NCBI GenBank assembly: GCA_018466975.1
Contig: JAENRS010000017.1
Coordinates: 124,001-188,000, forward strand
Direction: 5' to 3'
Length of the DNA stretch: 64,000 nucleotides
Source: Sparassis latifolia
Taxonomy: Eukaryota > Basidiomycota > Agaricomycetes > Polyporales > Sparassidaceae
This document shows, piece after piece, positions 1 through 64,000 of this stretch; position 1 is the first letter of the stretch, and each line of letters starts with the position of its first letter. Both the position numbers and the translations under genes were made by a program. The notes under the pieces were generated by a model. The model made no database searches. It was not told where the DNA came from and saw only the letters and a list, made by a program, of their open reading frames with translations.

Positions 1-91
1 CACTCCGCACTCAACGAGAAATCGAATAAGCAGAAACCGATAGCACTGATACGATACAGCAAGCACCACGTACGGTACAATACAACACAGT

Positions 92-1558
92 CTACACCTT
101 CAATGCTCTTATTGATCTCCCCATCGCAATGGCCAGCCATTCGCCTGGCGCAGTCGAGTAGCCATTATGCATTGCCATCCCCGCTATCTGCGGAGACCAC
201 GCCAAGTTGACAATCTCGCTCTGTCCGGTGTACGCCATCACCGGGTCCGTCACCACGCGTTTTTTCACGTCCGGCCTTGGCGAACTCAGCCCCGTGCTCG
301 TAGTCCGCGGAGAGGTCGACGGTAGTTGCGTGTAAGACGACAGGTCCCACAGCAGCAGCTGGCAGTCATCGCCTGCACCGGAGCAATCGGTGAGCAGCGT
401 CAAGGCGACTGTGTAAGACTAGTGCACGCACCTGCGGTAGCCAAGAGCGGGCTAGCGGCCGATCCCCAGCCAAGGGCATTCACCTGCGCGCGGTGTCCTC
501 GCAGCTCCATCACAGGCGATCCCGGGCTCCTCATGTCCAGGATTTGCACGTCCGCCCCGTCCATGTGGAACGTCGACATGTAATTCGAGTCGTTCGGGTT
601 GAATGCGATCCGCAGCAGCGGCGACGTCAGCGGGCGCGCAGACGCAGACGGCGACGCGGGCGGCGGTTGCACGTTCTTCGGTACCGGAGTCTCATACAGG
701 ATTGTCGAGTGCTCCAGGCTGCGCAAGTCAAACGCACGAAGGCTCCCGTCCGCGCCGACGGACACGAAAATGTCCGTTGATCCCGGCAGCCACGCGACGT
801 CGTACACCTCGCGATCGTGCGCGATGAGCTGGGTGATCGCCGTCGAGGTGTCGATGTTCCACACCGTGCAAGTCGTGTCGATCGACGAGGTTACCACCAA
901 GCTCGGTGCCTTCTCGTTCCACGAGAAGTTCGTCAGTGGCGCACCCATCCCATGGTTCTGTACTTTACTTTGCTGTAGTAGTACAGTGCAATCGTGAGCT
1001 AAAGGACTTCTGAGAGAGGGAGCGCATACGCACACCTGCAAGCGCGATCTTCGTCACTAATCGATGCCCACTCGAAGTGGGCTGCCGGCCCACATACGAC
1101 GACATAGCAGGCTGCCCATCACTCGTATATTCCCAAATCCGCAACGCGTCCCCAGTCGTCGCGAGCAGCTCCGTCGTCGCCGCCTTCTGGCTCCACGCAA
1201 AGCTCGGCGCGGTCGCGGGCTGCCACTGAAGGCTCGTCACAGGATACCCATGGTTGGCTTCCACGAGCGTCACAAAGTCCGGGTACTCCGTGTAGTCATC
1301 TTCCACAAGTACGCGCTCGTCCTGCAGCCCTGCGATGGCGATTCTGTTCCGGTAGTCCTCCGTGTGCGACGCGAGCCCTAGACGAAATGCTGATCGCGGG
1401 CGCAGCTGCTGCCCTGGGGCTGGGGTCTTGCACCAGTCGAGAGCATACACAGGCCCTTGTGACCGTCGCAGTGTTTGCGGGATAAGTACTGAGCGTATAG
1501 GTAGTGCGATGTCGTACTCACATGGCGCCTCATACTGAAGCAAGGTCGTCTGGGTCAT
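92..1558 (-). CDS. WD40-repeat protein, DCAF7/HAN11/TTG1-like
   Basis: The protein matches the conserved WD40 family (DCAF7/WDR68 in animals, TTG1 in plants), a beta-propeller scaffold that binds kinases and E3 ligase adaptors. The best exon model is 1558-1522, 1455 to about 1045, about 955-432, and 372-92. Joining exon 1 to exon 2 gives Y-E-A-P-W-P-V-Y-A-L-D-W, the family's usual start. Propeller blades are visible around TSSIDTTCTVWNIDT, VGADGSLRAFDLR, LLATAGDDCQLLLWDL and a terminal blade ending in IRALKV. The start ATG at 1558 is the first that leads into the family sequence. The intron near 960-1045 is the weakest: its 3' end is either after CTACAG, which gives the wrong phase, or at a less usual AAAG. 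The family and overall extent are firm and the individual splice sites less so. It is transcribed away from its neighbour, with 1.85 kb between them. Confidence 0.88.
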
Positions 1559-3407
1559 CGTGGCCGAAGACAACCTGGACAATTGGAACTCCTCGTAGAG
1601 GTGTTGAGTTCAGATGTTTCGTTACTCAAGGTCAGAACGCAGAGAAGTCGCCAGCGCCAGATGCTGCAACGCTGACTGATACTCGCCGCAATCGGCTCTA
1701 TCAGCTATCCAAAGCGCAGACACGGCCTTTATAACGAGTATTTGGGCCTGGTTATTGTCGGCCAAGATGCTGCATGCGGAGGGGAGCAAGACGCTCGGTT
1801 CCGTTATGGGCGCCTAATAATATCTTGACTTGACACGACGACTTCAAGTTGCACTGGGCCATGGGCCAACAAAACCACTGGCAAACGACCGCCCTGTCTC
1901 TTCCTTCAATACGAAACCACGGGCGCGCGCGAAGTTCCGCAATATCTCGTGCGGATTTTCTCTAAATTTCGTGTTCATTTGCTGGCTATCAATCATAGCA
2001 ATGTGACCTCGCTCCATAATCTCCAGGATCCTGACGGTCATCCTTTCGACATAGTTGGACAACCAGAGCGACTCGCTTGAACGCGATCACACCCATGGAT
2101 GACCGGTGCGGGCCTGCGATGGTGACTGCGATGATGACTGCCGATGGGCCGATGGGAAGGAACAACTTGCCCGTTCCTGCGCTCACGCTCTGCAGTTTTT
2201 GGTACGTGTCATCATAACTTTATCTTTGTCTCCTGGCGCATCGGAGAGTGAGAAAGCACTTCTGGGAGCATTGCGTGTTCCGTGGAATAGGGAAGTTCTG
2301 CTGTACACGCGATTACTCGAATCACCACGAGCGCGAACGCCGTCGGCACTCGCTGAACGAACCACCGTATACCGTAGTGCTATTGATTTCCGTCGCATAT
2401 TCCTCCCACGCGCGCACGTCTGACACTTTCGCAGACTCTCCGCTGATTTCCGCAACGAGCGTTCGCATATGCCGCTGCCGTGCATGCTCGCGCTGGCATA
2501 GAAGAATGATGCAGACGCAGGTCTTGTCGAATAGCGTGCGAGTGCTTACACTTATCACAACCTCGTTTCTGCTCCTCCGTCCCATGTCGAGATATCTGAC
2601 CCACCCTGCATTCATGGTGGCCGGCATGCTTGGTAAGGTTCTACTGGGCGACTTCCACTGCAATGCTGACCGAGCACCTCGAGAACGAGTCCGAGAACCA
2701 TACTCGCAAGAAATTGGATAAATCGTGAATATTTGCAGAGAGATTTGGGCGCTACCAAACCACACCGCTGCATGTCCGAGGGAGTTACTGCCCGGTGCCC
2801 TTTGTGTGTCCGACGATTTATCGAAAAAACACTATCCGTTCACTGCGGTAAATGGTGGCGACAGGTAGTGGCCGCTTGGCGGAACATCGAGCGCTCGATC
2901 CAAACTCGATCTGAATTTTGTACGTGTGCACAGGGAGTCATCGAGAGGACGACTCGAGCCGGTCGCGGAGACACCGCGGGCATGTTCTCCAGATTCCTGG
3001 TCTGGCCCGTGCGCGAAAAATGGCAGACGCCTCACCGGAGGGGCGAGCACAAGGTTCCTCTACAGAAATACGCTAGTACTCACAAGATACACGTAGCACT
3101 CGCAATGCGATGCCAGTCTCTTCTCCCATAATGCATCATACGAGCACAGCCCCAACCATCCGAAAGAGCCACTCGGATCTTTCTCATGTGCGTTATTCTG
3201 AATCCGATGGTAGCCAGAAGCATGTCATTAGGAATACAAGTCTAAAATACATAGCGGCAGAACCACTCGGATCGTAAAAGATCATCACACTCTTGCGGGT
3301 CATCATGTCGAGGGGCTGCGCCCGTCAAGACTCCCCACGCACAACAGAGCAACGCACAGCGCTCCACACCGGAGAGATGGGGCTCGGGAGATCGCGAACG
3401 CGCTCGC
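1559..3407. other. Intergenic stretch, no supported gene
   Basis: This 1.85 kb lies upstream of the WD40 gene and downstream of the sugar transporter. Short open frames occur on both strands, for example 2062-1844 minus, but none has a recognisable domain, a plausible exon chain or family similarity. It probably holds the WD40 promoter (start side at 1558) and the transporter 3' UTR. I see no repeat or tRNA. Confidence 0.5.
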
Positions 3408-5738
3408 TCATGCATGGCCCGCGCCACCGGGTGCGTAGTGCTTTTCGCCGACGGCGGCCTCAAACTCGTACAGCGGCGGGAGGGGGTCGACCTTCATGCG
3501 CAAGAAGTGCTTCTTGATGTTGTACGGGAGTGCCTTGACCTGGTACGCGGCGTGCGTGTGCGTCGGCACCGAGAACACTGCGCTCGCCCATCAGCGCCCA
3601 CTCGTCGGACACGGACAAATTGCTGGGAAGACGTACCTTGGTCGAGCTCCTCGAGTGAGAGCGCCTTCGTCTCGGGGACGAAGAGCAGGATGAGGAAGAA
3701 CCCTATAATGTTCCACCCGGCGTACCACCCAAACGCGCCCTGTGGCTTGAACGCGCCGAGCAGCCGCGGGAAGGTGATCGCGACGACGAAGTTGCTGCGT
3801 CGATCGAACGTGAGCATATGCGCTTCACAGCGGGAAGAAGGTAACTCACAAGAACCAGAGGACGGCGGTCGCGAAGGACATGCCGACATCGCGCGTTACC
3901 AATGGGAACGCTTCCGCCGAGTACTGCACTGAATGTCAGTACCTCGCACGAGTGGCATACTTATGCATGCACTCACCGTGAACGGTACAGGGCCTTCTCC
4001 CGGAGAGTAGCAAATAATGTACAGATAGATACCTAGTGCGACGACCGCCAAGCGACCTTTACCCGGGGGGATCCAAAACGCGAAGCCCGTCATGAGCAAG
4101 AAGATCGCCATGAGCGGGAACGTAGTGAGCAACAGGTTTCTGCGTCCAAACGTGTCGATCGTCTTCACCGCGGGAAACGCGAACACCCAGTTGAGCATGC
4201 CGAAGCCCCACGAGGCGATCAGCGCGCTGGTCTCGCTGAAACCTCCTTGGGTGAAGATCGAGGACGAGTAGTACGCGATGACGTTGACGCCGCAGAATTG
4301 CTGCATGAACATCACGATGAAGGACGCAAGCGTCGCGCGCCGGTTGCGCGGCTCCGTGAAGAGCTCGAGGAACCGGTTGCGCCCGCCCATGATCTGCTCC
4401 TCCGCCTCGAGAAGTACGTGGATGTCTTGAAGCCGCGAGTTCAGAGTAGCAGACAAAATGAACAAGAGGGACTCACAGTAGAGGTCACGGGCGGCTTGGA
4501 TGGGGTTGTTGCGCAATCTCACGAGGGAGTCATATGCTTCAGGATAGCGACCCTTCGACATTAACCAACGCGGCGACTCCGGGCAGCAGAAGAACACCTG
4601 GAACATGATGAAGAGGGCAGGGACGCCCGCCTATGATAGTTCCAAGTTGTCAATATACAGTGAGGCAGGCACCACTGAACATTCTACGCACACTGCCCAG
4701 CATCAGTCGCCAGTTGAGACCATGGACATGACGGTGATCCGGAACGTGGTAGAACGCAAGGTCACACACGTATCCGAACATGATACCAAACGCAGTCCAC
4801 AATTGCCTTGGTCGCGCCCATCAGACAGCGCTTGTATCGTTGATAAGTTTTACGTACCACATCATCACTAGCCCGCCACGGATGGAGGCCGGCGCACATT
4901 CAGCAGCGTATACGGGTACGGTAGCACTCTTCGGCCCAACACCGAACCCGAGGAAGAAACGGGCGATGAAGAGATGCCACCAAGTGTTAGTCAAGCCCTG
5001 CCAGATGCAGGTGACAAAGGAAACTGTCGCGCTAATGAATATCGTTCCTCGTCTGCCGAAGTACTTGTTCATGGGTGCGGATACCCAGCAGCCAATAATC
5101 CCGCAGCACAACTGTGAATTGGAGGTGAGCCCGATTCCCTTGAAAATTTATTTTGCACATACATAAGGTGCGGAATTGATCAGGCCGAGGAGCCATTGGT
5201 TCCTACTAGCGCGGGGCCCCGTCTGGGGTAGGTTCAATTGATCTGGGGCTACGAAGAACAGGTTCGCGCCATTAATGACTGACTCGTCCATCTGAAAGTA
5301 AAGAAGAGGGAGCGTTGGTATAAGTTGAAACGGCGAAACGAATATAAAACTCACGCCTTGGACTGCAGCGGCCATGGAACATAGAATTACAAGATAATAC
5401 AGTTGCCAGGGCTGATGCCAACGGTGTGTCAACTCCCTACGAAGGACGTCCTTGTCCTCATCGGTGAGGATGGTCAAGGACTCGAAGGCGGTGGGATCCT
5501 GGGCGATGATAGCGCCCTTCTTGAATTCTTCGATGAGATGACCCAAGCCGTGGGTTTTCGCGAACTCGGCGGCGTCTTCGGCGAGCTGCTCGTGGGGGAT
5601 GCCGGCGAGGGGGTTCGCGAGCTTCACGTTCTCATTGATGGGGCCGGCGTTGTCGATGTGCCTAATCTCCTTGGAGTACTCTTCTGAGACCGAATCACGC
5701 TCCCGCTTCTCGATCTCGCTCTTCTCGTTCGCGGACAT
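3408..5738 (-). CDS. MFS sugar transporter (sugar porter family)
   Basis: This is a 12-segment plasma-membrane proton:sugar symporter of the fungal sugar porter family, about 628 residues. Nine exons join in frame: 5738-5355, 5291-5163, 5111-4858, 4806-4692, 4630-4477, 4425-3977, 3923-3850, 3794-3637 and 3577-3408. Hallmarks are M-D-E-S-V-I-N-G-A at the end of helix 1, FGRRGTIFISATVSF, VYAAECAP, PESPRWLMSKGRYPEAY, QQFCGVNVIAYYSSSIF, DTFGRRNLLL and the exit motif FVPETKALSLEELDQVF. An acidic cytoplasmic N-terminus of about 120 residues precedes the first helix, which is long for the superfamily but usual for one fungal subgroup. The substrate cannot be read from sequence; hexoses or related polyols are possible. 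No break is seen and the gene looks intact. Confidence 0.93.
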
Positions 5739-8700
5739 GGCAGGAGACTCGTGGACAACACTGGAGAGGCAGCAGTCAGAGCCAATGGGGAAGTGCGTCC
5801 AATGGACTGGACGACTGGCACGGGGGATAGCGAGCGGTACCGCGGTTTATATATGTCGGAGGACATGGTATTTGCTGCATCAGAAATCAGCCACAGCCGA
5901 AGCAGCTCCATACTTCGCGTACACATATCGTCCCGATCGGGGAGGTTGGCGCTTGTGGGTTTCGGGGTACGTTCCCACCCATATCGTGGAGCTCCACAGC
6001 ACCCCAGGTGCCACAGCCAGGAAGACGCAGGCCCGACGGTAAACCGGGGTACACAACAGACCGTAGCGGGTCAGCACACCTCCACCCGTGGGCGAACAAG
6101 ATTGCGCCTCTATCATTGCCGTGTCCTCGACATGCACCTGCCGTCTCTGGCCCTCTCGAACAATTAGGGTGCTCCTCCTCTGTCGACGATAACTCCATGT
6201 CGGGTACCGCCCGTCCGCGCTAATTCACTGTTATCGTCCTCGCAATCAGCGGTCCTGAAAACTGCACACCACCCCCAAATGCGTACATGTGCGCTTCCTC
6301 CTCCGTAAGAGCCTCGTGTGCCCTCGTAAACCCAACTCCGTCTCTGCGAGACAGAAATTACAAATTCCAGCAGAATCCAGTCAGCTCAAGTGCGGGACGG
6401 ATCGGTTGCTAGCCTGGTCAGCGGGGCAAAAAGACACAGCAAAGAACCTCAGAGCATCAAGATCGAGATTCGCGCGCAATGGAGCTTCGTGTACCTAACT
6501 TGAAGCTCGCAAGGAGGTGAGATGACGCGATGCAGTGCGCTGGCCCCTGGGTGGAATGTAACCCCATGGACCATCGCAGAGCGGTGGTGAGTGCGGAGCG
6601 CAAGGCCGGTCAAGGGTTAGCTCGACGCGTCGACGCGCCGAACGCGCACCGCCAAGAGGTCATGGTACTCCGGGGATTGACAACGTCGTTGATCGGAGTA
6701 GCGGTACCTCGGTCCGCCGCACCGAAATGTAGACCAAGGTTCCAAGCTCCGAAGGAGGAACAAAACGGCGGCCGTGCGACATGGGACGTTTCGGAGGTCG
6801 GGAAAACGTTCGCCGTTAATGCTCTACGCCGTCGACGTCACGGCAAAAATATTGCTCGCAATAAGCACGGAAGAGCGGCAAGCGGACAGCATGCGCTGCA
6901 GTTGCCCAAACCATAAATCATCGCGAGGTGTCATGCTGAACAACGCTCAGCGCCGCGTCTCCGCATCACCGGGGACCTGAACATGGTAGACCTGCTCGCT
7001 CCTCGACCGTCCACAGCAGTGCACCTCTCAAACGCTCTGTTCAACCCATGCGATCCGAGGAAACTCATGAGCAGAACACTCACGCGTTCATTCCGTCGTA
7101 CGGGTATGCGTCGCAGCACTATCGGCGCCTCGTGGTCCTTGTTCCGAGCAGATACGAATACGATTGTTTCACGTGTGAGGAGCATTGCAATAAGAGGCGC
7201 ATGTATACTTACGTTCGCGTGTCACGGAGCTACACCACGGATCTGCGACATGAGTGCAGAGCCGGGCAGACACATCGAGGAGGCCTGACGACACACATCG
7301 TCGGACGACGAGGATTTCGTAACATGCGAGTGCCATATTCGAACGAGACGATCGTGCGGGGGTGCCACGTTGCTTCCCCACGTCAGGGTCAGGGTCATGG
7401 TGGAGCAGCGCGGAGTCAACGCGGGGAACACGGAACTGAAGCAGAAGAGCAGAAGCTGATCATGAGCGTTGAGCTTCCCCCCAATTGTGCGACAGAGATT
7501 TCCTCGCCTCGGGTTTCTCATCTTCTCCGAGCTCGACGGAGTCCGGCGGCTCAAGTGTCAGCGCCTGAATGCATATGAGTGACCGTTTAATTCAGTGAAG
7601 AACTTCTTGCAGGCGCCACAGCAAACGGACAACGTTCCGCTACAGCCGGTGTCGCACGAGTGCGCAAAGGGGATGCACGGAGGACGAATGGAAGTAAACC
7701 GGAGCGGTCACGGACAAACGAACTCACAGCTCCTGATCAAGGCGCACGGAAGACAAACAGGGGTCAGCTGGTAGCGCACAGTCTGCAGCTAGAGCAGCGT
7801 AACCTGCGAAGGTAGTTGCATGCGCAGATGACGACGGAACGGGGGGACCTTCGAGGAACGCGTCCGATACGAGTTCGGACGCTCAAGACAGATCTGGGCA
7901 TAGGCTTGCGACGCAGATCGCACAATCTGAGTGAAAGTATCGCGGTGCGCCAAGGAAGGGCCGCAGTCCTGAGATACTAGTGCGAATGTTTGGATGTGGC
8001 AGTTAGACACCAGCGGGTCGACCATGCTGAATCGTGGCTGAGCGCTGAGGTCAGGCAGAGGATGCGCCACAACGCAAACAAAGGCCAACATCCCCACGAG
8101 GCTTTCTGCCAAAGATTGATCGACTCAGAGATTTCCACTGTTTATTCACTCCTTCAAAGCTTCAACGCTGTCTTAAATGTGAGCGACTTTGTCCCGTTTC
8201 CAGAATGAGCCAGCTGTGGAGCAACTGGATCGGAGGAAGATTGCTGTGGTTCTCGAAGACTTTGAAGGCCTCAAATTCCATAGCTAGTACTTACATCATC
8301 GGGGATCTTTGGACCTCTGCGACTTCGCGTTCTTGAGGTAGTTACCGGACGGAACGGATCTTTGACATGTCTATCTCTGGTTCAGACGTATGTGTTATGC
8401 GTACCATGTCACTCCAAAAGTCTTGCAAAGCTGAGCTCGGTCTGGTACTCCCCAATCGTCGACGGCGACATTGCGCAGGGCGCGTTATGCCGCAACGCAT
8501 AGCGTCGCGGGTTCGCAAGATCGCTGTAGAGGTGCGTGAATTATGTATTTTTTCTGCCGGTGATATTTCCCGTCTCACCGTCGGTGAGTCGGTGAGACGG
8601 AAGTCACCGTGCTATAGCCGATGCACGCATGGTGATGACTGGCCGAGGTTCAGGGCGAACCCTCATCATGATGGCGTCTTCGGTTTTCGTGCACCATGTC

Positions 8701-9071
8701 CGTTTCATGCCCCTTCGTATATGGAGCTGGTTTTCCCATACAGAGCAGCATCGTACCTGTCATTGCTGTTTCCAAGTCGTCTTAGTTGCATGACAACATA
8801 CGTTCGGAGCGGTGCAGCGTGGTACACCTCAATATTCAATAGGTGAACGATGTACTTCACGACGAAGACAAAAAGATCACGAAGAATCTCAAGGACAGCA
8901 ACCCTCACGATCAACGCTACCCGTCAGTACGGCGATGCTGGTCGGGCCATCACTTCTTCACCGATCTACGAACGATGCGGCCGAGACCCGTGAGATAAAC
9001 TACCAGGCGAGCTCTCATCCTCAAGTTCCCAATTCACAGCTCTATGCGGGCTTTTCTCCTCCTTTTCCTTC
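5739..9071. other. Intergenic stretch between transporter and membrane protein
   Basis: This 3.3 kb holds no gene I can support. The longest frame (7048-7578 plus, about 176 codons) is rich in Arg, Cys and His, has no domain and looks like chance. The first few hundred bases above 5738 are the likely transporter promoter. A short perfect hairpin (11-bp arms) lies at 8570-8600 and is listed separately. Confidence 0.5.
8570..8600. repeat. Short perfect hairpin
   Basis: Arms CCGTCTCACCG (8570-8580) and CGGTGAGACGG (8590-8600) are perfect reverse complements around a 9-nt loop that contains a further GGTGAG. It lies about 500 bp upstream of the membrane-protein gene. No T-run follows, so it is not a terminator of the bacterial kind. 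The role is unknown. Confidence 0.6.
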
Positions 9072-10732
9072 ATGGCGTATGCCACTGAATCCGTCGATTC
9101 GTGGCAGAACGCACTCATCGCGTACCATTCAGATACGAGCAAGAACCCTCAGGCTACCTGGTCGTATGCCACCAATCCAGGAGCGACGTCCCCGCAGGGC
9201 GGACTGGCCATGGTCGGTGGCTCGCCCGGGGCGAGTTTCTCGTTCAAATTCACAGGTAAGTGCCGAGTGGCTTCTTTCTATGGAGAGGACACTCATCCTT
9301 TACTTGAAGGCGTAGAAGTGTTGGTCAACGGCCCTGTGAATGCGCCCATAGGCGGTTGCTCTCCCCCAGTGTCAGTTTACAGCGTAGACGGTTCTGCGCC
9401 GGTCACTTTCACAGCGCCAAACGTGACTACTAATATTGACGACCTGGAGTTTTTCGACAGCGGGCACCTCGCGCTCGGAGAGCATGTGCTCGTTACGAAC
9501 ATCACACAGGCATCTGCCGGGTGCTTATACGCGCTGGATTATATCACGTATATCGCACCACCGGAAGACGTGCTTCCTACAGCATCGTCCACCGCCCCTG
9601 CGCCCTCGAGCTCAAGCTCTGCCACGCCGTCGTTAGCTGCTCCTGCACAACCAACATCTCCGTCTCCGCAGTCTCCATCTCCTCAGTCCCCATCTTCCAC
9701 ACTGTCGTCCTCTTCCTCGCCGCAGCCATCGTCCGCGGCACATCAGTCTTCTTCGTTTTCGTCTTCGCAGTCGTTATATTCAGGATCGCAATCTGCATCA
9801 TCGTCACCATCATTATCATCCACCGTCTCTCATTTATCATATTCGTCTGGGAGGAATACAACGGCGGCTGGTGGACCTACGGGTGCGTCGCCTCTCGAGA
9901 CTGCAGCAAGTTCTCCATCGTCCGCTGGCATGGCGGGCGGCATCACCCATAAATCGTCAACCCCGATTGGGGCCATTGTGGGCGGCGTTGTGGGCGGGAT
10001 CGCCGGGTTAACGGTCCTGCTCATACTGCTCATATTGTGGTACCGACGCCGAAATGCATCGGACACTTTGCCGGATCCTTATGTTGATCAGGGAGACAAT
10101 GATAAAGGTACGTTACCGAGGTCGATCTGTCGGCGTGGAAACCTAACGCCCTCGTGGGGTGTACAGGGTCTGTTCCAGCAGTTTCAGTTTACAAAAGTGA
10201 ACTTCATATCCGGCATGACCCTGAGTCGGGAATGCGGATGGTGGAATCGATGCCGAACGAGGGCTCATCGTCGGTCGCACTGCAAAGCCTTGGTGAGACA
10301 CGGAGCAGCGCGTCGCTCTTGCCTGGCACCTCATCATCATCTGAATATCCACCTACTCCTGATGCTGTCGAAGGAGCAGCGAACGCAGTTCAGCCCCTGC
10401 AGCATACCACCACCTCCTTTCTGCCCGCGGCCGCCTCTTCTCCGTTAGTTTCACCGCTAACCGCCATCACCTCACCTCCAATAACGGAGATCTCGGGACA
10501 GCGGTCTTCGTTAGTTCACGGCCGTTCGTTGGGTATACCTCAAGATGGCGTAGGCGCTTCATCTTCATCGCAAATGCCCTTTGGGTCTCCATCCTCATCC
10601 TCATCGCCCGCGCTCCGGCCACGATCGCCCGAGCTCCATATGGATTCGGGTATGCGCTTCCCCCCACACTTTGTACCCTCAGAGGTGGACATGAACCTCC
10701 TTGGCGCGCCGCCGATGTATACGCCGGATTGA
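9072..10732 (+). CDS. Single-pass membrane protein with beta-sandwich-like ectodomain and Ser/Pro-rich stalk
   Basis: Two exons, 9072-10107 and 10167-10732, encode about 533 residues. Residues 1-170 resemble the extracellular module repeated in many Agaricomycete membrane proteins (SVYSVDGSAPVTFTAPN, then LGEHVLVTNIT and LYALDYITYIAP). A stalk very rich in Ser, Pro and Ala follows, then a glycine-rich transmembrane helix (IGAIVGGVVGGIAGLTVLLI) and a basic stop-transfer WYRRR. The cytoplasmic tail is Ser/Pro-rich and ends M-Y-T-P-D. The true N-terminus is uncertain: an upstream ATG at 9044, in another frame, begins M-R-A-F-L-L-L-F-L, which looks like a signal peptide, so an early intron or frameshift may have been missed. 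The stalk suggests O-glycosylation at the cell surface. The function is unknown; sensing or adhesion is possible. Confidence 0.8.
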
Positions 10733-11427
10733 TGCAGGGCCAGCTTCCACTCATTCGGATATGAGTTCTCTTGGGTAGGGCGATGGAACATCACTTGGTG
10801 CGTGGGTTTGGGCGTTTGGTTATGGCAGCTTACAGTACGTAGATGTCCCCGTTGGATGTGAGTATTTTTAGTAATCTCACGTAGTGATTTTCCCAGCGCC
10901 TGTGGCATGTCGGGACATGACTGTATTATGTGGTGCATGCACTCTGCTGAGAGAAATCTGTTTGGGGTTTCCTTTTGTGGTTGCTGATAACCAGGATAAC
11001 AGAATCTCTATGAAAATTACAGTGGTGTGTGGTCAAATCATTCCAAGTCTTATAATTTATATTACTGGTGGCTTGCAGGAGTCATTCCGTAGACTTTAGG
11101 CACCACTTAGTATGAACATAATCAACAATGGGGAAGAGCCAATCACTCCGATTGTTAATGAATTGCAGCCTCAGCATATGTGTCATCCATTAGGGGACTG
11201 CTGCTTTCAGTGTATGCTTACTTATGTTATAAATACACCTCTTCATTTAAACTGACACCCTTTCTCAAGTTCAATACAAAAAAAATCCAGCAGCACTTAC
11301 ATAAGCTCCTTGGTTTTTTGCAAAATTAATCACATCATTTGGGTTAGACCTCAGCTGGTTTTGTGAGATTAGCTCTACCTTACATCTCAATAAAACAACA
11401 TGCAGGTCTCGAAGTGCTTTATGCGAC

Positions 11428-11470
<43 letters not shown>

Positions 11471-12944
11471 TGAGGATACTCTTTCTCCTCATTTTCTTTA
11501 TTATTCTTGTCTTCATTGTCATGCTTTCCGGCCACCAATAAGCATCGAAGTGGCAATGCTGAACATGTTCAAAGTCAGAAGGAGATTTTATGCTCATATT
11601 ACCCCTTTATTATAGACATAGGCTCCTCCTTATTATCATTTTCATTGTTATCTTGCTGGCTATCAGTGAGCACTAATGTGGTGATGCAAAGAGTTTTTGA
11701 ATAGGGGAGGGTACTGTGAGGTATTGTGAGAGTGAGGACAATGGCAAATTAATAAAAATAAAATACACCTTAGACACCATGCTTAAGTGAGCACAATGCC
11801 CAAACCCCTGTATCATTTTTGGTGATGCAGAATTTACCTTGTATGAGTAAGATAAACAGTGTGGCCTTGGTATGTAACTGAATTATCATATAAAGTGTAT
11901 AGCACAGTAGAGAGTTGACAGATAAGGTGCCATGCTCAAGTGAACACAGCATCTGCATGCTCTGTTAAGATAACATGGTATGTATGCCATCTTGCTTGAT
12001 GCTCTTTTGCATGTGTAAGATGGATAAAGGGATGGGTAATGTGATTGGAACACTAGCAGAGCTCAAAGTTAATGCAGCGTATGCTGCAAGTTTCTGCTAC
12101 ACTGCAGTTTCAGTTAAAAAAACTTAGTAATTTAATCAAAATGAGAGGTGTAACATTAGATAAGTGCCTCAAGTTAAGGACTGACCAGGTGCCTATCTGA
12201 ACATTGTCCGACCAGTCATCCTCGTCATCAACGATGATGAGGATGACCACTTTCTGGGACTTTCTCAACTTTTCTATGACTTTATTTATTTATGATACTA
12301 AGATTTTTTTTGGCACATCTCAAATATAACCATCTAATCATTATATATATGTTATTGAACTTGTTGAGCTCATCATTTACAACAGCAAGCAAGAACACAT
12401 CACTAACATAATGAGTGGTGTCAAAGGTCATATCACACTATATCACAAGTGGCACTACTTTGAGACTAACACACACAATTTGTGTCTCACATAAAGAGTA
12501 TATCCTACACAGGGAGATCTTCATGCTCAACTTGCAAGAGCAGCGAATGAGAAAGGACAATATCAACTTTTCCTCAAAATATATTGCACCTATATGCCAA
12601 TCACCCTTAAGGACAAGTACATCACATGAGACACCATGATTCCATCTATTGGCACATACCTCATCTTCACTCTTTACAGCCGCTCAACATAGGCAATTCC
12701 CTCATTCATATCAGTGTAAGATTCTGCTCAGTCTCCTTCCCCCTATTCCTATAATTATCATTTATCTGCCAAGCAGATGTTCAATAGACTTTGCTTGTCA
12801 AGGGTTAGATGGTGAAGGAGAATATGAGATGAAGACACTTAGTTTGATTGAGGCATAGAGAATTATGTTTGTATCTTTTCACTATTATCACTGGTTGTAC
12901 TTTTAGTTACAGTGCTCAGTATGTTGTTTGTTATATTTGTAACT
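10733..12944. other. Start of the AT-rich gene-free island
   Basis: After about 10,980 the base composition turns sharply AT-rich and open frames become short and low in complexity. I find no gene here. The only clear feature is an ATT microsatellite (11,431-11,469). Two similar phrases (CATGCTTAAGTGAGCAC near 11,779 and CATGCTCAAGTGAACAC near 11,932) hint at old repeated elements. Confidence 0.5.
11431..11469. repeat. ATT trinucleotide microsatellite
   Basis: About 13 uninterrupted ATT units (TTA/TAT phase) are visible in the sequence. Poly-isoleucine and poly-tyrosine frames across it are artefacts of the repeat. Confidence 0.95.
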
Positions 12945-13597
12945 TGTTGAAATGTTCTGTTGATTCTATTTGTTATTTGCTATATAAATAAGTACAACAA
13001 TAGCCTAGCTATTATTTCTATTTATTTATTCCAAAACAATAGCCTACTATTCATAACACATAGAACTATTGTTTCTATTGATTTAAATGGTTATTATTTT
13101 TATTGATTTACTTAGCAATTGTTTATTTTCACTATTGTTTCTATTGAACCTTCTGACTATTGAACATCCTTTTTAGTATATGTTATGAACAACCTATTGT
13201 TATATGGGCAATTGTTCATCCTTTTATTATTCTTTTCCATTGTTCCTGTCTATTATGCTTGAGACCTTATTGTCATATTTTCTCCACAAGTTTTAGTATA
13301 TAGAGGCCCTTGCTTGAGTCAGAAATAAGAACATAATTTTATCAAGAAGTGATCGAACTAAGTAGTCAAGCAATTAAGTGCTACTAAGCCAAGTAGTAAA
13401 GTCACTGTCTAAGCCACTAGTAATTTATAAGTACATACCATTGTACTTACTGGATTACAAAGTCTATCATACAAGTCTCTAAGTTTATAAGTCTTAAGGA
13501 CTGATATTAGAGTCCGTGTACTCATATTAGTCAACTCTACTGAAGTTAGTATTTTATGTAAAAAGGGCACTCTACTACTTTGTTCTTATTTCTAACA
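12945..13597 (+). mobile_element. Candidate solo LTR, Copia-like termini
   Basis: The stretch starts TGTTGAAATG and ends TTCTAACA, the TGTTG...CAACA-like termini common in Copia LTRs. It has a TATATAAATA promoter-like box near its 5' part. It also has AGAAATAAGAACA internally and its reverse complement TGTTCTTATTTCT at the 3' end. The flanking 5-mers do not match, so no target-site duplication supports it, and no internal coding region follows. An old, diverged solo LTR is the most likely reading, but chance in AT-rich DNA cannot be excluded. Confidence 0.35.
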
Positions 13598-13887
13598 TCT
13601 AATTTACTTCAGTAACAACTGAAATATAATCTGACTTAAGACCAGTCAATGTTGACTCGGGGTATGCATGGGCCTTGGCTAAAGGAGCTTTTGGCTCCAG
13701 GTCAAGTGAGTGGTACTTCGCTGTGGTTCACTGGGTGTGACAAAAGGGAAAGTACACCAGGCTATCACAGTTGTTCGTTGATATCAAATTTATGATAGTG
13801 GGTTAGGGATGTCTGAGCTATACGTGTGTTTCGTTGTCTGAAGTCGGGATGGTAGTCTGCACAATACAAATGGGGGAGTGTAAAGGG

Positions 13888-14095
13888 GGATGCCTAGCAA
13901 CTATGTGCAAGAGCTTGCATTCTGTCTTCTTATACAATGCCTACAACCAGTGCAGGGCTTTCCAAGTCTTCTTCGTCTTCTTATCTGTGTGCCTACAACC
14001 ATGTGCAGGGCTTACCAAGTCATCTGTGTCCCTATCTGGGTGCCTACAACTGTGTGCAGGGCTTTACTGAGTACGTATGTCCTAATACGATGTGC
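13888..14095. repeat. Tandem array of about 52-bp units
   Basis: The phrase GCCTACAAC...GTGCAGGGCTT recurs at 13,939, 13,991 and 14,042 (spacing 52 and 51), with a degenerate fourth unit (GCCTAGCAACTATGTGCAAG) starting near 13,890. A further fragment, CTAGCAACCATGTGCTAG, lies near 14,152. This is a minisatellite-like array, perhaps within an LTR. It carries no coding signal that respects the repeat. Confidence 0.75.
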
Positions 14096-14472
14096 CTGAC
14101 CGATAACTTTCCTACGTGTTGTCCGAGAACTTTTCGAGAACAGTTTGAGTATCTAGCAACCATGTGCTAGACTACCCAAAAGAAACTGTACGAGAGTGCA
14201 GTAGTTGTGTTCATAACAACTCACTGCCTGCACTGAACTGAATTCATCGGAATCCTTTTGATTACGAGTAACAAGTTACTGGGAGGAGTGGAACGAACTC
14301 CTATTCTTTTAGTTTATCACTTGTAGGGTAAGCTATAAGCGGAGGGAGAACTCTTCACTTATAGGAGTCTATAAGTGGGGAGAGAAGACTGAGGGTCGGG
14401 GTGCCTCAGGGGTCCTTTTATACCCCTTGGATGTCACCCATTATGACCGTTACATAGTAGTGTTACATGGCA

Positions 14473-14700
14473 GATTGGCCAATAGCAAAATAAGAGCATC
14501 ACGTGATCAAAGGGGAAAGTAGGAAGAAAAAATGTCTTAGGACCTCCGTGTCCAATAGCATAAAGTGCGCAGGGAGAAATAGGGAAGACAAAACTCTTGG
14601 GACCTCCATGTCCAATAGCATAAAGTGAGCAGGGAGAAGTAGGGAGAAAGCACTTTCTGAGTTTTTCCCATCCAATAGCATAATGTGAGCATCAGGTGAC
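14473..14700. repeat. 60-bp tandem repeats with CCAAT boxes
   Basis: CCAATAGCA occurs at 14,479, 14,552, 14,612 and 14,672. The last three are exactly 60 bp apart inside near-identical units containing GACCTCC.TGTCCAATAGCATAA and AGGGAGAA. CCAAT is the binding core of the HAP/NF-Y activator in fungi, so an enhancer-like array in an LTR U3 region is plausible, though only from the motif. Confidence 0.7.
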
Positions 14701-14800
14701 ACGCTCGGCCAAACATTCTCGGATTCTGTCTTAGTCACGTGACTTCTTCGTCGAGCGCTTCACCAGTGGTTACATGTTCACAAGCCAAACACTTTTGGTG

Positions 14801-14966
14801 TGTGACATCTGGGTGGCACGAAAAAATGCAACTGACCCCAGTTGCCCTCCTCGGACCATTCAGGTTCTTGATGAAACATCAGAATCTTCTACACTAATGC
14901 TTGAATGGTCAGAGTGGTCATCTGAACTGCTGCTTCCATCATTTTCATAATTTTCCATTTCTTTGG
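14801..14966 (+). other. Possible retroelement leader cut by the LTR insertion
   Basis: After TGTGTGACA at 14,800-14,808 the sequence reads TCTGGGTGGCACG and then a short frame beginning ATG-CAA-CTG-ACC that soon stops. This layout (LTR end, primer site, start of gag) is suggestive only. It is cut off at 14,967 by the start of a solo LTR. I cannot name a primer tRNA. Confidence 0.25.
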
Positions 14967-16299
14967 TGATACGCTCCCAGACCTCCTGACCTCTGAAAAC
15001 GCATTTTCCAGCGATCACTCAGACCTCACTACTCTATGTCCTAGCCTCCGAGATGCATCCGACCCTTTCGCGACCTTATGCGAACTTTGGCGACTTCGTG
15101 TGACTTCGTTCGACTTCATGTGACTTCATTCGACTTCGCTCGATTCCTCGCGACTCCTCTCCGAGATTCGACATTCTTTCGTCACTCATGCGCCACTCTT
15201 GCATCTCCCTGCTGTCGGATATCACTTACCCGTTGTCCTGTGGTCTAGTCCGATGCGCCCTGGCTGATTGCCTTCTAGGTCCGTACTTTCCTGATGTCGC
15301 GCCGCCTCTCTGGATGTTGCGCCGACTTACTGGTTCATCGTGTCGACTTGTCGGTGTCGCATGATGGTCGCACCCTCCTGTTTTGCAAATCCCATTCCCT
15401 TTATCATTTGACCTTCCCCTTCAAGACCCCTACCTTCGTGCTGGACCGGAGATGCCGTTAGAGTGTTCCATGTGGTTCAGGACAAGTAGCATATGTTTTC
15501 TGTCAATTTCCCTCTACTTTACCATTCTTTTCCATCGCTAACATACAACATTCACCTCTCCACTCCCTTTACCTATTTTTTCATTGGTCCTAGACCATTG
15601 CGACTTTTTCCGATGTCAGGATCCATCTTCCGATATTTCGCGACTTTCGCATTTCACTTCCCCATTTCCCCCTCTATAAATACCTGCTGTATCTACATCG
15701 ATTATCATCGAAGACCAGTAGGAGACTTCCCCCTTCACTTCAGATCACTGAGAAACTGCGTTTACTGTGATAGTGACTTCGAACTGTGATATACCCCACT
15801 GCGACGTAGCGACTGTGACTGCGACATAGCGAGACTGCTATACTTTGAGACTGCATACTGCGACTGCGATACCGAACTGCGACACTGCGATATAGCGATA
15901 TACCACCTGTGTTAGTCTTAATCTGACTTTTGCGTTAGGCTGACTGCAACTTCGTCGAGACAGCGAATACTGTGTTCTCCCATAGCATTCTACCCCCACA
16001 GATAGTTCCCTTGCCCTTTGCAATTTAGTTCATCTTCACCTACGAGTTTGGCGATTGCGTCGTGACTTTAGCTTCCTACCTCCGACTTTTGCGACTTTGT
16101 CGTAGATTGTCACCCGACTTCGCATTTACATTGCGAGCCCTCGTTCCTTTACAGGTTGCATCCCCCTTTGGCTTAGGTCGAGGTTCTGAGACCCACTTGC
16201 TTTATTTTACAGTTGTGATGCCCTTCCCTCACACACAGATCGCCCCTGCTTCTCATTTGTTTTAGTTGGGTTTAGGTGTTTGTGTCAGGTGTGCACTCA
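14967..16299 (+). mobile_element. Solo LTR, copy A (plus orientation)
   Basis: This 1,333-bp sequence starts TGATACGC and ends GCACTCA, and is closely similar over its length to the minus-oriented copy at 18,890-20,198. A TATA box (TATAAATA at 15,675-15,682) splits a pyrimidine-rich U3 from an R-U5 part full of CTGCGACATAGCGA-type short repeats. No protein is encoded; open frames inside mirror each other between copies because the DNA is repeated. Its flanks (CTTTGG before, TCATCAGC after) do not form a duplication, so it may have been rearranged after insertion. It abuts the 3' end of the Gypsy pol relic. Confidence 0.8.
15675..15682 (+). promoter_or_regulatory. TATA box of solo LTR copy A
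   Basis: CTATAAATACCTGCTG is conserved in both LTR copies about 710 bp from the 5' end, where a polymerase II start inside an LTR is expected. Whether it is still active is unknown. Confidence 0.6.
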
Positions 16300-18889
16300 T
16301 CATCAGCTAATTCGATAAGGCGTGGGTCATCATGATGCACATATGGCAGCAGGCGAAATGCAGCAATGCTTTGTTTCTAAGGTGTTCCGTCAAGATCCTT
16401 TAGAACATATGCTCCATTTATCGTCTGGCATACCACCTCGTAGGGGCCCAAATATCAGTCTTTGTGTTTGTGATCCATCTCCTTTTCGACTGTGTTGTTG
16501 TGTACAAGAACCAACTCTCCCTTTGTATATGTGTCCTTGGTAAGGTGGCACTTGAAATGTGTCTCGAATGCTTCTTTGGATTGGAGGTGATGATGACGTA
16601 GTGTGTCCACAGCACATGCTAAGTCTTTGGGTCTCTTCTGTAGTTGGCGAATGCACATTGCAAGCAGGTCACTGGTTGTCATTCCTGAATAATATCCTTC
16701 CATCATGAACATTGCTTCAGTAAGGTCGAAAGGAAGCACGGGGTGGACTCCATACAGCAAATAATATGGGAAGAAACCAGTTGAGTGGCTGACGGTGATG
16801 CTGTCCGTGAAGAATGCATGATGTATGAGATCGGGCCAGCAGTTGACTTGTCCATTACACACCTTGATAATTGATTTGCGTATCGTGAAGTGTCCATGTT
16901 CGACTACTCCATTTGCTTTTGAATTGTAGGCTGATATTTGCACTTGAGGAATTTCATAGCGGCGCATTAACTCCGAGAATGCTCCTTTGACTTCATTCCC
17001 ATTGTCGGTTGTTACTTGTCCCACTGCTCCGTATCGGCAAAATACTTCTTTCCAAATGAAACATGCCACAGCTTTAGCATTGGCTTTGCGTAGCGCTCAT
17101 CCTTCGGCTGCTCGAGAAAGATCTTTGGCAGTCGGCATAAACATAATGTTCACATAAACCTTGGTGAATATGGTGGATGGGGCTGATATCAGGATGGGCA
17201 CTTTCACTTTGCGTACACTTCAGATTTGACACTGGTGACATAATCGGACATGCTGCTGTGCATCATTCCACATTCCTGGCCAGTAGAAATGCTCTTTCAG
17301 AGTTTGCATGACAGCATATTCTCCCCGGTGTCCAAGTCCTTTGTGTGCTTGAAACAAAATAGATTGTTGGGATTTCGCAAAGAGGATGACTCGCAATGGG
17401 GGCTTTCGTCCATTCCTTTGATATAGTTTTCCATTGTGCATAAGGAACTGTGAAGCTTTCTGGATAAATTGTCACTTTTCTTGAGTGTTCGGGAAGGATG
17501 GTGTTTCAAGGGTCTGCAGAAAATGCTTGTAATCACTGAGGGCCTCATCTTGGTCACTTCAAGTAACAGTGTATCCCTTGACTGCGTCTTCGTGGGTTCC
17601 TTTCATGTATCTAACCAGCGCTGATCCATAGCTTCGACTTCGGGCTCTGATTTCCATGTATAATGCGATATCGTCGAACCAGAAATCATCATGTTCACTT
17701 GCTTCTTCATTGGATGCCAATTCTCGTCATGATAGAGCATCGGGTCCTTTGTGTTTGTCGGCGGGCACATGGATGAGCGTAAAGTGAAACAACAGGACTT
17801 CTTGTATCCATCGATTGATAGTTGCATTGGGTTGCAAGTCCAGTTCATTCAGCATTCTCTTAATGTATTTTGCATCCACTTCCACTTGCAAGTTCCATAC
17901 TCCAATCAAGTATAACCGATAGGCATGCAGCACTCGGTACAGTCCGTAGAGCTCCAGTTTCAGTTGTGAATATCTTGACTCTCGTTCATTTATGGGGATC
18001 GATCCATAGCGCGCCGGACACTTTCAGCCTTCATCATCATATTGTCCCAATATAAATCCAACCACGTACTTGCTTGAGTCCACAGATAGTATCACAGGAT
18101 TGTCCACCTGATAGTTAACTGGGCGAAGTGCCGTTGCGGAAGTGATAGCGGTTTTCAGCTCGTCAAATGCATCTTGTCGCCGGTCAGTCCATTCAAAGTC
18201 AACAGTTTGATGAGTCAACTTGGTGAGTGGTCGGGCGATTAATGAGTACTGATGAATCCAAATGTGTACGGTTCCACATGCATGCATGTCGCGTACTGTC
18301 TTCAAAACTGGCCATTTGAGGATTTTCTCTATTTTCTGGTCATCAAGCAGGTGTCCTTCCGGGGTGCATGTTTGTCCAACAATAAGAACTCACTGGCGGG
18401 CTAATTGGAACTTCTTTCCTGAGAATGTGGTTCCAGCATGTTCAATTTGATGCATAATTTAGTGCACATCCAATGCATGTTCCCATATGAAACATCTGAT
18501 TCCGGGATTCTCCAATAATACTTCTGGCTCCCCATCTGTGTCAGGGTACTTGGTGTCAGTTTCTTTGATAGGCAGGTTATCAATAAAGATATCTGCTTTG
18601 GTCGGGATTTCATCTTACAATATGAAGGTCATGCAATTTTGAAATTCAGCAGGTGAGTTTGTGAAGCCGGTGGGAAGTGATGTGATTTGTAGCAGTCCCA
18701 AAGGAGTATGGAATGATGTCAGGTCTCAGCTGCTCGTGTCCACTTTGCATGCGTCAAATCCCCAATGAAGGTCTCCGATGGTATAAACTTTTCTTCCTGC
18801 GAATGGTTCCACAAAGTCATCCAGTGAGGGCAGAAGTCCTGCATCTCGGATGGTGACTTTATTTAATGGCTGTAGGTTGTGAACGATGA

Positions 18890-20198
18890 TGAGTGCACAC
18901 CCAACACAAACACCTAAACCCAACTAAAACAAAATGAGAAGCAGGGTTGCTTTGTGTGTGAGGGAAGGGCGTCGCAACTGTAAAATAAAGCAAGTGAGTC
19001 CCAGAACCTCGACCTAAGCCAAAGGGGGATGCAACCTGTAAAGAAATGAGGGCTCGCGATGTAAACACGAAGTCGGGCGACAATCTACAACAAAGTCGCA
19101 AAAGTCGAAGGTAGGAAGCTAAAGTCACGACACGATCGCCAAACTCGTAGGTAAAGGTGAACTAAATTGCAAAAGGGGAAGGAAACTATCTGTGGGGGTA
19201 GAACACTATGGGGAAATGCAGTATTCGCCATCTCGACGAAGTTGCAGTCAGTCTAATGCAAAAGTCGGATTAAGACTAACGCAGTTCGCTATTGCTATTT
19301 CGCTATGTTGCTATATCGCAGTGTCGCAGTTCGCTATCGCAGTCGCAGTATGCAGTCTTGCTATGTCGCAGTGTCGCGGTGTCACTATGTCGCAGTGGGG
19401 TATATCGCAGTTCGAAGTCGCTATCGCAGTAAATGCAGTGTCTCAGTGATCTGAAGCTAAGGGGAACTCCTCCCTACTGGTCTTCAATGATAATCGACGT
19501 AGATACAGCAGGTATTTATAGAGGGGAAAATGGGGGAGGTGAAATGCGAAAGTCGCGAAATGTCGGAAGATGGATCCTGACATCGGAGAGAGTCGCAATG
19601 GTCTAAGACCAATGGAAAATAGGTAAAGGGTGTGGAGAGGTGAATGTCGTACATTAGCAATGGAGAAGAACGATAAAGTAGAGGAAAATCGAAAGAAAAC
19701 ATATGTTACTTGTCCTGAACCACATGGAACACTCTAACGACATCTCCGGTCCAGCACGAAGGTAGGAGTCTTGAAGGGGAAGATTGAACAATAAAGGGAA
19801 TGGAATTTGCAAAGGAAGAGGTTGCGACCATCGTGCGACACTGATAAGTCGGCGTGGCGAACCAGTGAGTCGGCACAATGTCCAGAAAGGTGGTGCGACG
19901 TCGGGGAAGTACGGACTTAGATGGAAATCGACCAGGGCGCATCAAACTAGACCAAAGGACAACGGGTAAGTGATATCCGACTGTGAGGAGATGCAAGAGT
20001 GGCATATAAGTGATGAAAGAATGTCGAATCTCGGTGCGAAGTCACGAGGAATCGAGCGAAGTCGAATGAAGTCGCCAAAGTTTGCATAAGGTCGCGAAAG
20101 GGTCGGATGCATCTTGGAGGCTAAGGGATAGAGTAGTGAGGTATGAGTGATCGCTGGAAAATGCGTTTTCAGAGGCCAGGAGGTCTGGGAGCGTATCA
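18890..20198 (-). mobile_element. Solo LTR, copy B, inserted in the Gypsy RT
   Basis: This 1,309-bp TG...CA sequence is the same LTR as copy A, in minus orientation. It interrupts the reverse-transcriptase frame between R-I-I and V-H-N. The flanking host bases repeat TCAT on both sides (20,202-20,199 and 18,889-18,886), or ATCAT if the terminal A is counted outside. Removing the element and one repeat restores the codon series R-I-I-V-H-N. This proves insertion into an existing Gypsy copy and subsequent loss of the internal region by LTR-LTR recombination. The TATA box lies at 19,513-19,520. Confidence 0.9.
19513..19520 (-). promoter_or_regulatory. TATA box of solo LTR copy B
   Basis: The minus strand reads CTATAAATACCTGCTG at the same internal position as in copy A. 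It would drive transcription towards lower coordinates, into the pol relic. Confidence 0.55.
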
Positions 20199-20556
20199 AT
20201 GATCCGTAGTTTTCCATTTTTCTTCACCACGCAAAACCATCATGAGCGATACGAGGACTGACTGGCTTCATATACTCCGTCAGCCATCTTTTCCTTAAGA
20301 AGCTGGATAACTTTCTCCTTAATTCCAGAGGGGATAGGAATAATCCTCCATAAACATTCCTCAATCTGTGTCTTCAAAAGCCAAAGCTCCTTCATTGAGC
20401 CGTAGGATATGCTTGAATAGCTTTTCTTCTTTCGGGCATAGGAATCCATCTGGGTTTATGTTCATCTCCTCCATTCGTTCCTGTGTGAGTCGCGTTCCAG
20501 GTGTAAAGTCTGACAGGTGCAGTGTAAGTGGCATACAAGTGGACATTTGTATGCAG

Positions 20557-23354
20557 GGGTGACATTATCTGCTGATGCTGAGAATAATTATAAAGTAGAA
20601 AAGAGCAAGAACTTCAATGTTCAAGATATTGTGGACTTGCAGACTTCGCAAAGTTTACAGACACCTGACATTCTGATAAATGTCACATTTTCTAGAGCCT
20701 TCAGAAATTTATTACTGGTTCCTTATTGACAATGGTGATGCACAGCCTCTTGCTGTCTTTGCTTCTTGTTCATTTTAATGCTTTATCTATTCTTTTACTC
20801 TGTTTTTGATCCTTGACACTTTATATCAACATTGTGATCAGCTACATTCAAGCTCAACTCCATTTTCACTATCAAATACATTCATTCAATAGTGTCTTCA
20901 TCTGAGTGCTTAGGCAGAAGGACACAAATAAGAAAAAAAATTGTATAACCTCTTTTGTTGCTGTACTATCTGTCTGCAGAACTGTGCTAGCTGCCTGCAT
21001 GGTGGGCACCACATAGCTCTTGCTTCTGAAATTAAGAATTTAGTGTATGCAAAAAAAGCATGGCAATTGAGGTATTATACTCACTTGAGTATAGTGTTTA
21101 AGGTGTATTTATTTTCCATCATCATTCTCACTATCTCAAGGCACACACATTTACTTTCTTATTAAAAGAGCATTTGAGATGAATCTACATATTATGAAGT
21201 GGTGAGAAGGCCCAAATGCCATGCTCTCAAGTACAGGATGATTACCTTTGCATAATGCAAGAACCAGAAATTAAACTGATGCCACAGATAACAGCCTGAG
21301 AAAAGCATCAAAGGTAAGTAAATCATGTAGCTATTAATATCTATTGGTAACAATAACAATAAGGTCAGAGTGCACTCATACTCATTGCATGTCTATGCAA
21401 ATCCTCTCTATTATCCTTCATATGGTTAATTTGTATTCCTAGGCCCCACATTCACCTTGCCCGTTGAAGAGGGTACCAGAAAAGGCAGACATATATATTA
21501 TATATCATTACAGTGGGGTATGCAAGGTGCATCCATCTATTTTTTGTTACATCAGGTTCTCATACATTCTGGGGAGGAAGTTAGGATGATCAAATGATAC
21601 CTGCACAATGTGCACCATTTATATGATCCACCAGCTATATGAAGTTTATCATTTGCATCTGCCATCTTCCTCAATAGATGTCATGCTAATACACACTGTG
21701 CTGTAAATGATAGTGTGACATAATAAGCATACTTGGGGGTAAGCAGTGCTGTGTTCGCACACTATGTCCGATTTCCTAGTTAATTTATAAGTTGGTAAGG
21801 CCATGCAAGCCCAGCATGGTCCGCTACCTTGAGAAGGAATAAACTTGTGGGGAGTTGGCACTGCATTCGCATGCCGGACTCCAATTTCACTTATTATTAT
21901 GATTTTACCAGGTATTGTAGTAATTTTTTAGTCTGTTTCAGAATTGTGAAGTTGCAGTACATATTGGTCATGACTTTAAGTTACAGATACAATATATTCA
22001 TTTCATAGATATATCTTTGATAGTTGTATTATATTGAAAAACCAGCCCGCATCCTACAGGCATGAAATACTGATACAGTACACATATTGAACTCTAATAA
22101 GGCAGGCAAGTTAGCTGTAAATTCTCCGATATAAGTCTGCTTCAGAATTGTGAAGTTGCAGTACACATTGGTCATGACGTTAAGTTGCAGATACAATATG
22201 TTCATTCCACAGATATAATTTAACCTGAGAAGATGTGCAAGTTCAACAGTTGCAGCTTCAGTGAGACATCCCCCAATCACAGGCCATTTGCTAGTGCTTG
22301 CCGAGGAAGTTGTCCTCAAGCTAACGTCTTCATACAAGATGTACACATATGAACATCAGCAGTTGTAGACAGATTCAAGTCTGTCCCATATAGGACAGGC
22401 CCATTATGCTCGCAAACAGCCTCCTGACCATCTCGTCTCTCCCGCTGAGTCACACCATCACCAGTTTGACAGAGAACTGACATGTCGATAGAATTAGAAT
22501 GAACTGTATGCAAATCGGCGAGTAAAGTGAACTCACTGCAAACTATACAAGAACTTTCACTCAGAGAAAGTGGACTTATAAAGTCATACCAATTTTGAAT
22601 GATGTTCACCAGATCTCTGATCTAAGGTGGTGATGGAGGAAATGGGATATCTGCTGTCCTCGTGCAGTACAGGTATACTCGTCTCCCCTTCGTCCTTCTT
22701 TGCCTCTTCTGAATCTGACAAAAAGTGTACATAGTGGGAAGACTATGGGGCTAAAACCCTATGAGCAGCAGATCCTGTGATGTGCCCTGAAGTGGCAGCC
22801 GTAGAAGCATTATGAGGCATTGTGTTTGCCGCAGTCTCAGATATCAACATTATCGGCATTATCGGAATCACATCTGCCTTGGAGAATAAAGTCACCATTT
22901 GTTCACATACTGGGTGTAAACATGCAGAAGGCTCAACATGTTGTCCAAATTGTGTGAGTCACACCTGAGTCTAATGCAATGTCAACAACAAGCAAGAGTG
23001 TGTAATGATTGATGAGGAAGGCACTCTACAAGAAATCCAAAGGGAATCTGGAGCGCAATATGATTATTAGACAAACACTCCAATTGGACTCACCCTGCAG
23101 GAACCTAGTCTGCAAACTTTACAGACTCATTGTTACTCAAGAAGGAGTTGCCCCCTGCTATGGTAAATTGCACAAGGTCCTCTGCCTGGAAGCTGTTGCT
23201 CCTCAGACTGCCACCTCTATGTAAGGAAACAACTGTATGTGAGCGAATAAGCAAGCATACACATATGCAATAACACAGCACAATGACCAACTCGGCAATG
23301 ACCAACAAGTGAAACTGTGACCATTGCCACCAAGACAGGATACTGCACAGGTAA
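20557..23354. other. AT-rich DNA without genes
   Basis: The Gypsy similarity stops abruptly near 20,556. Beyond it lies AT-rich sequence with no supported frame. The only structure I see is an imperfect direct repeat at 21,931 and 22,135 (listed separately). Confidence 0.5.
21931..22221. repeat. Pair of about 87-bp direct repeats 204 bp apart
   Basis: Copies at 21,931-22,017 and 22,135-22,221 both run from TCAGAATTGTGAAGTTGCAG through TTGGTCATGAC.TTAAGTT.CAG to CATAGATATA or CACAGATATA, with about ten differences. This may be a local duplication or the ends of a decayed element. Confidence 0.7.
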
Positions 23355-23860
23355 GGGCCCGTTCGGCATCGAAACATTTGCGTCACGCAAACGCTTTCGC
23401 AACGCAAACACTCAGAAGTCGTAAACTCCTGAAAGCTCCAGTGAACCCGAGGTTGTGATGGCCTGTGACTGATGAGTTGGGTTATCCCCCCGCCGCCGAC
23501 ATTCCCGCCTCACCGCCCTCGACGACGGCAATGGGCATGAGTATCTGAGAGTGCAGTTGCATTGGTAGAACTCAGCAATACCATTGAAGAGAGCATGTGG
23601 TATTCTATTATGCCAAATTCATATCTAATCATCTAGTCAAGTCTTATTTGATGCATCCTAATCCACCTGCTCATCGTTGGCAATGACGAGCAAAGGCAGA
23701 CGCACGATGAGCAGCGATTCCCGGTGTCGGTCAACACGGTCGCCCGGAAGTGGGGTGTGACAGCGGTAAGATCGGCACGTTGTGTGCATCTATTTGGATG
23801 TATGCGTGAAATAAATGCAAACCTTTGCGTGACGCAAATGTTTCGATGCCGAACGGGCCC
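23355..23860. mobile_element. PIF/Harbinger-like MITE (Tourist type)
   Basis: A 506-bp element is bounded by perfect 37-bp terminal inverted repeats beginning GGGCCCGTTCGGCATCG, flanked by a 3-bp TAA duplication (23,352-23,354 and 23,861-23,863). A GGGCC.GTT.GG end plus a TAA/TTA target duplication is the signature of PIF/Harbinger elements and their Tourist MITEs. There is no transposase, so it would need one supplied in trans. The perfect ends suggest fairly recent movement. Confidence 0.88.
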
Positions 23861-23863
23861 TAA

Positions 23864-24805
23864 TGGGTGAAAGAAATAGAAGCTGTGAACATCAGCATTA
23901 GCAGGGCATCTCCGAATGATATTTGAGCAGACTCACAATTACTCACAGGCTTCGTAGTCATACACATATAGCTCGATATGCAGGAGCGACGATGTTCCAA
24001 TAAAAGGGAGGAGGAGAGAGGAGAAAGAGGGACCTGGTCATCGTTTCAGCACTGACAGCAAGAGCAGAATGTTCAAATGCAGAGGAAAAGAGGCAGATAC
24101 TCATATCTGCTTGCGGAAAGGCCAATTTGGACTGCAGAAATCTATTTTGAGCGAGAATTACTATATGCGGTGTGAGTACAACCTCCTAACATTCTTCTTA
24201 TGTCAGTGACCACCATACGTGCACAGACTGATAACTGATTCTTTAGGGAATCAGAATAATGCTCATCTTTGCAATTTGCAGATTTTGCTATATGAATATT
24301 TGTTTATATAGTTTATACCTAAGTCTCAGAACTTTCTAGTGCTTTCACCATTTTATCTTAATCACCAAGTTTTAAATCAAGTTAATAAGATTCATTAGAA
24401 GATGCAGTAAACAGCATTTGTAGGCTGCTTATTTTCACAACTTTTGTTGCCAGTTCATAAGTCTTAGTTTATAAGTAAGTCTAGTTTTTTGTTTGAGTGC
24501 AGTCTTTTCTTTTCTTTGTAGCAGATGGTCAAGCATTACTTTTTGACAGTAGAAAAGGGTTTTTAATATTAGATTATGTGAAGGTACAAAGAACTGTGAT
24601 GGCCCAAAGATGCAATTTCTAAGCAGCTAAACACTTTACAATCTAAGCTAAGAAGCAAAGTGCAAGAATTAAAGCATTGAGTGCATTGTGTACTGCTGGA
24701 TAACATAGAATGTAAATATGTCAGACAGAATGATGACAGGTCACACATTGTAATGTGGCAGCTTGAACTCATTCTGCAGCACATAAGAGACTTCCTTCCA
24801 TGAAA
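23864..24805. other. AT-rich DNA without genes
   Basis: Nothing codes here. A purine-rich patch (GGAGGAGAGAGGAGAAAGAGG near 24,008-24,030) and long A/T runs are the only visible texture. Confidence 0.45.
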
Positions 24806-25237
24806 TGCATTATTTTTTTTCTGTGAAAAAATCTGAGGAAAATAACAAAGTCTATTTCTCAGAAAAAATGTAAAAAATGCATAGAGTAAATCTCTGAGAA
24901 AAACTGTGGTTTAAAAAAGGGAATAGAAGTGTTAGATAAAACCCTGTGTTTCTTGGATGGTATTCCCCTCAGAAAGTATAGGTAAATTTTCTCAATAACT
25001 CTTCAAGAAAATTCTTAAGACATTCTGAAAATAGCAAAACTCCCTGAGAATTATAATAGGTGAAGAAATTGTACAATCTTTCTCTGATAATTATAGTTTT
25101 TCTTCCATATTTTGAGGGGAAATACTTTTCAGGTTTTTCTGTAAGGTTTCAATTCCCTTTTCTGTGCCACAGTTTTTCTGAGAAATATAATCAGTCATTT
25201 TCCTCAGTTTTTTCTCCAGTAAAAAAGCTGTAATGCA
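24806..25237. mobile_element. Candidate MITE with degenerate inverted ends
   Basis: TGCATTA at 24,806 faces TAATGCA at 25,231. Inside, the left CTGAGGAAAAT...TTTCTCAGAAAAA...CTGAGAAAAACTGTGG...AAAAGGGAAT order is mirrored on the right as ATTCCCTTTT...CCACAGTTTTTCTGAGAAA...ATTTTCCTCAG. The two arms form an imperfect inverted repeat over about 130 bp each. Low sequence complexity makes chance pairing easier, so confidence is modest. Confidence 0.45.
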
Positions 25238-25675
25238 CCTTGTGTTTCAATCACCAATCCTCCCTTACAAAAGCTTTTCACATGATGCATCTCTACTGAT
25301 CCTGGGTTTTGAATCTTATTTTGTTTTCTTACAAGAAAAAATGGGGGAAATTTCATACAAAATCTCAACCATCCCTGTAATGAGGAATAAATATAACAAA
25401 GTAGAGCAAAAAAATTTAAAGGGACATCCTTGGTGAATTATCAGACAAAGAGTATTTTTTCTTGGAGTGCGGAAGGAGTTCCGGACATGATCACCGAGTA
25501 GCTCAAGTAGGAAGGGAACAAATATGTACAAATATAGCCCGTATCCGTGGCGGGCAATGCCCACCCCCACGTGCTCACACGCAACTCTTCCAACCAGCAA
25601 GTCCAAAATCTCTCTACAACTCTCCATCCTCCATACCTCTTTGCTGTCTTTACTCCTCCGTGAACATAGCCAGCC

Positions 25676-26504
<829 letters not shown>

Positions 26505-26923
26505 TTTCGTCTCTTCTCGCCGTCGTTTCTGGGTACCTACAAACATTGTCGTATTACGATCCTCACGATATTGAGAAGGGTTCATGTGCCGCCTCGTCTC
26601 TGCTCGATACTCAGTTTACATGTCGTAGTCTTGTTAGCGTCGCCTCTTTAGTCTGTCGGTGGTCCTTCTGGTTTTATCACCTTACCTTCTTGTGTCATAT
26701 ACATAACGGAGCCCTGTTCTTATCTCGAGGTATGGGCTGTGCCCAGTGGACTTCCGGCGAGAGATGGGCATAGACGAAGACATGTTTTGCAGAGACAATA
26801 ACTTCGGATTTCTCGATAGCAAATAACAAAACAGGGACCGCGTCAAGTACCTATACAGAGAACAATCCAGCATCTGAGTGGGGGTAGTTGAAGGGGACGA
26901 CCCACATCGAACACACAGAGCCT
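26505..26923. other. Convergent intergenic region (two 3' UTRs)
   Basis: These 419 bases separate the stop of ARF1 (plus) from the stop of the Smr gene (minus). They should hold both 3' ends. No separate gene is visible. Confidence 0.6.
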
Positions 26924-28045
26924 TCACATGATCGTGCACCCCTCATCCCTCCTCTCCAAGCCGCGCGCGATGTCATCCGGACGGATAACGCGCCCCTGCC
27001 CGCTAGGCTGCCCGTCCAAGTTCACTATCAGCACGCCCTCATTGCTCTGGTCCAGCTCCGCAATAAGGCCGTTCCTATACAGCGATATAAGTAAGCTGTA
27101 TCAAGAGAGCATATAAGAAAAGATGGGGGCGCACTGCTGCATCAGCTCCTCGATCGCGGGCTTCAGCTTCGCAACGCCGTTCGGCGAGTGCAGCCCCTTG
27201 CCTGTGAGTGGCAGTCTCAGCAGCAGCTACAGTAAGTTTGGGGAGAGAAAAACGCACCGACTATAAGATGCAGCTTAGCATCTCCTCGTCGCCGCGCGCC
27301 TTGGATCGCCTGGTCGCTGTATGTGATTGCTTCCTTGACGAACAGCCCGTGTAGATCCACTTCGCCAGGCTCACGACCCTATTCGACGCGTTAATTGATT
27401 CATCCAACATCGAAGCGAGGCAGTCACACGCCTTGTTATTCTCTGAATGACAATAATCGGCACAACGTAACGGTCAGCAAACACGGAACAGACGGGTGGT
27501 CTCGCAACCACGCACTCACCAGTAAAGATCCACTCGCTCGCCTGTGCGTTCAGCCGCTCCATCTCGCGTTGGTGTGCCTTGCCTTCGTTCGAGAGCTCCT
27601 TAGCGCGCGCGCGTTCGCCGCCCGCATACGCGGCGTGGCTCTCCTCGAAGCTGCGCGCCATCTGCGCCCCCGCCTCGCTCGCGCGCGCCCGAAGCGCTGT
27701 GTAGTGCTCGTTCTGCTGGTTCGCCTGCGCCTGGTTCTGCACCGCATTCACACCAACGTCGGCATCAGCACGGACCGTCGATTCGTCAGACGTGCGTCGG
27801 GTGCAGACCCGCTAGAGGGCACTCACCCGGGGCGGCGGCGAGACGGGGTGCGGGGGCGGACTCGGATGCGGCGGCCGCTGGGTGACGGGATAGGCGGGCT
27901 GGTATTGCTGCGTTACCGGCTTGTGTGGGACCTCGACGGGCGGGATGTATTGCTGGCCCTGCGGGGGCGCCGATTCCTCCTTTATGGGCGACCCGCAGAG
28001 GATGCCGACGACCCCGCTGACGATTGAGCCTAGGACATTTCCCAT
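26924..28045 (-). CDS. DUF1771-Smr domain protein, probably N-myristoylated
   Basis: Smr domains are nucleic-acid-binding or nicking folds. The eukaryotic DUF1771-Smr pair occurs in proteins such as budding yeast YPL199C, whose role is poorly known. Six exons: 28045-27827, 27736-27520, a short one starting about 27450, one about 27385-27250, 27201-27135, and 27074-26924. The N-terminus M-G-N-V-L-G-S fits a myristoylation site, followed by a Pro/Gln-rich linker. DUF1771 is seen as ALRARASEAGAQMARSFEES...KELSNEGKAHQREMERLNAQA. The Smr core is GEVDLHGLFVKEAI, then LHLIVGKGLHSPNGVAKLKP and N-L-D-G. The third intron appears to start with GC (CAAG/GCGTGT), since only this keeps E-N-N-K joined to G-R-E-P-G-E-V-D-L-H-G. 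The ending is D-E-G-C-T-I-M. Confidence 0.88.
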
Positions 28046-28488
28046 TTCGATTGTTGAGAACCTATACAGCAGCTAGGAAGTGCGGGGACGATGTAGAGAC
28101 TATTCCCTGACAAGGAGAGGGAGTGGGTGAAGAAGCGCCTGTTCAAACTACAAAGGACATTCTATCACCTAGTGATCTCAATGCAGTGTGTGAGCACGAC
28201 GTCGACATGTCATCTGATAACAGTGCGGGCGACGTAGACATATGTTATGCAACACGCCATTCAGGTGAGGCAGGGAAGAGAGGAGAGATCTGGACACGAG
28301 CGTTTTGTATAACATCCATCCATGTTTTGTCTAATTTACCCGAGGAAGCGTGCTCAGGGAAATTGAGAGAAAACATAACAAGTGAAAATCTCTCCATTGC
28401 TGAACTTCGACAGGGCACTAGATACATATCATGAAACGAACCAGAGTCTTACCCCAAGCATACCCCCCGTTCACCAACCTAGCCCACC
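28046..28488. other. Intergenic, Smr promoter and antizyme 3' end
   Basis: Both flanking genes run on the minus strand, so this 443-bp gap should carry the Smr-gene promoter and the antizyme terminator. No gene is seen here. Confidence 0.5.
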
Positions 28489-29407
28489 TTAGATTTCCAT
28501 CCCTACAAGAATATAAGCCGCATCCACCGGGAAAGGCGGCGTCGTAACGACCGTGCCTCCCACGTACATGAGCGAGTGAAGAAGCTCGCCCAGCGCGGGG
28601 GAGGACCGCTCGAGAGCGATGACCAATGCAGAGCACTGCAAGCGTTCGTCCGCCAAGTCCAAGAGTGCAACGATGCTGCATGACATATTAGCATTTACAA
28701 GACCAACATAACTAGCGCCACACTCACCTCTCTCGCACATTGACATTGGCCGCGCTTTTAGGGTCCACGTAAAGCGTCTTGGGCTTGCCGGGCAATTCGA
28801 GGACGACGCCCTCGAACGTGGCATCCATGTTCGGCGCGGAAATGGAGACGCTCTTAGCATGAGGGAGCGCACCGAGGGCGTTCCGTGGGAAGAGTGCAGA
28901 CAGGAAGTCAAGCGCGGCGTTGGCCTGTTTTGCACTGATGGCAGCAACACTGCCGTCACCCTCCCCGGCATCGTCAGGCGTCAGCGGGGGCGTGACAAGG
29001 TCGGGGAGGGGTGCGCCGACTTGCTTTTGGATGATGGCGCGCGGCGCGCTGCCGTGCGCGAGCGCGCCGCCAAGGATGTCGTGGTCGGGAGGCGGTGTGG
29101 GAGGGTACTCGATGGCGTTGGGGAAATTTTCTGTTCCGAATGATGATGATAGCGTGGATGAGGTGTCTGAAGGAGAGGAGGAAATCGTAGACGCCAGACT
29201 GTCTGTCACCCAGTCCGACGACCCTCGATCTGGAGGGCATTTTGCATTGGGGGCGTTAAAACCGCCACTATGGAACCGTCAGCGACAAACGTCAAGCCAG
29301 ATGTTATATTCAACACTCACCCCCGGCCCGCCAGAGAACGTGGTAGAGTAATAGTACATCTCGTCGGTGCCCTGCATCTGGCACACCGCAAGCACGCTAG
29401 GAGTCAT
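28489..29407 (-). CDS. Ornithine decarboxylase antizyme (+1 frameshift gene)
   Basis: Antizyme binds ornithine decarboxylase, sends it to the proteasome and represses polyamine uptake. Exons are 29407-29321, 29267-28728 and 28675-28489. ORF1 (M-T-P-S-V-L-A-V..., 32 codons) ends SGGPGWRF-stop. ORF2, one base ahead, continues N-A-P-N-A-K-C and runs for about 238 residues to a stop at 28489. The C-terminal antizyme fold is clear: FLSALFPRNALGALPHAKSV, ELPGKPKTLYVDPKSAANVN, VALLDLADERLQCSALVIAL and LLHSLMYVGG...ILVGMEI. The middle is Ser/Thr/Pro-rich. I found no nearby splice choice that would put ORF1 and ORF2 in one frame, so polyamine-stimulated +1 frameshifting is inferred. The family identification is firm. 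ORF1 may have further upstream exons. Confidence 0.88.
29253..29267 (-). promoter_or_regulatory. Programmed +1 ribosomal frameshift site UUU-UAA
   Basis: Just after the first intron the mRNA reads UGG-CGG-UUU-UAA-C-GCC-CCC. ORF1 stops at UAA (29258-29256). Skipping one U lets the ribosome read AAC-GCC-CCC, which is ORF2. Animal antizymes read UGG-UGC-UCC-UGA-U-GCC-CC at the same place, giving W-C-S then D-A-P against W-R-F then N-A-P here. The alignment of the tryptophan and the Ala-Pro supports homology of the site. UAA instead of UGA is the unusual part. Confidence 0.75.
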
Positions 29408-31170
29408 GTCGAAAGAGAACGCCCCATCTCCAACGGTTTGACGACCGTTGCTGCTCCGAGTGTCAACTCATCATCGAACTAGGAGGTGAAGACATGGAAA
29501 CATACGTGGGGCAAATACTAGATTGGTGTTTTGAATAATTCATAATATTGGAGATCGACATGGGGTGCCAATGCGTTAGTAGCTGGATTTCAAGTAAGCG
29601 CTGGGCTGTAGAACAAAAACGTCAAGGTATCAGTAATTCTTCCTCATATTTGAGCGGGAAAGACTCACTTTGTGCGAGCAGAATGCTAGCGTTGTGGTCT
29701 GTCAGCGAGGAGTTCGGTAGCAAGCAGCGAAGGGCTGCACCTCCTGTCTTATCGTCAGCCCGAGACCGGACCCCGGACACCAGAGCACGTGGATGTGGCT
29801 GCTTCACTTGGTCGCCTACTCACGTCCGGAAAGTCACGCCCATAAATTCGTCCAGTTGACGCTTCTGCAGCTGTTCTATGTACATTAATATTTAGCGATG
29901 TGCACTAGTTCTAGCAGGTGCTGCTGCCAGCGATCAACCAGGTAAGTGAGGCGTACTCTGAGACTCGAAAGCCGTGCCGGCTGACCAGCGCAGACGATCC
30001 TTCACGGTCCGTTGGCCAGACGAAAATATGTCGACGACGGCCGGACAGTGTGAAAGTATGACGATGAGCTACACGGTGGCACCGATTGAGGACACGGACC
30101 CGCGTCCAGGGGCTACGATGACATACAGTCGCTGAGTGCCCAGAGCTTGATCCTCGAGGCAAGAATATCAGCGCTCTTCATCGACGGTAACCCCATAATG
30201 CAATTTCATACAAGATATTTACCGACAGACATATACCGGTGTTGGACTAGTGACAGGCTTCTTCAGTAGACTTGACGCGCAAGCAGTAGTCGCAGAACTA
30301 ACCAGAAGCGTCAGTTGCAAGACGAGGTACGTACCGGTATTTTCTCATCTCAAAAGGGCACCACGGTTTCGATGAAATACAACCCGTGATCTTCGTGCAC
30401 TGGGGATAACCACGTTCAGAACTGAATGGTTATCTCCAGTGCGCGACATGGTTATCCCCAGTTCACGAATATCTTGATGGTCAGCTGGCCAAGGGAAAAC
30501 CGCGCGACGTCCTCGCCGAAGGTGCGATATTGATACGACCGCAATCGCTATCGCGTGAGGGTCCTTGCATCGTGTCAGAATGTATTGAAGCGACGATGAC
30601 TTACCATGTTGAAGTTGGCAAGAACCATCAGAAGCACGGGCAAGACGAGCAATCTTCCAATGTGCTTGTGAGAAATATCGGTGTGCACGACACGAGACTT
30701 AATCGACATCAGCGAGTTAGTCGGCCATGCAACGAAGGACATGAATGAGAAGAGATATTGATCGTTCACAAGGGATGCTGCAGAGTACTTAGATATGTAT
30801 ATGAAGGTTCAAACGTTCACTGACAGTGAGGAACGACTCCGAAATGGAAGGGAAACTCCGGGGTCCCAACCTTAGGGCCGGTCTCGTCCCGATTGAGCAT
30901 CTCTTGCGGTGGGAGGTGCTCAGAAATCTGCAGGCGAGCTCAACGTCGACCTACCTCAAGACGTGAGTGTCTTTCTGCTATTTTGACACCGGGAATTTGT
31001 TGCAGATGTTATTATGGATGTCTGCTCAAATTTCTGAATTTATTGGCCTATGCTGACGCGATGGATCGGTGGTTTCGCGAGCGGATGATCCTACCTTCTT
31101 CTCGGGTTTGGACCAGGGAACCCCTGCTTACGATTTTCCTTGTCTGCAGTAATATCTAGGTGAAAACAAA
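29408..31170. other. Divergent intergenic region, antizyme and RPS2 promoters
   Basis: The antizyme runs leftward and RPS2 rightward, so this 1.76 kb holds both promoters. Pyrimidine-rich stretches precede RPS2, and its start context is AAAACAAAATGG. No convincing gene lies between; open frames such as 29548-29859 plus lack any domain. A three-arm inverted/direct repeat is listed at 30,397-30,462. Confidence 0.5.
30397..30462. repeat. Inverted repeat plus third arm
   Basis: GCACTGGGGATAACCA (30,397-30,412) pairs with TGGTTATCTCCAGTGC (30,427-30,442), 15 of 16 bases, around a loop holding the palindrome TTCAGAACTGAA. A third arm, TGGTTATCCCCAGT, follows at 30,449-30,462 in the same sense as the second. 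The function is unknown. It may be the fold-back end of a small element or a cruciform regulatory site. Confidence 0.7.
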
Positions 31171-32061
31171 ATGGCTGACGCACATCGCGGACGTGGTGGA
31201 TTTGGGCGTGGGCGCGGAGACAGAGGACGGGGCCGTCGGGGACCCCGCCGCGGCGGACGCAAGGACGAGGAGAAGGAGTGGTGCGTCTCAATTATTCCTG
31301 CTGCAATTAACGCGATTGCGAACAAATCTGGTTCCCAAAGGGTTCCCGTCACGAAGCTGGGCCGTCTCGTAAAGGACGGCAAGATCAAGTCGATGGAGGA
31401 GATCTATCTGTTCTCGCTGCCCGTGAAGGAGTACCAGATCGTCGACTTCTTCTTGCCGAAGCTTAAGGACGAGGTGATGAAAATCATGCCCGTGCAGAAG
31501 CAGACGCGCGCTGGCCAGCGCACCCGCTTCAAGGCGTTCGTCGCGATCGGCGATTTCGAGGGGCACGTCGGCCTCGGCGTTAAATGCGCGAAGGAAGTCG
31601 CCACTGCCATCCGTGGCGCCATCGTTCTCGCGAAGTTGTCTGTCATCCCCGTGCGGCGGGGGTACTGGGGTGCGGCCCTCGGTGAGCCACACACCGTGCC
31701 CTCGAAAGTCAGCGGGAAGGTCGGTTCCGTCATGTGCCGTCTCATCCCTGCGCCGAGAGGTACTGGTCTCGTCGCGGCGCCCGCGTCAAAGCGATTGCTG
31801 CAGCTTGCTGGTGTCGAGGATTGCTACACGCAGTCGAAGGGTTCGACTGCGACAATGGGTAACTTCTTGAAGGCCACCTTCGTTGCTGTAGGTATATTTC
31901 ATTGTATCTTTGTTACGTCATTCATCTCTTTTTCGGTTCAGATCACACAAACATATTCCTTCCTCACACCCGATCTCTGGCGCGAGATCCCTCTGTCGAA
32001 GTTCCCTTACGACGAGCACAGTGCGCACTTACAGCTTGCGGCGGGCAAGAAGGCGTATTAG
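31171..32061 (+). CDS. RPS2: 40S ribosomal protein uS5 (RPS2)
   Basis: uS5 sits at the mRNA entry tunnel of the small ribosomal subunit and helps decoding fidelity. Three exons, 31171-31280, 31341-31887 and 31942-32061, encode about 258 residues, the usual eukaryotic length. The N-terminus is an RGG tail ([15 protein letters not shown]), a typical site of arginine methylation. The double-stranded RNA-binding S5 domain is seen as [30 protein letters not shown] and [10 protein letters not shown]. The end matches [23 protein letters not shown]. Introns are 60 and 54 nt with GT...AG. The gene is complete and unbroken, and likely highly expressed. Confidence 0.97.
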
Positions 32062-34196
32062 ATTGTTTCTGGCGCCATGTTGCATTTGTATTGAGCGTTG
32101 TCAAAACTCCAGGATCATATGCCTTCCATGCTCGGCATGATCCATGTTTTCTCGTGTACGAGTATCTTTTGTTCTGTTGGCATCATCTGTGCCGGAAAGC
32201 CGGCGTCATGCCGAAGGGCTTATCGCAGTAGGTCGTTGGGCACGTCTCCAGCCTGGTACAGCACCATGGTGGTGTAACAGGAGAAATCTTACGTTCAACT
32301 ATCAGCTAGGTGAAGCTTTGAAGCCTCTTGCGATAGGCACTTTATTACCCCTGGGAATTGTGCCTATTCAGTACTCAACGTCAAGTTCGACACAAGTAAT
32401 GGCCGATTCGCAACTTGGCTGTTGTACATGGTTGGAGTCGAGCATTCTTCGACGGAGATCGTTGCTTTAACACCTGTCAGCATCCTCGAGTTAAATACAA
32501 CAACGTTCTAGATACCCACCCGGTAGTCAGCTAACCGTAGAGAGTCCTGCTCGTGCATTTAAACTTTGTTCAAACTCTGGTTGCTAGTTACGTCGTTCTC
32601 GGGATCCAACTTGAACAAAATGATGCGACAAAACTGCACGACAACTATGCTACTCGCGGTCTGTCGGTGGCTGCGTTCGCGGGCGTTTTCCAGGTGTACG
32701 TACGACGATTTCTGAGGATTACCGGCGTGTTAAGGAGCGTTGATCCTCTTCGCAACGATAATTGCGGAGTGGTGCCGGCGCCAGAGCTAGAGGGATGTGG
32801 AAGCGAGTCTTAAATTTCTTTCGCTACCTTACAGAGCATCGACGCCGCATCTGAATTCAGAGATGGTCCTGGACGAGCAGTCCGGACTGCTGTGTCTGGC
32901 ATGCGAAAACTTCTGAGGTGTCCGTCTATGCGGTGAACCATCGAGTACCGCTAGAGGGAAGGCTGGACGAGGTGGGCTCAGATTCGTCAATCGAGTCCCT
33001 TAGAGGGGAGATTGATCTTGACGCACGTTCTACCGTCGAGGATCCACTGGTGTCCACACCGAACGATGCCTCCGGCTCGAGTGACGGGAAGAGTTTCTGA
33101 TTCTCGAAATGGTCGGGAATCGAAGACGAACGGGCTTGGAGGTCATTCGACCAGGTTACGGGTGAACACGAGTGTAGAACTGACACAAGTCTAGTATCTC
33201 ACTATAGAAGCTTTCCTCGCCCTGCCAAGTTCGACGGTCGAATATTGCCACGTCGAGGAGGGCTGCATACATTTTAATCACGGCAAATGGCACCAGCACC
33301 AAGGACACGTTCAACATGGCAAGTCCAAGGCAAGGAATGTGCTTAACAGGCCGACAACACGCTTCATGTGAAGAATGTAGCGACTATTGGTGGATGTTCC
33401 ACATTTTGTTCCCTATGCTGATGAAATATGCTCTTAAGTCTAGCCCTGAACAATCTTAGTGTTGACAGGGAGGGTGCTATGTGGGCTGTAGGTGAGTGTT
33501 AGAGCATAAAACGTATGGTCCGAGGAGCTGTGTCTCATGTCCGCTCGCAGTATTCCCAAGAGCACCCCACTTCGACACGCGCACAAAGGACCTGGCGGCA
33601 GCGTGGCGTATCACCAATAAGCCCAAAGGACTGTCGAAGCCTGGGCAGGGATATACGGAGAAAGGGTGAGGGGTATCCTGTTGATGCTTGAGAGTGCTTC
33701 CTCATGGTGCAACGTCAGTGCAACATCAGATATTCGAGGACGACGGGGGACCACCTCGGGCGTCATTTCCGTGGTTCATGACACGCCAAGGGTCGCTGTA
33801 TGCACAGTGAGTGCCTACATTCGTGCGCTGTCTCTAGGGCTTACCCGCGTCGGTTCCGTGCCTAACAGGCTCGGTGTCATCGCAATTGACCGCATTCAAA
33901 TTGTGAGGCATTATGATGAGACCTCTCTCTCGAATAGTGCAGGTCCTGTACATATGAACTGACCTCGTGGCAGATTTTGTATGCTATCTTCGCAGTTTAA
34001 TTCTCTACCGGGTCTTAGGTTTCATACATGAGGAGCTTGCGTGGTAGGTCAACGGCTCCTCTCTCGGCGTTCTGCTCTTGTCACTAGCTGACGTTCATAA
34101 GTAAGTCAGACAACAGGCAGGACCTTCCCCTGCTCTCAACTCTCAACCCTTCTCTCACTCTGCATCCAAAGCTCGCAGAAAGTTTGCCCAACAGTA
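32062..34196. other. Intergenic, RPS2 3' end and antiporter promoter
   Basis: No gene is supported in this 2.1 kb. Open frames of 60-110 codons on both strands lack domains or exon logic. The region nearest 34,196 contains pyrimidine tracts (CTCTCAACTCTCAACCC) usual for fungal promoters. Confidence 0.5.
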
Positions 34197-36831
34197 ATGT
34201 TACAATTGTTGCAAGTCCGTCTGCCGTTTTGTAACTTGCTGGGTTTACAAACTAGCTCTGCAGGTCACCGATACGAGTGTGGCTTACATCGTGCTTGGAG
34301 GCTTTGCCGTCGCGGTATGTGTCGTCATTATATCGAGATTACGATGCGAGCGCACACGCGTCGCTGAGATCTTGTCTGAAACTGCATGTGAGGACTTAGT
34401 CCCACATGAGCTACAGATCTCCGATTTGGCGTTATCATCCATTCGCACATATTCGTCTGCTACTTAAGACCTTGCACTGACGGTTTCTTTAGTTCAGTTT
34501 GGTGTCGCTACTCGTGAAAGAGAAGGTGCGCAAACCATGCTGCTAGATAGATCATGGTCCTGATCCAAGCTATCGTTTACGAACGTTTAGTTGTACGTCA
34601 ATGAAGTCGTCCTCGGGACCGCCTTCGGAGTTATCATCGGTCCCTATGTCTTTGGCATTTTCGATCCGCGGTCTTGGGGATCTCATACGAATGCCATAAC
34701 TCTTGAAGTGATGCGTGTAGTCCTCGCGACAGGACTATTCGCCATTGGTGTTGAGCTGCCGCAGACGTACATGAAAGATCACATGAAGAGTCTGCTCGTC
34801 ATGGTCGTACCTACCATGGCATTCGGCTGGGTTGCTGTCGCTGGTTTGTCTCATCTGGTTTGACTTGAACGGCTGCGAAATGAAATTTTACTGAGACGCC
34901 GGCATATACTGCAGCTGTCATTTATGGATTATTTCCTCAGTTTAACTACATATCCGCACTTGTCATCGCTGCCTGCCTGACACCCACGGATCCCATCATT
35001 TGTGCTGCCATCGTTGGTAAGTGCCCGCGAAGAATTGTCAGAAGCATCGGTCTGACGCTTGTTAGGCGGCAAATTTGCGTTAGAGCACGTACCCGCTAAT
35101 CTGCGCCTCATTCTCTCCGCCGAATCTGCTGCAAACGATGGGCTGGCCTATCCATTCCTGAGCATCTCAATCTACCTCACGGTTGAGTCCTCCGTCCGCG
35201 TCGCCATCGGCAAATGGTTCCTGGTAGGCTGGTTGTGTACGCCGTACCTTCTCCACAGTCTCTTGCCTTGTCTTATACTAAATTTCGTAGATCAAGTCAT
35301 ACTAGGTGTGGTCCTCGGCACTTTGCTAGGCAAGCCGACCGATACGGGCGGTCATTACACTACATGCTGATGTTTGTTCTTATGCAGGTTTTCTTTGCTG
35401 CTACCTGATGAAGCTGTCGTACCGCAAGGGTTTCACTGATCGCCAGTCGTATCTTGCCCAATATCTCGCTGCAGCAGTCTTCACTATCGGGATCGTCAGG
35501 ACCATCGGAAGCGATGACCTTCTGGCAGCATTCGCCGCAGGTATATCTCTCTATTATTCCCGTTCTCGTGTATGCTGAAGGTTACGGATGTAGGCACTGC
35601 TATTAGTTGGGACGGCCACTTCAACGATCGAACACAGAACGAATCGTTCTCTACCGTTATTGATCTACTGCTCAACTGTGCCTGCTTTGTGTACATCGGA
35701 GCGTGGTTACCTTTTTCGTCATTCAACTCTCCGGAGCTGGGTATCACTGCGTGGCGTCTCGTTGTGTTGTTTGTCGTCGTGCTACTCATCCGCCGGATCC
35801 CTCCTCTCCTGGTCTTATTCAAATGGATACCAGAGATCAGGAGCTGGCGCGAAGCACTATTTTCCGGCCATTTTGGTATGTTCTAGCGTTAACTGCATGT
35901 GATGCTCCAATTCTCATGATGTGTTTCAGGACCGGTAACTTTTATCCTTATTGAATGCTCCACGCAGCTGAATTTGGATTAGATGGGAGTCGGGGCAGTG
36001 TTCATCTCCACTAATGCTGTGTTAAGACTTCCCGAGCCGGAATCTCCTCCCCAGGGCCAGGCACAACTGCTCGCTGCAACCCTCCAGCCAATCGTTTCGT
36101 TCATAGTGCTGGGCTCTATCATCATTCGTACGAGCAGCGTTCTCGCTTTCATCCCATCTTCCTGACGTATCTCTACAGATGGTCTATCCATCCCCTTCTT
36201 TTCGTTCGGGAGAAGCGTAGGCTCTCGCACGATCACGTTGACCCGCACATGGACATCCCGTGGACCTGCTGCGCCAGACTGGTTGCTCTGGGCACGACGC
36301 GTACCGGGCCCTGAACTGTCCAACTCAGATACATTTTCCCGTGCCGACCCCGAGCAGGGGGTGGAGACAACGGTTACGTCGGAAGACGGGAAGGCACATC
36401 CGTCCATCAAAACCTATGAGGACGCCGCCAGCATATCGTTAGACCATCCGTCTTCAATGGAGTCTGTGGTAGAAGGTCTCCGCAAGCCCTTGCAGGACAA
36501 TGTCGCGCCCTTGGTAAGCGCGACCAGTGTACGTTCACCTTGCATGAACGATGGCATCGTGACTCAGGCATTTGTTCTACAGGCGCCAAACCTTATGCGT
36601 TCTGACGTTGATATTGCCAGTGTTGCTGCAAGCCCAGAGATCATACGAATTGTCGAGTCCAATGAGCCCGTAAAGACCAGTCCACTGCAGAAAATGGGCC
36701 ATTTAATTTCCGACGACGGAGGAAGCACATACTCGAACGAAGGCGCGTACAACGATGACGACCAACCGCATCCTTCTAGTATGCAGTCTTCAGCGAGCAT
36801 CAAGACGGTCCACCTCCCACCCGCTCAGTAA
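34197..36831 (+). CDS. Plasma-membrane Na+(K+)/H+ antiporter, Nha1/Sod2 type
   Basis: It exports alkali-metal ions in exchange for protons. Twelve exons: 34197-34214, 34264-34314, 34493-34525, 34591-34843, 34915-35016, 35066-35236, 35292-35330, 35388-35540, 35594-35875, 35930-35934, 35983-36127 and 36179-36831. They total 1,905 nt, an exact 634 codons plus stop. Motifs: AFGVIIGPYVFGIFDPR, C-L-T-P-T-D-P-I, ESAANDGLAYPF (the essential N-D pair), GKWFLVGWLYQVILGVVLG, YLAQYLAAAVFTIGIVRTIG, FGPMGVGAVFISTNAV and GRSVGSRTITLTRTWTSR. A Ser/Asp-rich cytoplasmic tail of about 200 residues follows. Exon 10 is only 5 nt and supplies G-P of the conserved FGPMGVGA. Intron 7 begins with GC (CTAG/GCAAGC). 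The 18-nt first exon is the least certain part. Confidence 0.92.
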
Positions 36832-37729
36832 CATAAGCTTGTGGTCCAAAAGGCTCAAATCCGAGGAGCACTCACTTCACTATGCAGTGGGTTGTTCTAA
36901 GACTGGAATGGAGTGGGCCGCGGGGCTGTGGTCAGAGATTGTGTGTCAGCAGGGAGCAAATCGATGAGTCAATATAGGGTGGGGGTAGTCGCACTGGGGA
37001 TCTAGGTCTTCTGGTGAGCACTTCGACCCAAGTCTTGGACCATGGGTGCGGGTCCCTGTGATTTATCTATCGCCGCAAGATCTAGACTTACTCTCTTAAG
37101 GGTTGACGGCAAAAGATTATCCTCAGTGTGGGTGCCCCTTGCATGCCGTGACCTGAGATTGATCAGAACTTTTGGGACGGCTGTTGACGTTCTTGCGACG
37201 TGGAAGACTGCGTGACCCTCGTCGCCGGAGATAGCTGGCGTATGTCAGAGTGGTTGCATCACGGCACACAGTCTATTCGACAGTTTGTGCGGTCGGCGGA
37301 CACTGGTCTGTTCGACAACTTGAGTACTCGGTGGGCGCTCGGTGGGCGATGTCATGTCGTCGAGATCTAGAGCGTCAACTTACGTGTGCGGCGGGGCTGC
37401 TGTGAGACTATCGATACGAGCCTTTCGGCGAAGTTTGACTCTTTCGCAATACGGACGATGGATTCGAAAAGACGTTGTCGGAGCGTATCGAATCCGCCCT
37501 TCCCACGTCGACGACCAGCCGTGTCTCGTAAGTCGTCCGTAATCATTTTGGACTCTCTGCTATAAGAACAGGAGTACAACACTAATGAGTACAGTATGTA
37601 CAATTACTAGAAGTACAATATAGCCGACCGCGAGGAAGCATAGTATCACAACATGTAGGACAATAACAGCGGTACAAGTTCAGTGTACTTGCATAAGCGT
37701 CGTTAAGAGAAGACATCCTGCTATACTTA
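36832..37729. other. Convergent intergenic region
   Basis: These 898 bases lie between the stops of the antiporter (plus) and acyl-CoA oxidase (minus). I see no coding signal; two 3' UTRs and a spacer are expected. Confidence 0.5.
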
Positions 37730-39770
37730 TCACAACTGAGCTCTCACCATCTCGAATGCTGGTGTGTCGTCGGTGGGAAGACCCACTTTGGCCGTACCCT
37801 CGAAGACCTCCAGCGACGCCACGAAATCCGACCAGCGCTCGTCGGATACGATCGGGGCGCTAATATAGGGACCAACATCCATCTCACGTACGAGAGAGCC
37901 AAGGAGGGGCAGCGTCTCGTCCAAGGCCTTCGTCTCCATCTCCGCCTGCGCGCGCCGGCCCAGACGTGTATTTTCGGAATACCACGCAGGGTCCAGCTTC
38001 ACGACGTTGGCAACATAGAGGTCGATCAGGCAGGGCTTGACACCGGCAGCAACCGCCGCGTCGTATGCCATCCTGTGTCCAATTGCCTCCACTAGGGCTT
38101 GGCAGCGTGGGAGGATCAGCCTGTTCACTTCCACGCTGCGGTGGTGAGGAACAGACGTAATGATATCACGAGCTTCTTCGAAGATGCCTGCCTCATGGAG
38201 AGCGAGCAAACTCGTCGGGTTCTCGGGAGCCGGCATTACATATCGGCCCAAAAGTAGCTCGGTCGCCAACCCTATGGTCAGTAGAACGTGAACACTAAGT
38301 CGCGAACTAGGGTGGTAACACTCACGAATGGACAGACCAAGGATATCTCCTTCAGCTATCGCAAGTCCACGCATTTCCGCCTAAGGAGATGAATAGTCAG
38401 GACAGTATCAACGACCGACGCCAAAAAAAACCTCACATGCAGTCTAGTCATCTGATTGTGTGCGAACAATCCTTGTGCACCGCAACGTTCTGAGACGGCC
38501 AAGCATGCCTCCTGCGAATGCTGAACAGCAATAGCTTTGGCGATAGCGGCGATACCGCGGCGAATACGGATGTCCTTCATCGTGCAGAAGGCGTTCGTCG
38601 CCCAACGTTGAAATGCCGACAGCACGGAAACCTGAGCGGCAACGGTCAAGAGCGGCAGTTGTTGCGTCCTGAACTGCAGGATAGGCTGCGGGTGATCTGG
38701 AGGGCCAGTTGTTCGCCGCAAACTGTACATTGTCCCGATGGTAGCGTAGCATTGCATGAAGGGGATGCCCAGACAGCTTAGTGCCATAGTACCGACGTTG
38801 ACCCGCGAAGTAATCTGCAGCACATGATTATGGAAGGAACGTGGCTTCTCGAGTGCTCCCAGAAGCGACGTTCGAGGTAGCCGGACATTGCGGAAGGTTG
38901 TTATCGCATGGTTAACGGGGTTTGGGCCTTCTCGCGCGGGTAGCTGCCTGGACCCCACTGAGCTGTAATCCATTACTGAGCCAATTTCACATACCTTGCT
39001 TGGACACCAGTGCACATTTGGAAGCCGTCATTCAATGGCACGACGAAAGGATGAATTCCAAAGTCTTCCTTGTTAACGAGGAGACGAGCGAATACAACTG
39101 CGATGCAGGGCGTTCCAGCAGGAACGGTGGGAGGCATGAACCTGTACCAGACTGTGAGCATGAAGCTGGATAACGAGGTATGTATGATCTTACTTCGCTG
39201 ATTGCGGTGTCGGCGAATTCAGGAGGAATTCCCCGGAAGGAAGGAGAGTCGCCGTAGTTTCCAGGTTATGAGCGTCGAGGCCATGACCTACTTCTGTGAG
39301 CATATATTGTCCGCTATGACGTGAAATAATGCCTTAAATGGAGCACGAGATCATAGTTGTAACACGAGACATACAGTGTTCTGAAACGCAGCAAATCTTC
39401 CACAAGCAGCCGCAGCTCAGGTCTACGCGACGCGTAGGAAGCTATCGTACCAGCGCATAGATTGTAGTGGATGGTCAGCAAAGTGAATGCAGAACCGTCT
39501 AACAAGACAACGGGATCAAAGTGAAGGTCCCAGAATTTCTGTGAAAGCGAGCTGATGTCATGGAAAGACAAGTCTGGGAAAGAAACAGATTGTGATTACA
39601 GATCATAATTCAACGGCGGAAGGGGACATACCGTACGCGAGACCAACGCTTCGCGCCTTCTCGTAGGACAGACGGGAACGATCTCGAGTGTCCAGAGAGT
39701 ATACAGCAGTAGTGAACGGAGGGGTTCCCACCAAGGGGATGGTTCGTCGTGGAGAGGTCGTCGTAGACAT
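37730..39770 (-). CDS. Acyl-CoA oxidase / acyl-CoA dehydrogenase-like protein
   Basis: This flavoenzyme family introduces a trans-2 double bond into acyl-CoA, passing electrons to oxygen in peroxisomal beta-oxidation. Exon 1 starts at 39770 (M-S-T-T-T-S-P-R-R-T, then RDRSRLSYEKARSVGLAY) and ends at 39632. About six more exons follow. Hallmarks are FWDLHFDPVVLLDG, QYMLTEVGHGLDAHNLETTA, KFMPPTVPAGTPC...VVFARLLVNKEDFGIHPFVV, ALSCLGIPFMQCYATIGTMY, FCTMKDIRI and RLHAEMRGLAIAEGDILGLSI. The C-terminus EVFEGTAKVGLP...RAQL is not a canonical peroxisomal SKL-type signal, so import may rely on a partner. Every join I checked is in frame and no stop interrupts. It belongs to a diverged fungal group, and the exact substrate is unknown. 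Confidence 0.87.
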
Positions 39771-42700
39771 GAAGCGTTACACCGGCACTGACAAAATCAG
39801 TTATGTACAGAGGGTTCGTGAGTGGGTAGATGGCTTACCTTCATGATGCATTCTTATACTTCCCTCGTGAGCGTTGGGGCGTAAGGTCGGCGGCAGTCAC
39901 GTAATTTGTCACCATGCCCGGAATGTTAAATGGGTCCCAGAATTGCAGTTGGGACAAGGCGGCAAATACGAAGCGAGACTAAGACCATGCATACACAGGT
40001 GATGCAACTGTGTCTGAGTCGAATCCAGAATTGATGGAAAGGTGACCCATCAGGCACTAAAGACGCCATATCATTCCAATTGAGAAAGGCTGCTAGAGCA
40101 AAGCTTCTGCCGGCCATCGTGTTCGCACTGCGTGCCGGTCCAGAACTGGATGGTACGGGGAGATTAGACATTTTCGTCCGTTCCCTTGTCTCGCGAGAAA
40201 ATTGATGTTGTGGTTAGTAGGCGCGTGTTAATTTTGCCGCCACGTGGAAAGTTCCGATCGGTCTCAGATACGGCATTGTTACGATGAATCTGAATGAAGG
40301 CAACACGTTCGCCACGCAAGCGGGTGCCATGCACCAAAATATTACTCGTCAGAAGACGATAGTTCTAGTTTCCTTATACCCGAAGACCGTCAAAATCCAG
40401 CCCAGGTTGAAGCTTCGAGAAAATCTGCATGCACATTTGATCTATATGTACGTCAATGGATGACGCTTAGAGAGGCCGCCGAGGTCAGCACATAGTGAAT
40501 GTCAGCGGCACGGCATAAACATACGCACCAGTCAACAATCGCTATCAAACGTAGAATGAGTACTTTGCAATGCACAACAACTATCGAAGCCACGGTTCTT
40601 GGGAGGGATCTCTGAGACAGCGTTCTACGTCCGGACTGAAGCCGGCCGTTTAAGCTCGAAACGTGGTCGCATTACTCTGAATTCTGATGGATGAGCGCGA
40701 TGGTGGCCTTGCCCAGGTCAATTCTCTGACCACGGTCGCAGCACGCGGCAATCACAGTGCACCTAGGCAATGGGAGCACTCGATTTTGAATGCATCGTGC
40801 CGTGAATGCACAATCAGCTGGTAGGGGGGGGGGGCGAAAACGTGGACTATCATAGCCCCACAACATTCCAGGAGTGGATAAGTGGAAAACGCGTACATTG
40901 ATAGCTAACAAGATGATGGCATGAGTTCAGGCTAGGCAAGAATAAGTGTAGCGTAGCACTCAACGTGTACGAGAAATATGTCGATTAGAGCGGCCTAGAA
41001 TACCACTGTTCCACCTGATCGCGGCATGATCGCTAATGCTGGATCCCGGGAGCGCGCCGTCGTCGACATCCCGTTTTGCCGAGTAGTCGCTTCCGTTCCG
41101 TAGCTGTCCGGATAACACACATGGCCGAGAAATTGCATCAGCACCAACGAGAGAGCCCTGTGGAGGCGAGAGCCCTCGCCCAGCATGGAATCTGTAAAGT
41201 TCAAAGAACAGAATGAAGTGAGTTAGACAACGAGATTCATAGCTGAGACGATCCAAGTAGGGCGCGAGATCATTATGAGATTGCACCATCAACCATTGCA
41301 TGCATCATTATGAAGATCGCCGATCGACATGCTCCCGCGAACCTCCTGAGCTCTGAGAGCTCATCTGGAAACAAATCCTATCTGGAAACTAGAAAGTCAA
41401 GCAAGTCAAACGAATTTTGACGTGACTGTGTCAGTAATAACTAACTGGGAATCTCTCACTGCTGCTTCGCCCAATAGCCGGCATGGCAGCGTACTCTAGC
41501 GTACCCTCTTCGAGCCCTCCTGAATACGGTCTTCGGCACCGCTTAACCTGCTTCCGTGAAATCTGCCACCGTCTTTTCGAAATGATATCATCGCAGCGGC
41601 GGTTCAGGAGCTTCCGACAAATGTTTTGGAGACTCGAACTGCGGCCGCCGTAGAAGAAGTGCTAGAAACGCCGTTTACGAGACCAGCACGCTTTTCAGAG
41701 AAGTGACTATTCCAAGCGTCCTGCGGAACCTCCGCAACTTGCCGGATAGGGCGTTTCGGAGGTAAGAAGCTTCTTTCTTGCCCGATACCTGCATGATGTA
41801 AGCCATGATCTGCTTCATTCTAAAGAAAGAACGTCAATATCTCTCATCAGTCCACACAGCGGAATTCCGGGGTCTCCGGAAGTAGTACTCGAGGAGTAAA
41901 ATCCGAGATGGGCATATCCCATACTGCAGACGCTGACATAATCGCTGAGCTTGTGCCTTGCAACTCGGTGTGTCAATGTCCTGGAGATGCGCACCAGCGC
42001 GTCCCTGCGAAACCTTCCAAGGGCCGATCACCTTTCACGGGCAAAAAGAGCGATCTCAACGTGTACTTGGAATGCAGTGTAAAAGTCGGGCTTCCGAGGG
42101 CTAACGAGAGCCAAGCAATCAGTGGATGTGGCGACGCACTGTTGTTTTCCGTTTTGTCGAAGGCACCTCTGGATATTGGCGGTGCCCGAGGTATCCGCGG
42201 CTCCTAACCATCGTTATGACCAAATGGTAGACAAGAAGGCTTCAGTAGAGGATACGACTGACCGCCGTCTTTGAAATTTCAAATTTTCAGCACGGTGAGA
42301 ATATTTCCCCGAACTTTGGAATGAAGACCGAGAGTGTTTCGCCGCTTAGCTGTGTCACGTCACGAGCTGAAGCTAAGATATACTGAGCAATCTTCCAGGC
42401 TTATTGTAGACATCTCTGGCGCTCAAAGTACAGTGGCTGATAACATCCTGAGTTACCAGAAAAGTGCAATCATTCTAATTATTCTTGGTCAGAAGGATGC
42501 AAAACAAACCTTGAAGTGAAAATAACTTTACAAAGGTGTGCTGGCATATAAGTCCATGCTTGTGGCTGCATAGGCTTAAATGGTTCAAAGAAGGCATATG
42601 AGCTGTTTTTGAGCGAGAGAACGGTTGCCAGCGAAGCGTCGGCCTGCTGGCACTAATCTCACCGGGCCGATCAGCCCCGTACGTGGCTCACAACTGTACC

Positions 42701-44563
42701 ATTCAAGTTCGAAAATTCTTGAGCAGATCCTTCTGTACAATGGCGGTAAATTCACCAGCATATTGAAACGCGTTTCCAATACAGATCTGTGCACCTCGTG
42801 CAGTTCAGTCTGATCATCTACGCGTCCTATAAGCTATGTCACTCTCGGAGACGTTCTGCAGGGAAGGCGCAATCTCCTTCATCCATTGCACCTGGCTCAC
42901 GCAAATGGAGAAACTCCGAAGTCGGATTGGCCACTAGTGTTTTCTGTCTGCTATGGGAAAAATCTGGGTCCTGAGACTTAGGACGGTGATCCTCGGCCTG
43001 TCAATGTTAGAATGCAGACGTCGTGATCGCTCTCGATTCCTCTTCAGCTTGTCCCAACCTCGCTCACCTCGGTGAGTTGTATTGTCCATAGGGGAATCTG
43101 CATGCTCGGACCGCTCTCTGGCTTGTCTCCGGTCAGCTATTCACATCTTGGATTAGATATTCTCCGGGGCTTTTTGCACACCAAGTGCGGCATCGGGTCG
43201 TGCATCCATCGCGTATTCTCTCCTCGTCGAGGAGCTCGTGAGACATACTTCGGAGGCTCCTGATATCACCTTGAACAGCCTCGACTATCCATGTTGTCGG
43301 GTAGCTTTCCGGATAGGTGCAAATATACGAAGGAAGGGGCGATACGGATTCGGTTAATGCATATAGTAAGACTTCCAGTCAAATGAGCATGCATCACGTC
43401 TGTACGAGAACATCCGCATCTGACATCTGCATTGATGCATGCTAAGGCTTAGCGCTTAGCCCTAATCTCTTTCAAGCTGCCCGATACCGCCTTCACGTTC
43501 CTCATCGGGAGATCTTATACTATGAGACATGCATTCGTCTCTCTCGCAACTTCAAGCACACCAGGTACCTCGTCTGTCTCCTGACATCGCTCACAGAAAA
43601 TCAAGGACTCGTTCACCGGGGACCAACGGCTTCCGGCTGCGACCAAGAGCGGGCGGCATGTTAGTCCGGAACGCATCGCGAGTTGAGACGGTGGTGCCGA
43701 TAGCACTGCCGCAAGGACTGAGTAAGTCATCTCTACTCTCCACGGTCCCGTGAGTCCTGTTCACGGCGTTTCGCTCCTTATTCAATACCATACGTCTCCG
43801 GCGGGACCAAGACCAAAGCCGTGCGTCAATTTGTCATGCCAGATGGACAGGTTCCTCTTCGGAATAGAGCATATGAAGCGTTCACGCCTGCGAATCGCGG
43901 CGAACAGCTTTCTCCCTGTCATGTTTGCCATCATCGTGCCATCTGCTCTCTTGCAAACACATGCTGCATAGCAGAGAGGTGTAGTGTAACGTAGTGGAGG
44001 TGTAGCAGCGTGCTCGCATAATAATTCTCATCTTAGAAATGCACTTCGGAACTGCAGGCAGCTGCCGAGTTGCCCCCCTTCCGACAGCTGCAAGTGAAGC
44101 AAAAATAGCGCTCATTACTGGCTCTGCAGCGTATTCCTCTAGCAATGTCGATAGCATTCTTGGTCCCTATTTCAAATCAGCATTTCTGCAATCGACCACA
44201 GGAAAAATTTTTGTATAGATATCAAATTCCTAAGTTTGCTACAGAATTCAATCTGAGGTAGTCGGCGGTGCAAAATGTCGTGCGGTTGCAAGGAGTGCAA
44301 TAAAATTATTTCCGATTTTGTCAGGGCCTCTCTGACCCTACGATCAGGGATCTGCACTTTTCAAGCTGATAGGCTCGGCGAAATGTGGTGGAGACAGACA
44401 TGCTTTTATTTAACGATGCGGATCGTTTGTACGATACAATGATAGCTATAGTGGTTCTCGGAGCAAGAAGAATACAGATGATTGATGGCAAGAAAATCGG
44501 TACGAATAAATAGCCTTGACAGCCTCTCGAAGGGAATGGCAAATACTACGAATCAACCTCGAC
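39771..44563. other. Long intergenic stretch, no supported gene
   Basis: This 4.8 kb contains only short frames without domains, including 40171-39926 minus and 41908-42207 plus. A run of 11 G lies at 40,824-40,834. The first few hundred bases above 39,770 are the likely oxidase promoter. Decayed genes beyond recognition are possible, as composition is near that of neighbouring coding DNA, but I see no family motif. Confidence 0.45.
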
Positions 44564-45814
44564 CTAATTGATATCCTGAGTCAACACGTAACGATAGCGC
44601 ACCTTGTTGTGCTTCACTCCTTCAAGGGCCTTCTTGACGTCCTTCATGGGCAGCTCCTCAATCCACGGTTTCACTTTCTTTGCCCTCGCCAACTCCAACA
44701 TTTCCAAGCACTCCTTCTTACTTCCTACCTTGCTGCCGCCGAGGAGGCAGCCGTTCGAGGCGAGTTGGAAGGGATGTATTGGAGGCAACGGATTGTTGGC
44801 GTCTGGGATGCCCACGGTGATGAACTTTCCGTGAACAAACAGCATAGAGAGGTACGCGTCCAACGGACTGTCTGGCTGGAAGACGTCGCGAGTAGAGACG
44901 ATGAGGTCAAGAGTATCCGCTAAGGGCTTATGGTAGTCCTGATGAACGTTTGTGCCTGTCAGAATGTCTGGGAAGAGACTAGATACCGAAGTTCGCACCT
45001 TTTCCTCGGTATTGACTATGTGGTCAGCGCCCATCTTCTTGATATCCTCCATCTTGCTCTTGTCGTGCGTGAAGGCATAGACCTCGGCACCCATTGTTTT
45101 GGCCCACAAAATTGCGTAATGTCCAAGCCCTCCAATACCAACAACGCCGATCTTCTTTCCCGGCCCTGCACCGTAGGTTCTCAGAGGAGAATAGACCGTC
45201 AGACCGGCACAGAGCATTGACGCAGCATGACGCGACTCGATTCCATCTGGAATGGGAAAGACGAAATGCTCGTGTGCTCGAATGGCAGTGGAATATCCCC
45301 CGTGGGTGATTACGCGATCCGGATATTCGCTATTCTATATATGCGGCAGGAAATGTGATAAATACGGCGCATATAGTCACCGAATACGCACGTAGGTACT
45401 GATACTATCCGGACAATAATTTTCGTAGTCGGACTTGCACCGCTTGCACTGGAGGCAGCTGCCGACCTGTGCGCCGACGCCAACTCGGTCGCCCGGTTTG
45501 AACTCCGTGACCTCGTCGCCGACGCGAGTGACCTTTCCGACGATCTCGTGGCCAACGACGAGAGGCAGATTGCTCTCTCCCCAACCTTGGGTGAGTGTAT
45601 GGATATCAGAGCCGCAGACACCGCAATGGGTGATGGCAATCTCGACGTCCTCCGGCTGGAACGTCTTGGGCTTGAAGGTAGTCACCTTGAGGTCGCTCCA
45701 CAAGGATGGATCTAGTTAATATAGAATAGATGTGTCAGTATATGCGCTTGAGGATGAACGAAAGGGCCACTGGCCTGTCAGAGCATAGCCTTTGAATTCG
45801 ACTTGAGATGACAT
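44564..45814 (-). CDS. Zinc-dependent NADP alcohol dehydrogenase (CAD/ADH6-7 type)
   Basis: Medium-chain zinc dehydrogenases of this clade reduce cinnamyl and other aldehydes with NADPH, fitting a plant-matter degrader. Exons are 45814-45775, 45711-45392 and 45334-44564, about 376 residues. Catalytic zinc ligands are in C-G-V-C-G-S-D and G-H-E-I-V-G. The structural zinc loop has four Cys in CLQCKRCKSDYENYC. The cofactor fold shows VGIGGLGHYAILWAKTMGAE. The late motifs are HGKFITVGIPD and GGSKVGSKKECLEML. The first intron seems to begin with GC (ACAG/GCCAGT), because no GT donor gives the G-D-P-S-L-W-S-D frame. The last exon carries most of the protein without interruption. The gene is intact. 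Confidence 0.93.
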
Positions 45815-46569
45815 GATGGTGGGAAGAAAGAGAGTTGGAAGTCTGGTCTATGGTACCGCGCAGGGTTTATACATCCTTCGCCATTGTGGAATGACGTCGT
45901 CCGGTCCTACCGATGACGTCGTACATATTGACAGGTGAAGGAAATGTGAAGGAAGCGAGACGAGCGACAGAAATGGGCAATCAATGCTCCATCCACTTTG
46001 GGCTGCCGTCATCGTGACCAACAATTGGTGAAAACGGGAAGGTTATGACTTCAAATCTTCAAAGCTTCCAAGCTAGCCGCTCGTAGAAATGGTGTCGGTA
46101 CTATACGTACGTTACTGACCCGTTCACATGTTGTCACTGACTGAAAATTTGAAGATTGCATTGCGAGCGTAGTAACCGAGTCATTCACCTACAGCATGTG
46201 CAATAGCAACACATAGAGGCCTTGCAGTTGTCCAGGAACATAGCCCCGAGAATGAGGACGAGGACGAGGACGGCCTGAGATGTCACAGTTACGGTACTGT
46301 CACATTCACATGACCTTCTGTCACGCGTTCAAGCTCTTGTTTTGAAATACGCTCAGGGAGCGACAGCGCGCGTTATTAATATTGTTACAACAAGCATACA
46401 GACAGTTTACAGCAGTTCCAGAATATAATGATATTCGCCGATTTTTTTGCACGTGTTCCCAGAACGGAATTTCCATGTTTAGTAAGAGTTGTCTGGCACC
46501 TCTGAAGGACGCGTTTGCCAGACGTGTCTGTACCGCCCCCAACCTTCGTCTCTCGTGCACCCCGCCAGG
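45815..46569. promoter_or_regulatory. Divergent promoter region
   Basis: The dehydrogenase runs left and the uncharacterised gene runs right, so 755 bases hold both promoters. A TATA-like TTTATACA lies at about 45,866-45,873, some 50 bases before the dehydrogenase ATG. A (GAGGAC)n patch lies near 46,252-46,275. No other gene is seen. Confidence 0.4.
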
Positions 46570-48342
46570 ATGTCCTCCACCGTTCAGGATCCTGATAACT
46601 TTGATGAGATTATTGAGAAGGAAATTGTCCCTAATCTCCCGGAAAGATGTATGTGGAAATGTTCTCAATTCTCGCCTTCCGATAACAAGACAACACAGGC
46701 CTCCATTACTTTGTCACGACACCTGCTCTTCATGCAAAAGCCATGAAAAAGAAGTCAGCAAAGGAGAAGAGGAAGGCTTCAAAGGGAAGGAAGTCTGCTC
46801 CATCTGTTGTGGTCAGTGATGATTCAGCCGACGAAGAAAATGTGCCACTTGCTTGTGAGAGTGAGGAGGAGGACGAGAGCGCATCTACTCGGAACAAGAA
46901 GAAGCAGAAGATTGATAACAAGGAGGTAGAAGTGACCGCTTATATCCACGTTATTGTCCCCGCAGCAGCAAGCTCACGCCCTTCAAAATCGAAGCCTACT
47001 CTCGACACGGTCGTCAAACGGGGACCGTTCTTCTTCAAGCTTCATGGCATTACCCTTCCCGATTTCCTCTCCAGTCTTGCGACTGCAACACCCTGTCGCC
47101 GCGATGCGATTCTTGTCAACAAGTGTCAGTGGAAATTCGAGACGCCCAAGAATGCAGAGCTCAAACCTCTGTCAGACGAGAACGGTTTCAAGGCAATGCT
47201 CACGAGTTTGGGACAGAGGAAGAAAGATTTAGTTATCATAATTAGTATGCCAGAGCCTGCAAAGGCCGCAGTTGTAAGCTTCGGTATTTATGTGCTTTTC
47301 TGATTCTGATTCCTCGGATAGCCCTGGGAGACAGGTGATGACGAGGACGATGGACCCCAATTTGTGCATGATGGAGGGTCAGAGGCTATGCCATTTCAAG
47401 AGCAGAAGGTACGGTGATCCCAATTGCTCTCCAGCGCATTTTTAGTCTGTTGCTTATCTCCGATCAGGCGAGTCTGGACACTCTTATGGCACCCAGGCTT
47501 GCAGAACTGCGCGAAAAATACCCAGTTGGAAACTCATTCCTATTCCCTGGGAAGTGTATCTACCGTAATGATAGCAGCCATTACTGGGAGTTAACTGATC
47601 TGCGCCTGCAGGTGTGGGCGGCAAATATAGTGACTATATGCACCTTGTATTGCTCACACAGCTACTAAGACATAATTTACGAGCAGGTATCGGGAAAAGC
47701 AATCGTTGATGCCCCTCCCAATTCGAATCATTTTTCTCAGTCCGGACGCCTCAAGCTGCCATCCGAAACTAATGCTATCGCACCTGTTGCATCTGCCGCT
47801 TCGAGTCCTGGATTCCCTCAAGTAATGCCCAGTATATCTACCGCTACGGGCCATGGACTCCTCAGATGATGTCTGGGACCTCCGATGCTCTGATGCATGC
47901 CTGTCTTCTGCAGCTGGTTCAACAACAGCAACAGCAATCAAACCCTCTGTCGACGCTTTCGCACCTTCTTTCAGCCGCCCTCTCCAACCCTCTTGCTCCA
48001 ACCAACCCTTCTACTGTAGCCCTCATGAATCTCGTCAATTCCTCCACTGCTGTCAACAATCTCTCCGCTGCCATCAATCTGTCGTCCAACTCCACTACTT
48101 CAGCCGTTCCTACCGCTAATCACAACAACAATAAAGTCATACCATTGCCTCGTGACATCACTGTCGCGGAGTTCTGCGCTAAATACAAGATCTCCAAGAA
48201 TGACTGTCGCAAGCTCGAGAAACTTGAGGTCATCCTAGGTGATCGGCGCTGTGAAGATCTCGAGAAGGAGATTTGGTCTGGGGATGCTGGCTTCTCAAAG
48301 CTTGGCTGGGATCGGTTCTGCGAGAAGCACGCAGTGACCTAA
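46570..48342 (+). CDS. Uncharacterised basidiomycete protein with Gln/Asn/Ser-rich middle
   Basis: I do not recognise a named domain. Exons are about 46570-46648, 46699-47273, 47322 to about 47400, 47468-47629, 47687-47785 and 47833-48342. The N-terminus is acidic, followed by a Lys-rich patch (MKKKSAKEKRKASKGRKS) and an acidic one, suggesting a nuclear, DNA-associated protein. Then come a folded part (VKRGPFFFKLHGITLPDFLS), KYPVGNSFLFPGKCIYRN...HYWELTDLRLQVWAANI and D-A-P-P-N-S-N-H-F. A low-complexity Gln/Asn/Ser stretch leads to a C-terminal helical module (DITVAEFCAKYKISKNDCRK...LGWDRFCEKH). I recall similar multi-copy hypothetical proteins in Agaricomycetes. The intron at 47,786-47,832 has a weak donor (GTTGCA); if it is not used, the frame breaks once at about 47,825. 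Confidence 0.72.
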
Positions 48343-51300
48343 CACAAGGTCCAGTCCAGTCACACCTGGAGACATAATTGTCACAGGGAACGTCAATGGA
48401 GACCCCGTACACTTATGTGAGAGTCATCATATTGTCAAACGTTCTTGCCGTCGCCAGAACCGAATCAATTGACTCATACAGCATCTACGAATTTCCGCCG
48501 GAACCATGGTCGCTCGTGGAAGATCTTGATCGGAGGACAGTAGGTGTTAGAACGTTAGACACTAACACCTTTCAATTGAATGCCAATAGGGCAACCTGAG
48601 GATTATCAGTCGCCCTCAGAGTACCTAGTTAAGTCAGATACAGATTTCTGCTGTAAAAGCATGCCTCATTCCTGGACATGCCAGACTTGATTGCTCTTGG
48701 TCCAAAGATTATGACGGTATTTTTCATCAATTATTCCAACGCTGTCAGCCGAGGTCATAACCGTCAGGTCCAACGTTGAGGCTCGTTGGACCTGACGGTT
48801 AAGGCCTCAACGTTGGACCTGACGGTTATGACCTCTGCTGCCTCAACGTTGCGGCAGTAGTCTGGCGATAACGGTTTCGGAAGCGGACGATTCCCTAATC
48901 AAGCAATTAGTCAGCCGGACCACCTCCGCGTCGCGATCTTGTGGTTTGGTGGCTGCAGGGGGTTCATAAAATATTGTCGGATTCATTCCTTTCAGAAGTC
49001 CGCGCAAAAGGATTAATTTTGCTGGTGGAGCTTTTCTACAGCCTCATACTTGCATTGCCAGCCCTTTTTCTGTTTGTGTCATTTCTTCGGCTCGGACTAT
49101 ACTATGTATTGATGTGGAGATAAATTAAGTAATCGGCAGAGGTGTTTGCAGCCTGAAGAGGCGGCACGGCGAGGTGGGAATCTGGAATACGCCAGGTGGT
49201 GTTCCATTTTCAGTAGGTTCCCGCATTAGCCGCCCGAAAGTTGAGAGTTGAACGTTACCTCAGTGCTCAGCGTTGCATCCACAAGCAGAAAAATCGGATA
49301 ATCTTGAGTTCGGAATGTCTGAATTATGCTGGGAATTGTATCCTACTGTGGAGTTGTCTCTAAAGTTGAGTAATGCAGTTGCACTTGATTAATTGATGAA
49401 AAAGCCTTATAAAAGATTGGGCCTTAAAGTGTGAGGGTAGTCTTACAAGTCAGCCGTTCAGACTGTGCGCGGCCGGGCGCCAATTGTATGGACCATACTT
49501 AACGCGCAACTACGCCTTGCACGTAGTGTACATCCATTTAACGTGCAACTGACCTCCAGTCAGCATTCAATCAAAGTACAAAACGCTCAGTCAACGCCCA
49601 ACCAACGCCCAACTGGGCGCCTATAAGCAATCCTCCAAACCTTGTTCAACGCCTCACCGCAAGGCCTGCCCATCGCCGCCTGGTGGGGACTGTCCATGGC
49701 TTGCTACTTTACCATTACGTTGAAGAACAAATTCTTGTGGGGTGAACGGAATTTTTTGTCTCCTTACAACTGTCGAAGATTGGTTGGAAAATCAAACCCG
49801 ATTGACTGGGAGCCTAACCCTCCTCCATCCCTCACGCCACGCTACGACGTGCCGCAGCACCCTGCCAGGATTGTATGACACCTCAATCTGTGCCCCTCAC
49901 ATGCAATCTTTATTGCGGAAGCCAACTCCCCGCACGCCTCTGATACACACTTGCCCTTTCTCCTGCATTTTTGAAGAAATCCCCAGATAAAATGTGCACT
50001 GAACGCTTCGACATCCAAATCAGGTTCCCGATTGCCCATATCGCCACGGCACGCAAGACGGAACGCGAGGCAGCGCTCAAGGGATGTGTTCGCTGCTATT
50101 TTCGATGGTTTATAATAGTTTCCCCAACAGAAGGAAGGATCGGAGAGGAGGCACCCGATTGATCAACCTTCACCACGGCTGTGCGAGTAAACGCTCCTGC
50201 CGCTGACCCGCCAACGCTCGCTTCAGCGCCGCCTAATGTTGACTACCTTGTTGACTACCTTCTACAGTTATCATCGGTTAAACCACTCGCCCTCCATGGT
50301 AATAATAGCCATGACTAGCTTGTTCACGTGAGTACTCAAGCTTGGCAGAGGTATTATTCCTCTCCAGATCAAGAGATCTTGCAGGACAACAAGTCAGCAC
50401 GCAGCTGCCGCAAATCCAGCAAGCAGTGGCCGTGTATTGTTGGCTTTCGCGCTTCCCGGGGTGGTAGCCGCAGAACCTGGTAGTCGCAGATGACCGCGGT
50501 GGTATGTACCTTGAAAAACACCAGATACAACATCAGCCTTCGGACGCGCTCAAAAGAGTGGTCGCCGCCGCCGTATTGCATGAGTAAAAACTCCTGCCGT
50601 GCTTCAACAACGGATAGCCTCATGAGCTGCGGACGTGAAAAACCTGACGGCTGGATAGCCTTGCTAATCACAATGCGCTCTAATGATTCCTACCGGTACT
50701 CCGTGAAGGTGACGAAACACAGAACAATTACGGTAGATCCCGTGATCTCGAATCTGCACCAACATCGGAAATAAATGTGTTCGTGTCCAACTTACGAGTA
50801 TCGTATTCAGTAAGGCCATTCGAATGCGCCACATTTGTCTACTCGTCGATCGAGTCAGCTCGGGTCTGTCCAGATCACCTCACCTATGTAGGACGTCCCG
50901 TTCGACACCGCCGCCCCCGTAGCGTTGTTTATGGTGTACGGATTGAGCGCGTTGTAGCTACTCATGTCGGCCCTCTTCCGTATCGGATAGGTTTCGATAG
51001 CTGAAATTCGGAGTATTTGGGTCCGAATGGACGGCCGTCAGCGCAGGTGAAAGCTAGTTCACTGCGTGAACTTGAGTACGGTGAAACAGAAGGAGTTGCA
51101 TACTGTTGTGCAGCGGGATTTAACCAGTCTGAAGCGATAGCCAGTTGTAGGCTCATAGATACAGCCTCTAGTTACCTGCAGGAAGACAGTCGTTCCTTTG
51201 TAATAGAGGCTGAGATCATTACCGATGACCCGCTGAGAAGTCTCCCGTGGGAAACCGGACTTTGAACGATGCCGACGGCAATTCGACGCACGAATCTTTA

Positions 51301-51837
51301 GCGCTCAAGTCGCGTGCAGCCACAGGCGCTGCCTTACCTGTGTACAAGCTTCGCGTGCTGTAAAAAGTTCTCATGGCGACGGTTCCACCTACTGACGACA
51401 TCCAGGATGATGGCGACATATTCGGATCTGTACATATGGGCCCTCAGGTACTCAGCCGATCCTTCAGTCTTCCGCAGATATCCCAGCCTGCCAGTGGCTA
51501 TCCGTATCATTTTATTCATCGTGAGAATGTCACCACACTAACGCCGGATGATTCTCATAAGCCTTATGTATAGATTTATCTCCTGGTGTAAATACTCAGG
51601 ATGATAGTGAGTTCGGGATGCACTCGAGGTCACTGAGCTTAGCGGAATCGAGTCAGGGACTCAGGACAACTCGGAAATTTCACGAGGTCGCGCGCATGTG
51701 CACAATGGCCTGCAAGATGTTCGCTATGCACGACGGAAATGCACGGAGGTTACACAGCATCACTTTACCCCCGCTACGATCTAGTCCAGTTTCGCCGACG
51801 CGTTCGCGCGCTTTGAATCTGCTCATCCCGCAAGTGT
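48343..51837. other. Intergenic stretch with hairpin, no supported gene
   Basis: There are no domain-bearing frames in 3.5 kb. Besides the hairpin at 48,751-48,835, the part around 49,490-49,630 has repeated ACG(C/T)(G/C)CAACT-type phrases and a TATAAGC box. This could be a decayed LTR promoter, but I found no partner copy. Confidence 0.45.
48751..48835. repeat. Perfect 32-bp inverted repeat with internal third copy
   Basis: Arms at 48,751-48,782 and 48,804-48,835 are perfect reverse complements, reading GAGGTCATAACCGTCAGGTC... on the left. The 21-nt loop (48,783-48,803) itself carries CGTTGGACCTGACGGTTA, the same sense as the right arm. Directly after it, CTGCCTCAACGTTGCGGCAG (48,838-48,857) makes another small hairpin sharing CCTCAACGTT. 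Such perfection implies recent origin or selection. Confidence 0.95.
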
Positions 51838-53290
51838 CTACATATGCAGTTCAGCACCACTCAAACGGTCCTGTACGAAGCGTTGTCGGTACGCCGCAGG
51901 CATGAATGAGTTGTAGAGTTTAATGATCTTGTTGCGATGAGGTACTGCTTCAGGGATAAGGCGATCGAGAAAAGACATGATTTTGTAGCCGAGCTCGATA
52001 GTCTGGCAAAAGATCAGAGTTGTTGTGATATTGGTGGGGGAAGCCATCTCCAGGGGTATCAGGAAGCTGATGTCGAGGAAGTCCGTGCCAGAGACAGCAT
52101 GCTTGAAGAACCGCGGGATATATTTGATGTTGGAGCAGTCAACCGAGTACCGAGCATTGACATAGTGCCCAGGTTGGAAGCCCAGATTTTCAGCGAGAAC
52201 CAGAGTCCGAGATGGAGTCGCCGTGCCAGTGAACGCTGCCCAAACTGTCCGAGCTGACAAGATAGCGCGCATAGTCTTGATGGACTTGAAGATCTCGATC
52301 CACTCACCACTCTGTTCGTCGATGAGGTGGGCTTCGTCAACAAAGAACCAGCAGACAAGACTCTTGACAGCTTGCTGCGACAGCAGGCTACGAACGCGTT
52401 TTGACCAGAGCATTTGAGGGCTCATGATGGCGAGACGAATGTCCTCTTCGCTGACAAGCTCGGCCAGAAGATCGCGATTGTTGTGGTATGCTTCTCTCAC
52501 AGTGTCTTCATTGATAGCCAGTGCACGAATTCCGCGGCTATTGGCCACAGTTTCCTATACTCAAGGTCAGAATGAAACTACTGTCGGTGTGCTTGTCAGC
52601 ATGACAGTATCTGCTGCAATGCTAGCAATTAAGTAGGCACAATCATGAGAGCTATTCCTATCTTCATCTGGGCTTGTGCAGCCAGTAGCGGAGCATGCAT
52701 AACCGTCGTCTTCCCTGGCCTGGCGCGATGACGAGGAACAGATCCTTGCCGCGGATGAGGTCCATGCCATGGCATAGCTGGAAATCGCGAACCGAGGGAA
52801 CTCCGCACTTCTGAATGATCAGCGACTCGAGCCATTCTGAAGAGCTTTCTGCAGGTATGATGGACATAGAGAACGGTGTGGATTACAGCTACGTAGCATA
52901 CATACAGAGTTGACGCGACTGATATCTCTGCCACCGACGCGTTTTGGGAATTATAGTTTAGTGCCGATGACGCAGCCGTCCCTTCCGCTGTGTGGCACGT
53001 AGCTCAAAAACTCCCACGGGGGACTTCTCAGTGGGCTCCCGGATAATGATCCTAGACTAAGCCAGTTGTCTACCATGTGAAGAAAAAGGTTCGACAAGTG
53101 CCGGCGAACCTGCGAAATGAGATCAGCATTCAGTTCCCTTGGACAATATACCAGACCGTCCGTACCAGGCCATACGACTCCGGAGAAGTCGCTACCTTTC
53201 GCCGCCTTGAGCCAGACGTCGGGCGCTGTTGCATCGTATCCTTCCTCAGACAGGTATGCAACAGCAGGGTCAATCATCGTAGCTGAGACG
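51838..53290 (-). pseudogene. RecQ-like DEAH helicase relic, P-loop frameshifted
   Basis: RecQ-family helicases unwind DNA using ATP; Agaricomycetes carry many short, variable copies. An uncertain N-terminal exon (MIDPAVAYLSEEGYDATAPD, from 53,277) precedes the helicase part: QKCGVPSVRDFQLCHGMDLI, then the Walker A region I-A-P-G-Q-G, where one base is missing at about 52,712. Read in the next frame it continues K-T-T-V-M-H-A-P-L-L-A-A. Later motifs are intact: RLAIMSPQMLW, WFFVDEAHLIDEQSGEW (DEAH box), AAFTGTATPSRT (motif III) and TTLIFCQTIELGYKIMSFL. The sequence ends before motifs V and VI at the stop near 51,838, so it is also truncated. It is very probably non-functional. Confidence 0.82.
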
Positions 53291-54018
53291 CGGATCAGCG
53301 ATTGAAAAAGTATGCGAGAACGACCGATTGCCTACGCACCATAATGCTGGTTGTGAGCATGGAGATAATGGAGCCTCGGTAGAGGGAAGTGTTATGTCGT
53401 AGATAACGGGCGCTTCCCACTCAGAATATACGCGCGTGTTTTGTCTGCGAACGGCTACCTGCTAAGTTTTATGAATTTGTCTGCGATAACACATTGGTCC
53501 TGCGCCCCCTCGAGACTCTGTGTCTGTCCCTACAACCCAGCATGCATTACAGAACCTTTGTGTCAGTCGATCGACTTCGGAAGATCGACTTTGGTCCTGA
53601 TTCTAGTTTTCTGAGCGTTCAATATGCTCACCCTGCACGGACTGCTGCAGCCACTGGCCATGTCTTTAATTCCATCTACTGCTCCTGCGGTGATCAATCC
53701 ATCCGTTGAGTCTTCCAAGAGGCAGTCTCTTCCACCCCAAAGTGTCCAACGATCTCGCCTGTCCCCATCGCCAACCTCCTCCTCTGAAGCACAATGCGGA
53801 CTATAACATACCAGGCCTTCGTGCACATCCAATGAGACCTGCTGGCCCATTTGATGGACCCAGGCTTTTCGACAACCCGCCGGTCGCACACACGCATGAG
53901 TGAGGACCGTGTCCTCCTACAGTTGTGCTTCATTAGAGTGAGTATTTGACTGCGCGTTTGCGAAAAGCCGAACCTGTACTCATGGCTTTTATTTTCTCAG
54001 GTTTCCATCTCAGTTTCC

Positions 54019-57000
54019 ATGCCACAACAATCGTCCGTACGTGTGATTCATGCCGCCATCACTCCTCATCACATTGCTGATAGACGTGCCGCGGGGAAGG
54101 GCAAAGTCGACGGGAAAGCGAAAGCGAAGGCGAAGGCGAAGCCACTGCCCCCAGCAGTAATACCGAGCGTCAGTACTTATAGACCCATAGTCTCTGCAGC
54201 GCAGGAGACTGACTTCATGGCTTTAATTTTAGGCGACATGGATTCCTTTCTCGCCCAAGCCGGTGGGAGTTTGCGCAAGCGCAAAACACGGCCGGAACCT
54301 GTATATGATAAGCCGAGAACATCACCCCCTCGCGCTACTGGCGATCACAGGGACAGCCATCCAGATTATTTTGACGCCTCATCTGACAGAATTAACGACG
54401 ATGGTGTCGGACCCTCAAGCGATGACCAGTTTCTCAGCCCAAAGGAGAAGACGAGGAAGGAGGCCATTGATATGACGCCCGCTACCAAGAGGCTTGAACG
54501 GATGAACGTCCATAGCGGAACGGACGAAGGCGACACGTCATTTGAAGGCCTGGACATGGACGTGTTCATGGACGTCGACGACAAAGACATCAATGGCGAC
54601 ATGTCACTCAAACCGGCCGGAAGACTTGAGTGTACGCAAAAAATGCTTAAGTCTATTGACCGAAAGCTCAATGCGCAGGACAAGAAAGTCAAAGAGGACG
54701 ACACCCCATCGTGGCCCTCTGTCTATGACTCTCTCAGCGTGATGACCGATGACACGCTGGGCCCACTCTCCACTTCTACATCTACATCTCGAGTACATCT
54801 GTCCTCGAGGAAGATGGTTCTCTGCGATTCATCTGACTTGATTATCTCGAACATGAAGGGCATCCCTACTTCGTGGGAAAGACCCGAGACAAGGTCTTGA
54901 AGGCCTGGTTATCATGTTGCGTCACTGTCGAAAACCTGCAGCGTAATCTATTCGTCCTATCCCGAGCGCAGCGCATCGAGGAAGACGAGGCGAGGAACAC
55001 CTACGAGACCGATGTGGTGCCCGAGATGAAACACGTATATGAGGACTTCGATTGTTTTCACAGGAAGGCTGGCATCAAGCGCCGGAGAGCAAAGTTCATC
55101 AAGAGGAAGTACGTGTTCGGAGAGAAGGACGTAGCGAAAGGGGAGGCACAATGGATGAAAGTTGTGCATGGCTTCGACGGTACGTCATCCCTCTTTTTGT
55201 CGCAATAAGGTATACTCTGAAGTCGCCGCAGAACCACAAATCTAGAGTAACGTGTCTAGCCCGAACTTTTCACGCATCTTCGGTACCAACACAAGTGCCT
55301 TCGAACCGCTGGTGTTGAAGCGCAGAACAATGGGTCCGTGCTAGCTGCAAATCAAGAAGCCTCACCTGGAACACAAGGGAGTGCGTACATCCAATTCCCT
55401 TCTTTGATGCTTAACGCTGACGTGTAGACATGCAGGTATCTTGGTGCAAAGTCGAAGCAACGGTGTCGGACCCGAAAGACGTCAATGCATTCTCTGATAC
55501 GGACATCCAATTTCCCAAGGAAACACCGCCATTAACCGTGATGAGTCTCGGCCTCAACACCGTTGTCAATCACAAGGAGAACAACCGCGAGATTGTGTGT
55601 GCCACGGCAAGGATCTGGTCGAACTGTACATTCACGGATCTGTCAGCACATTCATACTAAAAAGTATCCTGTATGTAGTGCAAATTGACGATCCTACGCC
55701 TCCAGAGGCTCTTCCGTGTTCTGTACATACGTTTGTTCCACCTTTGGACCGCTTCCCGCCAAACTTCGAAGTACGCGCTGGACGCAATGGCATAGGAGTC
55801 ATCTCTCCTCATGAAGAACGAGTGGATGCTGCTGAACAGCTTGCTTGGTTCGTCTCAGACATCTCCCGACTGAAATATTCGCACTCCTAGTGACAATTCA
55901 CAAAGCAGACCCTGATGTCATTGTTGGGCACGAGTTCCTTGGGGTCGCTCTGGACGACCTTATCCACCGTATGAGAGAATTGTAAGCAGACCATTGGTCA
56001 CTTAATCGGCCGGTTCAGGCGATCGAGATGGCCGAATATCGGTAGGCAAGGGAGCAACCTGCGATTCATCAATGGGAGGTTGGTCTGCGATCTTGCTAGT
56101 GATGGTGCGAAGGTGCACAGAGCGTCCACGCATTGAAAAACTACAACACCCGCGGATATACTATTAGGGCATGATCTCGTCCACAACGTGGTCGCCACCG
56201 AAATGTGCAAGACTCATCTCAAGAGTGAGAGGCAGGATATCGACCGATGATACTGCCAGCTACTTCGACAGTGGCGCCAGTTCGCCGGACAGGCTTCTTA
56301 CTTTCGTCCGGCATTGTGAACTAGATGCTTACTACTAGATGGTGCTGGCGGCCAAGGTACAGATGCATCGCTTGACGAGGCAACTGACGAATTTGGCTGG
56401 AAACTCATGGTCAGTTATTTTCGCTATTTTGCATGATTCCAGACTGACCGGCTTTGGTAGGAACAAGACGCTCAACGGTGGACGTGCCGAGAGAAACGAG
56501 TAGATCTTGTTGCACGAATTCCATCGCTTGAAGTACATCTGTCCTGACAAGGTGTACGGCAAGATGGCTGCCACTGTTGAGAAGATCGAGGCACGGGATA
56601 TTGATGCAGAAGGAGGCAAGACGACCAAAGGCAAGCGGATAAGTCTTCGAACCCAAGCGTGGATTGTGGGACAAGTTCATACTCGTTATGGACTTCAACT
56701 CGCTGTATCCGACTATCATCCAGGAGTACAACATCGACTTCATGATTGTTGACAGGATGGAGGATGAGGTGAGTGGACGTACAGTTGGGGAAACTGTAAT
56801 ATGCTGATGAATGAACTGATCAGGAGGGTGAAGAAAAAATCCCAGAATCACTGAGTCCTGAGGTTGCCCAGGGCGTTCTTCCCCGTCCCATTGCTACTCT
56901 TGTCAACAGGCGTAGGCAGGCCAAAAGTCTAATGAAAGACCGCAAAGCGACACAATCACAGTTGCTTCAGGTACTATCAGTCACATCACGGGCAGTGGCG

Positions 57001-58660
57001 TGCCACTGATTATTTTCTGCAGTGGGATATCAAACAGATGGCATTGAAGCTTACAGCGAACAGTACTTGCGGTTGTCTGGGATTCGAGTACTCCAGGTTC
57101 TACGCCTCCTCGCTGCCCCCACGACGCTCAAGGGTCGTGAGATTCTGACGCATACTCGTGAACTAGCAGAGTCTCCAGCTTGACGTGCGTGGGGTCGAAG
57201 TTGTACTTGAAGGCTCTTCTGATTACGCTCGCAGGTTGTCTATGGAGATACGGACTCGGTCTTCGTTAATTCCAACGCCACTGAGCTTCCAGAGGCACTC
57301 AAGATATCAGCAGAGTCCCAAAAAGCGGTCAATGGTCGCTACAAACTCTTGGAGATTGACCTCGATGGTATCTTCCAACGTTTGCTCCTGTTACAAGAGA
57401 AGAAGTATGCGCCATCAAGGTCGAAGATGGTGGACGCACCATCCACAGAGGTGAAGGGGTTGGACATGAAGCGCAGAGGGTATTGTGCGTTATCTAAGGC
57501 GGTGTCTCAGTATGTCACCATTTCTTCTAGGAATGTGCGTAAACCAACACATTTTCAGATACGTACCAGACCAGATTCTGTCGGGAGAGGCGACCGAAAC
57601 TGTCGTTGAACGGATACACGAGTATCTCACAACTATGGGCGAGGATATTCGCGCAGGCAAGATCAAGTTGGACGAGTTCATCATCCCAGAGGACCACCCT
57701 AATGCTAAGAGCCAGCCACATGTCTAAGTTGCTTTGAGGATGAAGGCGAGGGGCGGCACCGCTCGATCGGGTGACGTTATACGCTACGTATTCTGCGAGG
57801 TGAGAGCGCGAGGTAGGCAAGACCGCTCAAGCTGAGTGGGCGAAGGATCCCGATGAGGCACGAAGCGCAAGCGACGAGTTGAAGATTGGTGAGTCCGTCG
57901 GAGGCCCTCGACATGAAATAGACACTGAAATTGTATTAAGACTACGAACATTATCTGGCACACCAAATCTTGCCTCCGATCGAACGTTTATGTGAAGGGA
58001 CCGACCGGTCACGATTGGCCGAGTGCCTGGGTAAGCAGTGAAACGAAGAAGAGAACGCTGCGTATATCCATTTCTAACTTAATATGTCCCAGGGCTCGAT
58101 GCAAGCCGATACCGCAATCCGGATGGGGCGGAAGAAGCGACGCCGGCACTCTGGATTCGTTGATGTCAGATGCCGAGAGATTCAAGGACACGGATCCGTT
58201 CGTTGTGCGATGCGCTCGTGCCAGGGTGAAGTTGCCTTCGCGTCTATCAGTGACAGAGAGGTGCCATGCCTGATCCGCCATTAAATTTGGGAACTGCAGA
58301 CTTATGTCTTATGGAATAAAGGCTTCGCTGTTGCTCCCCGCTGGCCCGACATGTTCTGGGTGCCATGGCAAATTAGGGACAGTTAGTTTGCAAGTGCAAC
58401 TGGAGGCGCAGATCCGGGAACACATCGCAATGTACTACGAAGGCTGGACTGTCTGTGATGACCCCACATGTGGTAACGGACACGGATGGCGGGCGTGTAT
58501 GGCGAAGATGTCTCGGCATGAATGCCACGGAACAGTGATGTTCGAGGTGCGTCGCATGGCTCGAGGATGCGAAACTGGTGCTGGCGTGTCGTAACTGATG
58601 AACCAGATCCGGTTCTATCTCTCTCTGTTCAGCGTGGAGAAGGCGTTGAAGAGTGCAGCG
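54019..58660 (+). pseudogene. DNA polymerase alpha catalytic subunit (POL1) pseudogene
   Basis: POL1 extends primase primers at replication origins. Most of the protein is here in order: the N-terminal disordered part with a Lys/Ala run near 54,118, then [70 protein letters not shown] (motif A, about 56,680), [20 protein letters not shown] (motif B) and VVYGDTDSVFVNSNATELPE (motif C, about 57,240). Finally come the LEIDLDGIFQRLLLLQEKKYAP region and a zinc-finger end (TVSLQVQLEAQIREHIAMYY and C-D-D-P-T-C). It is broken by many defects: a frameshift near 54,790, TGA for Trp at 54,834, TAG after I in E-P-Q-I near 55,245, TAG for Trp at 55,342, and further shifts near 56,500 and 57,150-57,240. 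A functional copy must exist elsewhere. Confidence 0.92.
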
Positions 58661-58689
58661 AGGGCGAGACTAGGTGCGCTCAAGTCCAT

Positions 58690-58825
58690 CGCAGAATAAT
58701 GGGTCCATGCTGGCTGCAAATCAAGAAGCCCCATCTAGAACACAAGGAGTGCGTGCATCCAATTCCCTCCTTTGGTGCTTTGTGCTGGCGTGCAGAAGTG
58801 TAGGTCTCTTGGTGCAAATCGGACG
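58690..58825 (+). repeat. Duplicated POL1 exon fragment out of order
   Basis: The bases here repeat 55,321-55,455 (GGGTCC.TGCT.GCTGCAAAT and TCTTGGTGCAAA), including flanking intron sequence, but sit behind the zinc-finger end of the relic. They encode M-G-P-C-W-L-Q-I-K-K-P-H-L-E-H-K. Here the Trp is still TGG (58,711), while the first copy has TAG. Confidence 0.85.
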
Positions 58826-58829
58826 AATG

Positions 58830-59300
58830 GGTGAAAAGAACATACCGGCGATATTCCTTGTCTGTGCCATCCGAGACACCACGAGAGGCAGCGTCAAGCA
58901 CTGCACTCCAACCAGGACTATTCACTGGCCTATCACCATTCCAACCAGCGACACTGCCATTCGTGGCAGTGGCGCCGTGGCTTCGCAGTACCACCATTGA
59001 AAGGAGAGGTACCACCGTTCCCGACAGATTGTTCGGATTCATCTTCAGCCTCTTCAAGAGGAACAAGCTTAATGGCGCTCCACGGAAGTGGGCCATGGGC
59101 CTCTGCCTCTCCGGTAACGTCGTCCTCGAGATCATACGATGACACGTGTTCTTCAAGTGCCTCTTGAGTCCAGTACAAGAGACAGGCGAGGACATTTCGA
59201 AGGGGCACAGAGGGGAGGAGTACTGGGGCTGCAAGAGATGTGCAAAATACAGATACGCGGACGTGCTCTTCGGCTTCACCATGGCTCGGACCGCCTTAAA
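58830..59300 (-). pseudogene. Fragment of an unidentified repeated gene
   Basis: The minus strand reads WNGDRPVNSPGWSAVLDAAS-R-G-V-S-D-G-T-D-K-E-Y-R-R, preceded by SLFLLKRLKMNPNNLSG. The S-D-G-T-x-K-E-Y-x-R phrase resembles multi-copy Agaricomycete genes that I remember without a firm function; tyrosine-recombinase-like elements are one thought. It has no start or end of its own and abuts the duplicated POL1 piece. I give no function. Confidence 0.35.
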
Positions 59301-59321
59301 TACTCCCTGGTGTAAGCACAC

Positions 59322-61318
59322 TATTCCTCATCCATCCAGACAAGCGGATCCAATAGGCATAGGTAAACGGTGGCGCCCAAGTCCACGGGATGATTGGTTA
59401 GTAATATAACGAACTTACACTGGCAATCCATCTGCTTGTTCGACCCGTGAAGTAACCTGAAGTAACGTTAGCAGACACTCTAGGACTTCTCCGTTGGCGC
59501 GTTAGACTCGGATAAGAAGGGAACCGTCAAAGCTTAGGATGATCTATTCGGAAACCCCGTTACAGCGGAACTACTGCATAGAAACATGGAAAGACGGAGG
59601 TGCCATCCAAAAAACCAATGACCGCCAACAACGGCGTCGATCATTGACTGAGGGTACCGTGCGCTGCTAACGCTGCTCACCAGGTCACAAAGGGTGGGGC
59701 CATGTTGTAGTCGTCATTAATTCATTAGAGACGACGAGCAGCGGCCGCCCTTCCCAATGAGCGCCCTCTCTTTCTCGGACAAAGGGACTCTACTTAGTCT
59801 CCCAAAGCACGTTGTGCCCGAGAGGTGGGAATGCGTTTCTAGCTTGGGGGAGAGGGTGATTGAAGACGGACATCTGGTACAGGGGAGGACGTATGCGGTG
59901 ACAGGCGGGCAGTGGCGAGAAGGGAGATCAGTCTCGAACCGTCGAATGAAAATGTCCACGCAAAGGCTCACCGTACGCATTGTGTCACCCGCTCGCGACG
60001 CGTCGAACCAACAGTCGTGATGCCAACTCCAGGCCGCCTTGCGTAGTACCCGCGTCGCTACATAAAAGCACACGCATCGCGCTTGATCAGACACACGATG
60101 CAGAGCTGCGCGGTGATGGTCCACTTGTCCGTGTGCAGGTTGAACTTGAAAATTGTGCTTCCACGGGTGCAGGTGCAGAGCTAGACTGGAGGGCGGCCGC
60201 AGGTCGGCGATCGGTGAGGACGACAGCGCCACTGAGGGTAAGGGCTCGGGAAGTGCGAAGGCCGGAGCGGATGTCAAGGACAGGAAGGCGGAGGAGGCGG
60301 GCATGTCTGAGGTCGGCGGCGCTGCTGCGGAGTGGGCGTGGCGGCGCGGTAGGCATGGGCGTCGGCGCGGTAGCAGGGGTGGAGGTAGCTGCAGCAGAGC
60401 CAGAGCCAGGCCCGAGGGAAGACATATCGCGTTCTGGAAATGTCGTTCTGCGCGCCGTCGATCATCTTCAGGAGATCGACACAGTCGGGAGTTAGCAGCC
60501 CCATGTAGTCGGCGGTAGTCGCAGACTCGAAAGTGATGGGATTGGCGGCATGTTGGACAGCTCCGCATAGTGGGTGAATTTCCATAACTGGCGCCTAAAG
60601 CAGCCTATCGCTCCAGTCACCGTGGCGCACGAAAAGCGAAACAGTCCAGTTGAGGAAACTGCTGATCCTGCATATTGAATGGGATAGTCAATCTGCAGGA
60701 GCCATTAGGGAGAGGCAGCAGGCAGGTAAAGGAACGCACTGGTTGTGTCAGTGCTTGAAGTCGATGGTCGGGCCTTTGCGGTCGAATTCGCGCTCGTATG
60801 GTGGGAGCTCTGAGATGACCCATGCGACGAGTCATGCGCTGTGGCGACAGTCCTGGAAGTAGCGTACAATCGAATTATTCATACAGATTTACTTGGAGTG
60901 GGGAATGATCTTACTAGTCTACAACGTAGGAGCGGTCGAACTATGCGAACGCATCGTCGCCAAAAATTTGCCTAAATCCCCTCTGTAGGTTGAGGTCGTG
61001 AGCACCTTGAAGTTTCGGGGCAAATGGACGACTTCGAGCAAGTTGCGAACCCGTTTGCGAACCCGATCTACTGAAATTCAGAGAAACTTGCAGCCCGTAT
61101 CCCCTCACAGAGCATATGGCCTGCGGGAGAAGCGTATCGTGTGCGTGGCTGCTCTTCTGTGGTGGACCATCCCATACGATTGTTCCATCGCATCTGAACT
61201 GTCTATTCGAAGGACCAATCGGGGCCGAGGCCGTCCGTCCACGCAGTAACTGGACGCAAGTGATTAACAGTAAGCGTGGAAACCTGAATCCATCGTGCCT
61301 GCCTTGAAGGGCGAGTGA
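59322..61318. other. Region without a firm gene; GC-rich minus frame
   Basis: A 283-codon frame (60568-59717 minus) is dominated by Arg, Pro, Ser and Cys and looks like an overlap artefact of a GC-rich repeat-like stretch. A better-looking start is 60585 minus: MEIHPLCGAVQHAANPITFE, then TTADYMGLLTPDCVDLLKMI. It could open a small gene whose next exons I cannot place. The 61,000-61,318 part may hold the unrecognisable downstream end of the chitin synthase relic. Confidence 0.35.
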
Positions 61319-62104
61319 TTACCCCATCGCCGCGACGACTCGGGCATGGTGTGGTCCGTTGACGCCTCGCCTGGTCATCCATGACGCGAATGAGACCCCC
61401 AGGCTTGTGCTGCAATAAGCGGAGACACGCGGAGTTGTCGAAATACGGCACCTGGAGAACGAAGCGGGAGATACCCTCTGTCGTGTACTCGCAGGCGTGG
61501 CGCTCGAACAGCTTCTTCTGTGTGAAGTTCTGTAACGCTTGTTAGCGAAGTTGGCGCAGAACTGATCTAGGGAGTTCGGCCGGCTAGTCATGTTCTGGGG
61601 GCCGGGTAAGTCAAACAGTCCGATGAACATATTGAAGTCGTCGTGGCAAAGGCGTTGGTTGGCGTGTTCGTTCAACCATGCAAACAGGAGGAGTATAAGC
61701 GGCTTCACGAGTTCGTCTCGGTTATCAGAGGCACCGTCGGGATCCAGGAAGATTGTACATAGTTCCTTCTTCCCCATCTTCGTTCTGTGCGATAGCGCAG
61801 CCTCCAAAGCTTCGGCTGCGTCCAAGAAATCTGCGGCGATATCGAGGACATCCGTGTTGCCCACGACAGCAGCGTCTTCGTTGCGAGAAGCGTCGGTATG
61901 GAATTCCAGGTTACCCAGATGGAGAATAGCAGCAACCAGCTGGCACTTCTGCGCGACATGTCTTTTCGAGAATCCCACGTTCTTCAACGCCACCTTCAAC
62001 TGATCCAACCGCACGGCATCCTCATCCCAGATGCACGAACCATCTCGCGAGGCATACAACTTGAAATGGCGGGAGATGGACATCAATGGACAGGTGACAC
62101 ACAT
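61319..62104 (-). pseudogene. Chitin synthase (class V/VI type) myosin-motor fragment
   Basis: Fungal myosin-chitin synthases carry a motor-like head that delivers the enzyme along actin to the growing tip. The minus strand here matches the middle of that head: DQLKVALKNVGFSKRHVAQ, LVAAILHLGNLEFHTDASRN, TDVLDIAADFLDAAEALEAA, RTKMGKKELCTIFLDPDGAS, LLFAWLNEHANQRL and GLFDLPGPQNMTSRPNSL. After N-F-A-N-K one base is missing (about 61,541). In the next frame it continues LFERHACEYTTEGISRFVLQ and VPYFDNSACLRLLQHKPGGL. The ATP-binding part, the rest of the motor and the catalytic chitin synthase domain are absent. This is a dead fragment. Confidence 0.85.
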
Positions 62105-64000
62105 GAGAGAGTCCCTTGCAGACAGTCGTGTCTACAGGAACCCCATCAAAAGGAATCAGCTGGGGACAATCGTACCCGACCGCCAACTGTCCAAGTCGCA
62201 GGGATGCTGGACCTTCACGAACCGGTCATCCAATGGCCAATGGCGAAAGTGAACCGTAAGGCGGGGTGCATTTAGCGAACTGGATCTATGATGCACGGAC
62301 GGACCATACTACGAGGTGTACTTCGCGGAGTGCCGTGGCGAGCTCGATCGCCGCGATCTGCTCTGCACACTGCAAGTCAGACATGTCTTGCGGCGCGCAT
62401 CACGAAAGGTTTCTGCTGAACATAATCCGCAGGCTAGAGTCAGCGAACCCTCTTCGATCTCTCGAAAGATGTCGCGTACCAGTAACAGCCCGCTCACGTT
62501 GGCGTCCTAGTCCCTACAGTCCTTAGCGGTCCTGGGCGTTCCGTGGTGGCCTCACGGAAGCACTCAACCTCTACTTCCGCTCCTCGCCACTACAAGTTTG
62601 CCTGACAGTGCTCTGATGGTGACGGTCTCGTGGCCACGGCTCACGATCGGCCAGCGGACGGCGCGGTACAGGCCTTTCTTGCAAATGCACAGCGACGACG
62701 AGAATACATCTGGCAGTTCGAGTTTCACGGCGAACTTCGTTGCATAGTCCACGCACCGGGCCCCAAGCTGACCGCAGCCATTGAGAGCGCAAAGACAGAG
62801 GTTCTGGCTCGAACTGAACGATGGACATGTTTGTGCAACACGTCATTTTTGTGTTGAGCAATAGTGGTCTCGATCTCGATCGCATCTTGCGCACCTCGGT
62901 AGCAAGCCTACCAGCGATAAGTCTTCGCGTCGCGTCGAGCGTAGGGAATTCTGCATGCAAGGAACGCAGGATAGGGATGAAACTGTCAGCGATGAGGCCT
63001 GCTGTCCCCGCTTGTCGGTGCGAAATCGATGAGTTGAGATATATGAGGCTTGACCGCCTGAGTGAGCTGTGCGGTAAGGCCCTCATAGTCGATAGGTTCG
63101 GGCGTAACGCTGCAAGCTGCGGTACCAAGAACCGTGACCACATGAGCGACGGACTCCTTCTCTACCTGCGGAGAAGACCTCGAGATATCCATCGTCTGGA
63201 AAAATGAGACACATGTCAGGAATGTCTCGACTTTGCTTCCGCCATCTTGATCGAGATCCTCGTTTGCTTCTTGCGGCACGCTGGGTGGGAGGATATATCC
63301 ACTGCGCGCTCCGCCTCGGCATCTTCGGCAAGCGGAGGAAGGGCAGTGTCCGCGCAGGAGAGTTCAGCGTCTATCGTTGCTTCTTGAAGATCGAGTTCGA
63401 GGCGCCTTGGAAAGATAGCGCGTGGAAACTCGGTGTCGACGACTTTTTCGAGATCGACTCTATCACCGGCATAAAGCCCTACATCGGCGTTAGCGATGGA
63501 AATTTGAAGCCGGCGTGTGCGCGTAGCTGAAATGACTCACTACGGGAGGGCATACAACTTGCATGCTGGCGATCGGACGAGCAGCATCGCCCGCCAGAGA
63601 CCAACAGGTGTAGATGTCGATTCATACACGCTACGTCTGCGAAACAATCGACGAGGGCGAGTAATCGTCGCCATGTTACGCACGGCACACCAGCTAGTCG
63701 TGTCGGCATCACGACCCTCTGGCTGCATCGCTGAGCCATTGGGAGCTACGCACGAGCACAACGAGCGGCGGCTGGCTAAACAGCGGCAGGGAATGGTAGG
63801 GAGTAGGGTAAATAGCGGTCAGAAGCGGGGAGCAGGTATCGCTATTTCCGAATATGGATACGGGGCGCGGGAAGTACTCGGCCACCTAAGGGATTAGACT
63901 GGCGAAATCAACGTTTTATTACATAACCACCGATTTATGAACAATTTCTAGGATTTTTCTCAGGTATCTAGTTAATAAATACACATGTACACTACCAAAT
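62105..64000. other. Window end, possible decayed coding DNA
   Basis: Codon-like stretches persist on the minus strand, for example DYATKFAVKLELPDVFSSSL then VSRGHETVTIRALSGKLVVA (62,752-62,564), and SVAHVVTVLGTAACSVTPEP (about 63,160). They sit in different frames with stops between. I cannot match them to the chitin synthase head or any other family. They may be an old pseudogene. No intact gene is supported before the window ends. Confidence 0.4.

Follow-up and report, generated by a model that had tools for sequence, protein, structure and literature searches.

Known antizyme frameshift systems

The system closest to the one described here is the frameshift cassette of Agaricomycete antizymes, as set out for C. 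cinerea in the cited parts of PMC4505036. There, ribosomes shift +1 into the antizyme domain at UUU-UGA, a combination found in 34 of the 34 Agaricomycete antizymes surveyed and in one Dacrymycete (35/35; PMC4505036). The site is surrounded by a UGG-CGN core (module A), an 11-aa nascent peptide at codons -15 to -5 that stimulates the shift in C. cinerea, a 14-bp 5' stem 106 nt upstream with a stability of at least 30 kcal/mol, an absolutely conserved AAAU, and two adjacent 3' stem-loops that start 19 nt after the site, with a conserved second loop of 7 nt; the codon CGA in the E site weakens the shift (PMC4505036). The antizyme gene of Sparassis latifolia has the UUU, the UGG-CGN core, the peptide, the 14-bp 5' stem at the same distance, the AAAU with the twin stem-loops and the +1 relation to the antizyme domain. 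It differs from the C. cinerea cassette in its stop, which is UAA and not UGA, in the first residue after the shift, which is Asn (AAC) instead of Asp, and, in the predicted fold, in a 3' structure that begins at 20 and not 19 nt and has a second loop of 9 instead of 7 nt (PMC4505036). On its sequence, the Sparassis site is best described as a variant of the Agaricomycete cassette and not as a standard member of it.

Animal OAZ1 (UCC-UGA-U) shares with Sparassis a +1 shift that depends on the ORF1 stop and occurs one codon ahead of it, and a W two codons ahead of the shift codon, and its role in polyamine feedback is counted here as a further likeness to the Sparassis antizyme (PMC5009743, PMC9841425). 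It differs by its UCC, its UGA and its 3' pseudoknot, and lacks both the Agaricomycete peptide and the twin-stem structure. The OAZ1 gene of Saccharomyces (GCG-UGA-C) is similar to that of Sparassis in shifting +1 at the ORF1 stop and in the C that follows this stop, whereas its P-site codon, its mechanism (which involves inhibitory elements) and its UGA are different (PMC5009743). In Euplotes, +1 frameshifting is described at stops that include UAA, which then occupies the A site; it is proposed to depend on an altered release-factor recognition within a reassigned code (PMC5009743); in contrast, the Sparassis eRF1 motifs are standard, TASNIKS, YLCDNKF and GGQ all being intact in a motif check of the eRF1 locus (L010). 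On these grounds, the idea that a changed eRF1 explains the UAA was rejected. A second locus with an eRF1 domain (G000:C10:943578-944068; L009, L011), in which a script found no NIKS, is perhaps, as a guess, a Dom34/pelota-type relative.

What is known in mushrooms is the UUU, and what appears to be new is the UAA exception at an antizyme shift site: in a signal whose other elements are kept, the one base that differs naturally is the one that determines which stop the release factor has to recognise.

The antizyme gene of Sparassis latifolia

In the window, the 64,000-nt stretch of S. latifolia DNA analysed here, the antizyme gene is encoded on the minus strand and is predicted to comprise four coding exons and three GT-AG introns of 55, 53 and 52 nt. 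Exon 1 (29506..29561) opens ORF1 with an ATG at 29561, and the public S. latifolia protein P0001 shares its first 50 residues with this start; it is followed by intron 1 (29451..29505; GTATGT...GCAG). Exon 2 (29321..29450) continues ORF1 and ends in ...GGC GGG CCG GGG at 29321, where intron 2 begins (29268..29320; GTGAGT...CCATAG), with a donor that agrees at 4/4 scored positions and a 3' end that abuts the W codon. Exon 3 (28728..29267), opening with TGG CGG TTT TAA C at 29267, carries the end of ORF1 and most of ORF2, and after intron 3 (28676..28727; GTGAGT...GCAG) the end of ORF2 and of the antizyme domain is supplied by exon 4 (28489..28675). Splicing presumably proceeds as modelled.

Under this model ORF1 has 65 aa (MSISNIMNYSKHQSSICPTNGRQTVGDGAFSFDMTPSVLAVCQMQGTDEMYYYSTTFSGGPGWRF), a length that requires the removal of the upstream intron (29505-29451), and its spliced 3' end reads ...YYYSTTFSGGPG-TGG-CGG-TTT-TAA-C. 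The shift codon UUU and the stop UAA, followed by C, occupy 29256..29261 of the minus strand, with UAA at 29258-29256. In the +1 frame ORF2 translates as GGF-N-APNAKCPPDRG and onward as NAPNAKCPPDRG; the junction peptide of the predicted shifted product is ...GGPGWRFNAPNAK, and the product as a whole has 303 aa. The PF02100 domain (ODC_AZ) lies in ORF2, +1 to the short ORF1, at residues 208-290 (E 4.7e-13), and its score of 49.5 bits, against a curated cut-off of 24.2, places the protein among the ODC antizymes.

The original prediction, that ORF1 ends in W-R-F-UAA and that the antizyme domain resumes in the +1 frame from N-A-P, is borne out by the sequence, the splice model and PF02100 alike. 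Its intron directly before the W agrees with the coordinates and the splice point, although this is the second intron of the gene, the upstream one having gone unmentioned; and the W, said to lie three codons ahead of the shift, is more exactly codon -3, counted back from the stop. The further claim of a homologous +1 recoding site with both shift codon and stop altered stands for UAA in place of UGA but not for UUU, which is the published standard: the cited part of PMC4505036 gives UUU in every Agaricomycete it examined, which rules it out as a novelty.

The best protein match among 619, of which the best 120 were listed, is P0001 of S. latifolia itself. The genome also has an ornithine/arginine decarboxylase-family gene on contig C7, which is likely the target of the antizyme. 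A ribosomal protein uS5/RPS2-like reading frame, recognised by eye from its translation, adjoins the antizyme gene on the plus strand (window 31153-32061).

Stimulatory elements

The published Agaricomycete stimulators are recognisable around UUU-UAA from sequence and computed folds. The 5' stem-loop is divided between the end of exon 1 (29506..29512) and the start of exon 2 (29421..29450), so it is the removal of intron 1 that allows the published 14-bp stem to form across the junction; in the spliced mRNA its 3' end lies 106 nt from UUU. Its minimum free energy is -24.4 kcal/mol in a 39-nt piece (z -5.0, with 0 of 200 shuffles as stable), which is computed to be weaker than the Agaricomycete figure of PMC4505036. 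The nascent peptide YYYSTTFSGGP is encoded by codons -15 to -5 (29324..29356), and the identical 11-mer recurs in 95 of 172 proteins (the best 120 of 619 matches plus 52 added); its SGGP at -8 to -5 is as in C. cinerea (PMC5009743, Table 2).

The core of module A, UGG CGG (29262..29267; W and R, with CGG as the E-site codon), corresponds to module A as given in PMC4505036. Among 113 readable proteins, P0001 included, from the same set (best 120 of 619 plus 52), the residue before Phe, which betrays the third base of the E-site codon, is Gly in 77+1, Ala in 19 and Val in 16. The E-site Arg codon CGA is absent from these 113, CGG, CGC or CGU being present instead, and this absence is in line with the published weakening of the shift by CGA. 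Downstream, AAAU (29239..29242) abuts the first stem of a 3' structure of two directly adjacent stem-loops (29192..29238), for which a minimum free energy of -24.8 kcal/mol was computed (z -2.9, with 1 of 200 shuffles as stable). An Rfam scan of 28400-29700 gave two weak matches only, both far below gathering scores.

UAA among relatives

The stop of ORF1 can be read from the ORF2 residue that follows the shift, since GAY (Asp) corresponds to UGA, AAY (Asn) to UAA and AGY (Ser) to UAG. Protein databases thereby suffice to tell the ORF1 stop, by Asp versus Asn after the shift, despite gene models that hide the frameshift. This readout presumes a UUU before the stop, as published for 35 species, and the other species were read here as protein and not as DNA. 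The sample comprised 172 proteins, namely the best 120 of 619 matches plus 52 added, of which 58, with gene models that bypass or leave out the junction, were dropped before counting; the remaining 114 were read by regular expression (110) or by eye (P0034, P0167, P0171 and P0172). The junction residue is Asp in 113 of them and Asn in one, P0001, and Ser (UAG) occurs in none of these 114. The entries are 90% identity clusters and not independent species, some are environmental, and the sister species S. crispa falls outside the sample; the readable relatives include Amylocystis, Taiwanofungus, Gelatoporia, Trametes and Ganoderma.

The original prediction had proposed to look for conservation of UAA in other Agaricomycetes, and the answer is negative within this sample, Asn being confined to S. 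latifolia (1 of 114 readable among the 172). On this evidence, UAA appears to be a lineage-specific exception and not a general Agaricomycete feature. It was probably produced by a single G-to-A substitution in the Sparassis lineage, which would have been tolerated because the shift can still proceed at any stop as long as the stimulators are retained. No UAA antizyme site is named in the titles or abstract openings of the listed papers on antizyme frameshifting; the 2007 survey of such shift sites by Ivanov and Atkins, the chief one in this field, lay outside this search, and a UAA site may already be known elsewhere in eukaryotes. Many public fungal antizyme models splice around the frameshift, so that databases conceal the recoding; the public S. 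latifolia model does so by means of a non-consensus GTTCTC donor.

Proposed decoding of UUU-UAA-C and its possible retuning

The reading that we regard as very probable is that this gene encodes an Agaricomycete ornithine decarboxylase antizyme, made by a +1 frameshift at UUU-UAA-C which polyamines stimulate. In the proposed mechanism, the P-site peptidyl-tRNA-Phe would re-pair one base ahead on UUU-U with no mismatch, after which the A site would take AAC (Asn) and ORF2 would be made. As this re-pairing is perfect, the change from UGA to UAA should leave the slippage untouched; it would alter two items in the A site, the frame-0 stop and the sense codon of the +1 frame (AAC instead of GAC/GAU). 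Reporter assays with human OAZ1 tolerated just two substitutes for UGA, namely UAA and UAG, at about 50% of the wild-type level, and among P-site codons UUU alone came near that of wild type (PMC7297798). Hence by analogy a UUU-UAA shift is predicted to work but to be weaker, at about half strength, and possibly to be differently tuned. We infer that frameshifting occurs at this site and is sensitive to polyamines, and that its efficiency is lowered or reset by UAA. A role of UAA in release-factor competition at the polyamine sensor, as suggested in the original prediction, is plausible and finds indirect backing in published work.

It is conceivable that the change was adaptive, i.e., that UAA became fixed under selection to lower basal antizyme synthesis or to alter the polyamine response while the stimulators were kept. 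Human reporter work places polyamine sensing at the termination step, polyamines acting mainly on the termination efficiency of OAZ1 (PMC9841425), and UAA halves OAZ1 shifting (PMC7297798); taken together, these results would put the change on the sensor step itself, and UAA is moreover common to both genome copies of the gene. However, drift would account equally well for one substitution in one lineage, and a compensating change was not seen: both peptide and structures look standard. Selection on the stop is a possible but rather doubtful explanation. If true, it would offer a one-base natural experiment on how stop identity sets the polyamine set-point. UUU-UAA makes the part of stop identity in polyamine sensing directly testable; as a metabolite sensor whose stop nature itself has varied, the antizyme gene is of moderate interest.

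Possible splicing around the junction

Frameshifting would be superfluous if alternative splicing fused ORF1 and ORF2 in frame, the UAA then being absent from the functional mRNA. Public models of S. latifolia and of many other fungi do splice around the junction, and a scan of GT donors for introns of 35-160 nt around intron 2, in which donors alone were scored, returned 14 donor-acceptor pairs that could join the frames; all 14 donors, however, agree at no more than 1/4 scored positions, versus 4/4 for the modelled intron. Further evidence against such a fusion comes from Ganoderma lucidum, for whose cDNA two ORFs and a shift at TTTGA have been reported (PMC9604110); P0034, which reads GGPGWRF-D-LP, is probably the same sequence. 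Several proteins that stem from environmental contigs about 1 kb long (e.g., P0110, P0112, P0145 and P0157) likewise look, by eye, continuous through the exon joint in the ORF2 frame, and under in-frame splicing the stimulators would lack a reason for retention. Fusion of the frames by splicing is therefore very unlikely.

The second copy and the reliability of UAA

The presence of UAA in one species only could also point to an assembly or base-calling error, or to a dead allele. Against this, the genome holds two copies of the gene, one in the window and the other on contig C12 (G000:C12), that are 97-98% identical over the gene and differ at many other positions, and both carry UAA (TTTTAAC). 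The public protein P0001, which comes from a public contig of another length (186,573 bases), possibly of the same strain, agrees: it has N at the junction and is identical to the C12 copy from there to the C-terminus. Finally, the 276 coding nt around UAA (the first two exons plus 90 nt at the start of exon 3) show 0 differences between the copies, whereas the other 637 coding nt show 10 substitutions and one 3-nt gap, and the 160 intron nt 6 substitutions. The chance that none of 10 substitutions would hit 276 of 913 coding nt is about 0.03, if an even spread is assumed and given that the 90-nt cut was chosen by the authors; the unchanged stretch counts as modest support. An error or a dead allele is consequently highly improbable. 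A-to-I editing of the middle A of the stop, which would present ribosomes with a UGA-like codon and would account for UGA being otherwise the sole stop seen, is hardly credible, since UAA is expected to work unedited (PMC7297798).

The two antizyme copies are probably alleles or haplotigs. Window positions 2256-46409 align with G000:C12:2565001-2625000 in pieces that amount to about 35 kb and are about 91-98% identical, apart from an overlapping one at 81%, and this extent of alignment around the gene is the reason why alleles or haplotigs are preferred and two separate paralogues disfavoured. The comparison covered 60 kb of C12, the last base of this stretch being the end of the first aligned piece, and no match within these 60 kb was listed for the window after 46409. 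The contig that holds the window (C15) seems to be a haplotig allelic to C12, lying near the end of that contig. The alignment between C12 and C15 is broken by insertions and by large presence/absence blocks, and one such block of about 3.7 kb is found on the C12 side directly beside the 3' end of the antizyme gene, at window position 28310.
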